A stretch of 64,000 nt of DNA from Oscillospiraceae bacterium (GTDB taxonomy: Bacteria > Bacillota > Clostridia > UMGS1840): positions 1-64,000 of the forward strand of contig SVKD01000011.1 in assembly GCA_015068645.1 (NCBI GenBank). The letters are read 5' to 3'. Below are positions 1 to 64,000 of this stretch, one piece after another. Under the pieces are notes generated by a model that saw nothing but the letters and a program-made list of their open reading frames with translations, made no database searches and had not been told where the DNA came from. Both the position numbers and the translations under genes were made by a program. Numbering within the stretch: the stretch's first letter is position 1; each line of letters begins with the position of its first letter.

Positions 1-10
1 GGACTTGACC
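1..10 (+). rRNA. 3' end of 23S rRNA (partial)
   Basis: The window opens with GGACTTGACC, the usual last bases of clostridial 23S rRNA, and a 5S gene follows about 108 bases later. The rest of the 23S gene lies outside the window. Bases 11-117 are the 23S-5S spacer, with no tRNA in it. Confidence 0.75.
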
Positions 11-117
11 AGAGCATAGAAGATATGCATAAGTGATACAAGGAAACAAAGTTACAGAATCTGTCATAAGCAAAGTTCGTATTATTCGGTTTTGAAGGTA
101 CAAGATACTTTCAACCA

Positions 118-233
<116 letters not shown>

Positions 234-241
234 TTAACAAG

Positions 242-267
242 AAAGCCACCCTAAAGGTGGCTTTTTT
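242..267 (+). terminator. rRNA operon terminator
   Basis: AAAGCCACC, a CTAA loop and GGTGGCTT followed by a T run form a rho-independent terminator just after the 5S gene. It closes the rRNA operon. Confidence 0.9.
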
Positions 268-560
268 GTTTTGCTTGAAAAATGAGTCAGAATCCGTGAA
301 TTTCACCCTCGGCGTACACTCGGTACAGCCGAGGGCTCCGTCAAGGCGTTGCCTTGATTCAATTTCCGAATTCTGTTCTCATTTTTCTTCGCAAATATTT
401 TCTAATGTAAAATACCTCAGAACCAAGATAAACAGCACCACTCGCCGTACCCAATGTACGGCTTCGGGAACTTCCCTGCGGGTGCCGTTTGCACATCTGA
501 CGACTTTTTTCCTGCGCAAATATTTTTTCTATCCGACTTTTTGAAAACTTTCTCCATTCT

Positions 561-587
561 GCATCCGTTTTTCTGCACAAGGAAACG
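561..587 (+). repeat. 27-base direct repeat, copy 1
   Basis: It shares 25 of 27 bases with 855-881; the core TTTTTCTGCACAAGGAA is identical. Both copies begin GCATCC, a tail also seen in the related module near 22290. Confidence 0.8.
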
Positions 588-854
588 ATATATTTGGCAA
601 AACGGATGGACTTCATCACTCGGCGTACCGTTATGCTGTACGTTGTAGGGGACGGTGCCCACACCGTCCCGCTGTATGATTTTGATGAACGCTTCGTTTT
701 GCCGTACCTAAAACGGGCAGAGATGCTCATCTGTCCCTACAATAAGGTAAAACGGCGTACAATGGGTTGTAGGGGAGGTGTTCCATCGCCTCCCGTTTTT
801 TCGTTTCATAACACGGGCGGGGACAAATCCACCGCCCCTACTAATCCCCATTGG

Positions 855-881
855 GCATCCATTTTTCTGCACAAGGAAGCG
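855..881 (+). repeat. 27-base direct repeat, copy 2
   Basis: It is the second copy of the 561-587 repeat, in the same orientation about 294 bases away. The two copies flank the block of TTGTAGGGG-type hairpins. Confidence 0.8.
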
Positions 882-922
882 TTATTTGCGTAACCTTTTT
901 TCTTCGTATAAGTTTGTGCTGC

Positions 923-951
923 TTGAAAAATGATTGAAAGTATGTTATAAT
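923..951 (+). promoter_or_regulatory. promoter, TTGAAA-N17-TATAAT
   Basis: TTGAAA at 923-928 and TATAAT at 946-951 are separated by 17 bases. It points toward the membrane-protein/TetR pair and would give a leader of about 190 bases. A weaker second promoter (TTCAAT-N17-TAAAAT, 1086-1114) lies closer to the gene. Confidence 0.7.
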
Positions 952-1072
952 ACAGTTAGAAATTGAAACTTTTAGCTGATTATGTTGTCTATACGTTAGA
1001 AGGAATTGCACAAATAAGACTTTGACCAATGGTTCGAAAAAATAGCATTTAATTTTTAAATCAACATATTTG

Positions 1073-1085
1073 CAACATCATGTTG
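1073..1085. promoter_or_regulatory. 13-base dyad, possible TetR operator
   Basis: CAACAT-C-ATGTTG is a perfect inverted repeat just upstream of the weak promoter at 1086-1114, and the downstream operon encodes a TetR-type regulator. An operator role is inferred from position and symmetry only. Confidence 0.35.
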
Positions 1086-1147
1086 TTCAATTCCTCCTGT
1101 TTTGGTGGTAAAATAGTACCGTAAAAACAAAAAAAGGAGGTTTTTAT

Positions 1148-1498
1148 ATGAACACAGATAAAATTATTGCTGAATCTATAGCAAAGGACTATGCACCAAA
1201 AGAAAGTTCCAAAATCGTTGCCCTTAAAAAGTTGGATAACAAAGCAAAACTTCCTGCTAATATTTTCACATACTCGTTTGGCATCGTTTCCTCACTTGTA
1301 TTTGGTACTGGTATGTGTTTGGCAATGCAGGTAATCGGCAGAGGTTGGGTTGGCATGGTTCTTGGTATTATAATTGGTATTATTGGTCTAATCGGTTGCA
1401 GCATCAATTATCCCATCTACAAGAAGATGCTTGAAAAGGACAAAGCCAAATATGCTTATGAAATTGTAGAACTTGCTCGCCAAATCAGTGAAGAGTAA
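1148..1498 (+). CDS. small two-helix membrane protein of unknown function
   Basis: This 116-residue protein starts at an ATG seven bases after a strong AAAAGGAGG site (to 1140). The first 35 residues are polar and lysine-rich. Two hydrophobic stretches follow at about residues 40-60 and 65-85, the second being glycine- and isoleucine-rich, and the C-terminal tail is charged. I recall similar small proteins beside TetR-type regulators in Clostridia, sometimes carrying a misleading enzyme name; no catalytic motif is visible here. The next gene starts two bases after its stop, so the two are almost certainly co-transcribed. A transport or stress role governed by the regulator is a guess. Confidence 0.75.
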   Translation: MNTDKIIAESIAKDYAPKESSKIVALKKLDNKAKLPANIFTYSFGIVSSLVFGTGMCLAMQVIGRGWVGMVLGIIIGIIGLIGCSINYPIYKKMLEKDKAKYAYEIVELARQISEE

Positions 1499-1500
1499 AT

Positions 1501-2136
1501 ATGAAAGAAGGTGCCTTTTTGAATAAATCAGAAAGCAAATACTTTAATACTGCGGTGAGATTTGATAAGGCACTCCTTTTCTTGCTCGAAAAGAAACCGT
1601 TTGAGTATATAACAATTCGTGAGATTTGTGAAAAGGCGGAGGTTAACCGTTCAACCTTTTATCTTCACTATGAAAACACAGTTGATTTATTGAAAGAAAC
1701 TATAAGATATGTGTTGGACAACTTTTGTTCCTATTTTTCTTCTGATGTAGTTTCAGATGACATAGAAAAAATAGCAACAAAATATGAGAACTGTGATTTG
1801 CAGGAACTAGATTTTATTAACGAGAAGTACCTGCATCCATACCTTTTATTTATCAAAGAGAATCAGCGGGTGTTTTCAGCAATGCTGTCACAACCAAAAA
1901 CATTTGATACAACAGAAATTTTTCATAGGTTGTTTGACAATGTATTTAAACCCATATTGGACAGATTTCACTACCCAAGAGATGAACAGAACTATGTTAT
2001 GATGTTCTATCTCAACGGCATTACCGCAATCATTGCGGAGTGGTTGAAGGATGATTGTCAAAAAAGTATTGAAGACATTTCTATGATCATTCAAGGTTGT
2101 ATTCACGGAAGGAAATGGCAAATCCCAATTTATTGA
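1501..2136 (+). CDS. TetR/AcrR-family transcriptional regulator
   Basis: The first 50 or so residues form a TetR-type DNA-binding domain: YITIREICEKAEVNRSTFYL matches the helix-turn-helix pattern, with the typical ST-FY-HY recognition helix. The remaining 140 residues are helical and resemble the C-terminal domain found in YsiA/DhaS-type clostridial regulators. The protein has 211 residues, normal for the family. An alternative TTG start at 1519 has a better-placed GAAGG site and would shorten it by six residues. It sits two bases after the membrane-protein gene and probably represses the pair by binding upstream (see the dyad at 1073). The ligand cannot be inferred. Confidence 0.85.
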   Translation: MKEGAFLNKSESKYFNTAVRFDKALLFLLEKKPFEYITIREICEKAEVNRSTFYLHYENTVDLLKETIRYVLDNFCSYFSSDVVSDDIEKIATKYENCDLQELDFINEKYLHPYLLFIKENQRVFSAMLSQPKTFDTTEIFHRLFDNVFKPILDRFHYPRDEQNYVMMFYLNGITAIIAEWLKDDCQKSIEDISMIIQGCIHGRKWQIPIY

Positions 2137-2154
2137 ACTACATATTGCCCTATA

Positions 2155-2187
2155 GGAGCAAGGTTGAAATATGCCTTGTTCCTTTTT
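2155..2187 (+). terminator. terminator after the TetR gene
   Basis: GGAGCAAGG and CCTTGTTCC form a nine-pair stem (one G-T pair) with a ten-base loop, followed by TTTTTG. Confidence 0.8.
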
Positions 2188-2342
2188 GTTCATCTGTAGT
2201 TATTCATAGAAAATGAAGAAAATGTCAATTCTGTATCTCTATACTTATCTCGTATAAAGACTCATTCTATTATATAGGCATAAATATCCAAAGAATTGTC
2301 TTGATTTGATAGTATAAAAACAGTTTTTTTTTCTAAAAAAAC

Positions 2343-2371
2343 TTGAAATCTATGTCAAAATGTTATACAAT
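2343..2371 (+). promoter_or_regulatory. promoter for thrC, TTGAAA-N17-TACAAT
   Basis: TTGAAA at 2343-2348 and TACAAT at 2366-2371 with a 17-base spacer. The thrC start codon lies 57 bases downstream. Confidence 0.65.
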
Positions 2372-2427
2372 AAAAATGACGGCGTGTGTCATTTCCCCCG
2401 AATTTTATTTGTACGATGGAGGACAGT

Positions 2428-3918
2428 ATGCAATACAACAGTACAAGAAATAAGGAATATAAAGTAGCATCGGCGATGGCGATGAAGCAAGGTTTATCTG
2501 CCGATGGCGGCTTATTTGTGCCGGAAGTGTTTCCAGCACTGACTAAAGAAATTTATGAGAAATTGATGAATCAGAGCTACATTCAGCGTGCAGCAACCGT
2601 TTTAGGTTTGTTTTTAGAAGATTTTACCGTGGAAGAGCTGGAAGTTTATTGCGAAAAAGCATACGGAAACGGTAAATTTGGAGCAGGAGAACCCACTACG
2701 ATTCATTATACAGACGATAAGACTGCTTACTTAGAATTATGGCACGGGCCCACCTGTGCATTTAAGGATATGGCATTACAGATGTTGCCTCATCTGTTAA
2801 CCGCATCTGTGAAAAAGACAGGAGATGACCGTACCGTTTGTATTTTAGTTGCAACCAGTGGTGATACCGGGAAAGCTGCATTAGACGGCTTTGCCGATGT
2901 GGATGGCACCAAAGTGGTGGTGTTCTATCCTAAGGATGGTGTTTCTGAGATTCAGAAACTGCAGATGGTAACCCAAAAAGGGAACAACGTGTTTGTTTCC
3001 GGCGTAGTGGGCAACTTTGACGATGCGCAGACCGGCGTAAAAACCATTTTTACCGATGAATCATATCGGGAAGAATTAAATGAAAAAGGGATTATTTTAT
3101 CCTCTGCAAACTCTATGAACTGGGGCAGACTGGTGCCTCAGGTGGTATATTACATTTCTGCTTACTGTGATTTGGTGAAAGCAGGTAAAATTACTTTGGG
3201 AGATACCTTTAACGTATGCGTGCCCACAGGAAACTTTGGTAACATTTTAGCAGCATATTATGCGAAAAAGATGGGACTTCCCGTTGGAAAACTGATTTGT
3301 GCATCCAACTGCAATAACGTGTTGACCGATTTTATCAATACCGGTGTTTATAACCGTAACAGAGAATTTCATCTGACCATGTCTCCTTCTATGGATATTC
3401 TAATTTCTTCCAATTTAGAGCGATATTTATATGATATCAGCGGAAAAGATGATGCATATATCAGCACCATTATGAAACAACTTTCCGAAAAAGGAAGCTA
3501 TGAAGTAACCGATCGTATGAAAGAAACTATCAAAAACGATTTCTTTGCAGGATATGCTTCCGAAGAAGACACTTTAGCAGAAATCAAGAAAACATTCCAA
3601 GAAGAAGACTATTTGATGGATACCCATACTGCGGTGGCATCCTACGTGTTAAAGAAATACCGTGAAGAAACTGAAGACCAAAAAATTTGTGTGATTGCAT
3701 CCACTGCAAGTCCCTATAAATTCAATGAAAACGTGCTGAATGCATTAGAGCAGAATAAACCCTGCGAAGATGAATTTGAGCGTTTGGCATTATTAAAAGA
3801 AATTTCGGGCTTAGAAATTCCCAAACAGCTTTGGGAACTTAAGACCGAAGAGCAACGGTTCCTATCTGCTTGTGAAAAAACATCTATGAAGGAAACTGTT
3901 ACCAAGTTTTTATCATAA
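2428..3918 (+). CDS. thrC: threonine synthase
   Basis: Threonine synthase converts O-phosphohomoserine to threonine with pyridoxal phosphate. The protein has 496 residues, as expected for the long fold-type II form found in enteric bacteria and many Clostridia. It opens with the family pattern MQYNSTRN and SADGGLFVPE, and the cofactor lysine sits in HGPTCAFKDMALQML (Lys113). SSANSMNWGRLVPQ and CVPTGNFGN are further family signatures. The ATG at 2428 was chosen because GGAGGA lies five bases before it; an upstream in-frame ATG at 2386 lacks a site. No other threonine gene is nearby. A phosphoesterase follows after 15 bases. Confidence 0.95.
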   Translation: MQYNSTRNKEYKVASAMAMKQGLSADGGLFVPEVFPALTKEIYEKLMNQSYIQRAATVLGLFLEDFTVEELEVYCEKAYGNGKFGAGEPTTIHYTDDKTAYLELWHGPTCAFKDMALQMLPHLLTASVKKTGDDRTVCILVATSGDTGKAALDGFADVDGTKVVVFYPKDGVSEIQKLQMVTQKGNNVFVSGVVGNFDDAQTGVKTIFTDESYREELNEKGIILSSANSMNWGRLVPQVVYYISAYCDLVKAGKITLGDTFNVCVPTGNFGNILAAYYAKKMGLPVGKLICASNCNNVLTDFINTGVYNRNREFHLTMSPSMDILISSNLERYLYDISGKDDAYISTIMKQLSEKGSYEVTDRMKETIKNDFFAGYASEEDTLAEIKKTFQEEDYLMDTHTAVASYVLKKYREETEDQKICVIASTASPYKFNENVLNALEQNKPCEDEFERLALLKEISGLEIPKQLWELKTEEQRFLSACEKTSMKETVTKFLS

Positions 3919-3933
3919 AAATGGAGTGAATCT

Positions 3934-4638
3934 ATGGCAATTTTTGCAATTTCGGATTTGCATCTTCCCTTTGGTATCAACAAACCGATGAACGTGTTTG
4001 GAAAAGCCTGGGAAGACTACACCGATAAGTTATATGAAAATTGGAATAATTATGTTACCGATGAGGATACGGTGATTTTACCCGGTGATTTTTCCTGGGC
4101 AACTTATCTGGAGCAATCGGTGGCAGATTTTCAGTTTTTAGAATCACTTCCGGGCAAAAAAATTATTGCCAAAGGGAATCACGATTACTTTTTTACCACC
4201 ATGTCTAAAATGGAAAAATTTTTGTTTGAGCAAGGATTTTCTTCTGTGCAAATTCTTCATAACAATTTCTTTTTGGTGGAAAATACCTTGATATGCGGAA
4301 GCCGTGGCTGGGATATTACTGCCCACGGGGAAGAAGATGAAAAATTGACCCATCGGGAAGCAATCCGCTTAGCGTTGTCCATTGAGGCAGCAAAAAAGGA
4401 GCATCCCGAGCTTCCTGTTGTGGCATTTTTACATTATCCGCCGATTTATAAACAGAATCCCGAAACGAACAATCCTATTCGGGAAATTTTGGAAAAGTAT
4501 GAAATTAAACACTGTTACTACGGTCATCTTCATGCAAAGGGCATTGAAAATGCTTTTGTAGGTGAATATAACGGAGTGAACTATCAACTGATTTCAGCAG
4601 ATTTTTTAGAATTTATGCCCTTAAAAATTAAAGAATAA
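3934..4638 (+). CDS. calcineurin-type metallophosphoesterase
   Basis: The 234-residue protein has the full metallophosphoesterase signature: DLHLPF near the N terminus (metal-binding Asp and His), GDFSWA, KGNHDYF, FLHYPP and YGHLHAKG near the C terminus. These residues bind a two-metal centre that hydrolyses phosphate esters. The substrate cannot be told from the sequence. It follows thrC by 15 bases and precedes a nucleotidyltransferase, so it probably shares the thrC promoter. Confidence 0.9.
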   Translation: MAIFAISDLHLPFGINKPMNVFGKAWEDYTDKLYENWNNYVTDEDTVILPGDFSWATYLEQSVADFQFLESLPGKKIIAKGNHDYFFTTMSKMEKFLFEQGFSSVQILHNNFFLVENTLICGSRGWDITAHGEEDEKLTHREAIRLALSIEAAKKEHPELPVVAFLHYPPIYKQNPETNNPIREILEKYEIKHCYYGHLHAKGIENAFVGEYNGVNYQLISADFLEFMPLKIKE

Positions 4639-4677
4639 ATGCGAAAAGGACTTTAAAAATTGTTAGGAGGACAAAAC

Positions 4678-5415
4678 ATGAAAGCAATTGTGTTATCAGC
4701 AGGTTACGCGACCAGACTTTATCCTTTAACCAAGGATACCCCAAAAGGATTGTTACCCATCGGGAAAAAATCTATTTTGGATTTTATTACCGATGAAATT
4801 GAAACCATCCCCGAAATTGATGAAATGTTTATCATTTCTAATCACAAATTTTTTACGAATTTTTCCGATTGGGCAAAAACTCGCAAAACTCGTTTGAAAG
4901 TGACTGTTTTAGACGATAACACCACCGATGATTCCAACAAATTGGGAGCAATCGGCGATATCTGGTTTACCATTGAAAACGGTAAAATTGATGAAGATGT
5001 TTTGATTATGGCAGGGGACAACTTCTTTACTTTTCCCTTAAATGACTATCTGGATTTTTACCGTCAGAATGGTTTTGACAGTATTTTGGTGAAAGAAATC
5101 AATGAAATTAAAGAACTGCAGCGAATGGCAAATGTAATTATGGATGAAAAAGGACAGGTTCTGGCACTGGAAGAAAAACCCGAAAATCCCAAATCCAATT
5201 GTGCGGCATTTGCCTCCTATATTTACAGAAAAGATACCCTCCCGATGATTAAGCAGTACTTAGAGGAAGGAAACAATCCGGATGCGCCCGGTTTCTTCCC
5301 TTCCTGGTTGCACGATAAAAAACCGGTATATGCTTACAAATTCCAGGGAGAATGCTATGATATCGGAACTCATGATTCTTATCGTGAAGTATGCGAAAAG
5401 TTTGGAGATCAGTAA
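4678..5415 (+). CDS. sugar-1-phosphate or phosphocholine nucleotidyltransferase
   Basis: The N terminus AIVLSAGYATRLYPLTKDTP followed by KGLLPIG is the nucleotide-binding signature of the NTP-transferase family (RfbA, LicC, GlmU-like). MAGDNFF supplies the metal-binding aspartate. At 245 residues it has only the catalytic domain, with no left-handed beta-helix, so it resembles glucose-1-phosphate thymidylyl- or choline-phosphate cytidylyltransferases. The start at 4678 follows AGGAGG by six bases. The likely role is activation of a sugar or alcohol phosphate for envelope polymers, but no glycosyltransferase is nearby to suggest which. Confidence 0.85.
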   Translation: MKAIVLSAGYATRLYPLTKDTPKGLLPIGKKSILDFITDEIETIPEIDEMFIISNHKFFTNFSDWAKTRKTRLKVTVLDDNTTDDSNKLGAIGDIWFTIENGKIDEDVLIMAGDNFFTFPLNDYLDFYRQNGFDSILVKEINEIKELQRMANVIMDEKGQVLALEEKPENPKSNCAAFASYIYRKDTLPMIKQYLEEGNNPDAPGFFPSWLHDKKPVYAYKFQGECYDIGTHDSYREVCEKFGDQ

Positions 5416-5424
5416 GATAATGAT

Positions 5425-5468
5425 GAGGGTGTTTGAAAGGAATTTTTCCTTTCAAACAGCCTCTTTTT
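5425..5468 (+). terminator. terminator before the ABC exporter genes
   Basis: A long stem, GAGG-TGTTTGAAAGGAA pairing with TTCCTTTCAAACA-CCTC, is followed by TTTTT. It separates the thrC group from the ABC exporter, whose ribosome site follows at once, so some read-through is likely. Confidence 0.85.
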
Positions 5469-5490
5469 CAGGAAAAGCGAGGTGGGTTTT

Positions 5491-7218
5491 GTGAAAAAGA
5501 ATATGTTAGGACTTTTAAAAGGGCATTACGGCACTTATTTTTGTATGCTCTTTTTGATCATTATTGCGGCGATTTTAGGACTCTTAAATCCGTTTTTCAC
5601 AAAAACCATCGTGGACGATGTGCTTTTGGGCGGAAACACAAATTTGATTATTCCTGTAGTATTGGGTATTGCGGGGGTTGCGGCAGGGCGATTATTCCTG
5701 CGATACTTTGCTCAGATGAAAATAGAAAGCATTACTCAAAAAATGGTATTGGGACTTCGACGTCGCGGATTTCGGAAACTGATGGAGCTGGATTTTGAAT
5801 ATTTTGACAGACATTCCACAGGCGAAACTATGACACAGATGACATCGGATATTGATACTGTCCGACAGTTCTTTGCTCATACGGTATTTACCGCTTTGGA
5901 AAATATTGCAATTTTTCTGGGCGCAATTTTGATATTAGTCTTTTATATCAATTTAAGATTGTCAGCCATCTTGTTATTTGTGATTCCGGTGGTCAGTATT
6001 CTGACGACACAGATGGCAAAACAACAGAAAAAACGGTATCGACATTTGAGAACGGTGCAGGCTGATTTGAATACCGTAGTCAGCGAGAATATTTGGGCAC
6101 AAAGAGCTGTGAAAGCATTTGTGAGAGAAGATTACGAAAACAAGCGAATGGATGGGGTTAACAAAGAATTTCGAGAGGCTCAGATGGATATTGCTATGAC
6201 TTCCCGAAAATATTTGCCTTTTTTACAGAATATTTACGGTATTGTGCAGCTCTATATGGTATTTATAGGCGGAGTTTTGGTTATTCAGGATGTGATTACC
6301 TTAGGTGATCTTATTATGTTTAACAGTATGATCTGGATGGTAACGGGACCATTGACTATGGTTGGTGCTTTGACCAATGCCACGATCAATAGTTTTGCAT
6401 CTTATGAAAAAATGATGGCACTTTTAGAAGAGGAACCTAAAATTTCCAATGAGAAAGAAGTGCAAAATACATCTGTTTTGGGAAAAGTGGAATTTGACAA
6501 TGTCAGCCTGTCATATGAAGGAACATCTGCACTAAAGAATATCAGTTTTATGGCAGAGCCGGGAATGAGAATTGGTATTATGGGGCAGACGGGTTCCGGA
6601 AAGACTTCTCTCATTCAACTCATTTCCCGTTTTTATGATCCGGATGAGGGCGTGATTCTCATTGATGATATTCCTTTGCAGGAGTTAGATTTAGAAACTG
6701 TGAGAAATTCAGTTTCTGCCTCCCAACAGGAAGTGTTCCTTTTTTCTGATACCGTTGGTGCCAACATTTCTTATGGTAACCCCAAAGCATCTATGGAAGA
6801 AATTAAGCGTGCGGCACAGATTGCTATGGCAGATGAATTTATCGAAAAATTGCCCGAAGGATATGAAACTGTAATCGGAGAACGTGGGGTCACCTTGTCG
6901 GGCGGCCAAAAGCAACGTCTTTCGTTAGCCCGTGCGATTTTAAAAAATCCTGCTATTTTGGTATTGGATGATACTACCTCAGCTTTGGATTCCGAAACGG
7001 AAGAAAAAATTCGGGAAGCACTTTCTAAAAACTGTACCGATAAAACGGTGTTTATTATTTCCCAAAAAATTTCCTCCGTGAAAGATTGTGACATGATTTT
7101 AGTGTTAAAAGAGGGGGAACTGATTCAAAAAGGTACCCACTTTGAACTTCTTTCCCAACAGGAAGGATACTACTATGGGGTGTATGTACACCAGTACGGA
7201 GGTGGTATCCATGGCTAA
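5491..7218 (+). CDS. ABC exporter half-transporter with degenerate catalytic site
   Basis: The protein has 575 residues: a six-helix membrane domain (about 1-310), then an ATPase domain. The ATPase has a normal Walker A (GQTGSGKTS) and signature (LSGGQKQ), but Walker B reads LVLDDTTSAL, with Asp in place of the catalytic Glu, and the switch His is Gln (IISQKIS). This is the pattern of the degenerate-site subunit in heterodimeric exporters such as TM287/288, so it should pair with the next gene, which overlaps it by eight bases. The GTG start at 5491 was chosen for the GAGGTGG before it; 5482 is an alternative. The substrate is unknown; multidrug or lipid export is typical of the family. Confidence 0.9.
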   Translation: MKKNMLGLLKGHYGTYFCMLFLIIIAAILGLLNPFFTKTIVDDVLLGGNTNLIIPVVLGIAGVAAGRLFLRYFAQMKIESITQKMVLGLRRRGFRKLMELDFEYFDRHSTGETMTQMTSDIDTVRQFFAHTVFTALENIAIFLGAILILVFYINLRLSAILLFVIPVVSILTTQMAKQQKKRYRHLRTVQADLNTVVSENIWAQRAVKAFVREDYENKRMDGVNKEFREAQMDIAMTSRKYLPFLQNIYGIVQLYMVFIGGVLVIQDVITLGDLIMFNSMIWMVTGPLTMVGALTNATINSFASYEKMMALLEEEPKISNEKEVQNTSVLGKVEFDNVSLSYEGTSALKNISFMAEPGMRIGIMGQTGSGKTSLIQLISRFYDPDEGVILIDDIPLQELDLETVRNSVSASQQEVFLFSDTVGANISYGNPKASMEEIKRAAQIAMADEFIEKLPEGYETVIGERGVTLSGGQKQRLSLARAILKNPAILVLDDTTSALDSETEEKIREALSKNCTDKTVFIISQKISSVKDCDMILVLKEGELIQKGTHFELLSQQEGYYYGVYVHQYGGGIHG

Positions 7219-8989
7219 AATCAATCGATTTCATCAAGACGAAGAATTAAAAATCAAATTCGGCAAAAAAGAGTGGGGCATTGTTTTCAAATATGTGAAA
7301 AAGTATTGGTGGGAACTGCTCTTAACCATTTTTGTCATTGCCATTGGGGTGCTTTCTTCCACGATTGTGCCCTATATTATGAAAATTGTGTTTGATGATG
7401 CTATCGTTAACGAAAACTATCAGTTGCTATATACCTGTGGCGGTTTTCTTGCTACGATGGTTCTTGTGAATATTTTGGTATCAAGATTCAGAATGAAGCA
7501 TTTAATCAAAGTAGGGCAGTCTATTATCTTTGATATCCGAACAGACTTGTTTGCACATATTCAAAAATTGCCTTTCGTCTTTTTTGATACCAGACCACAC
7601 GGCAAAATTTTAATCCGTGTGACCAACTACATAAACTCGTTGGCAGAACTATTTTCCAACATTATTGCCAATGCAGTGCTGGATGTGTTCTCACTGGTGG
7701 CGGTAGTAAGTTTTATGTTTGCTATCAATGTGAAACTGACGTTGGTTGCCCTTTGCGGGATACCGGTGCTTCTAATTGTAATGCATCTGATTAAAAAGGT
7801 GCAACGAAAAATCCGCAGAACCTTTAACGATAAAAACAGTAACTTAACTGCTTACTTAATGGAAAGTATCAATGGAGTCCGTGTGACTCAGGCCTTTGGC
7901 AGACGGCGAAAAAACGAGCGTATTTTTACAGACTTATCTGTTCAGGTGTACCGTCATTGGATGAAGACGGTGGGGATTGAGTTTATGATTCCCTTGAGTA
8001 CATCTTTATTGTCGGAATTGACGGCTTGTGTAACTTATTTTGCTGCAGTGATGGTCATTTCCGGCGAAGCAATTACTGTTGGGGTGACTATTTCCATTAT
8101 CAACTATTTGCGTCGGTTATGGAATCCCATCAACAACTTATCCAATCTGTATAATCAGCTGATTACCAATATGAGTTATCTGGAGAGAATTTTAGAAACG
8201 CTGGAGGAACCGGAGGAAATTAAAGACTCTCCCGATGCATACGAGTTACCCGATATCAAGGGAGAAATTGAATATTCCGATGTGGACTTTTTGTATGATG
8301 AAGATAAAGGATATGTTTTGAAGGATTTGAATTTTCATATCAATCCCGGAGAGCGAATTGCCTTTGTGGGGCAGACCGGAGCAGGGAAGACTACCATAGT
8401 AAATCTTTTATCCCGTTATTACGAGATTCAGTCTGGAAATATCAGGATTGACGGGCATGATATTCGTGATATTACAATGCATTCGCTAAGAAGACAGGTT
8501 GGTTATATGTTGCAGGAAAGCTATATCTTCTCCGGCACCATTATGGAGAATATTCGTTACGGACGACTGGATGCCACCGATGAAGAAGTGATTGCAGCAG
8601 CCAAAGCGGTTTGTGCTCACGATTTTATCATTCGGATGAAGGACGGTTATCATACCCAAGTTTCCGAAAAGGGGAGCAGCTTGTCTATCGGACAGCGTCA
8701 GCTCATCTCTTTGGCAAGAACAATGCTTTTAAATCCGAAAATTTTAGTGTTGGACGAAGCAACTGCCAATATTGATACCGAAACAGAACAGCTAATCATT
8801 GAAGGAATAAAACACCTGATGGAAGGTAGAACGACCTTGATGATTGCACACCGCTTATCTACCATTGTGGGCTCTGACAGAATTTTAGTTATCGGAGATA
8901 CCAATGTGGTGGAAGAAGGAACCCATGAGGAACTGCTGGCAAAACAAGGTGCATACTATAACTATTATACCAAACAAACAGAACAATAA
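7211..8989 (+). CDS. ABC exporter half-transporter, canonical ATPase partner
   Basis: This 592-residue partner of the preceding gene has a membrane domain (about 25-330) and an ATPase domain with GQTGAGKTT, Walker B LVLDEATANID with the catalytic Glu, and switch His in MIAHRLST. Its signature motif is altered to LSIGQRQ. A signature change here together with a Walker B change in the partner is what a heterodimeric exporter with one working ATP site would show. The ATG at 7211 overlaps the upstream stop and has GGAGGTGG six bases before it. Confidence 0.92.
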   Translation: MAKINRFHQDEELKIKFGKKEWGIVFKYVKKYWWELLLTIFVIAIGVLSSTIVPYIMKIVFDDAIVNENYQLLYTCGGFLATMVLVNILVSRFRMKHLIKVGQSIIFDIRTDLFAHIQKLPFVFFDTRPHGKILIRVTNYINSLAELFSNIIANAVLDVFSLVAVVSFMFAINVKLTLVALCGIPVLLIVMHLIKKVQRKIRRTFNDKNSNLTAYLMESINGVRVTQAFGRRRKNERIFTDLSVQVYRHWMKTVGIEFMIPLSTSLLSELTACVTYFAAVMVISGEAITVGVTISIINYLRRLWNPINNLSNLYNQLITNMSYLERILETLEEPEEIKDSPDAYELPDIKGEIEYSDVDFLYDEDKGYVLKDLNFHINPGERIAFVGQTGAGKTTIVNLLSRYYEIQSGNIRIDGHDIRDITMHSLRRQVGYMLQESYIFSGTIMENIRYGRLDATDEEVIAAAKAVCAHDFIIRMKDGYHTQVSEKGSSLSIGQRQLISLARTMLLNPKILVLDEATANIDTETEQLIIEGIKHLMEGRTTLMIAHRLSTIVGSDRILVIGDTNVVEEGTHEELLAKQGAYYNYYTKQTEQ

Positions 8990-8990
8990 A

Positions 8991-9021
8991 AAAGAGGTTA
9001 CCGATTCGGTAACCTCTTTTT
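8991..9021. terminator. bidirectional terminator between the exporter and ptsH
   Basis: A 14-base perfect inverted repeat (AAAGAGGTTACCGA) has A and T runs on both sides. It can end transcription from the ABC genes on + and from ptsH on -. Confidence 0.9.
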
Positions 9022-9033
9022 ATGTTGATTGGA

Positions 9034-9297
9034 TTATTCGCTGAAGTTAGAACTAACAAGTGCTACTAAAGCTTCTACAGCGACTTCGGCATCAGAGCCA
9101 TCTGCTGCAATTTTGATGCTGGTTCCCTGAGTGATGCCCAAAGAGAGAACCCCCAGCAAGCTTTTTGCACTTACTTTGCGTTCTTCTTTTTCTACCCAGA
9201 TATTGCTTTTAAATTCATTTGCTTTCTGGATAAAAAAGGTAGCAGGTCTTGCATGCAGACCAACCTGATTCTGAACCACAACTTCTTTTTCAAACAT
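9034..9297 (-). CDS. ptsH: HPr phosphocarrier protein
   Basis: HPr passes phosphate from enzyme I to the sugar-specific PTS enzymes. Starting at the ATG whose A is base 9297, the protein has 87 residues, with the active histidine at position 15 (GLHARPA) and the regulatory serine at position 46 (SAKSLLG). These match the classical numbering exactly, which argues for this start over the ATG at 9309. His15 rules out a Crh-type paralogue, and Ser46 implies HPr kinase/CcpA signalling. No ptsI gene or sugar transporter of the PTS lies in the window. It has its own promoter at 9435-9463. Confidence 0.93.
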   Translation of the reverse strand: MFEKEVVVQNQVGLHARPATFFIQKANEFKSNIWVEKEERKVSAKSLLGVLSLGITQGTSIKIAADGSDAEVAVEALVALVSSNFSE

Positions 9298-9434
9298 GTC
9301 AAAAACCATCCTTACTCCATAATTGTGAAAAACAAAGTACTCATTGGTATAGTTTACAATATGGCATAGTTTATTATATGCAGAATTTTACATTCGGAGC
9401 TATTTATCAAATAAAATTGCCCCATCGTAGTAAA

Positions 9435-9463
9435 ATAATATCATATTTTATCAAAAAGGTCAA
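9435..9463 (-). promoter_or_regulatory. promoter for ptsH, TTGACC-N17-TATTAT
   Basis: On the minus strand TTGACC (9463-9458) and TATTAT (9440-9435) are 17 bases apart. The leader before ptsH is about 130 bases. Confidence 0.8.
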
Positions 9464-9503
9464 TACTTTTTTTGGAATTTTATTGTTGATTTTCTAAAAA
9501 AAA

Positions 9504-10136
9504 TTATTTTTCTCGCTTCTTTAATTCCTCAAAAATTTCCTGCCAGGTAACGCCTCTGTCGAATAACATCACAGAAAGATGATACATTAAATCAGCAGTT
9601 TCATAGATGACCTCATCAGGAGCATTGTTTTTGGATGCGATAATCACTTCGGCGGATTCTTCGCCAACCTTTTTTAAGATTTTATCAATCCCTTTTTCTA
9701 AAAGGTAGTTGGTATATGCGCCTTCCACAGGATTTTTGCTTCTGTCAACAACAGTATCATAAATTCGCTGCAAAATCAGTTTTTCGTTGGATTTGTGCAC
9801 ATATTCACTGTCTTCAATCCGATTGAAGAAACAGGAATATTCGCCTGTGTGACAGCTAACTTTGTCACCTTCTAAGGTAACTTTAATGAGCAGGGTATCA
9901 TAATCACAGTCTGCAGAAATTTCCACGATGTTCTGGAAATTTCCGCTTTCTTCACCTTTTAACCACTCTTTCTGGCGGCTACGGGAGAAAAACACAGTTT
10001 TCCCGGTCGCGATAGATTTTTCCAGGGTTTCTTTGGTCATATAGGCAACCATCAAAACAGTACCGGTATCATAATCTTGCACCACTGCGGGAATGAGCCC
10101 GTCTTCGTTGAATTTTAACTTTTCTAAGTATGACAT
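9504..10136 (-). CDS. hisIE: phosphoribosyl-AMP cyclohydrolase / phosphoribosyl-ATP pyrophosphatase
   Basis: This bifunctional enzyme does the second and third steps of histidine synthesis. The N-terminal half is HisI, with the zinc and magnesium signature DCDYDTLL and CHTGEYSCF; the C-terminal half (from about residue 115) is HisE, with KVGEESAEVIIASKN and DLMYHLSVML. The 210-residue length is normal for the fusion. No other his gene is in the window. It lies after ispH-rpsA, from which a strong inverted repeat (10167-10198) separates it. The start at 10136 follows a GAAGG site and gives the typical N terminus. Confidence 0.95.
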   Translation of the reverse strand: MSYLEKLKFNEDGLIPAVVQDYDTGTVLMVAYMTKETLEKSIATGKTVFFSRSRQKEWLKGEESGNFQNIVEISADCDYDTLLIKVTLEGDKVSCHTGEYSCFFNRIEDSEYVHKSNEKLILQRIYDTVVDRSKNPVEGAYTNYLLEKGIDKILKKVGEESAEVIIASKNNAPDEVIYETADLMYHLSVMLFDRGVTWQEIFEELKKREK

Positions 10137-10166
10137 TTTTTTAGAACCTTCTTTTCCTATAATGAG

Positions 10167-10198
10167 AATATTTCCGCAGAGAGCTCTGCGGAAATATT
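10167..10198. promoter_or_regulatory. 15-base perfect inverted repeat between ispH-rpsA and hisIE
   Basis: AATATTTCCGCAGAG and its exact complement are separated by two bases. On the minus strand it lies 26 bases after the ispH-rpsA stop and before the hisIE ribosome site. There is no T run, so it may be an RNA-stabilising or processing hairpin rather than a full terminator. Confidence 0.6.
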
Positions 10199-10223
10199 TC
10201 ATTACTTAATTTGCTTTTACAAA

Positions 10224-12242
10224 TTATTCAGCATCTTCTGCTACTTCTTCGGTAGCTTCTTCGGTAGCTTCTTCAGCAGTTGCTTCTGCTTTTTCTGCAT
10301 CCTTATGTTCGGAAGGAGCCAGTAATTCTCTGATGCTTAAGCTAACTTTTTTCTTATCTGCATCAATTTCAATTACTTTAACGTCTACCTGCATACCTAA
10401 GGACAGTTCATCTTCAGGTTTTGCAATATGTTTGTTTGCAATCTGAGAAATGTGGATTAAACCGTCAACGCCGGGCAGAATTTCTGCAAATGCGCCAAAG
10501 GGAACAATGCGAACGATTTTAACGGTGATTACATCGTTTAAGTTCACTGTGTTCATAAATTTATTCCAAGGATTGTCAATTTCTTTTTTGAAGCCTAAAG
10601 AAATCTTTTTCTTTTCGGTATCTAAAGCTTTGATGTATACTTCGATTTCCTGACCAACTTTTACAACTTCGGAAGGATGTTTGATTCTGGACCAGGACAG
10701 TTCGGTGATATGAACTAAACCGTCAACACCGCCGATATCAACAAACGCACCAAAGGTGGTTAAAGATTTTACGGTACCCTGATAGGTTTTGCCTTCTTCA
10801 GCTTCTGCCCAGAATTTCGCTTCTTTTTCTTTCTGTTCTGCGGCTAATACCACTTTGATGGAACCGGTTGCTCTGTTTCTTCTGTCATCAAAATCAATGA
10901 TTTTTAAAGAAACAGTCTGATTCTGCATAACGGTTAAATCCTGCACGAATCTTAAAGCTGCCTGAGAAGCAGGAACGAATACTCTAACACTGTTGACAGA
11001 AACTAACAAACCGCCCTTAATGACAGATACAACTTTCCCTTCTAAGATTGCTCCGGATTCAAATGCTTCTTTAACAACTGTCATGTTTACTTCGGAATCC
11101 ACTTTCTTTTTGGACAACAGACAAGTTCCTTCCACATCGTTGGGTTTAATAACGATAGCGTTGATTTCATCACCAATTTTAACCAGATCAGCGGGTTTTA
11201 CGCTGGAATCGTCGGTTAATTCATCTGCCGGAATAAAGCCTAAGCCTTTGTAACCGGGGATGCTAACGCGAACTTCGGTTTCAGTGATCTGTTCAACTGT
11301 GCAAGTAACTCTTTTATTGATATGCACGGGGCTTACCAAATAGTTCTCCAGTTGTTCCTCGAATTCACTAGTTACGATTTTTTCTTCTGCCATGACTGAA
11401 ATTACCTCCTCGATGCTACAGCTTGGGGTAGATGCGCCTGCTGTAACACCTACTACATTGAAATTTGTATATAATATATTTTTTAAACTGAGATTATCAC
11501 GAATCAGCATTTTTAAATCTTCCGCCGATTCGATAAGATAAGTGTGTGGGCAAACGGCTTTTGACTTCTTCCAAAGCTCCATTGTATTGGAGCTTTTCTT
11601 GCCGCCGATCACAAGCATCAGGTCAGATTCTTTTGCCAAATCTTCTGCTTCAGCTTGTCTTTGCCTGGTTGCACTACATATTGTATCAAATATTGATACA
11701 AAATTACAACCCTTTTTTAAAAATTTAATGAAATTGTAAAATTTCTCTTTTTCCATGGTGGTTTGCGCTACCACACTGATGTGATCATCCGATTTTATAC
11801 TATCTTTTATTTCCTCATAATCCATTGTGATGACAGCATCATTGCAATAGCCGGAAATCCCTACCACTTCCGGGTGTTCTTTTTTGCCGTAGATAATAAT
11901 CTTTTGGCCTTTTTTGGATTCCTCTTCCACAATTTTGTGAATCTTTTTTACAAAAGGACAGGTGAGATCAATATATGAAATCCCGGCTTTTTCCAAATTT
12001 TTGGTAATAGATGGGGGGACTCCGTGAGCACGGATGACCACCGTGGCATCAGACGGTACTTCTGACACGTCTTCCACGGTTTTACCGCCTTTTTCTGAAA
12101 TATCGTTCATAACCCGACTATTGTGAATCAGTTCGCCTAAAAGATACAGGTTTTTCTGCTCTTTTAAAGCTTCATATACAGTATCGCAGGCACGCTTCAC
12201 TCCGAAGCAGAACCCTGCGGATTTTGCAAGTTTAATTTCCAT
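10224..12242 (-). CDS. ispH-rpsA: fused IspH reductase and S1-domain protein
   Basis: Residues 1-285 are IspH (HMBPP reductase), the last step of the MEP isoprenoid pathway. The iron-sulfur ligands Cys12, Cys95 and Cys189 and the substrate residues His40, His73, His123 and Glu122 are all present. Residues from about 309 to 640 hold four S1 RNA-binding repeats (about 309-379, 397-465, 484-552 and 568-638); the third and fourth are the best conserved (FGAFVDI, VDGLVHI). The tail is acidic with an EEAT repeat. IspH-S1 fusions are known in Clostridia, where they stand in for separate genes. The order cmk-plsC-ispH/rpsA is also typical. The S1 part probably binds mRNA on the ribosome. Confidence 0.95.
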   Translation of the reverse strand: MEIKLAKSAGFCFGVKRACDTVYEALKEQKNLYLLGELIHNSRVMNDISEKGGKTVEDVSEVPSDATVVIRAHGVPPSITKNLEKAGISYIDLTCPFVKKIHKIVEEESKKGQKIIIYGKKEHPEVVGISGYCNDAVITMDYEEIKDSIKSDDHISVVAQTTMEKEKFYNFIKFLKKGCNFVSIFDTICSATRQRQAEAEDLAKESDLMLVIGGKKSSNTMELWKKSKAVCPHTYLIESAEDLKMLIRDNLSLKNILYTNFNVVGVTAGASTPSCSIEEVISVMAEEKIVTSEFEEQLENYLVSPVHINKRVTCTVEQITETEVRVSIPGYKGLGFIPADELTDDSSVKPADLVKIGDEINAIVIKPNDVEGTCLLSKKKVDSEVNMTVVKEAFESGAILEGKVVSVIKGGLLVSVNSVRVFVPASQAALRFVQDLTVMQNQTVSLKIIDFDDRRNRATGSIKVVLAAEQKEKEAKFWAEAEEGKTYQGTVKSLTTFGAFVDIGGVDGLVHITELSWSRIKHPSEVVKVGQEIEVYIKALDTEKKKISLGFKKEIDNPWNKFMNTVNLNDVITVKIVRIVPFGAFAEILPGVDGLIHISQIANKHIAKPEDELSLGMQVDVKVIEIDADKKKVSLSIRELLAPSEHKDAEKAEATAEEATEEATEEVAEDAE

Positions 12243-12260
12243 TGTTTTTTAAAACAGCAA

Positions 12261-12854
12261 TTAGTTTTTCTTTGCTGTTCCTTCCTGTGTGAGCATTGTG
12301 GCAACTGCGTTCTGAAGATCGCTGATTGCCTGTTTCATATCCGGTTTTTCACCATAATCCTTAAGGTCAAGGGGAGTTCCGAAAGAAACTGTTTTTTTGG
12401 CAAACCAACGGTAGCTTCCCGTAATTGCCACAGGAACCATCAGAGCGTTTCCTTTTTTTGCAATCAGCGCGGCACCGTTTTTAAATTCCAATACAGGTTC
12501 CTGGGTGCGGTTTCTAGTTCCTTCGGGAAACATTACCAGCGCATTCTTTGCTTGCACAATTTCAATTGCTTTTTTTACGGCACCGATATCTCCTGCACCG
12601 CGTTTAATGGGGAATGCTCCCAGTTTTTTTAAAAGCCAGCCAAAGGGCTTTATGGCAAACAGCGAATCTTTTGCCATAAAGGTCAGCTTTCTTTTTTGTG
12701 CAATATACACCAGGGGAGCATCGTGATTGCTGCGATGATTACTGCAAAAGATAATGCCGCCTTGTGCAGGAATATTTTCCCTTCCCGTTACCTTCACCCG
12801 AAAGATGAAAAAGTATGCAAAACGCACCAGTGCACGTCCGAGTTGATATAACAT
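12261..12854 (-). CDS. plsC: 1-acyl-sn-glycerol-3-phosphate acyltransferase
   Basis: PlsC adds the second acyl chain to form phosphatidic acid at the inner membrane. The HX4D catalytic motif is NHRSNHD (His40, Asp45), and FPEGTRNR is the glycerol-phosphate binding motif. One hydrophobic segment near the N terminus would hold it to the membrane. At 197 residues it is a short but normal bacterial member. It lies eight bases after cmk and 18 before ispH-rpsA, the common clostridial order. Confidence 0.93.
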   Translation of the reverse strand: MLYQLGRALVRFAYFFIFRVKVTGRENIPAQGGIIFCSNHRSNHDAPLVYIAQKRKLTFMAKDSLFAIKPFGWLLKKLGAFPIKRGAGDIGAVKKAIEIVQAKNALVMFPEGTRNRTQEPVLEFKNGAALIAKKGNALMVPVAITGSYRWFAKKTVSFGTPLDLKDYGEKPDMKQAISDLQNAVATMLTQEGTAKKN

Positions 12855-12862
12855 AAGTCACC

Positions 12863-13546
12863 TCAAATAAGATTTTGGAGTTGTTGCTTGGTGTATTGCA
12901 ACAAAGCATGGAAGGATTCTTCCAAATCCATTTTCGTTGTATCTAAAAGATGGGCATCTTCTGCCTGACGAAGAGGTGCATAAGCACGATTTTTATCTTG
13001 TTCGTCTCTTGCGATCATTTCTGCCAATACTTGTTCGTGAGTAGACGTGTCACCTTTTGCTTGCAGTTCCAAGAAACGACGATTTGCCCGTTCAGCCACG
13101 TCTGCTGTCAGAAAAATTTTCACTTGAGCATCGGGAAACACATTGGTTCCAATGTCTCGTCCGTCCATCAGAACGGATTTTCCTTTTGCAAGATTTCTTT
13201 GCATCTGCACCAATTTATCCCGCACAAAGGGGATTGCGGAAATATCAGATGCCCCTGTGGAAATGATCGGTTCTCGGATTTTTTTGGATACATCCTGATT
13301 GTTTAAGAAAATTTTCTGTTCACCATTCACACTGCGAAAGTCGATTTCTGCAGTTTCCAACAGAGAACGGAGTTTGGGAGAATCCGCTTTTGGGTCAATT
13401 CCCGATTCAATAGCATAGAGGGCACAGGTTCGGTACATAGCACCCGTGTCAATATAGGCAATATTCAGTTCTTTGGCAAGGCGTTTTGCCAGGGTGGATT
13501 TTCCTGCACCTGCAGGACCGTCAATTGCCACAACATAGGGTTTCAT
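12863..13546 (-). CDS. cmk: cytidylate kinase
   Basis: Cytidylate kinase phosphorylates CMP and dCMP with ATP. The N terminus has the P-loop DGPAGAGKSTLAKRLA, followed by YIDTGAMYRTCAL and MDGRDIGTNVFP, which are family signatures for nucleotide and CMP binding. The 227-residue length is normal. It follows the flavoprotein gene by 15 bases in the same operon. Confidence 0.96.
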   Translation of the reverse strand: MKPYVVAIDGPAGAGKSTLAKRLAKELNIAYIDTGAMYRTCALYAIESGIDPKADSPKLRSLLETAEIDFRSVNGEQKIFLNNQDVSKKIREPIISTGASDISAIPFVRDKLVQMQRNLAKGKSVLMDGRDIGTNVFPDAQVKIFLTADVAERANRRFLELQAKGDTSTHEQVLAEMIARDEQDKNRAYAPLRQAEDAHLLDTTKMDLEESFHALLQYTKQQLQNLI

Positions 13547-13561
13547 AGAAGAAACTCCTTT

Positions 13562-14779
13562 CTATACATTGGTTCCGGCAAGATAGCCGGTGGAATATGC
13601 AATCTGCAGATTAAAGCCGCCTGTGTAGGCATCGGTATCAATCAATTCACCGCAGAAATAAAGTCCCTTCACTAATTTGGATTCCATGGTGGAAGGGTTA
13701 ATTTCCCGAACGTCCACACCGCCTGAGGTGATAATTGCTTCTGCAATGGGACGTTTGCCTTTAATATGCAAGGTGAAATTCTTTAGTAATTCTAAAAGTT
13801 TTTTGCGTTCCTCACGGGTGATGGAATTGCATTGCTTTTGTGGGTCAATTTCCGAAAGAGATACCATCACGGGAATGAGGCTTTTCGGGAGCAGTTCTCC
13901 CAAGGAATTATGGAATGCTTTGTTGGCAAACTTCCCGAAGTCTTTTAAGAGACGTTCATCCAGTTGCTTTTCGTTCAAAGCAGGTTTTAAATCAATGTGT
14001 AATGTGCAAGGTTCCGAGGGTAGATGGGAACTTGCAGAAATCACAAGAGGTCCGGTTACGCCGAAATGAGTAAACATCATTTCTCCGAAATCTTCAAAAA
14101 TCACTTTCCCTTTTTGGTTTCTCATTTTTAAGGAAACATTTCGAAGAGACAGTCCTGAAAGCTCTTTGCCGTAGGCTTCGACCGTTTCTAAAGGAACTAA
14201 GTTTCCATAAAGGGGAGTGATGTTGTGTCCTAAGTTTTCAGAAAAACGGTAACCGTCTCCGGTAGAACCGGTTACGGGATACGATTTACCTCCCGTTGCC
14301 AGGATAACTTTGTGGAAACCCGAAAGGATACCTTCTTTGGTGGTAATATCAAATAAATCGCCCTGCTTTTTTACAGCAGTAACGGTAGTGGAAAGCTTTA
14401 CTTTTGCACCTGATTGTTTTAGAAACAGACGAAGTCCGTCACAAACAGTAGCTGCCTTATCAGTGGTGGGGAACACTCGGTTTCCACGTTCGGTTTTTAC
14501 ACTGACACCAACCGATTCCAAAAGAGAAATGACATCTTCGTTGGTGAAGGAGTATAGGGCGCTATATAAAAAATCGGGATTTTTGGGGATATTCATAAAA
14601 AAATCTGAAATATCACAACGATTGGTGATATTGCATCTGCCTTTTCCTGTGATATAGAGTTTTTTTAAGAGTTTTTCATTTTTTTCCAGAAGCACGGTGT
14701 CGTTACCGTTTTTAGCGCTGAAGGCTGCTGCCAGAACGCCTGCGGGGCCACCACCGATGACTGCTACTTTCTGATTCAT
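13562..14779 (-). CDS. HI0933/BaiN-family flavoprotein
   Basis: This 405-residue protein starts with an FAD-binding Rossmann motif, VAVIGGGPAGVLAA, then GKGRCNITN, LATGGKSYP, TGSTGDGY and a C-terminal FAD-contacting GGFNLQIAYSTGYLAG. These are the hallmarks of the HI0933-like NAD(P)/FAD-dependent oxidoreductases, one of which (BaiN) acts on bile acids. Most members are of unknown function and many lie next to cmk in Clostridia, as here, so a bile-acid role should not be assumed. Confidence 0.9.
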   Translation of the reverse strand: MNQKVAVIGGGPAGVLAAAFSAKNGNDTVLLEKNEKLLKKLYITGKGRCNITNRCDISDFFMNIPKNPDFLYSALYSFTNEDVISLLESVGVSVKTERGNRVFPTTDKAATVCDGLRLFLKQSGAKVKLSTTVTAVKKQGDLFDITTKEGILSGFHKVILATGGKSYPVTGSTGDGYRFSENLGHNITPLYGNLVPLETVEAYGKELSGLSLRNVSLKMRNQKGKVIFEDFGEMMFTHFGVTGPLVISASSHLPSEPCTLHIDLKPALNEKQLDERLLKDFGKFANKAFHNSLGELLPKSLIPVMVSLSEIDPQKQCNSITREERKKLLELLKNFTLHIKGKRPIAEAIITSGGVDVREINPSTMESKLVKGLYFCGELIDTDAYTGGFNLQIAYSTGYLAGTNV

Positions 14780-14806
14780 AAAAACCCGATTCCTTTGTCA
14801 TTAAAT

Positions 14807-15688
14807 TTATAGATGCGGAGCATTGTCGCCGGGTAGCTCCAGTTTATCATACACTTCGTATTCATCCCAAATGGCTTCCAGTTCTTCAAAGGCGGTTGCT
14901 ACCTCGTTTTGCTTTTTTAAAGCCAGACTTACGATAAATGCGTTCAGCACCGAAAAAGGCGCTACCAACGAATCCACGCAGGACACCATTTCGCTTTTTG
15001 CCGTCATTAAGCAATCGGAGAAGGGTGCAATGGGAGACTTTTCGCTGTCTGTTAAAGCGATGACTGTGGCACCGCGGGATTTGGCAAATTCCATTGCCTT
15101 TACGGTTCTTCTGGAATAGCGGGGAAAGCTGATGCCGAATACTACATCGCCTTCTTCCACCCGTAAAATCCGTTCAAACATTTCGGATACCGAATTGGTT
15201 TGGATGAGTCTTACGTTGGAGAACAGCAAATTGCAATAAAATCCCAAGAAACTTGCCAGACAGGCAGAGCTTCTGAAACCGATAATGTAAATATTTTTTG
15301 CGTTTAAAAATGCATCGGTTGCTTTGTCAAATTCAGTGCGGTTCATTTGCTGCAAGGTGGTTTTTAAGTTATCGGCGTCCGATTGAATCACCTTGGAAAG
15401 CACATCTTGATTTTCCAATGCCGAAGAAACGGATTCCATTCGGTGCAGCATAGAGGATTCACTACGCAAATATTCCAGCAAGGCAGCAGTTAATTCCGGA
15501 TAACCTTCGTAACCCAATTCTGTGGCAAACCGCACTACTGTGGATTCCGAAACTGCAACAGTTTCTGCCAGCTTGGATGCAGTCATATTGGCTGCCTGAG
15601 CATAATGTTGGGTAAGATAATCCGCAATCCGACGTTGACTTTTGGTCAAGGCAGAGGATTGTTCTTTGATTCGGGCCAGTATATTCAT
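14807..15688 (-). CDS. MurR/RpiR-family transcriptional regulator
   Basis: The N terminus (about 1-77) is the RpiR-type helix-turn-helix domain: KSQRRIADYL, then TASKLAETVAVSESTVVRFA. Residues from about 125 to 260 form a SIS sugar-phosphate binding domain (NIYIIGFRSSACLASFL, VFGISFPRYSRRTV). Such proteins sense phosphosugars and control sugar or amino-sugar genes. It is the first gene after the promoter at 15731-15759 and lies 27 bases before the flavoprotein gene, yet no sugar-use gene follows, so its regulon is probably elsewhere. The length of 293 residues is normal. Confidence 0.9.
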   Translation of the reverse strand: MNILARIKEQSSALTKSQRRIADYLTQHYAQAANMTASKLAETVAVSESTVVRFATELGYEGYPELTAALLEYLRSESSMLHRMESVSSALENQDVLSKVIQSDADNLKTTLQQMNRTEFDKATDAFLNAKNIYIIGFRSSACLASFLGFYCNLLFSNVRLIQTNSVSEMFERILRVEEGDVVFGISFPRYSRRTVKAMEFAKSRGATVIALTDSEKSPIAPFSDCLMTAKSEMVSCVDSLVAPFSVLNAFIVSLALKKQNEVATAFEELEAIWDEYEVYDKLELPGDNAPHL

Positions 15689-15730
15689 TCTTACAAACCG
15701 CTTTCTTTTGTAATTTGCATATCAAGAAAA

Positions 15731-15759
15731 AGTATATCATATTTTCAAGGGAAATGCAA
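15731..15759 (-). promoter_or_regulatory. promoter for the rpiR-to-hisIE operon, TTGCAT-N17-TATACT
   Basis: On the minus strand TTGCAT (15759-15754) and TATACT (15736-15731) are 17 bases apart, 43 bases before the rpiR-like start. No other good promoter was seen until ptsH, so it may drive six genes. Confidence 0.75.
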
Positions 15760-15789
15760 GGAAAATCGGAAATTTTTTTGAATTTTTCC

Positions 15790-15829
15790 CGAAAAGAAAC
15801 AACCTGTCCGACCGGGACAGGTTGTTTTC
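15790..15829 (-). terminator. terminator after the LytTR gene
   Basis: AAACAACCTGTCC and GGACAGGTTGTTT form a 13-pair stem. On the minus strand it is followed by CTTTTC, and it lies about 40 bases after the LytTR stop. Confidence 0.75.
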
Positions 15830-15868
15830 GTGAAGCCAAAGCGTTGAGGGTGGGATTCAAAAACAGGT

Positions 15869-16507
15869 TCAGTCATTGGAGTTGTTGCTGAAATATTTTG
15901 CCTTGAAAAAAGCATTTTTTACTTGTTGTGCAGATTCGGGGTGAAAATGAAACTGTTTGCCGTTTTCCATAAAAACAGCTTCGTCGGTGATTTTAGCAAC
16001 ATATGCTGTGTTGACAAATGTGTTGCAATCCACCGGGAAAAACAGCTGTAAAGACAGTTGCTTGGAAATCTTCTCAAAGGATTGTTTGCTTACGATTTTT
16101 GTGCCCTGACGAAAACAAATTGTGATGCTTTTTTCTTTCTGAAGATAGAGGATATCCTGCTGATTATAGAAATAAAGTTTATGTTTCTGTTGTAGTTGGA
16201 TCGTGGGTGTGCGTTCGTTGATTTCCTTCATCAGTTTTGGAAATTGCATGGAAAAATCGGGAAGATAACGGATGCGCTTGGTTGTTCTTCCTTCTTTGGG
16301 AATCACAATCAAGGGCGGATTCTGTTGAGATAATAACCGCTCAGTGATGAAAGAAAGCTCCTCTTCTAAAATGAAGATATCTGCATTTTTCGTGTTGAAA
16401 TCTTCTTCGGGAAACCAAATTTCTATGTCTGCCAGATTCCGAAAATTGCTTGTGAGATAAGAAAAACGTGCAGCTGTGTTTGGATGGGGCATCAAACAGA
16501 TTTTCAT
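15869..16507 (-). CDS. LytTR-type DNA-binding protein with a degenerate receiver-like N terminus
   Basis: The C-terminal half (about 105-205) has the LytTR beta-fold pattern: DILYLQKEKSITICF, then FFPVDCNTFVNTAYVAKI, matching the F-x-x-x-x-x-x-x-VN-x-x-x-V-x-x-I pattern of LytTR response regulators. The first 100 residues have the size of a receiver domain and the opening MKICLMPHP, but I see no convincing acidic pocket or phospho-acceptor Asp and Lys. No histidine kinase is nearby. It lies 19 bases after cardiolipin synthase and probably belongs to the same operon as cls and the carboxypeptidase. A phosphorylation-independent regulator of envelope genes is a fair guess. Length 212 residues. 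Confidence 0.7.
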   Translation of the reverse strand: MKICLMPHPNTAARFSYLTSNFRNLADIEIWFPEEDFNTKNADIFILEEELSFITERLLSQQNPPLIVIPKEGRTTKRIRYLPDFSMQFPKLMKEINERTPTIQLQQKHKLYFYNQQDILYLQKEKSITICFRQGTKIVSKQSFEKISKQLSLQLFFPVDCNTFVNTAYVAKITDEAVFMENGKQFHFHPESAQQVKNAFFKAKYFSNNSND

Positions 16508-16526
16508 ACAAGAAACACCTCACTTC

Positions 16527-18056
16527 TTACATCAGGGGAGATAATGCTTGCACCATTCTCTGGAATAAGCGGTGATACCAGCGGATTTTCTTCAGATCCT
16601 CCGGCAGAATTTTTTGAGAAACGTTCAACGTGTTTAAAAAATCTTTTTGGATTATTTTCACCGTGTCTGTGCCGTATAAAATTATGCCACACTCAAAATG
16701 CAGGTATAAGCTGCGATAGTCCAGATTGATGGTGCCCACGGTGGCAATTTTGCCGTCCACAACAAACATTTTTGCATGGATAAAACCGGGAGTATATTCA
16801 TAGATGTTGACTCCAGCCTCAATCAGCTGCTGATAGGAAGAAACCGTCATCAGATGAACATACCATTTATCTGCAATATGAGGGGTTAGAATCGTCACAG
16901 AGATTCCGCTTTTCGCCGCCAGACACAATGCGGTGGTGAGTTCATTGTCGATAATCAGATAAGGGGAGGTAATCAGAATTTCTTTTTGCGCCTTGTTGAT
17001 TAAATCCATATAAATATACTCTCCCACAGGGTCATGGCTGAACGGATCAGAACCGTAAGGTTGCAGATACCCTTGGGATACCGCGGTCACAGTATCTTTG
17101 TTGTAATATCCTAAAACATCTTCATCGCCCGGGTCAATCAGGTTCCACATTTCAAAAAACAGGCTGATTAAGGTATTCACAGCTTGTCCGCGAACCATCA
17201 CAGCCGTGTCTTTCCAATGACCATGCACCGAGATATGGTTAATGTATTCGTCACCAATGTTGATGCCGCCCGTAAAGCCAACTTTTCCGTCAATAATCAA
17301 AATTTTTCGGTGATCACGATTGTTCATTGTGATGGTTAAACTGGGGCGTAACGGATTGAATACTCTGCACGAAATTCCTGCTTCCCGTAAACGCTTTTCA
17401 TATTTTGGCGGTAAAAGTCCCCAGGAGCCGCAATCATCGTAAATCACACGGACTTCTACTCCCTCTGTTACTTTTTGTTTTAAAATCTCTAATATTTCGT
17501 CCCACATTTTGCCGTCTGCAATAATAAAATATTCTAAAAAGATGTATTTTTTTGCCAGAAGAAGTTCTTCTTTCATCTTTTTGAATTGATCTTCTCCCAA
17601 CGGGAAATATTCGCATCCTTCGTTGGCGTACAGGGGATATCCTGCATGGTTGACATAGTGCATCAAGGGGCGGGAGGCAGAATCCGCGGAGTTTGCCTCC
17701 TCCCAAACAGCTTGATTCTGGGACAAATATTCCTGCTTGAATTTTTGTTGGATTTCTCTGTTTTTTTTCAAGCGGGAGCTTACCTTGGAAGTGCCGAACA
17801 TCAGATAGAAAAATCCGCCAAATACGGGCAGAATGAGAATAGGTATCACCCAGGCAAGCTTATAAGCGGGATTCTTTTCTGAATTGACCACCGCAATCAA
17901 CATGGCAAGGCTCAATAAAAGCAGAAATCCGTAAATGTACGGGAAGTAATTTGCCATTCTCCATAAGGACAGTACCAAAAAGCCCAGCTGCACTAAAATT
18001 AACAGGACTGTGGCGGTGGTTTTTCTGAAAATATATCCGGATAGCTTTTTCTTCAT
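16527..18056 (-). CDS. cls: cardiolipin synthase
   Basis: Cardiolipin synthase joins two phosphatidylglycerol molecules. The protein has two N-terminal membrane helices (about 13-30 and 38-58), a third hydrophobic segment near 68-88, and two phospholipase-D HKD motifs: DHRKILIIDGKVGFTGG and IHAKMFVVDGKIATVGTINL. The length of 509 residues matches the bacterial ClsA type. It is one base from the carboxypeptidase gene, so they are translated from the same transcript. Confidence 0.95.
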   Translation of the reverse strand: MKKKLSGYIFRKTTATVLLILVQLGFLVLSLWRMANYFPYIYGFLLLLSLAMLIAVVNSEKNPAYKLAWVIPILILPVFGGFFYLMFGTSKVSSRLKKNREIQQKFKQEYLSQNQAVWEEANSADSASRPLMHYVNHAGYPLYANEGCEYFPLGEDQFKKMKEELLLAKKYIFLEYFIIADGKMWDEILEILKQKVTEGVEVRVIYDDCGSWGLLPPKYEKRLREAGISCRVFNPLRPSLTITMNNRDHRKILIIDGKVGFTGGINIGDEYINHISVHGHWKDTAVMVRGQAVNTLISLFFEMWNLIDPGDEDVLGYYNKDTVTAVSQGYLQPYGSDPFSHDPVGEYIYMDLINKAQKEILITSPYLIIDNELTTALCLAAKSGISVTILTPHIADKWYVHLMTVSSYQQLIEAGVNIYEYTPGFIHAKMFVVDGKIATVGTINLDYRSLYLHFECGIILYGTDTVKIIQKDFLNTLNVSQKILPEDLKKIRWYHRLFQRMVQALSPLM

Positions 18057-18057
18057 A

Positions 18058-19188
18058 TTACAACATCCTTAAAAATTGCTGGAAAACATCCCAAAAGGAT
18101 TGCTTTTGCACATCTTCTTTGATGATAAGATCGGTTTCTTTCACAACAGTTCCGTCCACCTCAAAAGTAAGTTTTCCGGCAACCGTCCCTTTGGAAACGG
18201 GAGCGGTCAGAGGATAAAATTCTGCACGTCTCACAGGTTCCTTTTCGCTTGTTTTTTCTTGCAGAAAAGGAAGGCTTTCTTTGGGATAAAGATTTACGGA
18301 TTCTTGTTTTGCGTATGCAATTGTTGTTTTGGAATATGCTTCTTCAGGATTGGTTAATTGGGTAATCTGATAGTTAGCAAATCCGTAATCCAACAGTTGT
18401 TTGGCATCGGTAAACCGCATTTCACTGGTGGGAGAATTTAAAACCACGGCAATGAGTTCCATTCCGTTTCGTTTTGCGGAGGCACTCAGACAAGAACCTG
18501 CATTGGTGGTGGAGCCTGTTTTTAAGCCGGTGATTCCGTCGTAGTAGTGAACCAATTTATTGGTGTTGGTTAACTCAAAGGTACCGTCTCTGATGGTGTC
18601 CTGCCAGATTCCGGAGTAAGTTTTGGTTAAGGGGTGGCTTAATACCAAACGGGAAAGGGTGGCAATGTCCTTTGCGGTGGAATAATGGCCGTCTTCATCC
18701 AAGCCATGGGGATTTTTGTATGCAGTATCATTGAGGCCCAGTTCTTTTGCTTTGTCGTTCATTCTTTTCACAAAGGCATCCACGGAGCCTTCCAGGTGTT
18801 CCGCCATTGCTACACAGGCATCGTTGGCAGATGCCACGAAAATGGATTTTAAAAGGGTATCCACGTCCATTTCTTCGTTTTCTTTCAGATAAATCTGAGA
18901 ACCGCCCATAGCGGAGGCGTTGGCGCTTGCCGTTATCGTATCGGTAAGGCTGAGTTTTTGGCTGTCAATGTCTTCCAAAATAAGATATACGGTCATCAGC
19001 TTAGTGATGCTGGCCATCGCTCTGCGTTCTGTTTCGTTTTTTTGTGCCAGAACGGTTCCGGTATCTTTTTCAATCATAATGTAAGCCGAGGCTTCCGGTT
19101 CTGTCAACGGTGCTTTTGCCCATATGCTTACAGGAAATGTAAACAAGAAACACAACAGTAAGCACAGCACTCTTTTAGAATATTTCAT
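18058..19188 (-). CDS. D-alanyl-D-alanine carboxypeptidase, DacF/PBP5 type
   Basis: This penicillin-binding enzyme trims the last D-Ala from peptidoglycan stem peptides. A signal peptide (about 1-25, ending SIWAKA) is followed by the three catalytic motifs: SITK (Ser60, Lys63), SAN in VASANDAC, and KTG in GLKTGST. The C-terminal domain (from about 280) and a final amphipathic stretch fit membrane attachment. At 376 residues it resembles DacF more than the longer DacA. It heads a group with cls and the LytTR gene. Confidence 0.93.
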   Translation of the reverse strand: MKYSKRVLCLLLCFLFTFPVSIWAKAPLTEPEASAYIMIEKDTGTVLAQKNETERRAMASITKLMTVYLILEDIDSQKLSLTDTITASANASAMGGSQIYLKENEEMDVDTLLKSIFVASANDACVAMAEHLEGSVDAFVKRMNDKAKELGLNDTAYKNPHGLDEDGHYSTAKDIATLSRLVLSHPLTKTYSGIWQDTIRDGTFELTNTNKLVHYYDGITGLKTGSTTNAGSCLSASAKRNGMELIAVVLNSPTSEMRFTDAKQLLDYGFANYQITQLTNPEEAYSKTTIAYAKQESVNLYPKESLPFLQEKTSEKEPVRRAEFYPLTAPVSKGTVAGKLTFEVDGTVVKETDLIIKEDVQKQSFWDVFQQFLRML

Positions 19189-19276
19189 AGCATCGAATTC
19201 CTTTCATTCTCGGAGAAAGTCGGTCAGCCGAGTTTTTATAGTTCAGTATATGTCAGCTTTTTCAAATTAGAAGAGG

Positions 19277-20173
19277 TTAATCCTGGGATTTGGGGTGATA
19301 TTTACGGTAATCCGAAACAATACGGGGTCTGAAGTTTTTCACATAGCTTTTGGTCAAAGCAATATTTTTATGTCCTAACAGCTCTTGCACCATTTCTAAA
19401 TCTGCGCCGTTTTCCATCAAGTGCAGAGCCATGCTCTTTCGAATGAGATGGGGCGTGATTTCCTTTGAGATGTTTGCTTTTTTGCCGTATTCTTTCAAAA
19501 ACTTCCAAAGTCCCTGTCTGGAGAAAGGTTCTCCCTTTAAATTGAGAAATAAATAGTCGTTGGTGTGGGCCAGCGTGAGATATTTTCGGGATTGCCTCAA
19601 ATAGATACGAATAGCACTTACAGCACCCCGATACAGTGGAACATAACGAGTGTGTCCGTCTTCTTCCACGGTGAGATACCCTTCTTTTAAGTGCACGTCA
19701 TCTACCCGAAGCTTTAAAAACTCACTGGTTTTCAGTCCTGTGGCGTATAGGGTTTCCAACATTGCACAGTCACGTAATCCCTTGATATCTTCCGTTTTTG
19801 AGCAGATAATCAAACGGTCTATTTCTTCGGTGGTGAGCAGCACTTCGCTTTTTGGAGCGTTTGATGCTGCTTTTTCATATTTTTTGTTTTTGGTGGGGTC
19901 AGAAGGAATCAGTTTTTTGGTTACCAGATACCGAAAGAAACTTCTCAGTGAGGCAATGTTTCGGGATCGGGTAGACGGGGAACGTCCTATTTCTTCCAAA
20001 TACGCCAGGTACGGTGCAAAATCTTCGCTGATAGTTGTGATGTCATGATGACCGTTTTGACGGCAGAAGTTTAAAAATGCATTCACGTCCCGTTGGTAGG
20101 AAAGTATGGTGTTTTCTTTCATTTGCTTGGTTTTTTTAAGGTACTGATAAAACCGTTTTGCCCGTTGTTCCAT
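19277..20173 (-). CDS. XerC/XerD-like tyrosine recombinase with altered catalytic residues
   Basis: The protein has an N-terminal SAM-like core-binding domain (about 1-90) and a C-terminal tyrosine recombinase domain. HLIR (His242, Arg245), LLGH (His268) and the nucleophile Tyr277 (TKSYVKN) are in place. The first catalytic Arg, normally in ATGLR, is Lys148 (YATGLKTSE), and the beta-hairpin that usually carries GKGxKxR reads EEDGHTR, so the catalytic Lys is missing too. Xer proteins resolve chromosome dimers or act in mobile elements; this one may be weak, specialised or inactive. Length 298 is normal. A clean promoter (20214-20242) and ribosome site (GGGGAAGGAG) indicate it is expressed. Confidence 0.85.
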   Translation of the reverse strand: MEQRAKRFYQYLKKTKQMKENTILSYQRDVNAFLNFCRQNGHHDITTISEDFAPYLAYLEEIGRSPSTRSRNIASLRSFFRYLVTKKLIPSDPTKNKKYEKAASNAPKSEVLLTTEEIDRLIICSKTEDIKGLRDCAMLETLYATGLKTSEFLKLRVDDVHLKEGYLTVEEDGHTRYVPLYRGAVSAIRIYLRQSRKYLTLAHTNDYLFLNLKGEPFSRQGLWKFLKEYGKKANISKEITPHLIRKSMALHLMENGADLEMVQELLGHKNIALTKSYVKNFRPRIVSDYRKYHPKSQD

Positions 20174-20213
20174 TTTCCGAAAAAGACTCCTTCCCCTAAA
20201 AAATTACACCGAT

Positions 20214-20242
20214 ATTATAACATTTGCAAAGTTTTTTGTAAA
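20214..20242 (-). promoter_or_regulatory. promoter for the Xer-like gene, TTTACA-N17-TATAAT
   Basis: On the minus strand TTTACA (20242-20237) and TATAAT (20219-20214) are 17 bases apart, about 40 bases before the start codon. Confidence 0.8.
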
Positions 20243-20313
20243 GAGATTTCCCAAAAAATACATATTTCTCTTTTTTTCGGAACTAAAAGTGCAAAAAAAT
20301 ATCAAAAAAACCC

Positions 20314-20342
20314 TTGACATCCTACAAAAAACAGTATAAAAT
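20314..20342 (+). promoter_or_regulatory. promoter for rny, TTGACA-N17-TAAAAT
   Basis: TTGACA at 20314-20319 and TAAAAT at 20337-20342 are 17 bases apart. The start codon lies more than 300 bases downstream. Confidence 0.8.
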
Positions 20343-20654
20343 ATAAGCGGTTACATATAACCAAAATTTTAAATAGATATAGAAACCTTATGAAAAAGGT
20401 TATGAAAACGAAAACCAATACAGATTGTTGACATATTTTTATATCGGCATTTTCCGTGAAATCAAGTTTTTTAGGATGAACCTTTATTTTTGACGAAAAC
20501 AGAAAGGGAGGCAGTGTATCTTTCTGTTATTTTGCGGGGATAAAGGGGTATCATTTATTCTTTGCGGACTTGTTTTTTTGCGTGATAACTATTTTGGCAT
20601 TGATTTTTTAACGTCTTTTTCCTTGGGTGTTCTATATAGAAACGGAGATTGCAA
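20343..20654 (+). promoter_or_regulatory. long 5' leader of rny
   Basis: About 305 bases lie between the promoter and the rny start. No known riboswitch was recognised. It holds AAACCTTATGAAAAAGGTT, able to form a small hairpin near 20385, and a GGGAGG (20507-20512) just before a possible nine-codon GTG reading frame that ends at a TAA near 20542. The length suggests post-transcriptional control, perhaps cleavage by RNase Y itself; this is inference. Confidence 0.45.
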
Positions 20655-22208
20655 ATGAACCCATTAGTTGTAACGGCAATTTCCTTAGGTTCAGCACTTG
20701 TTGCATTTATTGTTGCATTTCGTTTAGGTATTATATACCGCAAAAAGATTGCAGAAGCAGAAATCGGCAGCGCAGAAGAACAGGCGAAAAAGATTTTAAA
20801 TGATGCAATCAAAGCCTCGGAAGCAAAGAAAAAAGAAGCACTCATTGAAGCTAAGGAAGAAATTTTAAAAACCAGAGCAGAAGCCGACAAAGAAATCAAG
20901 GAACGTCGGAATGAAGTTCAGAAGATGGAAAAGCGTAATATGCAGAAGGAAGAACATCTGGATAAAAAGCTGGAAACCATCGAGAAAAAAGAAGAAAACC
21001 TGAAATTAAGAGAAAAGCAGTTGGAAGAAAAAACCGAAGCTACCAACGAAATCCAGAAACGTCAGCTGGAAATCTTAGAAAAAATTTCCGGTTTAACCAA
21101 AGAAGAAGCCAAAGAATACCTCATTAAAAATATTGAAGACGAGGTTCGTGTGGAAGCAGCTCTCAAAATTAAAGAAATTGAAGAGCAGACCAAAGAAACT
21201 TGTGACGAAAAAGCAAGAGAAATTATTACCGGTGCTATCCAGAGATGTGCATCTGACCATGTTTCTGATGTTACCGTATCCGTTGTGGCTCTGCCCAGCG
21301 AAGATATGAAGGGCAGAATCATTGGTCGTGAAGGCAGAAACATCCGTTCCTTAGAACAGATGACCGGTATTGACTTTATCATCGATGATACACCGGAAGC
21401 AGTTATTTTAAGCGGATTTGACCCGGTTCGCCGTGAAGTTGCCCGCTTAACCTTAGAAAAACTGATTCAGGACGGTCGTATCCATCCTGCAAGAATTGAA
21501 GAAATGTTCCATAAATCCCAGAAGGAAGTGGATCAGACCATCAAAAAAGCAGGGGAAGGTGCTACCTTCGATGTTGGTGTTCATAACATCCATCACGAGT
21601 TGGTTCGTCTGTTGGGACGCTTGAAATACAGAACCAGTTACGGTCAGAACGTGCTGCAGCACTCCATTGAAGTTGCTCAGATTGCAGGTTTAATTGCCGG
21701 TGAACTGGGCATTGACGTTACTTTAGCAAAACGTGCAGGTCTGCTTCACGATATTGGTAAATCCATCGACCACGAAGTGGAAGGTTCTCACATTCAGATT
21801 GGTGCAGATGTTGCGAAGAAATACAAAGAAGATGCTATCATCTTAAATGCAATTATGGCGCATCACGGAGATGTAGAGCCTGAAAGCACCATTGCATGTA
21901 TCGTAGCGGCAGCTGATGCCATTTCCGCAGCAAGACCCGGCGCAAGACGTGAAAATATTGAAAACTATATCAAACGTCTGCAGAAACTGGAAGAACTTGC
22001 AACTTCCTTCAACGGCGTGGAACGTGCATTTGCAATTTCCGCAGGTCGTGAAGTTCGTGTTATGGTAAAACCCGACGATATCAATGACGAAGCAATGGTA
22101 TTGGTAGGTAGAGAAATTGCGAAGAAGATTGAAAGCGAAATGGAATATCCCGGTCAGATTAAAGTTAATTTGATCAGAGAGACCCGCGTAGTAGACTTCG
22201 CAAAATAA
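20655..22208 (+). CDS. rny: ribonuclease Y
   Basis: RNase Y is the membrane-bound endoribonuclease that starts mRNA decay in Firmicutes. The order of parts is complete: one N-terminal helix (about 5-27), a long charged coiled coil (about 30-200), a KH RNA-binding domain ([19 protein letters not shown]) and an HD domain with [12 protein letters not shown] and IMAHHGD, which hold the catalytic metal. The length of 517 residues is normal. The start at 20655 follows CGGAG by seven bases. Confidence 0.97.
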
Positions 22209-22230
22209 AACGGCTCGATAAAAGGCGAAC

Positions 22231-22308
22231 AATCCGTGAATCTCACCGCTTGCTGTACACAAAGTACAGCTTCGGGTTCGATTTCCGAATTCTGCATCCT
22301 TTTCTCAT
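22231..22308 (+). repeat. dispersed repeat related to 291-380
   Basis: It shares AATCCGTGAAT-TCACC, a central GTAC hairpin (here perfect: GCTGTAC-ACAAA-GTACAGC at 22252-22270) and TTTCCGAATTCTG with the first module after the rRNA operon. It lies directly after rny. Confidence 0.7.
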
Positions 22309-22334
22309 CGCCTTGTGGCATTATCATCAAATAG

Positions 22335-22362
22335 AAAGGACACGGTTTTTCCGTGTCCTTTT
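22335..22362. terminator. bidirectional terminator between rny and adh
   Basis: AAAGGACACGG, a T5 loop and CCGTGTCCTTTT form an 11-pair stem with A and T flanks between convergent genes. Confidence 0.9.
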
Positions 22363-22374
22363 CGTTTTTTTAGA

Positions 22375-23433
22375 TTAGCATACTTTTACCACAGGTTTGA
22401 TTAAGTCTGCGGGTTTCTTTTTCATAAGAAGCAGTGCTTCTTCAATTTTGTCGAAACCTTCAAACACATGGGTGACTAAACGAGAGGTATCCAGTTTGCC
22501 CGTTGCCAAAAGAGATGCCATTTTCTCCATTTTAAGGCGTCCGCCGGGAGTTAATCCACCGTTGATTTTCTTGTGTCCCATTCCAACACCCCATTCCACA
22601 CGGGGGATGGAAATGGTGTCACCTTCCCCCAAATAGTTCACGTTTCCGATGGAACCGCCCGCACGTACAATTCGGATGGCCTGGTCAAAGGTGTTGTTGT
22701 CGCCACCTGCAATAATCACACGGTCAACCCCTCTGCCACCTGTTTTTTGAAGGATTTGTTCTACAATGTCTCCTTCACGGTAATTGATAATATCGGTGGC
22801 ACCGTAGTATTTTGCAGCTTCCACACAGTTGGGGCGAGAGCCTACCGCAAACAGACGGGCAGCCCCTTTTTTGTTGGCACCCGCTACGCTCATAAGCCCC
22901 ACGGGACCGATCCCGATGACACAAACCGTGTCACCAAATTCGATATCGCAAAGTTCTGCACCGTGGAAACCTGTTACCACCATATCGGGGAGCATACAAG
23001 CGGCAACCGGGTCCACGCCCTCGGGGAGTAACGCTAAGTTGGCATCTGCTTCGTTTACGTGAAAATATTCGGCAAACACGCCGTCTTTAAAGTTGGAAAA
23101 CTTCCAGCCGGACAGCATTCCGGTGGAATGCATGGGAACTCCTGCCTGAGAATAGAGTGTGCCCCAGTCAGGGGTAATCGCAGGCACAATTACCTTGTCA
23201 CCGGGCTTAAAATCGTGAACCAGTTCACCCACTTCGTCCACAATCCCAACTGCTTCGTGTCCTAAAATCATATTGTGACGGTCTCCGAGAGCTCCTGACC
23301 ACACGGTATGAATATCTGAGGTACATGGTGCAATACAAATCGGTCGAACAATGGCATCTAAGGGGCCGCAAGTCGGTTTTTCTTTTTCAATCCAACCCGT
23401 TTCCCCGATTTTTATCATAGCATAACCTTTCAT
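22375..23433 (-). CDS. adh: NADP-dependent secondary alcohol dehydrogenase
   Basis: The 352-residue zinc enzyme strongly resembles the alcohol dehydrogenases of Clostridium beijerinckii and Thermoanaerobacter brockii, which interconvert ketones and secondary alcohols. The catalytic zinc ligands fall at the same positions as in those enzymes: Cys37, His59 and Asp150. The NADP-binding residues Gly198, Ser199, Arg200 and Tyr218 are also conserved, so NADPH is the expected cofactor. The Rossmann motif GIGPVGL is at about 174-180. It is a single gene facing rny, with AAAGGAG before its start. Confidence 0.95.
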   Translation of the reverse strand: MKGYAMIKIGETGWIEKEKPTCGPLDAIVRPICIAPCTSDIHTVWSGALGDRHNMILGHEAVGIVDEVGELVHDFKPGDKVIVPAITPDWGTLYSQAGVPMHSTGMLSGWKFSNFKDGVFAEYFHVNEADANLALLPEGVDPVAACMLPDMVVTGFHGAELCDIEFGDTVCVIGIGPVGLMSVAGANKKGAARLFAVGSRPNCVEAAKYYGATDIINYREGDIVEQILQKTGGRGVDRVIIAGGDNNTFDQAIRIVRAGGSIGNVNYLGEGDTISIPRVEWGVGMGHKKINGGLTPGGRLKMEKMASLLATGKLDTSRLVTHVFEGFDKIEEALLLMKKKPADLIKPVVKVC

Positions 23434-23544
23434 GAAAAAACTCCTTTCAGATTCAGCTTTCTCTCTATAGTTTTAACGTAATTTACCAAGTTATACTTTG
23501 TCAGCGAAATTTTGGTGATCAGGTTTCGAATTTGTGAAAAACTA

Positions 23545-23573
23545 TTGACAAAGTCTTGCTTTTTTGATATACT
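23545..23573 (+). promoter_or_regulatory. promoter for the tRNA gene, TTGACA-N17-TATACT
   Basis: TTGACA (23545-23550) and TATACT (23568-23573) are 17 bases apart; the tRNA begins 36 bases downstream. Confidence 0.85.
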
Positions 23574-23608
23574 CTTTGGGTATCCTTATGGGAATTTATT
23601 GATCATAA

Positions 23609-23685
23609 GGGCCTTTAGCTCAGTTGGTTAGAGCTCCCGGCTCATAACCGGTCGGTCCTGGGTTCGAGTCCCCGAAGGCCCACCA
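23609..23685 (+). tRNA. tRNA with CAU anticodon (elongator Met or Ile2)
   Basis: The 77 bases fold as a tRNA with CCA encoded: acceptor GGGCCTT/AAGGCCC, D stem GCTC/GAGC, anticodon loop CTCATAA and T loop TTCGAGT. The anticodon CAU fits elongator Met or lysidine-modified Ile; the overall sequence recalls the Bacillus Ile2 tRNA more than its Met tRNA. Two stems carry pyrimidine mismatches: C-T at the outer pair of the anticodon stem and T-C at the second pair of the T stem. It is therefore a slightly degraded or unusual tRNA, although it has a strong promoter and terminator. Confidence 0.9.
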
Positions 23686-23721
23686 AAAATCGACAAGGTT
23701 CGTAAGAATCTTGTCGATTTT
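23686..23721 (+). terminator. tRNA terminator
   Basis: AAAATCGACAAG and CTTGTCGATTTT form a 12-pair perfect stem directly after the tRNA CCA. Confidence 0.9.
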
Positions 23722-23725
23722 ACTT

Positions 23726-23797
23726 ATTGTGAATACAACAAGGTTCCGGGGCACCCGACCGCAATCTTTGATTGCGTTATCGGGTCGGGTTCTTATT
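23726..23797 (+). repeat. 72-base hairpin repeat, copy A
   Basis: It is nearly identical to the reverse complement of 33632-33702, with one substitution and one indel. Internally it folds: CCCGACC with GGTCGGG, and GCAATC-TTT-GATTGC nested inside. It lies just after the tRNA terminator. Confidence 0.9.
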
Positions 23798-23880
23798 ACC
23801 TCTTTCTTATTCATTTTTTCCTAAAAAGACCTGTTGATTTTGGGAAGTAGTAAATAATAGTGAATGAGGAGGAAGTTTGC

Positions 23881-23909
23881 TTGACAGCCAACAAAACATT
23901 TTGTATAAT
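23881..23909 (+). promoter_or_regulatory. promoter for the DEAD-box helicase, TTGACA-N17-TATAAT
   Basis: A full consensus promoter: TTGACA at 23881-23886 and TATAAT at 23904-23909. It lies after an upstream in-frame ATG (23860), which shows that the real start is the ATG at 23944. Confidence 0.92.
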
Positions 23910-23943
23910 ATACTTATCAAAACAGAAGTCAAAGAGGTACATT

Positions 23944-25617
23944 ATGGAAGCCTTATTATTTTCAGAACTCCCCATTTCAGATGCCTTAAAGGAAGGGATC
24001 GCACAAATGGGATTTATAAAGACCACACCCATTCAGCAGGAAAGTTTATTTCCGATTTTAGAGGGAAGAGACTTAGTAGCACAAGCACCCACAGGAACAG
24101 GAAAGACCTGTGCTTTTGGTGTGCCGATTTTGGAACAGTTAATTCCTGATGAAGAAGTGGTGCAGGCGTTGGTGCTTTGTCCAACCCGTGAATTGGTGAT
24201 GCAGACGGCGGAGGAGCTGGGGAAACTGTCCCGCTATCAGAAGGGAATACGCATTTCCACCTTGTATGGTGGACAGCCTATAGAACGTCAGCTTGCAGAT
24301 TTAAAAAAACGTCCTCAAATTGTGGTTGCAACGCCCGGCAGACTGATGGACCACTTACGAAGACGTAGTGTTCGTTTGGTGAATCTTTCTCATTTAGTGT
24401 TGGATGAGGCGGACGAAATGCTCAATATGGGCTTTCGTGACGATATTGAGACTATTTTAGAAACTGCACCCAATGAACGTCAGACCGTTCTGTTTTCTGC
24501 AACGATGCCTGCTGAAATCAAAGAAATTGCCCAAAATTATCAGAAAAAAGACCGTGTGTTTGTCAAGATTACGGGTGACGTGCTCACCGTTTCCAATGTG
24601 GCGGAATATTATCTGGAAGTGAAAGGTCCAAAAAAACTGGATGCTTTAAGCAGACTTTTGGATTTGCACGGTTACGGACTTTCTTTGGTGTTCTGCAACA
24701 CCAAAAAGAAAACATCTGAAATCACCGAAGAGCTGATTGCTCGTGGGTATCCTGCCGAAATGTTGCATGGTGATATGAAACAGCCCGAGCGTGACAGGGT
24801 AATGAACCGCTTCAAATCGGGGAAAACTGAAATTTTAGTGGCAACAGATATTGCTGCCCGTGGCATTGATGTGGAAAATGTGGAGGCGGTATTCAATTTT
24901 GATGTGCCTCAGTTTGAAGAATATTATGTTCACCGTATCGGCAGAACGGGCAGAGCGGACAAAAAAGGCGTTTCCTACACCTTTGTGGCAGGGAAGGAAA
25001 TGTTTAAATTAAAGGAAATTATGAAATACACCAAATCCCACATTGAACCCTATAAAACACCATCAGAAGCAGATGTTGTGGAGGCAAGAGTTAAGAAAAC
25101 GATTGGGAAAGCTGTTTCTGTGGTGGGTAGCTCTAATTTTGAGAGATATCTTCAGATCACCAAGGATATTGTTGGTGAGGGGAAACTGACAGCAACAGAA
25201 CTGTCTGCGGCGTTAATCTGTATGCTCACCGAAGAAAAGAAAGTTGAGAAAAAGCCGAAAGAAACACGGGAAGTCACCAAAAAAACAGGCGCTCAGCAGG
25301 GTATGGCAAGACTGTTTATCGGTCTTGGTTCTTTAGATAAAATTCGTCCCCGTCATATTGTGGAGCTGATTTCTTCCAATACGCCCGTACAAGGGAATGA
25401 GGTGGGGGCAGTAGATATTTTTGACAAATATTCTTTCTTTGAAATTCCTGCCGAAAAAGCAGATGATGTGCTGGAATCTTTCAAGGATTTAACCTATCGA
25501 GGAAGAGAAGTATTTGTGGAAAAAGCCCAGGCAACCCAAAAGAACCCGAAAGGCTCCAAAAAAGCAGCCAAATCAGGTAAAAAAGAAGCGAAAAATCAAA
25601 AAGGCTTTCGAAGATAA
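23944..25617 (+). CDS. DEAD-box RNA helicase, DeaD/CshA type
   Basis: The helicase core (about 1-370) has Q motif, Walker A APTGTGKT, PTRELV, VLDEADEML, SATMP and HRIGRTGRADKKG. Residues from about 450 to 530 form a DbpA-like RNA-binding domain (MARLFIGLGSLDKIRPRHIV), and the tail is lysine-rich. Such proteins unwind structured RNA in ribosome assembly, cold adaptation and mRNA decay. The 557-residue form starts at 23944, after AGAGGT and downstream of the consensus promoter. Confidence 0.95.
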   Translation: MEALLFSELPISDALKEGIAQMGFIKTTPIQQESLFPILEGRDLVAQAPTGTGKTCAFGVPILEQLIPDEEVVQALVLCPTRELVMQTAEELGKLSRYQKGIRISTLYGGQPIERQLADLKKRPQIVVATPGRLMDHLRRRSVRLVNLSHLVLDEADEMLNMGFRDDIETILETAPNERQTVLFSATMPAEIKEIAQNYQKKDRVFVKITGDVLTVSNVAEYYLEVKGPKKLDALSRLLDLHGYGLSLVFCNTKKKTSEITEELIARGYPAEMLHGDMKQPERDRVMNRFKSGKTEILVATDIAARGIDVENVEAVFNFDVPQFEEYYVHRIGRTGRADKKGVSYTFVAGKEMFKLKEIMKYTKSHIEPYKTPSEADVVEARVKKTIGKAVSVVGSSNFERYLQITKDIVGEGKLTATELSAALICMLTEEKKVEKKPKETREVTKKTGAQQGMARLFIGLGSLDKIRPRHIVELISSNTPVQGNEVGAVDIFDKYSFFEIPAEKADDVLESFKDLTYRGREVFVEKAQATQKNPKGSKKAAKSGKKEAKNQKGFRR

Positions 25618-25623
25618 CGTAGT

Positions 25624-25652
25624 AAAAAAAGCGGTGAAATCACCGCTTTTTT
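25624..25652. terminator. bidirectional terminator after the helicase gene
   Basis: GCGGTGA-AA-TCACCGC flanked by A and T runs lies between convergent genes. Confidence 0.9.
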
Positions 25653-25714
25653 GGTTTTTATATCATTTTCGTTATACGGGGGTGTGGTGCTGACCTGGTA
25701 TTGTGGTTTTTTTA

Positions 25715-27562
25715 TCAATCTGCGTGATAGGATTTTCTTCCCAGATGCACACATCCGCATACACCAAAATTCTTGTTTTGGGGATACTTTTTGTAATCAA
25801 TGTATGCAGTGCCGCAATGCGGACAGCTAAACGAGTTATAATAACGGAAAGTTTTTCCTTCCTCTTCGTATGTCCAGGTTTCTTTGTCAAACTCATAAGC
25901 TGTGATTTCGCAACAATCCAACCCATCATCGGAATATGCGATATCACTTTGCGACATATAGAATGCGTATCCGTGAAAACAGAAGGATTTACCGCAATCG
26001 GGACAAATACCAATCAGTCTGATATTGGAAGGCGTTGTATAGCCCCGGTATTTTAAGGCTTTCATCGGCAAATCCTTCCCTCTGAGCATCTCGTAGCGTT
26101 TTTTGGATGCCTCCCCACCGAATGCAAGAAAATGTGCTTCCATACGGTACCCGATATCACCGGATGTCATGCTTCTTTTGGTCGGATCATCGGAAATAAA
26201 ACCGTCAATTTGTGCTATGGGAGCGGATGGAATTCCTTGCATGTAGATCCTGATACTGATGATGAAGTATTTTCCGTTAAAGTTTTCATCTTTTTCAGTT
26301 TGCAGACAATATTCCACAGTTTTGACACCATCTTCCAAAACAGAAATGACAGGTTCTTTTTCTGACAATGAAATCGCTCCCGTAAATTCAAATTGCGATG
26401 TGTCAGAATGGCTGCTTTTCCACTTTAAAAAGAGTTTGGAATCAAAGTGAACGGTTTGTCCGTCCAATTTGATGGGAGATACTTTACTTTTTGTTTTTTG
26501 ATATTTTGCTTGGGAGATAAATCCCTGTGATTGTAATTTGTCGAAGATGTCTTCAATATCCGTCAGGTTGAATTTATGGCGAGTGTAAGGCAACTCCTTG
26601 TGAAACTTTTCTGTGAATGATTCTTTCGAAATATCTTTATGAAAAGTAAATATGTTGTGACATCCTCCTGCCATTGGGGCGGTTATCTGATGATATATAG
26701 TGCAAGACTGATCTTCACTGGTTTCAAGCCATAGGCGTTCTTCCTCGTGATATGGGCCGCTCCCTGATATGTAATTGTACAGTATAACCTTGGGCGGACT
26801 GACTCTTGGCATTGTGTATGAAAGGGTTTCCTTTTTTTCTGCCGGTTTGTTTAACTGCTGCAGTTTTCTTTTTATGAAAAATGTATCAATTTTATATTTG
26901 ACTATACTAAGAGCTGCAATACCTGCGAAGATTAACAAAAAAAATAGCACTAAGGTAAAGAAAGCACCGGACTGTTTTGCTGATTTTTTTGGCTTATCGG
27001 TTTCCACCGGAGAAGAATTTGTATCCGCTCCTGCTGCATTGCCGGTTGGAAAAAATTCTTCTTGAAACGAAACGGTATCCACAATGTTTTTTGTTTCCTC
27101 TGATGTGACAAGTAAGATATTGTCGGATACAAAGGAAATGGTGCAGTATTGATCTTTAAAATAAAATTGATACAGTATGTTCGCATATTGCTTGTTATTT
27201 TCCGTGGAAATATATGCGATGTAAATTCCCTGATAGGCATTGGAATCTGTAACAATTATTTTTGGTGTTTCATGAAAAAATGCGAACGAATCTTTGCTGC
27301 GAACAGACTGTTCCAAGGCCTTTAAATGTTTTTCTGAAAAAACAGAATACTTTAAATCGGAAAAATTCCAAAAAGCAACTTTTGCAGAAATAGTTGCGGG
27401 AATATCACGAATGGAGTGGTCAACGGTACGCCATTCATAATCCGATATTTGTTTATAGTACTCCGGAAATTCGATGATAATCGGACGGTTCTGAGCGTTT
27501 ATTGAAGCACTTGATAATAACAGGAGAAGAAAGGCGATTACAATAATTTTCAATTTTTTCAT
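25715..27562 (-). CDS. unknown membrane protein with extracytoplasmic head and Cys-rich tail
   Basis: I do not recognise the family. The 615-residue protein has a signal peptide (about 1-23), an extracytoplasmic part (24-199), one membrane helix (200-222) and a cytoplasmic part of nearly 400 residues. The end contains probable zinc-binding clusters: CPDC at 520-523 with Cys528, a CC pair at 550-551, CPHC at 580-583 and CGC at 602-604. The first half of the cytoplasmic region holds a possible small helical, MarR- or ClpN-like segment (about 305-345: LTDIEDIFDKLQSQGFI) that could mediate contacts. It stands alone between two terminators. A surface sensor or quality-control protein is one speculative reading. 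Confidence 0.7.
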   Translation of the reverse strand: MKKLKIIVIAFLLLLLSSASINAQNRPIIIEFPEYYKQISDYEWRTVDHSIRDIPATISAKVAFWNFSDLKYSVFSEKHLKALEQSVRSKDSFAFFHETPKIIVTDSNAYQGIYIAYISTENNKQYANILYQFYFKDQYCTISFVSDNILLVTSEETKNIVDTVSFQEEFFPTGNAAGADTNSSPVETDKPKKSAKQSGAFFTLVLFFLLIFAGIAALSIVKYKIDTFFIKRKLQQLNKPAEKKETLSYTMPRVSPPKVILYNYISGSGPYHEEERLWLETSEDQSCTIYHQITAPMAGGCHNIFTFHKDISKESFTEKFHKELPYTRHKFNLTDIEDIFDKLQSQGFISQAKYQKTKSKVSPIKLDGQTVHFDSKLFLKWKSSHSDTSQFEFTGAISLSEKEPVISVLEDGVKTVEYCLQTEKDENFNGKYFIISIRIYMQGIPSAPIAQIDGFISDDPTKRSMTSGDIGYRMEAHFLAFGGEASKKRYEMLRGKDLPMKALKYRGYTTPSNIRLIGICPDCGKSFCFHGYAFYMSQSDIAYSDDGLDCCEITAYEFDKETWTYEEEGKTFRYYNSFSCPHCGTAYIDYKKYPQNKNFGVCGCVHLGRKSYHAD

Positions 27563-27736
27563 AAATCATATCTTTCCAATTTCTTTTTTGTTTCCATGTA
27601 GTGATGGGAGTTTGAGTGTTGTTGATTATACCATATTACGATTGCCATGTCAACGGATTTTTTCCGGGCTCGAAAAGAGGCAGGTGTGTATCCAACGGAT
27701 TGCAATCATAAAAAGAAATGATAAATACACGTAAAC

Positions 27737-27772
27737 AAAAAAAACTTTCTCTCAATCGGAGAAAGTTTTTTT
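27737..27772. terminator. terminator downstream of the stalk-domain gene
   Basis: ACTTTCTC-TCAATCG-GAGAAAGT with flanking A7 and T7 runs. On the minus strand it follows the stalk-protein stop by about ten bases. Confidence 0.88.
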
Positions 27773-27782
27773 GAAAATTGAT

Positions 27783-28838
27783 TTAGCCTTCGATTACAAT
27801 TTCAATCGCAGCGCTCTGGGGAGGAAGGCTGAAGGTAGTAGCTTCCATATGGGTACCGGAGATTTTCATACCTGCTTCTAAATCGTTGATTTTGTAAATT
27901 CTTCTGTTCATTACGTGATGAATGTTGGTTTCTTCGGAAACATTCAGCTGGATTTCACCGTTTTCGGTTTCAACCAGCACAAAATCTTCACCAACTTCTT
28001 TTACGGTTCCGGAAAATGCAACGCTTGCGATTTCTTCGGGAGCTAACAATAATGTATTTTCATACATTTCCACACTCATCACGTTTTTCGCAGTTGCCTG
28101 AGCAGGTAAGCTCATGGTTACAGCGTTATCTAAATATTCTACCATAAATTCGGTACCGTTTTTGATGTCTGCTAAAGCAATACCCTGGAAAATGGTTTCC
28201 TCAGCAAAGTTTACTTCAACTTCGCCTAAAATTTCATCCATTACCAGCACGGTGCTTTCGTTCATATCTTCTAAGGCAGTTACAACTCTATAAGTGTCTT
28301 CTTCTTTTTTGGGGTTGGTGATTTTAATTTCACCGTTTACATCCACTTCACAACCAACACCCTGAAGAATATTTTCCACAAAGCTTACGGGAACGTAGGT
28401 TCTGTCGTCAATCAGCTGAGGTGCAATTCCTAAGCTCATGGGAGCCATTTTAGAGAAGGTGTATTCATCTTTGGTAGGATACATGGTGATATAGTGTGCA
28501 CCTTTGGTTAAAGTAATCATAGCGGTTTCATTATCGTAACCAACTTCGTAACCTAATTTTTCACACAGAGCACGTAAGGGGAGCATTACATTGTCACCAT
28601 CTACATAAGTGTCTGCATTCAGAACTTCGCCGTTTATAATCATTTTGTAAATGGGTTTGGTCATCGGGATAAATGCACCGTTTTCAATTGCTTCCACTTC
28701 TACGGGAGCAGAGATGGTCATAATGTCGCCCTGAATGTTGTCTGTACCGTCATGCACATATTCAGCGAATACTGCACCGGTGGATAAGGTTGCGGTCACT
28801 AACAGACCTGCGGTTAAAGTTTTAAAAGTTTTTTTCAT
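27783..28838 (-). CDS. secreted protein with copper amine oxidase-type stalk domain
   Basis: A signal peptide (about 1-25, MKKTFKTLTAGLLVTATLST) leads a 351-residue protein. Residues of about 65-155 match the copper amine oxidase N-terminal (stalk) fold common in clostridial surface proteins: MLPLRALCEKLGYEV, ITLTKGAHYITMYP and RTYVPVSFVENIL. No catalytic oxidase domain is present. The second half is a beta-rich region with two repeated segments (about 180-250 and 265-345) of unknown role. The protein is likely exported and held in the cell wall. GGAGG precedes the start. Confidence 0.85.
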   Translation of the reverse strand: MKKTFKTLTAGLLVTATLSTGAVFAEYVHDGTDNIQGDIMTISAPVEVEAIENGAFIPMTKPIYKMIINGEVLNADTYVDGDNVMLPLRALCEKLGYEVGYDNETAMITLTKGAHYITMYPTKDEYTFSKMAPMSLGIAPQLIDDRTYVPVSFVENILQGVGCEVDVNGEIKITNPKKEEDTYRVVTALEDMNESTVLVMDEILGEVEVNFAEETIFQGIALADIKNGTEFMVEYLDNAVTMSLPAQATAKNVMSVEMYENTLLLAPEEIASVAFSGTVKEVGEDFVLVETENGEIQLNVSEETNIHHVMNRRIYKINDLEAGMKISGTHMEATTFSLPPQSAAIEIVIEG

Positions 28839-28993
28839 GGGGTTTCCTCCATATATTTCATATTTTTTTAATCATTTTATGTATCGCTTCTCACGATTCA
28901 CGCTCTATAAGACGAGGACTTACATAAAAAGTTCCATAAAATTTTAAAAAATTTCAATTTAGCGAAAAAATTGTTAAAAAATTAGCAATTAGG

Positions 28994-29022
28994 TTGCAAA
29001 TTACAGGTTTCTATATTATAAT
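28994..29022 (+). promoter_or_regulatory. promoter for the MATE gene, TTGCAA-N17-TATAAT
   Basis: TTGCAA (28994-28999) and TATAAT (29017-29022) are 17 bases apart, 36 bases before the start codon. Confidence 0.8.
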
Positions 29023-29058
29023 GTATAGCATAAAATAAAAATTGAGGAATCAAAACGA

Positions 29059-30390
29059 ATGAAGAAAATTCAGTTATCGGATCATTTTACCTATCAAAGA
29101 TTATTAAAATTTACGTTTCCTTCCATTATTATGATGATATTTACATCCCTTTATGGAGTGGTGGACGGTATTTTTGTGTCCAATTATGCAGGAAAGACTG
29201 CCTTTGCTGCTATCAATCTGATCTGGCCTGTGGTAATGATTTTAGGCGCCATCGGTTTTATGTTCGGGACGGGCGGAAGTGCTTTGGTTGCCAAAATATT
29301 GGGAGAACAGAACAAAACATACGCCAACCGAGTATTTTCTGCCATTGTGTATACTTCGGCATTGTTGGGGATTGTTTTAAGTATTCTGGGGCTTATCTAC
29401 ATTCGTCCCATTGTTGCAATGCTGGGAGCTGAGGGGCAGTTGGCAGAAGATACGGTGCTATACGGCAGTGTGCTGTTTATTGCAGTGGTGACTTTTATTT
29501 TACAAAATGAATTTCAATCCCTTCTGGTTGTGGCAGAAAAACCGAAAATGGGACTTTATGTGACAGTTGGCGCAGGGGTGACTAACATCGTTTTTGATTA
29601 TATTCTGATTGGAGTTCTGGGTTGGGGACTATTTGGTGCCGCGGTAGCTACTGCCTTTTCTCAGGTGGTTGGATGTGTGATTCCGCTTTGTTATTTCACG
29701 TTTAACAAAAAAGGGGTGCTGCATTTAGGAAAACCGGGCTGGTATCCTAAAGAAATTTTGAAATCTTGTACCAACGGGGCATCTGAAATGCTTTCCAATA
29801 TTTCCTTGTCTTTGGTAAACATTTTATATAATATGCAGTTTTTCAAAATTGCAGGAGAGAACGGACTTTCTGCTTATGGAGTTATGATGTATATTAACTT
29901 TGTATTTGTGTCCGCATTTTTGGGCTACTCTATGGGCGTTGCACCTGTTATCAGCTATCACTATGGGGCGAAAAATACCGATGAGCTTCACAATTTACTC
30001 AAAAAAAGCATGACAATATTGGCTGTGTGTTCAGTGGCGATGTTTTTATCCGCAGAGCTTTTGAGCGCACCGTTGTCTGCTTTGTTTGTGGGATTCGATG
30101 AGACATTGTATCAGATGACTTACCGTGGGTTTATGATTTATTCGGTATCATTTTTACTTTCAGGATTTAATATCTTTGCATCTGCTTTCTTTACCGCATT
30201 GAATAATGGGGTAGTGTCGGCAATTCTATCCTTTTTAAGAACATTGGTATTTCCGATTATTACCGTGTGGATTTTTCCGTTGTTTTTTGGCCTGGACGGC
30301 CTTTGGAGTGCGGTCATCGGTGCAGAACTTCTGGCAATTCTTTTTAGTATCGGATTCCTTACGGGAAATCAAAAACGTTATCAATATTAA
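29059..30390 (+). CDS. MATE-family efflux transporter
   Basis: The 443-residue protein has 12 predicted membrane helices in two halves. The first half shows typical MATE features (PSIIMMIFTSLYGVVDGIFV, GTGGSALVAKILGEQN). MATE pumps export cationic compounds using Na+ or H+ gradients; this one resembles the clostridial MepA-like group. It has its own promoter and no adjacent regulator. Confidence 0.92.
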   Translation: MKKIQLSDHFTYQRLLKFTFPSIIMMIFTSLYGVVDGIFVSNYAGKTAFAAINLIWPVVMILGAIGFMFGTGGSALVAKILGEQNKTYANRVFSAIVYTSALLGIVLSILGLIYIRPIVAMLGAEGQLAEDTVLYGSVLFIAVVTFILQNEFQSLLVVAEKPKMGLYVTVGAGVTNIVFDYILIGVLGWGLFGAAVATAFSQVVGCVIPLCYFTFNKKGVLHLGKPGWYPKEILKSCTNGASEMLSNISLSLVNILYNMQFFKIAGENGLSAYGVMMYINFVFVSAFLGYSMGVAPVISYHYGAKNTDELHNLLKKSMTILAVCSVAMFLSAELLSAPLSALFVGFDETLYQMTYRGFMIYSVSFLLSGFNIFASAFFTALNNGVVSAILSFLRTLVFPIITVWIFPLFFGLDGLWSAVIGAELLAILFSIGFLTGNQKRYQY

Positions 30391-30536
30391 ATTTTGCACA
30401 GAAAACGAAAAAGGAATCAAAAAATGGAATAAATAACCAAAAAAACAAATTCTTTGTCTTTTTTTGCAAATACAAAGAAGCGATGATAGGATATACTGTA
30501 GGTAAAGCAAATAAAAAAACTGGAGGTTACTCTATT

Positions 30537-31442
30537 ATGAATAAGACAACTCTTGTAGTAATGGCGGCAGGTTTAGGTAGCCGTTACGGTGGATTAAAAC
30601 AGATTGACCCTATCGGTCCCAGCGGAGAAATTATTATTGATTACTCCGTTTTTGATGCGGTGAAAGCTGGTTTTTCCAAGGTTGTATTTATTATCAAAAA
30701 AGAAAATGAAGAGATTTTCAAAGAAGCGATCGGGAATAAACTGGAAGGCACCATTGAAGTGGCTTATGCATTCCAGGATGTAAATGATATTCCCGGCGGC
30801 AATACCTACGGTAGAGAAAAACCCTGGGGTACCGGTCATGCAGTGTTGGCTGCAAAACCCTATGTAGACACTCCTTTTGCGGTAATTAATGCAGATGACT
30901 TCTATGGACGAACCACCTTTACCGGTTTGCAGAAATTTTTGGAAAACGTTTCTGATAATGAACGTTACCAGTATGCTATGATGGGCTTTGTTTTGGAAAA
31001 CACCTTAACCGATAACGGTTCTGTTGCAAGAGGTATCTGTGAAGTTTCTGAAGACGGTTTATTAAAAAATATTACCGAACGTACTAAAATTCAAAAATTT
31101 GGCAACGAAACCAAATTTGAAGAAGACGGCGAATGGACGGTTATTCCCGAAGGAAGCTTTGTGTCTATGAATACCTGGGGCTTTACCCCCAGCATTTTTG
31201 ACGAACTGGAAAAACGTCTTCCCAAATTCTTGGAAGACAGCAAAGATAACATCTTAAAAGCAGAATATTTTCTGCCTTCTGTTGTAGATGAGTTAATCCG
31301 TGAAAACAAAGCAGATGTTAAGGTACTGCCTTGTAATGAAAAGTGGTATGGCGTTACCTATAAAGAGGATAAAGCATCTGTGATGGAATCTATTCGTAAG
31401 ATGGTGGATGACGGTGTTTATCCCTCAAATTTATGGAAATAA
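30537..31442 (+). CDS. nucleotidyltransferase-family protein
   Basis: The N terminus TLVVMAAGLGSRYGGLKQID is the NTP-transferase signature, and NADDFYG supplies the metal-binding aspartates. It has 301 residues and no extra domain, so it resembles the RfbA/UgpB-like nucleotidyltransferases often annotated in Clostridia. The true substrate is not clear. The start at 30537 follows GGAGG by ten bases. A terminator follows at once, so the gene is probably single. Confidence 0.85.
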   Translation: MNKTTLVVMAAGLGSRYGGLKQIDPIGPSGEIIIDYSVFDAVKAGFSKVVFIIKKENEEIFKEAIGNKLEGTIEVAYAFQDVNDIPGGNTYGREKPWGTGHAVLAAKPYVDTPFAVINADDFYGRTTFTGLQKFLENVSDNERYQYAMMGFVLENTLTDNGSVARGICEVSEDGLLKNITERTKIQKFGNETKFEEDGEWTVIPEGSFVSMNTWGFTPSIFDELEKRLPKFLEDSKDNILKAEYFLPSVVDELIRENKADVKVLPCNEKWYGVTYKEDKASVMESIRKMVDDGVYPSNLWK

Positions 31443-31447
31443 TTTTC

Positions 31448-31479
31448 AAAGAGGAATCTGGTCGAGATTCCTCTTTTTT
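31448..31479 (+). terminator. terminator after the nucleotidyltransferase
   Basis: AAAGAGGAATCT and AGATTCCTCTTT form a 12-pair perfect stem with a TTTTTT tail. Confidence 0.92.
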
Positions 31480-31600
31480 CGTATTTTTTAACAGAGATTT
31501 TTAAATTTCTCAAAAACTTTTTTAAAAGTAAAAAGCCAGTGTTTTCAATGGGAAACAACTTCTTTTGGTTTTCAAAAATCGGTTTTTTTGCCATTTTTGC

Positions 31601-31629
31601 TTGACAAATTGTTACAATTGTGTTACAAT
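31601..31629 (+). promoter_or_regulatory. promoter for the NlpC/P60 gene, TTGACA-N17-TACAAT
   Basis: TTGACA (31601-31606) and TACAAT (31624-31629) are 17 bases apart. The bases between the previous terminator and this promoter hold nothing I recognise. Confidence 0.85.
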
Positions 31630-31635
31630 GGCTGT

Positions 31636-31796
31636 GGTCGTATGTTTTCGTACGAAGGACGGACCCGTTTCGTGCAAGCCGATTTTTTCGCCTGAAAAAA
31701 TGGTTTGTATGCGAGATTTTTTAGCTGTTAAAAAAATCTGTTTTTCTTGTTTCGGCCCCGGCTTCGTACAACACAAAGAAAGGAGGGAATGCTGGA
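31636..31796 (+). promoter_or_regulatory. structured 5' leader of the NlpC/P60 gene
   Basis: About 160 bases separate the promoter from the start. Hairpins are visible at about 31638-31655 (TCGTA/TACGA) and 31711-31736 (GATTTTTT with AAAAAAATC). Cell-wall hydrolases of this type are often under a c-di-AMP (ydaO) riboswitch in Firmicutes, but I could not match that consensus here. An ATG at 31789 opens an eight-codon frame overlapping the real TTG start. Confidence 0.4.
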
Positions 31797-32468
31797 TTGC
31801 GTAAAAGTTTTTTAACATTCGTGGGGACAGTAATTCTTTTACTTACTTTCACGATTTCTGCATTTGCAGATTCTCGTTATGTTAACGCTAGTGTGTTAAA
31901 TGTGAGAAGCGCACCCAGTACTACCAGTACTATCATTGATCAGGCAGTTCGTGGAGACGAAGTTGAACTGATCGAATTAACAAACGAGACTTGGGTAAAA
32001 GTATATTTTAACGGTCGCTATGGTTACGTTGCAAGAGAATATCTTAACGTTGAACGTGTTGCAAGTAACTTGGGCTCCCGTAGTGGGCAAAGACCGGTGA
32101 GTCAGGGAAGCTCTTCCGTGATTGAGTATGCGAAACAGTTTATTGGTATCCCCTACGTTTATGGTGGAACCACTCCGAGCGGTTTTGACTGCTCCGGATT
32201 TGTACAATATGTTTATAAACATGTGGGTGTGAATTTATCCAGAACCACCTATACTCAGGTACAAGAAGGCACTTATGTGCCGAGATCGGAACTGCAGCCC
32301 GGAGATTTAGTATTTTTCGGCTCTGCAAGCAATGTTCACCACGTTGGCATTTATGTTGGCGATGGTCAGTTCATTCATTCGCCGAGAACCGGTAGAACGA
32401 TCTGCATCGAAACTCTTAACAGCGGGTATTATAATAACAATTATTATACTGCCAGAAGAGTAAGATAA
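31797..32468 (+). CDS. secreted SH3-NlpC/P60 peptidoglycan hydrolase
   Basis: A signal peptide (about 1-24) is followed by a bacterial SH3 domain (about 27-86, SVLNVRSAPSTTSTI) and an NlpC/P60 domain (about 105-223). The catalytic Cys132 is in FDCSGFVQYVY, the His in HHVGIYVGDG (about 181-182), and the third polar residue is His194 (QFIHSP). Such enzymes cut D-Glu-mDAP bonds in peptidoglycan. The start is an unusual TTG, nine bases after AGGAGGG; no in-frame ATG allows the signal peptide. Length 223 residues. Confidence 0.92.
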   Translation: MRKSFLTFVGTVILLLTFTISAFADSRYVNASVLNVRSAPSTTSTIIDQAVRGDEVELIELTNETWVKVYFNGRYGYVAREYLNVERVASNLGSRSGQRPVSQGSSSVIEYAKQFIGIPYVYGGTTPSGFDCSGFVQYVYKHVGVNLSRTTYTQVQEGTYVPRSELQPGDLVFFGSASNVHHVGIYVGDGQFIHSPRTGRTICIETLNSGYYNNNYYTARRVR

Positions 32469-32496
32469 TAACGACCGTAATTATATGATGCATATG

Positions 32497-32532
32497 AAAA
32501 AATACTGTGGGAGCAATCCGACAGTATTTTTT
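32497..32532 (+). terminator. terminator after the NlpC/P60 gene
   Basis: AAAAAATACTGT and ACAGTATTTTTT form a 12-pair stem around an 11-12 base loop. Confidence 0.85.
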
Positions 32533-32565
32533 CTTTCTGAATAATTAAGAAGGAGGTGGCGGTAC

Positions 32566-33636
32566 ATGAAGAAAAACAGTCAGAAAAATCAGTTTGTTTT
32601 TTTAAAAGAGGAGCTTTTATTAGCAGAGGATACTTTGAAGAAATTGCTGTTTTGGTACCAAAAAGATCATCGGGACCTTCCGTGGCGCAAAACACGTGAT
32701 CCGTACTGTATCTGGATTTCTGAAATTATGCTTCAGCAAACCCGTGTGGAAGCGGTAAAAGAATATTACCGTCGCTTTTTGGAGGTCTTGCCGACTGTAT
32801 CGGCATTGGCAGAGGCAGAAGAAGAACTTGTCTTAAAACTTTGGGAAGGCTTGGGGTATTATAGCCGCGCAAGAAACTTAAGAAAAGCCGCCGGTGTGAT
32901 TATGGAAAAACATGGCGGTTTGTTTCCATCTGATTGGGAGTCTGTGCGAAAATTGCCCGGGATTGGAGATTACACTGCAGGGGCAATTTTATCCATTGCG
33001 TTTGGTCAACCCGTTCCTGCCGTGGATGGCAATGTACTTCGGGTATTAAGTCGTGTATTTCACGATGAATCCGATATTTTAGATCCCAAAACCAAAGTTC
33101 GTATGACAGAGCTTTTAAGGCAGGTGTATCCCACAGAATATTGCTCCGAGGTCACTCAAAGCCTGATGGAATTAGGCGCTATGGTTTGTGTGCCAAACGG
33201 AGAGCCGAAGTGTTTGGAATGTCCTCTTTCGGAAATTTGTGTTACAAAAGCCGAGGGAGATACGGATAAAATTCCTGTTAAATCCAAAAAAGTTTCCCGA
33301 AAAATTGAGAAGAAAACGGTCTTTATCATCCGAGCAAATGGGAAATATGCAATTCGCAAACGTGTTGAAAAAGGATTATTGCACGGAATGTGGGAACCCA
33401 TAAACTTTGAGGGGCATCTTTTAGAATCTGAAATCAAAAAGCAATATCCTCTTGCTCAAAAAATCAAAACAAATGGGACACACCGCCATATTTTCACCCA
33501 TATAGAATGGGATATGATCGGTTATTGTTTGGAGCTTCCCGAAGAAGACGGGGAGTGCCAATGGGTAGGCAGGGAAGAATTGGAATCTACTTATGCCATC
33601 CCCAAAGCGTTTCAACCCTTTTTTCAGAATGAATAA
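32566..33636 (+). CDS. mutY: A/G-specific adenine DNA glycosylase
   Basis: MutY removes adenine mispaired with 8-oxoguanine. LPWRKTRDPYCIWISEIMLQ and QTRVEAVKEYY are the family N-terminal signature, LPGIGDYTAGAI is the helix-hairpin-helix, and VDGNVLRVLSR contains the catalytic Asp. The iron-sulfur cluster motif is CX7CX2CX5C (CVPNGEPKCLECPLSEIC), one residue longer than the E. coli spacing. The C-terminal region (about 245-356) is the MutT-like 8-oxoG recognition domain. Length 356 is normal. GGAGG precedes the ATG. Its stop codon lies inside the 72-base repeat at 33632. Confidence 0.95.
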   Translation: MKKNSQKNQFVFLKEELLLAEDTLKKLLFWYQKDHRDLPWRKTRDPYCIWISEIMLQQTRVEAVKEYYRRFLEVLPTVSALAEAEEELVLKLWEGLGYYSRARNLRKAAGVIMEKHGGLFPSDWESVRKLPGIGDYTAGAILSIAFGQPVPAVDGNVLRVLSRVFHDESDILDPKTKVRMTELLRQVYPTEYCSEVTQSLMELGAMVCVPNGEPKCLECPLSEICVTKAEGDTDKIPVKSKKVSRKIEKKTVFIIRANGKYAIRKRVEKGLLHGMWEPINFEGHLLESEIKKQYPLAQKIKTNGTHRHIFTHIEWDMIGYCLELPEEDGECQWVGREELESTYAIPKAFQPFFQNE

Positions 33637-33702
33637 GAACCCGACCCGATGACGCAATCAAAGATTGCGGTCGGGTGCCCGGAACCTTGTTGTATTCACA
33701 AT
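33632..33702 (-). repeat. 72-base hairpin repeat, copy B
   Basis: It is the inverse copy of 23726-23797. Its first bases contain the mutY stop codon (TAA at 33634-33636). It is 71 bases long because one G is missing. Confidence 0.9.
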
Positions 33703-33703
33703 C

Positions 33704-33742
33704 AAAAAAGTGAGTTTTTCTGTAAAGAAAACTCATTTTTTT
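33704..33742 (+). terminator. terminator after mutY
   Basis: An imperfect stem (AAAAAGTGAGTTTT with AAAACTCATTTTT) ends in a T7 run, just after the hairpin repeat. Confidence 0.75.
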
Positions 33743-33814
33743 ATTGTATAACCTGGATATAAATACCATATAATCAAGGGAAGACTTTTTTGAAAAAAAG
33801 GGGAGTGTTCCTTG

Positions 33815-34903
33815 ATGAAAAAAAGGTTTAAAAGCCTGTGGTTTCAACTGTTGTTGGTTGGAGTATTGCTGATTTTAGTGCATAAAATTTTAAATGACGG
33901 GACGGCAATTTCTTCATTTTTTCAACGAATTTATACAGTGCTTCGCCCGTTTCTGATCGGTGGATTGGTCGCATTATTTTTATATAAGCCCTGTTTATTT
34001 TTTGAAAAACGATTTTTACGGCATCCAAAACGTATTATTCGGCAACATGCTACCGGCCTTGGGGTTACGGTAGTATACGGTGTGCTGGTTGCTGCATTAT
34101 GGTTATCGTTGCAGGTAATATTGCCCGGAGTTGTTCGCAATCTGGAGACTCTGGTTCTCAGCCTTCCTTCCTATTACACAGAAGGTATGGCATTTTTACA
34201 ACAAAATTCATTGTTATCTTCTATGAATATTCCCCAACGGCTGGCTCCTTTTTTAGAGCAACTGTTTTCAGCAGAATCGGTTGGTCGCTATATGGAATAT
34301 TTATCTCACATGGCGACCTCTGTGGTTTCCGTGCTGACGGGAATTGTGGTGTCGGTTTATATGCTTTTGGAAAAGAAACCTCTTTTTTGTGTGGGCAAAC
34401 GGTTGGTATCGTTGGTGGTAAGAAGAACAGACAGACACACTGTTTTTTCCCATCTTGGGAAATTAGGGAATTTGTTTTATTCTTATTTTACCGGACTTGG
34501 GTTAGATGCTTTACTGGTGGGAACTTTTTCGGTGTTATTGTTTTTTGCCTTTGACGTGCCCTATTCTTTTTTGTTTGGCGTGTTTTCGGGAGTATGCAAT
34601 CTGATTCCTTTTTTTGGCCCTATTTTTGCAGCTTTGGTGATTTTTTTGTTGTGTTTTTTGTCTTTGGGGTTTTCAAAAGCAGTTTGGATTTTAGCATTGC
34701 AAATTCTGTTGGGGCAGGTTGATTCCAATGTGATTCAGCCGAAAATTATCGGTCATTCGGTGGGAATTAGTCCTTTTTGGGTGATTTTTTCAGTTTTGGT
34801 ATTCGGAGAATTGTGGGGTGTGATGGGAATGATTTTCGGTGTTCCCATTGTGGCAGTTGCACGGTTTTGGTTTTTTGAATTGGAAGAAATGCGCTATGAA
34901 TAA
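33815..34903 (+). CDS. AI-2E-family membrane permease
   Basis: The 362-residue protein has about seven to eight hydrophobic segments and the family pattern, with SGVCNLIPFFGPIFAAL and GQVDSNVIQPKIIGHSVGIS near the C terminus. The AI-2E (formerly PerM/UPF0118) group includes putative autoinducer exporters and Na+/H+ antiporters; the substrate is not deducible. Either TTG at 33812 or ATG at 33815 could start it; ATG was chosen, after GGGGAG. A possible -10 (TATAAT, 33769-33774) has only a weak -35. Confidence 0.88.
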   Translation: MKKRFKSLWFQLLLVGVLLILVHKILNDGTAISSFFQRIYTVLRPFLIGGLVALFLYKPCLFFEKRFLRHPKRIIRQHATGLGVTVVYGVLVAALWLSLQVILPGVVRNLETLVLSLPSYYTEGMAFLQQNSLLSSMNIPQRLAPFLEQLFSAESVGRYMEYLSHMATSVVSVLTGIVVSVYMLLEKKPLFCVGKRLVSLVVRRTDRHTVFSHLGKLGNLFYSYFTGLGLDALLVGTFSVLLFFAFDVPYSFLFGVFSGVCNLIPFFGPIFAALVIFLLCFLSLGFSKAVWILALQILLGQVDSNVIQPKIIGHSVGISPFWVIFSVLVFGELWGVMGMIFGVPIVAVARFWFFELEEMRYE

Positions 34904-34940
34904 AAAAATACACAGAATCATTGGATTCTGTGTATTTTTT
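34902..34940. terminator. bidirectional terminator between convergent genes
   Basis: AAATACACAGAATC-ATTG-GATTCTGTGTATTTTTT forms a 14-pair stem between the permease (+) and methyltransferase (-) genes. Confidence 0.92.
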
Positions 34941-34942
34941 GT

Positions 34943-36061
34943 TTATTTATTGGGGAAATACTGGAATAGATTACATTTAATCATACCGTTATAAAGTTTT
35001 CGCTTTTTATCGGAGAATTTGCCGTAATAGTCCTCAAATTTTTCTTCGGGTGTTAAGATAAATGCAGACCAGCCGGGCAATTTTTTACGGAAGACCTGTC
35101 CCATCTGTTTATAGAGCAGCCGGCAGGCTTCTTCATCCAGCAAACGTTCCCCGTAAGGCGGGTTGCAGACGATGGTGCCTTCGGTGTAGGGCGGGGTGAA
35201 ATCTGCCACATCTTTTTGAGAAATTTCCATCAAATCAAAGGTGCCGGACAGCTTGGCATTATGAGTGGTCAGTGCCACTGCATTGGGGTCGATATCTGAT
35301 GCTATGATTTTTAATTTGGAATCGTTTCGTATTAAGCTTTTTGCTTCGGCTTTGGCGTCTCTCCAGATTTTTGGGGAAATTTGAGGGAAATACATTGCGG
35401 AAAAATCACGGTTTAATCCGGGGGCAATGTTTTTTGCAATCAGCCCTGCCTCAATGGGAATGGTGCCGGAACCCGAAAACGGGTCTGCAAACACACCGTC
35501 ATAACGGAAACGGCTTAGGGTGACAATAGCTGCTGCGATGGTTTCTTTTAAAGGTGCCTGATTGGAATTTTTTCGATAACCACGCTTATGTAAGGGTTGT
35601 CCTGAGGTGTCTATCATTAAGGTAAGCACGTCTTTCATCAGAGAAAATTCCACCTGATAGAGAACTCCTGATTCCGGAAAATAGCTCTGATGATAAGCAC
35701 CTTCCAAAGAACGTACAATGGCTTTTTTGATGACCGACTGGCAACCCGGCACACTAAACAGCTTAGATTTTAGAGAATATCCTTTCACGGGGAAGGAATC
35801 GTTTTTACCAATCCAGTTTTTCCAGGGAAGACTTTTTGTGAAGTCAAAAAGCTCATCGAAGGTGGTGACCTTTTTTTCCCCCATTTTAATTAAAATTCTT
35901 TCTCCGCAGCGAATCCACAGATTACAGCGGGCAATAGCGGATTCATCCCCTAAAAAAGTCACTCTGCCGTCTGTTACTTCGGTGACTTCATAGCCTAATT
36001 TTTTCACTTCTCTGGAAACTAAAGATTCCATTCCGAATAAGGTTGTGATAATCAGTTCCAT
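34943..36061 (-). CDS. THUMP-domain class I rRNA methyltransferase, RlmL-like
   Basis: The N-terminal part (about 1-160) is a ferredoxin-like and THUMP RNA-binding region. The catalytic domain has the SAM motif FADPFSGSGTIPIEAGLIA and the NPPY motif IVCNPPYGERL, typical of N2-guanine methyltransferases of the RlmL/RlmK and YpsC group. HKRGYRKNSNQAPLKETIAA links the two. It is likely to methylate G2445 of 23S rRNA, but a related rRNA target is possible. The 372-residue length fits the single-domain Firmicutes form. It follows the small HMA protein by two bases. Confidence 0.9.
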   Translation of the reverse strand: MELIITTLFGMESLVSREVKKLGYEVTEVTDGRVTFLGDESAIARCNLWIRCGERILIKMGEKKVTTFDELFDFTKSLPWKNWIGKNDSFPVKGYSLKSKLFSVPGCQSVIKKAIVRSLEGAYHQSYFPESGVLYQVEFSLMKDVLTLMIDTSGQPLHKRGYRKNSNQAPLKETIAAAIVTLSRFRYDGVFADPFSGSGTIPIEAGLIAKNIAPGLNRDFSAMYFPQISPKIWRDAKAEAKSLIRNDSKLKIIASDIDPNAVALTTHNAKLSGTFDLMEISQKDVADFTPPYTEGTIVCNPPYGERLLDEEACRLLYKQMGQVFRKKLPGWSAFILTPEEKFEDYYGKFSDKKRKLYNGMIKCNLFQYFPNK

Positions 36062-36063
36062 AC

Positions 36064-36264
36064 TTATTTTACCAAGGTGAAGCCTGCATCTTCAACTGCT
36101 TCTCGGATAGCATCTTCTGATACCTCTTTGGTAAGGGTTAAGGTTGCACATTTTTCTTCTAAATTCACAGTTGCGGTTACGCCGTCCAGCTCATTTAAAG
36201 CATTTTCCACACGACGGGAGCAGTGCGCACAACTCATACCGTCTATATAAATGATTTTTTCCAT
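36064..36264 (-). CDS. heavy-metal-associated domain protein, CopZ-like
   Basis: This 66-residue protein is one HMA domain with the copper-binding motif GMSCAHCSRR. Such proteins carry Cu(I) to an efflux ATPase or repressor. No copper ATPase (copA) or csoR gene is next to it; instead it shares a promoter with an rRNA methyltransferase. GGAGTG precedes the start. Confidence 0.92.
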   Translation of the reverse strand: MEKIIYIDGMSCAHCSRRVENALNELDGVTATVNLEEKCATLTLTKEVSEDAIREAVEDAGFTLVK

Positions 36265-36297
36265 AAGAAAGCACTCCTTTTTTGTTTTGTTTTCTTT

Positions 36298-36326
36298 ATC
36301 ATAACATACTTTTCTAAAAAAATCAA
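36298..36326 (-). promoter_or_regulatory. promoter for the copZ-like operon, TTGATT-N17-TATGAT
   Basis: On the minus strand TTGATT (36326-36321) and TATGAT (36303-36298) are 17 bases apart. It begins inside the T run of the glmM terminator. Confidence 0.7.
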
Positions 36327-36355
36327 TCGGACACAGAAAATCTGTGCCCGATTTT
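36315..36355 (-). terminator. terminator after glmM
   Basis: ATCGG-CACAGA and TCTGTG-CCGAT form a stem with a single bulge mismatch; on the minus strand it is followed by GATTTTTTT. Confidence 0.8.
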
Positions 36356-36359
36356 TTTG

Positions 36360-37706
36360 TTATGCAGAGTATTTCGCTTGTATATGTGCCACGATTTTTT
36401 GCCCCAGCTGGGCAATCTTGTCGGAGTCTTCACCTTCCAGCATGACCCGGTATAACGGTTCGGTTCCGGAAGGGCGGAGCAGAACTCTGCCACGTTCTCC
36501 CAGAATTTTCTTCGTATTTTCCAAAATTGCCAGAAGTTCAGTATCTTTTGTGATTTTATCTTTGGCATCTTTTCTGATTTTCACATTGTAAAGCACCTGA
36601 GGAAGTTTTTGCATCAAGGAAGAAAGTTGGGAAAACGGAACTTTCTTTTTTGCAATAATTTCGGCCATTTTCAGTGCTGTTAAAATGCCGTCTCCCGTAA
36701 CAGCATCTTTTGGGAAAATAATGTGACCGGATTGTTCTCCGCCAAGAGAATAGCCGCCTTTTTTTAGTTCTTCCCATACATAGCGGTCACCCACTTTGGT
36801 AGATACCAACGAAATGTTTTGTTCTTTTGCAAACAGGGTAAGGCCTAAATTACTCATTACTGTTGCCACAAGGGTGGTTTTGGCTAACGTGTTTTCCTGT
36901 TTCATATGGTATGAGAAGATGGCAAGGGCCTGGTCGCCGTCCACTTCGTTGCCGAATTCATCACAAAACAGCGCTCGATCTCCGTCACCGTCAAAGGCAA
37001 TACCAAAATCTGAACCCGTTTCTGTTGTGAAGCGGCAGATGTTTCCGATATGCGTGGAACCGCAGTTTTTGTTAATGTTGATGCCGTCAGGTGTATTGCC
37101 TGTTGAAACCACTTTGGCACCTAAGCGGCGAAAAACTTCTTCCGCAATTCCTGCAGTAGCGCCGTTGGCACAGTCTAAAGCAATTTTAATCCCCGAGAAA
37201 CTATCCGCAGTTTTTTCAATCAGCCAATCAATATAATCTGCTTTGGCATCAGGTGCGGGAAGAATTGTTCCGATGCTATCGGATAAAGAGTAGGGAATTT
37301 TATTTTCGGTTTGGACTAGTAATTCGATAGCCTCTTCGGTTTCATCCGGGAACTTCATCCCGTTTTCATCAAATAATTTAATCCCGTTATATTCGGAGGG
37401 GTTATGGGACGCGGAAATCATAATGCCGCCGTCGCATCGGTATTTTTGGGTAAGAAGACTGACTGCAGGAGTTGGCAGGATTCCCAGTTTTATCACATTT
37501 CCGCCTGCAGAGAGAATTCCGCTTGTTAGAGCAGATTCCAGCATATCTCCCGATGTTCTGGGGTCTTTTCCTATGGCAATGGTCGGTTTTTTGTTCTTTT
37601 TAGAAAGTTGGTAAGTTGTTGCCCGACCAATGGAATACGCCAAAGGACAGGTAAGCTCCTGATTTGCGATTCCTCTTACACCGTCGGTACCAAACAGTTG
37701 TCCCAT
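36360..37706 (-). CDS. glmM: phosphoglucosamine mutase
   Basis: GlmM turns glucosamine-6-phosphate into glucosamine-1-phosphate for UDP-GlcNAc, a peptidoglycan precursor. It starts MGQLFGTDGVRGIAN, carries the phosphoserine in MISASHNPSEYNG (Ser100), the metal loop DGDGDRA and the C-terminal phosphate-binding RPSGTEPLYRVM. The length of 448 residues is normal. It lies ten bases after the SLH-protein gene and should share its promoter. Confidence 0.97.
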   Translation of the reverse strand: MGQLFGTDGVRGIANQELTCPLAYSIGRATTYQLSKKNKKPTIAIGKDPRTSGDMLESALTSGILSAGGNVIKLGILPTPAVSLLTQKYRCDGGIMISASHNPSEYNGIKLFDENGMKFPDETEEAIELLVQTENKIPYSLSDSIGTILPAPDAKADYIDWLIEKTADSFSGIKIALDCANGATAGIAEEVFRRLGAKVVSTGNTPDGININKNCGSTHIGNICRFTTETGSDFGIAFDGDGDRALFCDEFGNEVDGDQALAIFSYHMKQENTLAKTTLVATVMSNLGLTLFAKEQNISLVSTKVGDRYVWEELKKGGYSLGGEQSGHIIFPKDAVTGDGILTALKMAEIIAKKKVPFSQLSSLMQKLPQVLYNVKIRKDAKDKITKDTELLAILENTKKILGERGRVLLRPSGTEPLYRVMLEGEDSDKIAQLGQKIVAHIQAKYSA

Positions 37707-37716
37707 AATGTGTCAA

Positions 37717-38904
37717 TTACTCCTTTATTACTAAAATTTCATATAACACATCGTCGTAGCTGAAAGCAATCACGGTATCGCCGGTTTCGTATCGGCTGTC
37801 ATTGATTTCCAAGAAATCGGAAAGCTCGATTTTTCCGTTGGATTTTAATTCATACACGTAAACAGGATTGTTCACTTCGTATACTTTTTCGGTGTCTCCT
37901 GCCAGGGAAATCAGCTCAATCCCTTTTTGTTTGTAAGTTTCTTTCACGGTGCCGACGGCAATGTGTCTTTTGGTAGTATTGCCGATTGACAACAGTTCTA
38001 TACGGTTTTCGCGGGGGAGATTGTTGGCGTTTAAACCGATGCTGATACGATTGACTTCATCCCACAGATTTCGGGAATAGGATATCACATCACCCGGGTC
38101 GATTCTGTTGTCGTCTGCAATGGCACTTTTGGTAATGGTAACATCTTCGTCAATAAGAAGTGTGGTCAGTTTTCCATCTTGAAAGCCTTCCACTTTGGTA
38201 ATGAGTTCGTTGTGCTCATTTACCACGGTGGATACACGGGATATCACAAAGAAGTAATTGTTTGCTTTTAGCGTTTCTTGCTCGGTTTGGTTATTGTTAT
38301 CGCCTTCGTTGCTTTCAGGTTTTTTGTAGTTTAATGCACGCTCTAATACCATTGCAATTTCTGCACGGGTAATTTCTTTATGAGGACCAAATGTTCCGTC
38401 AGGATAGCCGTTTAGAATTTCTTCATGAGCCAGCGCTTTTACCGCAGAAACATAGGTTTCGTCCACTGCTTCCAAATCCCGGAAGGAAACGGATTTATCC
38501 GCGAGGGAATTGGTTGGCTTCAGGGCTACATAAATGGCATATGCCACTTCCTGACGAGTGATGTTTTTTTGAGGCATAAAGAGTTCCGAATTGACGAAAT
38601 AGCCGCCGCTTTTGGTAACGTAGGGATAAAACCAGTCTTTTTCTGACACATCTTCATAGGAAACAGTTGCTTTATTGCCGAACATCAAAGTGATTAACTT
38701 CGTAAATTCTGCCCGGGTGATGTTTTTTTCGGGACCAAATGTGCCGTCTGTGTAACCGTTTATGTATCCTTTTTGGGAAAGATTGGTAATGGCGGATTTT
38801 GCCCAATCATAGTCCTGTGTTACATCGGGGAAGGCAAAAACGGAAACGGTCAGCGTAGTAAGTATCATTGTCATACATAAGAAATATCGTAGTAATTTTA
38901 TCAT
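37717..38904 (-). CDS. SLH-domain surface protein
   Basis: A signal peptide (about 1-24) is followed by three S-layer homology domains (about 25-72, 84-126 and 141-190), with the typical GYINGYTDGTFGPEKNITRA and GYPDGTFGPHKEITRAEIA cores. They bind pyruvylated secondary cell-wall polymers. An acidic Asn/Glu linker (about 196-212) leads to a beta-rich C-terminal region of about 180 residues that I do not recognise. Length 395 residues. It is transcribed with glmM. Confidence 0.92.
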   Translation of the reverse strand: MIKLLRYFLCMTMILTTLTVSVFAFPDVTQDYDWAKSAITNLSQKGYINGYTDGTFGPEKNITRAEFTKLITLMFGNKATVSYEDVSEKDWFYPYVTKSGGYFVNSELFMPQKNITRQEVAYAIYVALKPTNSLADKSVSFRDLEAVDETYVSAVKALAHEEILNGYPDGTFGPHKEITRAEIAMVLERALNYKKPESNEGDNNNQTEQETLKANNYFFVISRVSTVVNEHNELITKVEGFQDGKLTTLLIDEDVTITKSAIADDNRIDPGDVISYSRNLWDEVNRISIGLNANNLPRENRIELLSIGNTTKRHIAVGTVKETYKQKGIELISLAGDTEKVYEVNNPVYVYELKSNGKIELSDFLEINDSRYETGDTVIAFSYDDVLYEILVIKE

Positions 38905-38953
38905 ATTAAATCCTTTCGTGGGTGTTTTTAATTGTTTTCACTTCTATAGACGC

Positions 38954-38971
38954 AACTTTTTTAAAAAAGTT
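38954..38971. promoter_or_regulatory. 18-base perfect palindrome in the SLH gene leader
   Basis: AACTTTTTTAAAAAAGTT lies between the SLH promoter and its start codon. It could be an operator or an RNA hairpin; the AT-rich make-up makes chance possible. Confidence 0.35.
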
Positions 38972-39000
38972 ATCGAAAAACGAACCATAGATTTCATCTC

Positions 39001-39030
39001 ATTATAACTGAAAGGGATAGTTTTTGTCAA
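39001..39030 (-). promoter_or_regulatory. promoter for the SLH-glmM operon, TTGACA-N18-TATAAT
   Basis: On the minus strand TTGACA (39030-39025) and TATAAT (39006-39001) both match consensus, 18 bases apart. The leader is about 90 bases. Confidence 0.85.
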
Positions 39031-39075
39031 TAATAAACTGTGACAAAATAAAGTTGGAAGAATGAGGAACCAAAA

Positions 39076-39789
39076 ATGTGGATGTTAATCGGAAAAACAG
39101 CTCTTATTTATGTGGTGGTAAATATTGCAATGCGTTGTATGGGGAAACGTCAGGTGGGAGAACTTTCCACTTCGGAGGTGATTGTGGCATTTTTGATTTC
39201 AGAAGTGGCATCTGCACCGCTCAGTAATCCTGATGTTTCTGTTTGGATGAACATTATCGCTATTTTTGTTTTGGTAGCAATGGAAATTCTTTACTCTTAT
39301 CTTAGTATTAAATGTCCGTTTTTTATGACATTGACACAGGGAAGACCAACAGTAATTATTGAAAACGGAAAAATTCTGGAAAAGTCGCTTTTAAAAAACC
39401 GTTTGAGCATTTCGGAACTGAATGAAGAGTTAAGGCTCAAAAATATCAATATTGCTGATGTGTACCTTGCAATTATCGAAAATAACGGACAATTAAGTAT
39501 TATTCCAACCAACAAAGCTTCGGGAGTTACCAGGGGAGATCTTGGCGTAACGGCCCAGTCGTCTCCGCAAGATTTTGCTGTGATTATTGATGGGAAAATT
39601 TTAGAAGATAATTTAAGACGGGTGGGAAAAAATAAGAAGTGGTTGGAGAAATATCTTCAAACAAAAAAGGTCTCTTCCGAAAAGGAGGTACTGGCTCTTT
39701 ATGCAGACCAAAACGGTGCCACCTTTTTTCAAAAAAAATTGCGGAAAAATCAAAATTTAAAAAAACTGTTCAAAACGGCAAAAAAATAA
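39076..39789 (+). CDS. DUF421/YetF-family membrane protein
   Basis: The 237-residue protein has three N-terminal membrane segments (about 4-20, 30-50 and 57-80), then a soluble domain. MRCMGKRQVGELSTSEVIVA and TLTQGRPTVIIENGKIL are typical of the DUF421 family, whose members are linked to spore or stress functions in bacilli and whose molecular role is unsettled. The Lys-rich tail is unusual but not unique. No clear promoter was seen; a GAGGAA site precedes the ATG. Confidence 0.88.
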   Translation: MWMLIGKTALIYVVVNIAMRCMGKRQVGELSTSEVIVAFLISEVASAPLSNPDVSVWMNIIAIFVLVAMEILYSYLSIKCPFFMTLTQGRPTVIIENGKILEKSLLKNRLSISELNEELRLKNINIADVYLAIIENNGQLSIIPTNKASGVTRGDLGVTAQSSPQDFAVIIDGKILEDNLRRVGKNKKWLEKYLQTKKVSSEKEVLALYADQNGATFFQKKLRKNQNLKKLFKTAKK

Positions 39790-39823
39790 TAAAAAAATTC
39801 AGTAAAGTTGTGTATTTCTATTG

Positions 39824-39852
39824 TTGACAAACCAAAAAAAGTGTTGTATAAT
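39824..39852 (+). promoter_or_regulatory. promoter for pflBA, TTGACA-N17-TATAAT
   Basis: A full consensus promoter, TTGACA (39824-39829) and TATAAT (39847-39852), lies about 94 bases before pflB. Confidence 0.92.
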
Positions 39853-39945
39853 GTGAAAGATAAAAGAAACAAATACAAAAGTATTTGAAATCAATTTAAC
39901 GTTGCTACAGAAAAAAGCGATGAAACAGAAAAGAGGATGATTACA

Positions 39946-42159
39946 ATGGCATTCAAAAGTGGTATCTGGGAATCAGAAATCAATGTCAGAAACTTCATTT
40001 TAAACAACTACACTGAGTACACCGGTGACGAAAGCTTTTTAGCAGGTCCCACCGAACGTACCACTAAATTATGGGACGAGCTTTGCGAACGTCTGAAAGT
40101 GGAAAGAGAACGTGGCGGTGTTTATGATATCGACGAAAAAACCATTTCCACCGTATCTTCTCATAAACCCGGCTATATTGACGAGGCTTTAGAGCAGATT
40201 GTTGGTGTGCAGACTGACGAACCCTTAAAAAGAGCAATTATGCCCTTTGGCGGTATTCGTCTGGTACATAACTCTTTAGAAGCATACGGCAAAAAGCTGG
40301 ATCCTGAAGTTGCAAATATCTTTAATTACCGTAAAACTCATAACGACGGTGTATTCGATGCATATACCGACGAAATGAAAAAAGCACGTCACACCGGTAT
40401 TATTACCGGCCTGCCCGATGCATACGGCCGTGGAAGAATTATCGGTGACTACCGTCGAGTAGCGCTGTACGGCGTGGATTTCTTAATTGAGCAGAAAGAA
40501 ATTGCGAAAAAGAAAATCAACCCCGTAATTATGGACAGCCCCCATATCCGTTTAAGAGAAGAAATCTCTGAACAGATCCGTTCCTTAAAAGAACTCAAAG
40601 TAATGGCTCAAAGCTACGGCTTTGATATTTCCAAACCTGCAACCAACGTAAAAGAAGCAATCCAGTGGTTATATTTCGGTTACTTAGGTGCAGTAAAAGA
40701 ACAGAACGGTGCTGCAATGTCCTTAGGTAGAGTTTCCACCTTCTTAGATTGCTATGCAGAAAAAGACTTGGCAGAAGGCACCTTCACTGAAGAAGAAATT
40801 CAGGAATTTGTTGACCACTTCATCATGAAATTGAGAATCGTTCGTTTCTTACGTACTCCTGCTTATGATGAACTCTTCTCCGGTGACCCCACCTGGATTA
40901 CCGAAGCAATCGGCGGTATGGCAGAAAACGGCAAAAGCTTAGTTTCTAAAATGTCTTACAGATTCTTGCACACTTTAACTAACTTAGGTCCTGCTCCCGA
41001 ACCGAACATGACCGTTCTCTGGAGCGAAAACCTGCCTGAAGCGTTCAAAAAATACTGTGCAAAAGTGTCTATCCAGACTTCTTCCATCCAGTATGAAAAT
41101 GACGAGCTGATGAGAGAAAAATTCGGTGATGACTACGGTATTGCTTGCTGTGTATCCGCTATGAAAATCGGTAAACAGATGCAGTTCTTCGGCGCAAGAG
41201 CAAACCTGGCAAAAGCACTGCTTTATGCTATCAATGACGGTAAAGATGAAAGATATTCCGAACAGGTTGGTCCTAAGGTTGGTGCATTAAGCGGTGAATA
41301 CTTAAACTACGACGAAGTTATGGAAAAATTCGACAAAATTTCCGACTGGTTGGCAGAGCTGTATATCAACACCTTAAATATCATTCACTATATGCACGAT
41401 AAATACTGCTACGAAAAACTGGAAATGGCTCTTCATGATGAAAACATCGTAAGAACCTCCGCTTGCGGTATGGCAGGTCTTTCCGTAGTGGCAGACAGCT
41501 TATCTGCAATCCGTTATGCAAAAGTAAAAGCAATTCGTGACGAAAACGGTATTGCTCACGACTTTGAAATCGAAGGCGATTATCCTAAATACGGTAACAA
41601 CGATCCCAGAGCGGACGAAATCGCTGTTATGCTGGTTGAAAACTTCATGAAGAAACTGGCAGGTCACACCACTTATCGTGGTTCCAAACCTACCATGTCT
41701 ATCTTAACCATTACTTCCAACGTTGTATATGGTAAGAAAACCGGTTCCACTCCCGACGGCAGAAAAGGCGGCGAACCTTTTGCTCCCGGTGCGAATCCCA
41801 TGCACGGCAGAGATTCCAAGGGGTGTATTGCATCTATGAAATCTGTTGCAAAACTGCCTTACGATTATTCTGAAGACGGTATTTCCTACACCTTCTCCAT
41901 CATTCCTGCTGCGTTAGGTAAATCTGATGAAGAAAAAGTGGAAAACTTGGTATCCTTGATGGATGGTTACTTTGGTGATACCGGTCATCACATCAACGTT
42001 AACGTTATCAATAAAGAAGTTCTCTTAGATGCAATGGATCATCCTGAAAAATATCCTCAGCTGACCATTCGTGTATCCGGTTACGCTGTAAACTTCATTA
42101 AGCTGACCAGAGAACAGCAGTTAGACGTTATCAACAGAACTTTCCATACCCGTTTCTAA
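39946..42159 (+). CDS. pflB: pyruvate formate-lyase
   Basis: PFL splits pyruvate with CoA into acetyl-CoA and formate by a glycyl radical. The 737-residue protein has the tandem catalytic cysteines in [20 protein letters not shown] and the glycyl-radical site in RVSGYAVNF near the C terminus. These two motifs are those of true PFL rather than the glycerol dehydratase or benzylsuccinate synthase groups. The ATG at 39946 was taken because GAGG ends nine bases earlier; the ATG at 39937 is too close to it. Its activase is next. Confidence 0.97.
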
Positions 42160-42181
42160 TCGAAACTGAAAGGAATATCAC

Positions 42182-42886
42182 ATGGATGGATATATTCATT
42201 CGGTAGAAACTTTTGGCGCTGTGGACGGTCCGGGGCTACGTTATGTAGTGTTTTTCCAGGGCTGTCCCCTACGATGCCTGTTCTGCCATAATCCTGATTC
42301 CTGGAAGATGGGAGAGGGCGAAAAAAAGAGTGATACCGAGCTGATTGCCGACATTCTGGAATACAAAAGCTTCATCAAACGAGGCGGCGTTACCTTTTCG
42401 GGGGGCGAACCCTTGGCACAACCATCGTTTTTGCTTTCACTAATTCGGAAGTGCAAAAAACACGGTTTACATACTGCCATTGATACCTCGGGTGTTATCA
42501 GCATTGAGCAGTCCCGTTCTATCATTGCAGAAGCGGATATGCTTCTTTTGGATATCAAAACCTTTGATGCAGAGCTATATCCCAAACTGACAGGGCATAC
42601 TATCGATAATAATCTTGCCACGTTGGAATTTTGCGAAGAAATCGGAAAACCCGTGTGGATTCGGCATGTGTTGGTTCCCGGTTATACTTTGGTGAAAGAA
42701 CGGATGGAAAAGCTGGCAGCTTATTTAAAGCAATTCAAATGCATTGAAAAAATTGAATTGCTCCCGTTCCACAAACTTGGAGAATACAAGTGGGAAGAAA
42801 TGGGCGAAACCTATCAACTTTATGATGTGCCCGTTCCTACCGAGGAAGAAATGGCAATGGCGAAAGAAATTTTTGGTTTATCCTAA
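42182..42886 (+). CDS. pflA: pyruvate formate-lyase-activating enzyme
   Basis: This radical-SAM enzyme makes the glycyl radical on PFL. The cluster motif CPLRCLFCH (CX3CX2C) is near residue 30, followed by GGVTFSGGEPLAQ for SAM binding. The length of 234 residues is that of the short activase without extra ferredoxin domains, as expected for PFL. It starts 22 bases after pflB. Confidence 0.97.
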   Translation: MDGYIHSVETFGAVDGPGLRYVVFFQGCPLRCLFCHNPDSWKMGEGEKKSDTELIADILEYKSFIKRGGVTFSGGEPLAQPSFLLSLIRKCKKHGLHTAIDTSGVISIEQSRSIIAEADMLLLDIKTFDAELYPKLTGHTIDNNLATLEFCEEIGKPVWIRHVLVPGYTLVKERMEKLAAYLKQFKCIEKIELLPFHKLGEYKWEEMGETYQLYDVPVPTEEEMAMAKEIFGLS

Positions 42887-42892
42887 AAACAT

Positions 42893-42921
42893 AAAAAAGG
42901 AGTGGAAACACTCCTTTTTTT
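42893..42921 (+). terminator. terminator after pflA
   Basis: AAAAAAGGAGTG-GAAA-CACTCCTTTTTT is a perfect 12-pair hairpin with a GAAA tetraloop. Confidence 0.93.
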
Positions 42922-42978
42922 GTGCTTTTTAGTATTGTTTTTTTGAAAAACGGGGAGAATCCACCAGAGGTGATTAAA

Positions 42979-43416
42979 ATGTTTGGACTTTTTATGAGCA
43001 TTATTGCAGGAGCTGCAATGAGCATTCAAGGTGTTTGGAATACCCGACTTTCTGAAAAAATCGGATTATTTGAATCCAATGTTTTGGTGCAGGGAACAGC
43101 GTTTTTGTTAGGTCTTTTGGTGATGTTTTTCTGTGGAAAAGGGAACTGGGGAGAACTATCTAACACACCAAAACTGTATTGGTTGGGCGGTGTTTTGGGA
43201 ATTGTGATTACGGTAACGGTAATGCTTTCCATTAAGGATTTAAGTCCGACCTATGCCATTTCAGTGATTTTAATTTCTCAGCTTCTGGTGGCGGCATTGA
43301 TTGATGCATTCGGATGGTTTGGAAGTGAACAGGTTCCTTTTTTGTGGAACAAATATGTGGGACTTGCACTGATGATTGGCGGAGTTTTGCTCTTTCAATT
43401 CAAACAAGGAACTTAA
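42979..43416 (+). CDS. DMT-superfamily membrane protein, YdcZ/DUF606 type
   Basis: The 145-residue protein has five hydrophobic segments. SIIAGAAMSIQGVWNTRL and ISVILISQLLVAALIDAFGW are typical of the YdcZ (DUF606) family, small drug/metabolite-type transporters. Substrate unknown. The ATG at 42979 follows AGAGGTG. It lies after the pfl terminator and is closed by its own terminator. Confidence 0.85.
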   Translation: MFGLFMSIIAGAAMSIQGVWNTRLSEKIGLFESNVLVQGTAFLLGLLVMFFCGKGNWGELSNTPKLYWLGGVLGIVITVTVMLSIKDLSPTYAISVILISQLLVAALIDAFGWFGSEQVPFLWNKYVGLALMIGGVLLFQFKQGT

Positions 43417-43427
43417 TAAAACAATCG

Positions 43428-43465
43428 GAAAACAGTCGTTTTTTATGCAAGAAACGGCTGTTTTC
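43428..43465 (+). terminator. terminator after the YdcZ-like gene
   Basis: GAAAACAGTCGTTT and AAACGGCTGTTTTC form a 14-pair stem with one G-T pair. It abuts the promoter of the next gene at 43466. Confidence 0.8.
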
Positions 43466-43493
43466 TTGACTTTACATAACTTTTTGCTAGAAT
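43466..43493 (+). promoter_or_regulatory. promoter for the tail-fibre-like pair, TTGACT-N16-TAGAAT
   Basis: TTGACT (43466-43471) and TAGAAT (43488-43493) are 16 bases apart, about 40 bases before the start. Confidence 0.6.
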
Positions 43494-43534
43494 AGATTTG
43501 TAACAGTTTGTTGGGAAAAGGGAGGAAAGGAGAA

Positions 43535-44833
43535 ATGATGAGAACAGACTCTTTTTCCAAAGAAAAACACCTTCCCGTAAGGCGTTTTATTGCAGATGAA
43601 TCCAAGGTTGCAACAGGCTTTTATGGGCCTCGTGCCATTGCAGATGATTTAGACAATCTTTTTAATATGTTTGATCCTGATGCTACCTTTTTAGACGGTT
43701 CCGACCAGGGCGGTATTTCTGAAAAAAATCTGCAGAACGGTGCGATTACTTTTGAAAAACTGGCTACCGATGTGAAGGAAAAATTTCAGGGAATTGCAAC
43801 CGAACAACAGCTTTCTTCTCTGAGAGGAGAACTGAATGAAAAAATAGATTCCAAAGCAAAACAATCCACCACCTTATCAGGTTACGGCATTACCGATGCC
43901 TATACGAAAGAAGAAACAGAAAAGGGATTTTTATCAAAACAAGGTTTTGTTGAAGAAAAGGCAAACCTTGCAACCGCTGATATGCTTAACAATGCAGTTT
44001 GTGAGGTAGAAACTTCAGTATCAAAAAAACTGGAAGAAACCGTTTTGTACGAAGATGTGGTGAATACGCCCGAATGGACAAATCAGCCCACCTATGAGGG
44101 AGCATTGGATGCTGCGTTCAACACCACCGATTTCTATTATGTAACCTTAAAAGATGCAAGCGGAAATGCTTTGCCCGACGGTCAGTTTATGCTGAGGGAG
44201 TTTTATGCAGAGGGTGCAATGGTGTATTCCACGGTGTTTACCCTTGCAAATCTGAACACGGGGTCGGAAACTCTGGTGGAAAATTATCCTGTTGAATTTA
44301 CCCAAATCGGAGCAACCGTCAAGATGCGTGATGCAGGGGTGTGGGAAGTAGCTTACAATCCGTCAGAATGGAAATTAAACGGTAATCACGGTAGCTTGAG
44401 ATTTGTTTGTGACGGACAGTTTATCCAACGAATTTCCTCTGCCTATTTTATATCCAATTTCCAAACAGATAAAAATGTTTCCCATTATCATTCCGTGAAT
44501 ACAACATCGTATCAAACAGATTCTGATTCCAAAAATATGGGGATTTATGTTAAACTTAATGATGGAAAGACATACAAGACAAACAAATTTTATAATGAAA
44601 TGACCATCACAAGGATATCGGATACCCGCTATAAGACACAAAGAACTGTAACATTGCGGTATATCAACTTTGTGGATGGTACCCCGAATGTAATATCAGG
44701 CAATGAATTTGGTCACGGTGAAATGCAGCAGGGAGACACTTTTCTGAAAAAAATGAACGTGCAGGTTGCAGCAGTTGCAAACCGTGGATTTATCCGAAAT
44801 GGTTCGGTGATTCGTGTGACGGAGGTGAAATAG
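43535..44833 (+). CDS. phage tail-fibre-like protein outside any prophage
   Basis: The 432-residue protein has no signal peptide. Residues of about 111-127 (TTLSGYGITDAYTKEE) carry a motif that recurs in phage tail fibres and collar proteins; the flanking parts resemble coiled or fibrous segments (about 55-110), and the C-terminal 250 residues are beta-rich and unfamiliar. No other phage gene (terminase, portal, capsid, tape measure, lysin) is nearby, and metabolic genes lie on both sides. It has its own promoter and a strong ribosome site (GGAGGAAAGG). It could be a remnant, or a fibre co-opted as a surface or secretion-linked protein. Confidence 0.65.
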   Translation: MMRTDSFSKEKHLPVRRFIADESKVATGFYGPRAIADDLDNLFNMFDPDATFLDGSDQGGISEKNLQNGAITFEKLATDVKEKFQGIATEQQLSSLRGELNEKIDSKAKQSTTLSGYGITDAYTKEETEKGFLSKQGFVEEKANLATADMLNNAVCEVETSVSKKLEETVLYEDVVNTPEWTNQPTYEGALDAAFNTTDFYYVTLKDASGNALPDGQFMLREFYAEGAMVYSTVFTLANLNTGSETLVENYPVEFTQIGATVKMRDAGVWEVAYNPSEWKLNGNHGSLRFVCDGQFIQRISSAYFISNFQTDKNVSHYHSVNTTSYQTDSDSKNMGIYVKLNDGKTYKTNKFYNEMTITRISDTRYKTQRTVTLRYINFVDGTPNVISGNEFGHGEMQQGDTFLKKMNVQVAAVANRGFIRNGSVIRVTEVK

Positions 44834-44834
44834 G

Positions 44835-45062
44835 ATGTTTATTTTAGAGAATGGACAGTACATTGTGAAGGCTAATCAGGAAATTCCGGCGATGCTGGGA
44901 ATTACAATGACCTATGACGAAAAAGTGGTTGTGCTCATCCGTGAGAAATATTCTCTGGACGAGGAACTTGCCATTCAACGCCAAAGAGACACCAAACCGG
45001 AAGAATTCAAGGCATACTTTACATACTGTGAAGAATGTAAAGACAAAGCAAAACAGTTGTAA
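44835..45062 (+). CDS. small protein coupled to the tail-fibre-like gene
   Basis: The 75-residue protein starts one base after the preceding stop, with GAGGTGAAAT overlapping the end of that gene, so the two are translationally coupled. It is acidic, ends with a CEECKDKAK motif and has no membrane segment. I do not recognise it. In phages, small proteins after a tail fibre may be chaperones or XkdX-like accessories; that is only a possibility. Confidence 0.6.
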   Translation: MFILENGQYIVKANQEIPAMLGITMTYDEKVVVLIREKYSLDEELAIQRQRDTKPEEFKAYFTYCEECKDKAKQL

Positions 45063-45065
45063 AAT

Positions 45066-45102
45066 AAAAAGGAATTGGCACGATTTGTGCCAATTCCTTT
45101 TT
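45066..45102. terminator. bidirectional terminator between convergent genes
   Basis: AAAAAGGAATTGGCAC and GTGCCAATTCCTTTTT form a 16-pair stem with a five-base loop. Confidence 0.93.
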
Positions 45103-45105
45103 ATC

Positions 45106-46170
45106 TTATTGATACAATAAGGGCTTGATTTCCTCAGAATCAACATTGCTGGCATCATACCATTTTGAGCCGGTATCAATGTCTTCTACATTGGTTTCAC
45201 CTTTGGTTGCGCGAACAGCAAGCTCTACCGCACGGTAACCGATGGAAACAGGATCCTGAGTTACAGAGCCTAAAAACTTTTTATTGCGGATGGCATCAAT
45301 TTGCAGGGCACCTGAATCAAAGCCAACGGCAATCACCTTGTCGGGACCGATTCTGCCTCCCGAAATGGCAGCATCCGCATTGATAATTGCTTTTGCGGCA
45401 AATTCGTTGGAGCCGTAAATGGCAATTAAATCGTTTTTGTTGAGCAGGGTCTGGGCAGAGGTTTGTCCTTGCGTATCGTTGATTTCAGCGGGAATTGCCA
45501 CGTCGATGATGACTCTGCCGTCGGTAATTCCGTTTTCAAATTTGGTGTGACCGATAATTGCAACGGAACCTTTTTCGAAACCTTCTGAGGATTCAATCAG
45601 ATTTACCATTTTATCCAAAAATCCCTGAGTTCTCATGCTGATGGACTGGGAATTGGCCTCCTGAGAAACCACACCGATACGAGGATGTTCTGTACTCAGT
45701 TTATCTTTGATAGCGTCAAACATTTTCTCAGCTGCCAGCTCTCCTGCTTTATAGTTATCCGTGGAGGCGTTGGCGAAAATAGTTCCTTCCGGTGCGCCCG
45801 GCACCCCGGAGTCGAAACCAATGACGGGGATGTTGTTGCTTTTTGCTTTGTTGATGGCATCTAATGATGCGGTGGTGTCCAGCGCGGCAATACAGATAGC
45901 GGCAGGCTTTTTATTGATGGCGTTGTTAATCATTTCCACCTGTGCCGCAATGGCACCTTCCCCTTCGGGTCCAACAAAATTGACCTTGACACCAAATTCT
46001 TTTCCTGCTTTGTCGGCGCCTTGTTTCACAGCTTTCCAGAAGTCGTGTTGAAAGCCTTTTGCAATGACTTCTACAGTGTTTTCAGAGGAGTTTCCTCCAC
46101 CACATCCTGTGATTAAAACAGGAAAGAGAAACGCCATTGCTAAAACGGCAGACAATTTTTTCATTTTCAT
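45106..46170 (-). CDS. ribose-type ABC transporter substrate-binding lipoprotein
   Basis: A lipoprotein signal (LITGCGGG, lipidated Cys at residue 23) leads a 354-residue periplasmic-binding type I protein of the RbsB family, with a typical QHDFWKAVKQGADKAGKEFG start and IDAIRNKKFLGSVTQDP near the end. It captures a sugar at the cell surface. Ribose, galactose or another pentose is possible. It is the last gene of the group, 17 bases after the permease. Confidence 0.92.
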   Translation of the reverse strand: MKMKKLSAVLAMAFLFPVLITGCGGGNSSENTVEVIAKGFQHDFWKAVKQGADKAGKEFGVKVNFVGPEGEGAIAAQVEMINNAINKKPAAICIAALDTTASLDAINKAKSNNIPVIGFDSGVPGAPEGTIFANASTDNYKAGELAAEKMFDAIKDKLSTEHPRIGVVSQEANSQSISMRTQGFLDKMVNLIESSEGFEKGSVAIIGHTKFENGITDGRVIIDVAIPAEINDTQGQTSAQTLLNKNDLIAIYGSNEFAAKAIINADAAISGGRIGPDKVIAVGFDSGALQIDAIRNKKFLGSVTQDPVSIGYRAVELAVRATKGETNVEDIDTGSKWYDASNVDSEEIKPLLYQ

Positions 46171-46187
46171 AGTTGTTACAACCTTTC

Positions 46188-47174
46188 TTATGATTTTATA
46201 GAAACTCGTTTTTCACGATTACTGCGATAAATATCTAAAAGTACTGCACCGATTACTACAATCCCTGTGATTAATGTCTGATAGTGGGGCTGTAAATCCA
46301 CATAGGGCAGACCTATTTTTAATACACTCATAATAAATACCCCGATAAAGGTACCAATAATGGAACCCACACCGCCTGACAGAGATGTTCCACCCACCAC
46401 AACGCCTGCGATTGCCTGCAGTTCAAATCCCTGACCTGCACCCGGTAAGATAGTGGTGTAAGTGGCGGCGTATGCAATCCCTGCAAGACCTGCGAAGAGC
46501 CCTGAAATCACATAAACCACAGTTTCCCATTTCTTTACATTAACGCCGGATAATCGTGCTGCTTCCTTGTTGCTTCCGATGGCAAAGGTGTAGCGTCCGA
46601 TGACGGTTTTGTTGAGTACAATGACTGCTAAAACCGTAAAGGCAACCAAAACTAAAAAACCTGTGGGGAAGTTGTCCGCTGTGCGGAAAATGTCTTTGTA
46701 CCAGCCTTCAGGAGAGGAACGCATCGGGAAAGTGGTGGACTGCACATTGGATACAATGGAACCGATTCCCGAGGATACCATCATAGTTCCCAATGTAGCG
46801 ATAAAGGGTGGTAATTTCAGGCGGGATACCATGATTCCGTTTGCCAGACCGAATAAACCGCCCACCGCTATTGTAATGAGCAGACAACTCCATAAGGGAA
46901 GCCCCATATTGTTGTGCAGGGTTCCTCCCACAATGGCAGAGCACATCATTACCGTCCCGATAGACAGATCGATTCCGCCGGTAATAATCACAAATGTTAC
47001 GCCAATTGCTAAAAAGCCAATGTAATAGGAGGCATCAAAAATGCTGACTAGGGTATCGGTGGTAAAAAAGTTGTTTCCGAATACCGAGAAGAAAGCGTAT
47101 AAAATAATGAGCGCACCTAAAGCAATGAATTTTTGCATCCCTTTTGTTTTGATATTTTCTATGATTTGGTTCAT
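46188..47174 (-). CDS. ribose-type ABC transporter permease
   Basis: The 328-residue protein has about eight to ten membrane helices and RbsC-family signatures: TGGIDLSIGTVMM and GSNKEAARLSGVNVKKW. It forms the channel for the sugar bound by the adjacent lipoprotein and is driven by the adjacent ATPase. Confidence 0.93.
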   Translation of the reverse strand: MNQIIENIKTKGMQKFIALGALIILYAFFSVFGNNFFTTDTLVSIFDASYYIGFLAIGVTFVIITGGIDLSIGTVMMCSAIVGGTLHNNMGLPLWSCLLITIAVGGLFGLANGIMVSRLKLPPFIATLGTMMVSSGIGSIVSNVQSTTFPMRSSPEGWYKDIFRTADNFPTGFLVLVAFTVLAVIVLNKTVIGRYTFAIGSNKEAARLSGVNVKKWETVVYVISGLFAGLAGIAYAATYTTILPGAGQGFELQAIAGVVVGGTSLSGGVGSIIGTFIGVFIMSVLKIGLPYVDLQPHYQTLITGIVVIGAVLLDIYRSNREKRVSIKS

Positions 47175-47207
47175 AAAGAACTCCTTTCTGAATTGTTTGA
47201 AAAAAGA

Positions 47208-48719
47208 TTAGCTCACATCTTCTCGCTTGGTTGCCAATCGCATAATTTCTTCCTGGTTGGCATCTTTGATGTCCAGTTCTCCTGTGATTTTTCCTTCGCA
47301 CATCACGATGATCCGATCGCTCATACGAAGCACTTCGGTTAATTCCGAAGAAATCATAATAATTGATTTTCCCTGCTGTGCCAGTTCGTTCATCAGAGCG
47401 TAAATCTCGCTTTTTGCACCCACATCAATCCCGCGGGTAGGCTCATCAAAAATTAAGATATCGCAATTTCTGATTAACCACTTGGCGATAACCACTTTTT
47501 GTTGGTTTCCACCGGATAAATTTCGCACCGTCTGGCGAATGGAAGGTGTTTTTGTTTTTAGCTTTTCAGCATATTCTTTAGAGGTTTTTGCAATGGAACT
47601 GTCGTTTACAAAACCCAGATTTGAAAATTTTGATAAGTCTGCTAATACAGAGTTGTCCGCCACATCTAAATTGAGCGCCAGACCATATCGTTTTCGGTCT
47701 TCTGAAAGGTAACCGATACCGTGTTTTACTGCGTCTATGGGAGATTTGATTTCCACTCGTTTTCCGTTTAAAAAGATGGTGCCACTCTCCATTTTATCGG
47801 CACCGAAAATTGCTCTTGCAAGCTCAGTTCTGCCTGCTCCCATCAATCCTGCAAAGCCTAGAATTTCCCCTTTTTTTAACGAGAAACTCACGTTTTTCAC
47901 GGCAGACGAAAGATTGATTCCTTCTGCTTTTAACACCACGGGAGCATCCTCTGGCACGGTGCTTTGCTCTTTTGGGTCCTCGTAAATGGTTCTGCCGACC
48001 ATCATACTGATAATTTCGTCTTTTGTGGTATCTTTTGTGCGAATTGTGCCAATGTATTCGCCGTCTCTCATCACTGTGACACGGTCGGTGATTGCTTCGA
48101 TTTCGTCCATACGATGAGAAATATAAATCATCCCCACACCTTTGTGCCGAAGTTCCGAAATCAGGCGAAAAAGCTCTTTGATTTCATTTTGGGTCAGAGC
48201 AGCGGTCGGTTCGTCAAATACAATAATTTTGGCGTGGTAGGAGATAGCTTTTGCAATTTCCACCATTTGTTGTTTTCCTACGGTAAGATTTTCAATCAGT
48301 TCTTTGGGATTCATAGAAATTCCCAGTTTGGAAAACAAATTTTTGGATTTTTGCTCCAATGCTCTATCATCCAGCCAGAATCCCAGCTTTTTTTGTTCGC
48401 GACCAATGAAAATATTTTCTGCCACGCTTAAATGATTCATCATATTCAGTTCCTGATGCACAATGATAACACCGTTTTCTTGTGCTTCCTTCGGGTTTTT
48501 AAAATGAATTTCTTTCCCCAGAAAAGTGATGGTTCCGCTGTCTTTTTGATGAATGCCTGTGAGAATTTTCATCAGAGTGGATTTTCCGGCACCGTTTTCT
48601 CCCACCAGAGCGTGGACTTCTCCCGGATACAAATCTAAGTTTGCATTTTTTAATGCTTTTACACCAACAAATTCTTTGGTGATATTCTCCATTGTAAGAA
48701 TCGGATTTTCTTTTGCCAT
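47208..48719 (-). CDS. ribose-type ABC transporter ATP-binding protein
   Basis: The 503-residue protein is a tandem of two ATPase domains, as in RbsA and MglA. The first has GENGAGKSTLMKIL, LTVGKQQ and DEPTAAL; the second has the altered Walker A GLMGAGRTELARAIFG, typical of the family, and LSGGNQQK with DEPTRGID. It is the first gene of the transporter. No kinase, repressor or isomerase for the sugar is nearby. A TATAAT lies in the upstream region, but no good -35 was found with it. Confidence 0.94.
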   Translation of the reverse strand: MAKENPILTMENITKEFVGVKALKNANLDLYPGEVHALVGENGAGKSTLMKILTGIHQKDSGTITFLGKEIHFKNPKEAQENGVIIVHQELNMMNHLSVAENIFIGREQKKLGFWLDDRALEQKSKNLFSKLGISMNPKELIENLTVGKQQMVEIAKAISYHAKIIVFDEPTAALTQNEIKELFRLISELRHKGVGMIYISHRMDEIEAITDRVTVMRDGEYIGTIRTKDTTKDEIISMMVGRTIYEDPKEQSTVPEDAPVVLKAEGINLSSAVKNVSFSLKKGEILGFAGLMGAGRTELARAIFGADKMESGTIFLNGKRVEIKSPIDAVKHGIGYLSEDRKRYGLALNLDVADNSVLADLSKFSNLGFVNDSSIAKTSKEYAEKLKTKTPSIRQTVRNLSGGNQQKVVIAKWLIRNCDILIFDEPTRGIDVGAKSEIYALMNELAQQGKSIIMISSELTEVLRMSDRIIVMCEGKITGELDIKDANQEEIMRLATKREDVS

Positions 48720-48980
48720 TATAATGACCTGCCTCTTGGTTTTAAAAATGATAAAGGAACTTTGAGTTCTTCTTTTATGTTTGACCGATTTTTGATTATT
48801 ATAACTTTTTTATGAAAATTTTCTGTAAATCTTTTGAGAAGAATGTTTGGGATTCCTGAATTTTTATGCGAAAAATCACAGAATTTTTATGTTTTTTCAG
48901 AAAATGGTGCAACAATGAGGTCTTTTTTGAAAAAAATCCCGAAAAAATCGCAAAAAACTTAAAAAATATTCAAAAAATAT
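48720..48980. other. intergenic region between the sugar ABC genes and the nusB operon
   Basis: About 260 AT-rich bases separate divergent operons. It holds a GAACT-TTG-AGTTC inverted repeat near 48755-48767, close to the ABC gene start, but no gene or clear CcpA (cre) site was recognised. Confidence 0.5.
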
Positions 48981-49009
48981 TTGAATTATACAGAGTTATA
49001 TGTTATAAT
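48981..49009 (+). promoter_or_regulatory. promoter for the asp23-nusB operon, TTGAAT-N17-TATAAT
   Basis: TTGAAT (48981-48986) and TATAAT (49004-49009) are 17 bases apart, about 75 bases before the first gene. It is the only clear promoter before the OLE region, so it may drive the whole operon. Confidence 0.75.
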
Positions 49010-49084
49010 ATAGAAATAAGCTGAGAAGCTTTTACCCAAAAAATCAAAAACTAAAATATAAAAGACAGAAAGGATTTTATTACC

Positions 49085-49444
49085 ATGGAAGAAAACATCT
49101 TAACCAATGATAAACAGGGCTCCATTAAAGTGAGCGCAGAAGTGTTGTCTGTTATTTCCGGAATGGCAGTGACTGACATTGAAGGAGTTGCTTCTTTGAT
49201 TGAAGATCCCGATAGCACTGTTTATTCCAAAAAAATGCTGAGCCGCGGTATCAGCGTAGATCAGAAGCCTGATGGTTTATCCGTAAACTTGAATATTGTT
49301 GTAAAATATGGTTATTCTGTTGCAGAAGTTTCCCGTGAAGTACAGCTGAAGGTAAAAGATGCAATGGAAAATATGCTGGGCTTTGCAGTGAAAACCGTTA
49401 ATGTTATCGTAGCAGGTGTGGATTTCACCGAAGCGGACCAATAA
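49085..49444 (+). CDS. Asp23/Gls24-family envelope-stress protein
   Basis: The 119-residue protein matches the Asp23 (DUF322) family: SAEVLSVISGMAVTDIEGVA, VNLNIVVKYGYSVAEVSREV and MLGFAVKTVNVIVAGVDF. These soluble proteins associate with membrane anchors and are linked to cell-wall stress. In Firmicutes such genes often lie just before nusB, as here. Confidence 0.92.
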   Translation: MEENILTNDKQGSIKVSAEVLSVISGMAVTDIEGVASLIEDPDSTVYSKKMLSRGISVDQKPDGLSVNLNIVVKYGYSVAEVSREVQLKVKDAMENMLGFAVKTVNVIVAGVDFTEADQ

Positions 49445-49456
49445 AGGAATGAAATC

Positions 49457-49855
49457 ATGAAAAGAAGAGAATTAAGAGAGCATGCCTTCAAACTGATTTT
49501 TTCGGGACATGAAGGTGTCTTGCCTGAAGAAGGGATTGCATTTTATCTTTCTGATAATGAAATCAAAGGGAAAGATGCCAAAGAACTGACCGAAAAGGTG
49601 AATCTGGTATTTTCTAATTTAGAAAAAGTGGATGAAGTGATTGCTGCCAATGTAAAAGGTTACGCTTTTGACAGAATTTCCAAAGTGTCTTTGGCGGTAT
49701 TGCGTCTTGGCGTGGCAGAAATGCTGTTTGATGAAACGGTGCCTGACGGAGTTGCTGTGTCAGAAGCTATGGCAATTGCAGAAACCTTTGAAGACGAAAA
49801 AACAAAAACCTTTGTGAACGGTGTGTTAGGAGCCGTGTCCAGAGGGAAGGAATAA
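49457..49855 (+). CDS. nusB: transcription antitermination factor NusB
   Basis: NusB binds boxA with S10 to allow antitermination of rRNA operons. The all-helical 132-residue protein starts KRRELREHAFKLIFSGHEG and ends with KTFVNGVLGAVSR, the family signature. It starts 12 bases after the Asp23 gene. Confidence 0.94.
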   Translation: MKRRELREHAFKLIFSGHEGVLPEEGIAFYLSDNEIKGKDAKELTEKVNLVFSNLEKVDEVIAANVKGYAFDRISKVSLAVLRLGVAEMLFDETVPDGVAVSEAMAIAETFEDEKTKTFVNGVLGAVSRGKE

Positions 49856-49865
49856 GGACTTTATT

Positions 49866-51077
49866 ATGGATGTTCTTACCATTACAGAACTGAATTTATA
49901 CATTAAGGGCTTAATTGAACGGGACGGTATTCTGGCAAACATTACCGTAAAGGGAGAAATCTCCAATTTCAAGCATCATTCTTCCGGGCATTTGTATTTG
50001 TCTTTAAAGGATGACGGTGGGGTAATCCGTGCCGTGATGTTTCGCTTTGCTGCCCAAAAATTAAAATTCCGTCCTGAAAACGGAATGCAGGTAATTGTGT
50101 CGGGGAAAGTTTCCGTGTATGAACGGGACGGTCAGTATCAGATTTATATTGACGAAATGATGCCCGACGGTGTGGGTGCCTTGTATGTTGCTTATGAACA
50201 GTTAAAAACACAGCTGGAGCAGGAAGGATTGTTTTCTCAGCAATATAAAAAGCCCATTCCAAAATATCCTGAGACAATCGGGATTGTTACCTCTCCCACG
50301 GGAGCTGCCATCCGAGATATTTTAAATATCTTAAAACGACGTTTTCCGTATACCAAAGTGTATTTATACCCTGCCCTGGTGCAAGGGGAAGGAGCAAAAG
50401 ACTCCATTGTTCGCGGTCTTCGTTTTTTTGACGGTAAGGTAGACACCGTAATCACCGGTCGGGGTGGCGGTTCTATTGAAGACTTATGGGCATTTAACGA
50501 AGAGGCAGTTGCCCGCCAGATTTTTGCGATGAAAACACCTGTGATTTCGGCAGTGGGACACGAAACCGATTTCACCATTGCTGATTTTGTTGCCGATAAA
50601 CGGGTACCCACTCCTTCTGCGGCGGCAGAGATTGCAGTGCCATCCGGTGCCGATCTTCAGAAATTTTTGAAAATGGTAGACGGACGCCTCTATACTGCAC
50701 TTTTCGGTCAGTTAGAACGCTGCCAAAAAAATCTGCAAGTGCTTTTGGAAAAAGAAGTCTTAAAAAATCCCCTTGCTGTGTATAACATCAAGAGAATGCA
50801 GATTGATGCGTTTTCCACTCAGTTGGAAAACAGCTATACCAAAAAAATTCACGGGGCGAAAGAACAGTTTGTGAAACATGTTGCCAAGCTGGATGCCTTA
50901 AGCCCGTTAAAGATTTTAAAACGAGGATATTCCGTTGCGGAAGATGATAAGGGCAATCCCGTGTCTTCCGTTTCTGCTTTTGAAGTAGGTTCCCGTGTGT
51001 ATGTCACCATGGCAGACGGGAAATTGGGTTGTGACGTTACCGAAATAACGGAATCGGAAATATCAGAAGAGGGTTAA
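49866..51077 (+). CDS. xseA: exodeoxyribonuclease VII large subunit
   Basis: XseA forms single-strand exonuclease VII with XseB. The N terminus has an OB fold (ITVKGEISNFKHHSSGHLYL), the middle has IGIVTSPTGAAIRDILN and GRGGGSIEDLWAFNEE, and the nuclease core has SAVGHETDFTIADFVADKR and PTPSAAAE. Length 403 is normal. It follows nusB by ten bases and precedes xseB by four. Confidence 0.96.
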   Translation: MDVLTITELNLYIKGLIERDGILANITVKGEISNFKHHSSGHLYLSLKDDGGVIRAVMFRFAAQKLKFRPENGMQVIVSGKVSVYERDGQYQIYIDEMMPDGVGALYVAYEQLKTQLEQEGLFSQQYKKPIPKYPETIGIVTSPTGAAIRDILNILKRRFPYTKVYLYPALVQGEGAKDSIVRGLRFFDGKVDTVITGRGGGSIEDLWAFNEEAVARQIFAMKTPVISAVGHETDFTIADFVADKRVPTPSAAAEIAVPSGADLQKFLKMVDGRLYTALFGQLERCQKNLQVLLEKEVLKNPLAVYNIKRMQIDAFSTQLENSYTKKIHGAKEQFVKHVAKLDALSPLKILKRGYSVAEDDKGNPVSSVSAFEVGSRVYVTMADGKLGCDVTEITESEISEEG

Positions 51078-51081
51078 ACAG

Positions 51082-51321
51082 ATGGAAGAAAAGAAACTCA
51101 CCTTTGAAGAAGGTATGAAACGGTTGGAAGAAATTGTGGTAGGTTTGGAAAAAGGTTCTGTCAGCTTAGAAGAAGCGATGGAGCTTTTCACCGAAGGAAC
51201 CAAGCTTTCTAAAGACCTTCAAATAATTTTAGACCGCGCAGAATCCAAAATCAAAATGATTACCGAACAAAACGGGCAGGTTACTGCAGTTGATTTTGAA
51301 ACCAAAGAAACGGCGGAATAA
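51082..51321 (+). CDS. xseB: exodeoxyribonuclease VII small subunit
   Basis: The 79-residue helical protein has the family signature TFEEGMKRLEEIVVGLEKGS and LEEAMELFTEG. It starts four bases after xseA and ends three bases before ispA. Confidence 0.95.
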   Translation: MEEKKLTFEEGMKRLEEIVVGLEKGSVSLEEAMELFTEGTKLSKDLQIILDRAESKIKMITEQNGQVTAVDFETKETAE

Positions 51322-51324
51322 GAG

Positions 51325-52212
51325 ATGAAAACAAAGATTCAACAAAAAGCCATGATGGTGGATGAATTTCTGATTGGGGAACTGAAAGATGCTTCCTATC
51401 AGGAAAATCTTCGTGAGATTATGGAATATGCGGTGACAAATGGCGGAAAACGTCTTCGTCCCGTGCTTTTGCTTTCCGCATATGAGTTGTTCTATGAAGA
51501 TGTGACCAAAGCATTGCCTTACGGGGCAGCTCTGGAAATGATTCATTCCTACTCGTTGGTACACGACGATTTACCTTCTATGGATAATGATGATTTAAGA
51601 CGTGGTAAGCCTACCTGCCATAAACAGTTTTCCGAATTTGGGGCAATTTTGGCAGGAGATGCTCTCTTGAATTTAAGTTTCGAAACCATGCTTCGTTATG
51701 CCTGCAATTTTTCACCTGAAACGGCGCTTCGTGCTATGGCATATATTGCCAAAGCATCCGGTGCAAAAGGAATGTGCGCAGGGCAGATGTCGGATATGGA
51801 GCAGTCGGTTACCGATTTTGAAAAACTTACAGAAATGTACCGGGGTAAAACCGGTGCTTTGTTGAAAGCTGCTGTTGTAACAGGAGCAATCTTAGGGGAA
51901 GCGGATGAAAAAATCATCGCGCTTTTGGAACAATATGCTGATCTTGTGGGTCTTATTTTCCAGATTAAAGATGATATGTTGGATGTGGAATCCGATGAAG
52001 CGACCTTGGGGAAACCTGTTTTCAGCGACCAAAAAAATCAAAAAATCACCTTTGTATCCGAATATGGCTTGAATCGATGCCGCGAACTGATGGCAGAATA
52101 TGAAGAAACAGCTTTGTCTTTATTGTCTCAGGTAGAAGCCATTTTGAAAAAAGAAGGAGCTTGTGAGTTCTTAAAAGACCTTACCTCCTATATGGCAAAG
52201 CGTATCAATTAA
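51325..52212 (+). CDS. ispA: polyprenyl (farnesyl/geranylgeranyl) diphosphate synthase
   Basis: This prenyltransferase joins isopentenyl and allylic diphosphates. The two aspartate-rich motifs are present: DDLPSMDNDD and KDDMLDVE, with GGKRLRPVLLL upstream. The residues before the first motif (YSLVHDD) fit a farnesyl or geranyl product. The length of 295 residues is normal. The chain lies in the same operon as dxs, and its stop is followed by the OLE RNA region. Confidence 0.95.
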   Translation: MKTKIQQKAMMVDEFLIGELKDASYQENLREIMEYAVTNGGKRLRPVLLLSAYELFYEDVTKALPYGAALEMIHSYSLVHDDLPSMDNDDLRRGKPTCHKQFSEFGAILAGDALLNLSFETMLRYACNFSPETALRAMAYIAKASGAKGMCAGQMSDMEQSVTDFEKLTEMYRGKTGALLKAAVVTGAILGEADEKIIALLEQYADLVGLIFQIKDDMLDVESDEATLGKPVFSDQKNQKITFVSEYGLNRCRELMAEYEETALSLLSQVEAILKKEGACEFLKDLTSYMAKRIN

Positions 52213-52259
52213 CATCGCGGGAGGATAAGCCGAAATTTTTCAATCAATTTCGTTTTATT

Positions 52260-52890
52260 GATAAATGAATAAAGTATGTGGCGCTGTATTCTAGTCAACT
52301 ATGTGTTATTGAAGGCGGGCCTAAAAATCCGTTAAAGAGCATATCGATGAAGTTCCTTGTGTTTGCTTCGGACGCCCAGTCCGGGGTGGATGCTGGGAGT
52401 TAAGGTTATGGGGCAACCGTTAATGGCATAGCGGTGGAAACCCTATTTCCGTGGAGACCTGTTCTCGTGGTCGGCAATTTCTGCAATTTAATTTTTGTAA
52501 GCTGCCTTCTACGGCTCAGGATTAAACCTGCAATTGCGGTACGATGTTTTTAGTAAAGTGCTGTGTGCAGAGTAGCTTGCCTTGAAGTGAGCAGATGGGG
52601 AGATTCGGATCAGGCTCTTTTTGGGAATGGCCATCTCAATTGAGCTATTGCCGGTTGAAACTCTGCTTGCAAAACAGGATTAAATAACACAAATGTTGTA
52701 TGGGAAAACCACTAGACAGAACAGAGTCGGAGGATTGCAGTGCGGACTCAGTGGCGATCGAGTGCAGCAACATGGCAACTGTGCTGAAAGTGCTTTCAAG
52801 AGAAATCGCTCCATTGGCGACAAGGAGTAGTGCTTTGGGAAATCCAACTCGACCTAAGCCGCAGAATTTACTCCGATTCTGCCACACAAT
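52260..52890 (+). ncRNA. OLE RNA (ornate, large, extremophilic RNA)
   Basis: Between ispA and an OapA-like gene lies a stretch of about 640 bases with no credible reading frame but many local hairpins, for example CGGAC-GCCCA-GTCCG near 52367-52381 and, near the end, GCAGAAT-TTACTCCG-ATTCTGC at 52861-52882. Many purine-rich, G-rich single-stranded segments (GGGGCAACCG, GGTGGAAACCC) are unlike ordinary spacer DNA. Position (xseB-ispA-RNA-oapA-dxs), size (about 610 bases is typical) and the neighbouring membrane protein match OLE RNA, a large structured RNA of anaerobes and extremophiles that binds OapA at the membrane. Identification is by synteny and appearance; end points are estimates within about 30 bases. 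Confidence 0.85.
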
Positions 52891-53177
52891 TTTAAATTGT
52901 AAAATATATTTGTTTACTTGTTTCTTGCGGGCGAATTTTCAGCTATAATGTGCAAAAATGCTCGTGAATACACAAAGTATTCACTGCGCTTTTTTCCCAT
53001 TCTATCAAGAAAATTCTCTCCGCAATAGCCAAGCACCCAATTACATTTTACAATTCGGGCGATTCTTTTATGGGCGGATGTGACATCCAAATCCATTTTA
53101 GCATTTTGAACTCTTTTTCAAAGAAGAATTTTCAACAATCGATCATATAAAAATATTTCCTTGCGATGGAGTAAACT
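52891..53177 (+). other. AT-rich spacer between the OLE RNA and the OapA gene
   Basis: About 285 bases with no gene. It holds the palindrome CAATTTTAAATTG (52886-52898), a hairpin GTGAATAC-ACAAA-GTATTCAC (52963-52983) and, after it, further unexplained sequence. There is no T-run terminator after the RNA, so transcription probably continues into the OapA gene, with the mature RNA released by processing. Confidence 0.5.
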
Positions 53178-53795
53178 ATGGAATCAAACAAAAAAGAAGA
53201 TATTCCCAAACGAAAGAAAAAGCCAATGAATTGGGCAATTAAAGCTACCTTAATCACATTGGTGATTTCCTTTTTCTTAGGAATTTTTGCAGATGTGTTA
53301 TCCAAAAATTTAAATTTTGTTCCTGCATTATTGGTCCTGATTTTTATTATCTTAGTCGGTGTTTTCTCTGATATGGCGGGAATTGCCATTGCCACTGCAG
53401 ATGAAAAAACCTTAAATGCTATGGCAGCCAGAAAAATCCGAGGAGCCAAAGAAGCCTTGCTCTTACTGAGAAATGCAGAGAAGGCAACCAGCATTTTTAA
53501 TGATGTTATCGGTGATATTGCAGGGATCATCAGTGGTGCTACCGGTGCTACCATCGGTGTGTATCTGATTGGAATGTTAAAAGATGTGATTGCTTCCGGT
53601 AATGCACAACTGGGAGAATTATTAACACTCAGTATGCTCTCTGCCCTGATTGCATCTATGACGGTTGGCGGAAAAGCTGCCGGGAAAAAATATGCCATCA
53701 AGAATGCAGAAAAGATCGTATACTTTGTTGGAAAAACGGTGAATTTTTTCAAACGGATTACCAATGTAAGAACCTGGTTCCGAAAGGAACGTTAA
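53178..53795 (+). CDS. oapA: OLE-associated membrane protein A
   Basis: OapA is the membrane partner that holds OLE RNA at the cytoplasmic membrane. The 205-residue protein has a basic N terminus (KRKKKP), four predicted helices (about 21-39, 47-66, 113-133 and 147-165) and the family's DxxxD motif at Asp109/Asp113 (FNDVIGDIAG). The C-terminal end is again basic (FRKER). The RNA gene lies directly upstream and dxs follows by 34 bases, the arrangement known from Bacillus halodurans and Clostridia. Basic ends could contact the RNA. Identification is from recalled family features and synteny. Confidence 0.88.
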   Translation: MESNKKEDIPKRKKKPMNWAIKATLITLVISFFLGIFADVLSKNLNFVPALLVLIFIILVGVFSDMAGIAIATADEKTLNAMAARKIRGAKEALLLLRNAEKATSIFNDVIGDIAGIISGATGATIGVYLIGMLKDVIASGNAQLGELLTLSMLSALIASMTVGGKAAGKKYAIKNAEKIVYFVGKTVNFFKRITNVRTWFRKER

Positions 53796-53829
53796 ACTAT
53801 TTTGAAACAGAAAAAACGAGGAAACCAAC

Positions 53830-55686
53830 GTGAAACACCAAGCCTTATTTGACAAACTGAATGAATATGAGTATATCAAAAAAATGTCGATTGCCGAGCT
53901 GGAAACTCTTTGTGGCGAAATTCGCAGTTTTTTGATTGATTCAGTGTCTGAAACCGGCGGACATTTAGCATCCAATTTAGGTGCCGTGGAGCTGACGGTG
54001 GCATTGCATCGCACATTTTCGTTTCCTAAAGATAAACTGATTTTTGATGTGGGACATCAAGGATACGTACACAAAATTTTAACAGGACGTGCAAAAAAAT
54101 TCATTCGCCTACGAAAGCTGGGTGGTATTTCCGGCTTCCCGAAAGTTTCGGAAAGTGAATTTGATACCTTCCATTCCGGTCACAGCTCCAACTCCATTTC
54201 GGTGGCACTTGGTTTAAAACGAGGTTTGGAACAGCAGGGGGATGATTCTCACGTAATTGCCATGATTGGAGACGGTGCCCTAACCGGCGGTATGGCAATC
54301 GAAGCGATGAATGACGCCGGCAGAGAAAAAAATAACATTATTGTGATATTAAACGATAATGAAATGAGTATTTCCGAAAATGTGGGCGGGATTGCAAAGC
54401 ATCTTGCCAAAATGAGGACAAGCCCCATTTATCTTCGAACCAAAGGAGGCGTTTCCTCATTCTTTTCCAAAATCCCATGGATTGGGAAGGGCCTTTACAA
54501 ATTTATCTCCACTTTCAAAGCGGCGTTCCGCAATATGATTATCGGAGACAATATTTTTGAAGAACTAGGCTTTTATTATGCGGGTCCTTTTGACGGACAC
54601 AATTTAAAAGGCCTTTGCAAAGTGTTTGAACGCTTAAAAGATATTGATAAACCTATGGTGATTCATGTGATGACCAAAAAAGGGAAGGGATACCTTCCTG
54701 CAGAAGAACGGCCCGATTTGTTCCATGGTGTGAAAGGTTTTGATGTGAAAACCGGGATTCCCACTCCGTCGGCTAAGAACTTTTCCACTGCCTTCGGTGA
54801 AGCTTTGGTGGAACTTGGGGAAACCAACAAAAAAATTGTGGCATTAACTGCTGCAATGCCGGACGGAACAGGACTGACTCCTTTCTGGCAAAAATTCCCC
54901 GATCGTTATTATGATGTTGCCATTGCAGAAGCTCACGGAGCAGGATTGTCGGCAGGACTTGCCATTTCCGGTATGGTGCCCGTGTTTGCGGTGTATTCTT
55001 CGTTTCTGCAACGTGCTTATGACCAACTGATTACCGATGTTTGCGGTATGAATCTGCATTGTGTGTTTGCGGTGGACCGTTCGGGAATTGTTGGGGAAGA
55101 CGGAGAAACCCATCAGGGTGTTTTTGATATTTCTTATCTGACTGCAATGCCTAACATGACAGTCTTCTCTCCCGCAACCTTTGCTGATTTGCGGTTTATG
55201 TTACAAGAAGCAATTGAAGAGTATGATTCTCCTTGTGCCATTCGTTATCATAAGGGCGGTGAGTCCAAAGAAGTTTGTGAGTTGGAACAACCTTATGAAA
55301 GAGGAAAAGCGCAGGTGTTGGTAGAAGGAAAGCATGTTTCCATTCTGTGTGATGGTTCTATGGCGGAAGAAGGTTTAAAAGCAACGAAACTGTTAGCGGA
55401 ACAAGGCGTTTCGGCAGAGCTTATCAATCTGCGTTACATAAAACCGCTGGATTGGGAAACCATCAGCAATTCTTTGAAAAAAACCAAACGGGGTGTTGTG
55501 ATGGAAAATGCTTGTCAGAACGGCGGTATTTATTCGATGCTGACAGGCGCCACTACGGTACCGCTTCTGTCGGTTTCGATTCCCGATTGCTATGTTCCCC
55601 ACGGAAAAGTGGAAGAGTTATTTAAAATGTTTCAGATGGATGGCGAAAGCGTCGCAAAACGAATTATGGAGGAATTTTTCCGTTGA
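53830..55686 (+). CDS. dxs: 1-deoxy-D-xylulose-5-phosphate synthase
   Basis: DXS condenses pyruvate and glyceraldehyde-3-phosphate, the first step of the MEP isoprenoid pathway. SNLGAVELTVALH, GDGALTGGMAIEAMNDAG (thiamine diphosphate motif), VAIAEAHG and CVFAVDRSGIVGEDGETHQG are present. The 618-residue length is normal. The window thus holds the first (dxs) and last (ispH) MEP steps and a prenyltransferase. Confidence 0.97.
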   Translation: MKHQALFDKLNEYEYIKKMSIAELETLCGEIRSFLIDSVSETGGHLASNLGAVELTVALHRTFSFPKDKLIFDVGHQGYVHKILTGRAKKFIRLRKLGGISGFPKVSESEFDTFHSGHSSNSISVALGLKRGLEQQGDDSHVIAMIGDGALTGGMAIEAMNDAGREKNNIIVILNDNEMSISENVGGIAKHLAKMRTSPIYLRTKGGVSSFFSKIPWIGKGLYKFISTFKAAFRNMIIGDNIFEELGFYYAGPFDGHNLKGLCKVFERLKDIDKPMVIHVMTKKGKGYLPAEERPDLFHGVKGFDVKTGIPTPSAKNFSTAFGEALVELGETNKKIVALTAAMPDGTGLTPFWQKFPDRYYDVAIAEAHGAGLSAGLAISGMVPVFAVYSSFLQRAYDQLITDVCGMNLHCVFAVDRSGIVGEDGETHQGVFDISYLTAMPNMTVFSPATFADLRFMLQEAIEEYDSPCAIRYHKGGESKEVCELEQPYERGKAQVLVEGKHVSILCDGSMAEEGLKATKLLAEQGVSAELINLRYIKPLDWETISNSLKKTKRGVVMENACQNGGIYSMLTGATTVPLLSVSIPDCYVPHGKVEELFKMFQMDGESVAKRIMEEFFR

Positions 55687-56480
55687 AAATCAGACTGGAT
55701 GTTGCCTTAACCGAACAGGGACTCGCTCCTTCCCGTGAGAAAGCGAAAGCGCTGATTATGGCAGGGCAGGTATATGTGGACGGGCAAAAAGCATATAAAG
55801 CAGGCGAAATGATTGAAGATACCCAAAAGCTTACCGTGAAGGAAGAGCTTCCCTTTGTGTCCCGTGGTGGATACAAGTTGGACAAAGGTATCAAAGTCTT
55901 CGGCATTGACTTAAAAGATAAAATCTGCGTGGATATTGGCGCCTCTACAGGCGGTTTTACCGACTGTATGCTCCAAAATGGTGCCAAACGTGTGTATGCA
56001 GTAGACGTGGGATACGGTCAGTTGGACTGGAAGTTAAGAAGCGATGAGCGTGTGGTGGTGTTAGAACGCACCAATGCTCGGTATCTAACTGACAGGGAAA
56101 TCCCCGAACGACCTGATTTTTTATCAGCCGATGTGGCTTTCATTTCCTTAAACACCGCATTGTCCACAGCGGTGGATTTATTAAGTGATACCGCAGAACT
56201 GATGGTGTTAATCAAACCTCAGTTTGAAGCAGGTAGAGAATTTGTAGGAAAAAAAGGCGTGGTGAAAGATAAAAAGGTTCATCACGATGTTATCGTAAAA
56301 GTTTGTGAACAGATGATAGCCAAAGGATTAACCTTGCTGGATTTGGATTTTTCTCCCATCAAAGGGCCCGAAGGCAATATTGAATACTTACTATACATGA
56401 CCAAACGGCAGGAAACTTCTATGGATTATCTTGCCAAAGCAAAAGAAATTTCAGAAGCGTCTCACACCACATTGGATTAA
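55683..56480 (+). CDS. tlyA: TlyA-family 2'-O-ribose rRNA methyltransferase
   Basis: The N-terminal 60 residues are an S4 RNA-binding domain (RLDVALTEQGLAPSREKAKA), followed by an FtsJ-type methyltransferase with DIGASTGGFTDCMLQNGA and VDVGYGQL. TlyA proteins methylate 16S and 23S rRNA. The start is a TTG whose last bases overlap the dxs stop (TTGA), with GGAGG about ten bases before it. The length of 265 residues is normal. Confidence 0.92.
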   Translation: MKIRLDVALTEQGLAPSREKAKALIMAGQVYVDGQKAYKAGEMIEDTQKLTVKEELPFVSRGGYKLDKGIKVFGIDLKDKICVDIGASTGGFTDCMLQNGAKRVYAVDVGYGQLDWKLRSDERVVVLERTNARYLTDREIPERPDFLSADVAFISLNTALSTAVDLLSDTAELMVLIKPQFEAGREFVGKKGVVKDKKVHHDVIVKVCEQMIAKGLTLLDLDFSPIKGPEGNIEYLLYMTKRQETSMDYLAKAKEISEASHTTLD

Positions 56481-56492
56481 CAGAGGGATACT

Positions 56493-57323
56493 ATGAACAT
56501 TGGAATTATCATCGGAAAAACGAATATTGATATTTCTGTGATTTCACGGCTTGTTTCCTTATTAAAGGGACAAGATGCCCGTGTTTATTTCCCTTGTGAT
56601 AGCGGAATGGGGGCGGTTGGAACCTGCCTTACTGCAGACGAATTTTATCAGACAGTGGAAATTGTGATTGTATTAGGTGGTGACGGAACCCTGCTTCGTG
56701 TGGCGCAATCAGCTTCTCAACACCAAATTCCTATTTTGGGAATCAATTTTGGAAGAGTTGGCTTGCTTGCCGATTTAGAACAGGACGAAATGGAGTTAGT
56801 CAGCCGTATTTTCACAGGGGATTATACCATTGATGAGCGGATGATGTTAACCGCCACCGTGACCGAGAAAGGTGAAGAGAAATATCGGTTCAACGCACTA
56901 AATGAAATTGCATTATCCCGTGGGAATTTTGCAAAAATGCTGGAAATGGACTTATATATTGATGGTGCAATTTGTACCCCCATTCGGGCAGATGGTTTGA
57001 TTGTATCTACTCCTACCGGCTCCACGGCATATTCATTGTCTGCAGGCGGTGCGGTGATTGACCCCTTGGCAGAAGCTTTTGCCGTGACACCCATTTGTCC
57101 TCACACACTAACGATTCGTCCGATGATTCTGTGTAAAAACAGAACGATTACCATCAAACAAAAAGAGGGGACAGAAAATGTTTCGTTTTTGTCTTATGAC
57201 GGGAATGAAGCGGTAACCATCAATCCTAACATGGAAATCAGTGTGGAATTATCCGGACATACTACCAAGTTGATTCGGATTGTAAACAGAAATTTCTATT
57301 CTGTTTTAAAAGATAAACTCTAA
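56493..57323 (+). CDS. nadK: NAD kinase
   Basis: NadK makes NADP from NAD. GGDGTLLRVA is the diphosphate-binding signature and NEIALSRG with TPTGSTAYSLSAGG complete the family pattern. The 276 residues are normal. It lies 12 bases after tlyA and 13 before argR. Confidence 0.96.
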   Translation: MNIGIIIGKTNIDISVISRLVSLLKGQDARVYFPCDSGMGAVGTCLTADEFYQTVEIVIVLGGDGTLLRVAQSASQHQIPILGINFGRVGLLADLEQDEMELVSRIFTGDYTIDERMMLTATVTEKGEEKYRFNALNEIALSRGNFAKMLEMDLYIDGAICTPIRADGLIVSTPTGSTAYSLSAGGAVIDPLAEAFAVTPICPHTLTIRPMILCKNRTITIKQKEGTENVSFLSYDGNEAVTINPNMEISVELSGHTTKLIRIVNRNFYSVLKDKL

Positions 57324-57336
57324 GAAAGAAGAGAAA

Positions 57337-57789
57337 ATGATGAAGAAAAGAAGACAAGACGATTTGCTGCATTTAATCCGTCAGGAAAAAATCAGAACGC
57401 AAGAAGAACTGACGGAACGCTTGTCCAAAATGGGATATCGGGTGACTCAGGCAACTGTTTCCCGCGATATCAAAGAATTAAAAATTATTAAGACTACCGA
57501 TGAAAACGGCGAAATCTGCTATTTGGCTCCCTCTAAAGATGCTTTGCATCACGCATCGGGAACAGGGTTGGGATTCTTTAAGAATCTGATTCATTCTGTG
57601 TCTTACAGTGTGAATATCATTGTAATTCATACTGCTGCAGGGATGGCGCAGGGCATTGCTGCCACCATCGATCGTATGGGTAGAGCTGATATTTTAGGCA
57701 CCATTGCAGGGGATGACACCATTATGGTAGTTTGCCGCACACCTGAAGAAACAGGAGCAGTGGCTGCTTACTTAAAAACCCATCTCTAA
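57337..57789 (+). CDS. argR: arginine repressor
   Basis: ArgR/AhrC represses arginine synthesis and activates its breakdown. The N-terminal winged helix includes TQATVSRDIKELKIIK, and the C-terminal domain binds arginine with GTIAGDDTIMVVCRT. The 150-residue length is normal. In this operon it is part of the conserved tlyA-nadK-argR-recN order, so its place does not imply local arg genes. Confidence 0.95.
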   Translation: MMKKRRQDDLLHLIRQEKIRTQEELTERLSKMGYRVTQATVSRDIKELKIIKTTDENGEICYLAPSKDALHHASGTGLGFFKNLIHSVSYSVNIIVIHTAAGMAQGIAATIDRMGRADILGTIAGDDTIMVVCRTPEETGAVAAYLKTHL

Positions 57790-57806
57790 GAGAGGAACAA
57801 CGGATT

Positions 57807-59465
57807 ATGCTTTCAACTATGCGCATCAAAAACTTAGCGGTTATCCGTGAGATTACATTGCAGTTTGATCGTGGTCTTACGGTGCTGACAGGGGAAACAG
57901 GTGCAGGGAAGTCTATCCTGATGGACGCCTTGCAGGCTATTTTGGGTGCCCGTGTATCGAAAGATTTAATCCGTGCCGATGAAAAATCTGCTTTGGTGGA
58001 AGTTAGTTTTTTCTTTTCGGAAGAAACTGCGCCCGAAGCATTAAAACCTTATCTTTTGGATGATATGATTGTGCTGTCCCGTGAAATTTTTCGTGACGGC
58101 AGAAATATTGTAAAGATAAACGGTTCGTTATCCAACACGGCGGAGCTTCGGGGAATTGCACCCTATTTGATCAGTATTCATTCTCAGAATGACAATCAGA
58201 TTTTGTTTCGTTCGGAAGAGCATTTTCGATTTTTAGACCATTTTGCGGGAGCAAGTGAGTTGTTTTTAGAATATGAATCCTGTTATCACCGTTACCGTGA
58301 AGTTTGTGAAGAAATTTTAAAGGTTGACGGCAAACAAGCGCAGGACAACAGTCGAATTGATTATTTAAAATTTGTCATCCGTGAAATTGAGAATGCCAAT
58401 CTGCAAGCTGAGGAAGAAGACCGTTTAAAAGAAACGAAACTCCTCTTAAAGAATCAAGAGAAGAACAAAGAAAATATCAAAACGGCAACTTATGCCTTAT
58501 ATGAACAAGAAGAAAGTGCTTATCATTTCGTTTCTGTGGCGGCAAAAGCATTAAAGAATACAGATGGTTTTACCGAAATTGCAGAGCGATTGGATGAGCT
58601 TCGATATGAAATTGCAGAACTGTCTGAAAAAATCCGCACCTCGGATGTTATGGCAGAGCTGGAATATACCAATATAGACGATTTAGAAGACCGCTTAGGG
58701 TTAATTTATCAGCTGAAAATGAAATATGGCGGTACCTTCCAATCTATTTTTGATACCTATGAAAAAACCTCCCGTGAGCTTTATGAAATTGAGCATCGGG
58801 AACATCATTTAGAAGAACTAACCAAACAAAAAGAAGAGTGCCTTTCGGAACTTAGAAAAAAATCGCAGAAGCTTACTAAAATCCGCAGTCAATATGCGAA
58901 ACAGTTATCCGAAAAACTGGAATCGGAGCTGCATGATTTAATGATGCCCAATGCCGTATTTTCGGTGGCGTTAAAGGAAGAAAACGATTTTACTGCTCAC
59001 GGAGCCGAAAAGGTGGAATTTTTATTCTCCGCAAACCTTGGTTTGCCTCCCGCACCGCTTGCAAAGATTGCATCGGGCGGTGAAATTTCCCGTGTGAATC
59101 TGGCATTAAAATCCGTGCTTCGGGGAATCGACCCTGCGTGTGCCTTTGTGTTTGATGAAATCGACACAGGAATCAGTGGCCGTGCCGCTCAGAAAACAGG
59201 AGAAAAAATGTGTGCCATCGCCAAAGAATCCCAGGTGCTTTGCGTGACTCATCTTCCCCAAATTGCCGCTATGGCAGACCAGCATTTTTTGGTAAACAAG
59301 GAGGAAGTTTTAAAAGAAACTCTTACCAGCGTTTGTGAAATAACGGGTGAGGAACGGGTAACCGAAATCTCTCGTATGATTGGCGGCGTTGCGGTGACTG
59401 AGATTACCAGACAAAGCGCCGAAGAAATGCTGAAACTTGCAAAACAGTTCAAATTGGAGTGTTAA
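57807..59465 (+). CDS. recN: DNA repair protein RecN
   Basis: RecN is an SMC-like ATPase used in double-strand break repair. Walker A is GETGAGKSILMDALQ, the middle (about 150-370) is coiled coil, and the C terminus has the signature LPPAPLAKIASGGEISRVNL and the Walker B FDEIDTGISG. The 552 residues fit the family. Confidence 0.97.
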   Translation: MLSTMRIKNLAVIREITLQFDRGLTVLTGETGAGKSILMDALQAILGARVSKDLIRADEKSALVEVSFFFSEETAPEALKPYLLDDMIVLSREIFRDGRNIVKINGSLSNTAELRGIAPYLISIHSQNDNQILFRSEEHFRFLDHFAGASELFLEYESCYHRYREVCEEILKVDGKQAQDNSRIDYLKFVIREIENANLQAEEEDRLKETKLLLKNQEKNKENIKTATYALYEQEESAYHFVSVAAKALKNTDGFTEIAERLDELRYEIAELSEKIRTSDVMAELEYTNIDDLEDRLGLIYQLKMKYGGTFQSIFDTYEKTSRELYEIEHREHHLEELTKQKEECLSELRKKSQKLTKIRSQYAKQLSEKLESELHDLMMPNAVFSVALKEENDFTAHGAEKVEFLFSANLGLPPAPLAKIASGGEISRVNLALKSVLRGIDPACAFVFDEIDTGISGRAAQKTGEKMCAIAKESQVLCVTHLPQIAAMADQHFLVNKEEVLKETLTSVCEITGEERVTEISRMIGGVAVTEITRQSAEEMLKLAKQFKLEC

Positions 59466-59466
59466 T

Positions 59467-59856
59467 ATGAAAGTCACAGGAACCGTTACCCGACGGTTAA
59501 ATGAGAAGAATATCCTTGTTAAAGTAATTCGTTCTTCCGCTTGCGGTGGCGATTGCCATACTTGTGGCATGTGTCACGGCGGAGAAGCCGATATTATTGC
59601 CGAATGTACCGATTTTGTGCGCGAGGGGGACGAAGTGTTGGTGAGTATTCCCAACAGCAAGTATTTTTCCATTTCCTTTGCGGTGTTTTTCATACCGCTA
59701 TTTGTTATCATATTGGCATTCTGGCTTTGCGAAAAATCTTTATCCGAAGCACTTTCTGCTTTGATTTCAGTTTCGGCAGGTGTTTTGGTTTTTGTAGCAA
59801 TTACGTTACTGTTTCGAAGATTAAAAAAGCCCAAAGCGACTAAGAAAGAGGAATAA
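59467..59856 (+). CDS. RseC/SoxR-reducing-type membrane protein
   Basis: The 129-residue protein has a cysteine-rich N-terminal segment (SSACGGDCHTCGMCHGG) and two membrane helices (about 75-95 and 100-118), as in the RseC family. RseC proteins act in redox or electron-transfer complexes such as SoxR reduction and Rnf-linked steps. It starts one base after recN and ends one before the P-loop gene, so it is in the same operon. The exact role here is unknown. Confidence 0.85.
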   Translation: MKVTGTVTRRLNEKNILVKVIRSSACGGDCHTCGMCHGGEADIIAECTDFVREGDEVLVSIPNSKYFSISFAVFFIPLFVIILAFWLCEKSLSEALSALISVSAGVLVFVAITLLFRRLKKPKATKKEE

Positions 59857-59857
59857 T

Positions 59858-60523
59858 ATGAAGCGTATTACCATATTTGCAGGGCATTACGGAAGCGGAA
59901 AAACCACCGCCGCAGTTGCCTATGCGAAAAAATTAAGAGAACAGCACGAAAAAGTGATGATTGTGGATATTGATTTAATCAATCCCTATTATCGCACCAA
60001 AGACGCCCAGGAAGAACTGGACGCTTTGGGAATCCGGGTGGTTACTCCCACCTATGCCAACACCAATATTGAAACGCCATCCATTCCTGCAGGCGTGATG
60101 GCGGCATTCAGCCAGAAGGATAACTATGTGGTGTTTGATGCGGCAGGAGACGATGACGGCGCTGTGGTTTTAAGCCGTTATTTTATGGAGTTTTCACAAG
60201 AGGAATATGATTTCTTTTTGGTGATTAATTCAAAAAGACCATTGACGAGAGACAAAGAAAGTATTATAATGTATAAGGAGGACATTGAATGTGCCTCCAG
60301 GTTAAAATTTACCGCTTTGGTAAATGCCACCAATATTTCTTACGAAACCACTCTTTCTGATATTTTAGAAGGGGAAAAAATTACTGAAGAAGTTTCCAAA
60401 GAAAGCGGAATTCCCAACCGATACACCTTTGTGTGGGACGAACTGCTTGATTCATTGCCCGATGATTTAAAGCAAAAGGCAATCGGAGTGCAATTATTTC
60501 ACAAAAAGCCCTGGGAATTGTAA
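59858..60523 (+). CDS. P-loop ATP-binding protein of the CobQ/MinD type
   Basis: The N terminus RITIFAGHYGSGKTTAAVAY contains a P-loop, and VMIVDIDLINPYYRTKDAQE is a following metal-contact motif like that of SIMIBI NTPases. Its 221 residues contain no other known domain. In my recollection, genes of this kind often precede ferredoxin-dependent oxidoreductase genes in Clostridia, as here, which hints at a role in metal or cofactor handling; that is inference. Confidence 0.8.
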   Translation: MKRITIFAGHYGSGKTTAAVAYAKKLREQHEKVMIVDIDLINPYYRTKDAQEELDALGIRVVTPTYANTNIETPSIPAGVMAAFSQKDNYVVFDAAGDDDGAVVLSRYFMEFSQEEYDFFLVINSKRPLTRDKESIIMYKEDIECASRLKFTALVNATNISYETTLSDILEGEKITEEVSKESGIPNRYTFVWDELLDSLPDDLKQKAIGVQLFHKKPWEL

Positions 60524-60595
60524 ATTCATTTGTTTATAAAATTTCAATATATTTTGAAAACCTCACGGATGTGAGAAAGAAAGGAAAGAGCAATT

Positions 60596-60802
60596 ATGGC
60601 AAAAGTAACATTTAATGAAAACGCTTGTAAAGGCTGTTATCTTTGCATGGACGTTTGTCCCAAAAAGATTATCAAAAAAGCTACTGACCGTTTGAACGTG
60701 AAGGGCTTTAACCCCGTTGAAGTGCTGGATATGGACCAGTGCATCGGATGTGCATTTTGTGCAACCATGTGTCCCGACGTGGTTATTACCGTTGAGAAAT
60801 AA
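60596..60802 (+). CDS. 2-oxoacid:ferredoxin oxidoreductase, delta (ferredoxin) subunit
   Basis: The 68-residue protein carries two [4Fe-4S] motifs, CKGCYLCMDVCP and CIGCAFCATMCP, typical of the ferredoxin-like delta subunit. It is the first of four oxidoreductase genes and has a good AAAGGAAAG site. The 72 bases before it include a small CTCAC-GGAT-GTGAG hairpin and no sure promoter. Confidence 0.92.
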   Translation: MAKVTFNENACKGCYLCMDVCPKKIIKKATDRLNVKGFNPVEVLDMDQCIGCAFCATMCPDVVITVEK

Positions 60803-60823
60803 GTAGGAAAGGATTGAAATACA

Positions 60824-61885
60824 ATGAGTGAAAAAGTTTTAATGAAAGGGAACGAAGCAATCGCTGAAGCTGCAATCCGTAGCGGATGTAAACTGTTCTT
60901 CGGTTATCCCATCACTCCCCAGACCGAGGTTTCTGCCTATATGTCCAAAAGAATGCCTCAGGTGGACGGGTTGTACTTACAGGCTGAAAGTGAAGTTGCT
61001 GCAATCAATATGGTATATGGTGCTGCAGCGGCAGGCGCAAGAGTTATGACCTCTTCTTCCAGCCCCGGAATCAGCTTAAAACAGGAAGGTCTTTCCTATA
61101 TTGCAGGTGCGGATCTTCCCTGTGTTGTTATCAATATTGTTCGTGGCGGCCCCGGTTTAGGCGGTATTCAGCCTGCTCAGTCTGACTATTTCCAGGCAAC
61201 CAAAGGCGGCGGTCATGGGGACTATCATCTGGTCGTATTGGCTCCTTCCACCATTCAGGAATGTGTGGACTTAACTTACAAAGCATTTGATATTGCAGAT
61301 AACTATCGTGTGCCCGTTATGATTATGGGAGACGGTATGTTAGGTCAGATGATGGAACCTGTTACTTTCCCCGAACATGACGATTCCGTTACCTTTGATA
61401 AATCCTGGGCTTGTGATACCACCGGTATGAAGCGTAAGAAAAATATCGTAAACTCCTTATACATCAATCCCGATGAATTGGAAACTTTGGTGTGGGAACG
61501 TGAAAAACGTTATCAGCTCATCACCGAAAACGAAACTCGTGCAGAATCCTTCTTCTGTGAGGATGCAGACATCGTTTTAGTGGCATATGGCACCATCGCC
61601 AGAGTGGCAATGAATGCGGTGAAAAAAGCAAGAGAGATGGGTATCAAAGCAGGTTTAATCCGACCCATCACCTTATGGCCTTTCCCCGAAAAAGAAATTG
61701 CTGAAGTGGCAAAAACCGCAAAAAGTTTCTTAAGCGTGGAAATGAGCACCGGTCAGATGGTTTATGACGTAAAATTGGCAGTAAACGGCAAATGCCCCGT
61801 TGAATTTTACGGCAGAACCGGTGGCGTGGTACCCGTGCCTCAGGAAATTCTGGACAAAATTGTGGAAATGTCCAAAAAACTGTAA
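60824..61885 (+). CDS. 2-oxoacid:ferredoxin oxidoreductase, alpha subunit
   Basis: The 353-residue protein is the alpha subunit of a VorB/KorA-type enzyme: KGNEAIAEAAIRSGCKLFFG, YPITPQTEVSAYM and SSSPGISLKQEGLSYIAGAD. It binds the 2-oxoacid and, with the beta subunit, decarboxylates it to acyl-CoA with ferredoxin as electron acceptor. 2-oxoisovalerate (branched-chain) or 2-oxoglutarate is the likely substrate, and sequence alone does not decide. Confidence 0.92.
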   Translation: MSEKVLMKGNEAIAEAAIRSGCKLFFGYPITPQTEVSAYMSKRMPQVDGLYLQAESEVAAINMVYGAAAAGARVMTSSSSPGISLKQEGLSYIAGADLPCVVINIVRGGPGLGGIQPAQSDYFQATKGGGHGDYHLVVLAPSTIQECVDLTYKAFDIADNYRVPVMIMGDGMLGQMMEPVTFPEHDDSVTFDKSWACDTTGMKRKKNIVNSLYINPDELETLVWEREKRYQLITENETRAESFFCEDADIVLVAYGTIARVAMNAVKKAREMGIKAGLIRPITLWPFPEKEIAEVAKTAKSFLSVEMSTGQMVYDVKLAVNGKCPVEFYGRTGGVVPVPQEILDKIVEMSKKL

Positions 61886-61902
61886 GAGGGAGGAAGATTA
61901 AG

Positions 61903-62655
61903 ATGAGTATTGTATTTGAAAAACCCCATGCACTCTCTGATGTGGGCTTCCATTATTGCCCCGGCTGTACTCACGGTATTGTGCACCGTCTGGTGGCAGA
62001 AGTGCTGGATGAATTAAAATTAGAAGGAGAAGCAGTAGGGATTGCATCCGTAGGTTGCTCCGTATTCTCCTATAACTATTTTGAATGTGATATGGTGCAG
62101 GCAGCACACGGTAGAGCACCTGCCGTTGCAACCGGTGTAAAAAGAGCACATCCTGACAAAGTGGTATTCACTTACCAGGGCGACGGTGACTTATTGGCAA
62201 TCGGTACTGCAGAAACCATTCACGCTGCAACCCGTGGCGAAAACATCACCGTGGTATTTATCAACAACTGTATCTACGGTATGACCGGCGGTCAGATGGC
62301 TCCCACCTCTTTGGTTGGTCAGGTTACCCAGACCACTCCCTACGGCAGAAAAACCGAAACTCAGGGTTGGCCCATCAACGGTTGTGAACTGGTTTCTCAG
62401 CTGGAAGGCACTGCGTTAGCGCAAAGAGTAGCGGTGAACAATGTTAAAAACATCCGTGAAGCAAAAGCGGCAATCAAAAAAGCATTCACCTATCAGACTG
62501 AGAAAAAAGGCTTCACTTTTGTGGAAGTGTTATCCACTTGTCCCACCAACTGGGGCTTATCTCCCTCTGAATCCTTAAAATGGATGGAAGAAAATATGAT
62601 GCCTCAGTATCCCTTAGGCGTTTATAAAGATAAAGGTGCGAAAGGAGACGAATAA
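61903..62655 (+). CDS. 2-oxoacid:ferredoxin oxidoreductase, beta (thiamine) subunit
   Basis: The 250-residue subunit binds thiamine diphosphate and an iron-sulfur cluster: HYCPGCTHGIVHRL supplies Cys ligands, and YQGDGDLLAIGTAETIHA with NNCIYGMTGGQ is the thiamine motif. It follows the alpha subunit by 17 bases. Confidence 0.94.
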   Translation: MSIVFEKPHALSDVGFHYCPGCTHGIVHRLVAEVLDELKLEGEAVGIASVGCSVFSYNYFECDMVQAAHGRAPAVATGVKRAHPDKVVFTYQGDGDLLAIGTAETIHAATRGENITVVFINNCIYGMTGGQMAPTSLVGQVTQTTPYGRKTETQGWPINGCELVSQLEGTALAQRVAVNNVKNIREAKAAIKKAFTYQTEKKGFTFVEVLSTCPTNWGLSPSESLKWMEENMMPQYPLGVYKDKGAKGDE

Positions 62656-62656
62656 T

Positions 62657-63187
62657 ATGCAGAAAGAATTTATTATTTCCGGTTTTGGCGGACAGGGCAT
62701 TCTGTTTATCGGAAAACTCCTTGCATACACCGGTATGAAAAATAATTACCAGGTATCCTGGCTCCCGTCCTACGGTCCCGAAATGCGTGGCGGTACTGCA
62801 AGCTGTAACGTTATCATTTCTGATGATGCCATTGGTTCTCCCTTGGTAACCGAAGCAACTGAAGTGATCGCAATGAACGGCCCCTCTTTTGTGAAGTTTG
62901 AAAAGAGCGTAGCAAAAGGCGGCACCTTATACTATGATAGCTCTTTGGTTCAGCCCACTCCCACCCGTGATGACATCAACTATGTGGGCGTGGAAGCAAC
63001 CAAACTGGCAACCGAAATGGGCATGGGAAAATTAGCAAATATGTTCTTAGTAGGAAAAGTGTTAAAAGAATCCAAAGTGTTTGAATTGGATGTGGTTTTT
63101 GAAGCGTTAAAAGGTCTGGTTCCTGCAAAGAAACCCGAACTTTACGACTTAAATAAAAAAGCTATCGAAGCAGGCGCAAACTTATAA
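62657..63187 (+). CDS. 2-oxoacid:ferredoxin oxidoreductase, gamma subunit
   Basis: The 176-residue gamma subunit starts MQKEFIISGFGGQGILFIGK, the family signature, and contains WLPSYGPEMRGGTASCNVII. The ATG at 62657 begins one base after the beta stop and follows AAAGGAGA. It completes the four-gene complex in the order delta-alpha-beta-gamma. Confidence 0.94.
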   Translation: MQKEFIISGFGGQGILFIGKLLAYTGMKNNYQVSWLPSYGPEMRGGTASCNVIISDDAIGSPLVTEATEVIAMNGPSFVKFEKSVAKGGTLYYDSSLVQPTPTRDDINYVGVEATKLATEMGMGKLANMFLVGKVLKESKVFELDVVFEALKGLVPAKKPELYDLNKKAIEAGANL

Positions 63188-63212
63188 TTCTTTTCATTTT
63201 TAGAAATAATTC

Positions 63213-63243
63213 ATTCAGCGGAGGGAATATCCTTCCGCTGAAT
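63213..63243 (+). terminator. hairpin after the oxidoreductase genes
   Basis: ATTCAGCGGAGGG and CCTTCCGCTGAAT form a 12-13 pair stem with one G-T pair. The tail (TTTGTAAC) is a weak T run, so termination may be partial before lysA. Confidence 0.6.
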
Positions 63244-63265
63244 TTGTAACAAGCGAGGAAATTCT

Positions 63266-64000
63266 ATGAACTTTGTTTCAGAAAATTTAGCAGTGAATGA
63301 GCAGGGACATCTCACTATTGGTGGGGTGGACGTGATGATACTCAAAGAAAAATATGGTACTCCGCTCTATGTGATGGACGAAGATATGATTCGCACTCAT
63401 CTTCGCACCTATCAGGATGCCTTAGATACCTATTACAACGGAAACGGACTGGCTCAGTTTGCTTCCAAAGCCTTTTGCACCAAGTATATGTGCAAAATTG
63501 TGGCGGAAGAGGGATTGGGGTTGGATGTGGTATCAGGCGGTGAGCTTTATACTGCATTATCTGCCAACTTTCCTGCGGATAAAATCTGTTTCCACGGCAA
63601 TAATAAAACCAAGGACGAGCTTACCTTTGCTATCGGTCATGATGTTGGCACCATTGTGGTGGATAACATCTATGAATTGGAGCAGATTGATAAAATCGCA
63701 GGAGAATTGGGCAAAGTGCAGAATGTGATTTTCAGAATCAAACCCGGCATTGATGCCCACACTCACGATTTTATTATGACAGGTCAGATTGATTCCAAAT
63801 TCGGCTTTGCATTGGAAACCGGTGAAGCATTGTCTGCAGTGGAAGCGGTGAAGGACAAAAAGAATATCTGTTACAAGGGCATTCATTGCCATATTGGTTC
63901 TCAGATTTTTGATGTGAAACCGTTCCGTGAAGCTGCTAAAGTGATGATGGCGTTTATCAAAGAAATTAAAGATAAACTGGGGTTAGATACCGAAGAACTG
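63266..64000 (+). CDS. lysA: diaminopimelate decarboxylase (5' part)
   Basis: LysA makes lysine from meso-diaminopimelate with pyridoxal phosphate. The visible 245 codons have YGTPLYVMDED, the cofactor lysine in FASKAFCTKYM, LDVVSGGELYTA and FHGNNKTKDEL, then KFGFAL and HIGSQI. The gene starts at 63266 after GCGAGGAA and runs past the window end, so the C-terminal beta domain is not seen. Confidence 0.95.
   Translation, partial: MNFVSENLAVNEQGHLTIGGVDVMILKEKYGTPLYVMDEDMIRTHLRTYQDALDTYYNGNGLAQFASKAFCTKYMCKIVAEEGLGLDVVSGGELYTALSANFPADKICFHGNNKTKDELTFAIGHDVGTIVVDNIYELEQIDKIAGELGKVQNVIFRIKPGIDAHTHDFIMTGQIDSKFGFALETGEALSAVEAVKDKKNICYKGIHCHIGSQIFDVKPFREAAKVMMAFIKEIKDKLGLDTEEL

Follow-up and report, generated by a model that had tools for sequence, protein, structure and literature searches.

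A full-length OLE RNA beside an OapA-type gene in the isoprenoid–recN cluster of an uncultured clostridial genus

The window, a 64,000-nt stretch of DNA from an Oscillospiraceae bacterium, carries the gene order xseA-xseB-ispA-OLE-oapA-dxs-tlyA-nadK-argR-recN. The host is a ruminant-gut bacterium from a small clostridial genus without cultured members; relatives were assembled from buffalo and deer hindgut. Its genome is a draft of 1.76 Mb in 20 contigs, 97% complete, and is probably a metagenome assembly like those of its relatives. Positions in the window are as follows.

51082–51321, forward strand: xseB, exodeoxyribonuclease VII small subunit, the operon gene upstream (TIGR01280, 66 bits; PF02609)
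51325–52212, forward strand: ispA, farnesyl diphosphate synthase (NF045485, 308.9 bits)
52262–52901, forward strand: OLE RNA, full length, with the conserved part at about 52277–52887 (RF01071, covariation)
52894–53056, forward strand: long hairpin of 163 nt, belonging to a family of dispersed palindromic repeats (pairs, covariation, fold score, other copies)
53178–53795, forward strand: oapA, OLE-associated membrane protein A, CNNM-like with a DVIGD motif (PF01595, invariant residues, fold matches)
53830–55686, forward strand: dxs, 1-deoxy-D-xylulose-5-phosphate synthase (TIGR00204, 691.7 bits)
55683–56480, forward strand: rRNA methyltransferase of the tlyA family (TIGR00478, 277 bits)
56493–57323, forward strand: nadK, NAD kinase (ORF, assigned by sequence reading and gene order only)
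57337–57789, forward strand: argR, arginine repressor (TIGR01529, 148.3 bits)
57807–59465, forward strand: recN (ORF, assigned by sequence reading and gene order only)

Family searches bore out the order ispA-OLE-oapA-dxs-tlyA-argR-recN given in the original prediction, except that the nadK frame between tlyA and argR had not been listed. The same prediction had put the gene-free gap at about 640 bases. That figure is the length of OLE itself, whereas the full gap, measured between the stop of ispA and the start of oapA, is about 965 bases (52213–53177), and the 276 bases left 3' of OLE consist mostly of a second, different structured element (52894–53056). OLE is followed by oapA in all five members of the genus and in one genome of the sister family (G005), and within the genus oapA is followed by dxs. 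In relatives, a small membrane-protein gene that we take to be YuiD/DUF212-like lies just 5' of OLE (L006 776–1225 and the 5' flanks of L035–L038); there is no such gene at window positions 52213–52262, so that ispA adjoins OLE. In genome G004 (L038, about 2651–2998), the usual adjacency of hairpin and oapA is broken by an intervening ORF of some 115 aa, which probably encodes a membrane protein. The argR gene (57337–57789) belongs to the OLE operon of the window; according to the Breaker laboratory, there is unpublished evidence for binding of ArgR to OLE RNA (PMC12054373, PMC12265935).

The gene-free stretch had been predicted to encode OLE, and a Rfam covariance search of the region confirmed this: RF01071 matched over its full length (model positions 1–616 of 616) with 423.7 bits and an E value of 2.8e-122, the gathering score being 50. 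Among structured bacterial RNAs that still lack a known biochemical function, OLE is one of the largest, and members of the class are expected to be abundant RNAs of about 600 nt located at the membrane. The genome of 1.76 Mb holds a single copy, and a Rfam scan of the whole window at gathering scores returned OLE, one 5S rRNA, one tRNA and nothing else. Mapped onto the window, the Rfam structure has 154 alignable pairs, of which 140 are standard and 14 non-standard; of the 249 strongly conserved letters of the consensus, 223 are kept. The main departures of the copy from the consensus are insertions of 19 and 13 nt in two hairpin loops and the absence of a 4-bp hairpin in the 3' part. Three structural elements of the RNA bear on protein binding.

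52343–52352, forward strand: 5' strand of the OLE k-turn (AUC-GAU-GA-AG), the OapC site, which fits the consensus AUCGAUGAAG (by eye, against PMC9723947)
52400–52406, forward strand: 3' strand of the OLE k-turn (UU-AA-GGU), by eye
52787–52836, forward strand: terminal hairpin in the 3' domain of OLE (helices 16 and 17; across the genus, 97.5 and 100% of their cells are paired)

The k-turn (J4a/5 and J5/6) is represented by CGAUGAAG at 52345–52352 and UUAAGG at 52400–52405; possible closing pairs, identified by eye, are C52345–G52404, U52344–G52405 and A52343–U52406. The hairpins of the 3' domain are intact, and the terminal one probably lies in the P13 region bound by OapB, the helix name being our assignment. 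In the P6 element of Halalkalibacterium halodurans OLE, ribosomal protein bS21 recognizes a CCUCCU mimic (PMC12054373). The window lacks this anti-Shine-Dalgarno mimic at the corresponding place (52441–52451), as do ten relatives, giving 11 of 11 OLE sequences; CCUCCU is no defining trait of the class.

Like OLE RNAs of the full-length type, the window copy has long P7–P9-type hairpins, the conserved k-turn sequence and an oapA neighbor within an ispA-dxs-recN cluster. With OLE variants 1 and 2 of the reduced gut lineages TANB77 and RF39 (PMC11332333) it has in common an uncultured gut host with a small genome, but the hairpins that are shortened or lost in those variants are full length here, and the same genome also encodes OapB and a YbxF/OapC candidate. 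The window contains a complete OLE beside OapA, another example of an established RNA class, with 2,822 Bacillota hits in GTDB R214 (PMC11332333), and not a new kind.

The ORF at 53178 had been read as OapA, a four-helix protein with a DxxxD motif. Our results agree with this reading. The protein of 205 aa scores 29.1 bits against the Pfam CNNM family (PF01595), barely above the cut-off of 28.4. Its hydropathy profile is consistent with four helices, of which segments one and two are strong and three and four modest (1.6), and its sole DxxxD motif is DVIGD at residues 109–113. Across nine OLE-adjacent proteins, the motifs NDVxGD (NDVIGD in the window) and TVGGKA show no variation. A structure predicted with AlphaFold2 at middling confidence (mean pLDDT 71) gave CNNM/CorB/CorC chains as all five of its best fold matches in the PDB, although these are weak (best E value 6e-3, TM scores 0.39–0.50), and a search of solved structures with the sequence returned no match up to an E value of 1. 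Together, the CNNM and fold matches indicate that the ORF (53178–53795) fits the protein family expected of OapA. The original prediction held up almost throughout, and neither of the two results it had named as refuting it, a missing covariance-model hit or an OapA-like protein from an unrelated family, was obtained. A protein of the OapA type would be expected to bind OLE RNA in a ratio of at least 2:1. With H. halodurans OapA and its CNNM relatives (MpfA/CorC/CorB) the window protein shares a CNNM-like membrane domain, a basic composition (29 K+R versus 15 D+E) and a gene position 3' of OLE. OapA has been described as distantly related to the CNNM domain found in MpfA (PMC11332333); MpfA combines CNNM, CBS and CorC_HlyC domains, whereas the window protein consists of CNNM only, with neither CBS nor CorC_HlyC. 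A phage origin of OapA was considered and rejected, as no match was found among phage records.

OapB was located by gene position as a protein of 93 aa encoded between map and infA, the best PDB match of which is 7k9b, 'OLE-associated protein B' (E 6.5e-9). This YbzG-type KOW protein was found in all five members of the genus. The Pfam KOW model itself found only two places per genome, frames of 116 and 184 aa that were read as L24 and NusG. The OapC candidate is an L7Ae-like protein encoded between rpoC and rpsL, the ybxF position. It matches YbxF (3v7e) with an E value of 1.2e-8, although archaeal L7Ae proteins outscore YbxF as matches. A second L7Ae protein, encoded between nusA and infB, is of the YlxQ type. 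A gene for bS21 is also present.

No CNNM protein other than OapA was found in the genome. A search for CorC_HlyC proteins (MpfA/CorC) was likewise negative in the five OLE-bearing genomes of the genus, one of which is only 77% complete, whereas one such protein was found in each of G006–G008, which are order-mates without OLE. Since G005 has OLE as well as an MpfA-type protein, the exchange between the two is not strict. An anticorrelation between OLE and MpfA has already been published and the local pattern matches it; as the nine genomes are few and related, this is a consistency check and not new proof.

The hairpin that takes up much of the space between OLE and oapA had not been anticipated. 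Its fold z-score is −7.9, and 19 of its 61 pairs show compensatory changes in five sequences. It lies directly 3' of OLE in all five species (window 52894–53056; L035 1090–1252; L036 2447–2609; L037 2754–2916; L038 2156–2318), and neither the hairpin nor its repeat family (AAAATGCTCG...CTGCGCTTTT) has a match in Rfam. In three species the center and 3' arm are tandemly repeated two or three times with a period of 155–200 (L035 1140–1406, L036 2496–2933, L038 2202–2571) while the 5' arm is single, so that it could pair with alternative 3' arms. We rejected the idea that the hairpin is an OLE-only element, because as many as 34 copies are scattered through the genomes of relatives. A model built on the 107-nt core gave between a few and 34 matches in 9 of 60 sampled members of the class, with some matches representing both strands of a single palindrome, and order-mates carry many copies. 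The orientation of the repeats relative to neighboring genes is mixed, with no clear bias. The element resembles REP/MITE-like repeats in being an intergenic palindrome of about 105 nt that occurs in related Clostridia in as many as 34 copies per genome. It differs from them in that only two positionally kept sites were found in the genus and in that the copy next to OLE has longer arms with compensatory changes. The second kept site is a repeat core in sense orientation just 3' of tpiA in genomes G000, G003 and G004 (L062, which is G000:C14:44342–44447; L064; L069). The repeat tip (query positions 58–100) also matches ten short scaffolds from human faeces that are recorded as UNVERIFIED 'Bacteriophage sp.', including MT837840.1 and MT838915.1, and several of these matches lie near record ends; such phage-collection records may come from bacterial contigs that broke at the repeat.

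The position of this hairpin raises the question whether OLE and oapA are separate transcription units, the hairpin ending or cutting the transcript and oapA having its own start. A covarying 163-nt hairpin 3' of OLE in all five species, the terminator-like 8-bp stem at its tip and the extra ORF between hairpin and oapA in L038 speak for such an arrangement, and we count the possible separation of their expression against our main reading. As a plain terminator the hairpin is a weak candidate, however; its T run does not come directly after a strong stem. Terminator-like sites are near chance frequency (3 versus 2.0 expected) and promoter-like sites at it (4 versus 4.3), and the H. halodurans cluster is one transcript (PMC12265935). 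We regard separate units as rather unlikely. In this genus a captured repeat copy might alternatively have come to serve OLE, whether as a signal for 3' processing or stability or by switching between OLE and oapA mRNA. Compensatory changes can be explained either by selection or by palindrome-correcting template switching, so that covariation alone is no proof of hairpin function; we regard such service to OLE as unlikely, and a role as an OLE processing signal as conjecture.

Two further explanations were considered. The first is that the operon carries only the decayed or non-functional remains of an OLE. Such a remnant might be suspected in a small, possibly reduced genome of 1.76 Mb, given that defective OLE genes have been published for some species that lack OapA (PMC11332333) and that the copy has the non-standard pairs and the missing 4-bp hairpin described above. 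Conservation of the RNA, however, points the other way. OLE occurs in all five genomes of the genus, one copy per genome, and in six of nine order members overall (one of four outside the genus). Across the five species it is 87–94% identical, against 72–79% for oapA. Between the window and L035, its nearest relative and a different species, OLE is 94.4% identical while the third codon positions of oapA agree at only 52.9%. Both partners of a pair have changed in 25 pairs within the genus and in 96 of 154 over 11 sequences. Over the same 11 sequences 88.1% of cells are paired, compared with 39–45% when partners are slid, and none of 500 shuffles reached as high a value. The near-identity of OLE beside far-diverged third positions of oapA, together with the covariation, shows strong selection for sequence and structure. 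As OapA, OapB and the OapC candidate are also intact, a remnant is very improbable. The other explanation, recent horizontal acquisition or an assembly contaminant, draws on the fragmentation of the draft into 20 contigs and its probable metagenomic origin, but is scarcely credible, since OLE followed by oapA recurs in every genus member and in G005, with dxs next within the genus.

We are nearly certain that the locus is an ordinary full-length OLE with OapA in the usual isoprenoid/recN cluster, which would work as the complex outlined below. This holds even after counting against it the absence of CCUCCU, the weak CNNM score and fold matches of OapA, and the presence of both systems in G005. 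That OLE is functional in the host is supported indirectly by purifying selection, covariation and the presence of OapB, the OapC candidate and bS21. In other systems, the membrane placement by OapA, the binding of OapC at the k-turn and of OapB at P13, and RNA dimers have been shown, and loss of the OLE complex leads to stress and Mg2+ phenotypes (PMC9723947, PMC12265935, PMC12286853, PMC12054373). By analogy, we infer that the complex also forms and works in the present host. OLE would most likely be part of the operon transcript with its ends trimmed, as shown in H. halodurans, and would fold into the conserved structure of domains 1 and 2, probably as a dimer. OapA would hold it at the membrane through the palindromic P2 and P4a sites, the k-turn would be loaded with OapC and the 3' domain with OapB. 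The assembled complex may then help the cell to adjust to stress and Mg2+.

The absence of CCUCCU from all the sequences compared suggests that the exact bS21 anti-Shine-Dalgarno mimicry of H. halodurans is not general to OLE. Since OapA is the only CNNM-type membrane protein in the genus, the OLE complex probably covers the exporter role that MpfA/CorC plays in order-mates without OLE. The genus offers five close full-length OLE sequences, accompanied by OapA, OapB and an OapC candidate but not by MpfA, beside MpfA-bearing order-mates without OLE, and so provides a neat natural comparison bearing on the proposal that the OLE complex takes the place of Mg2+ exporters.
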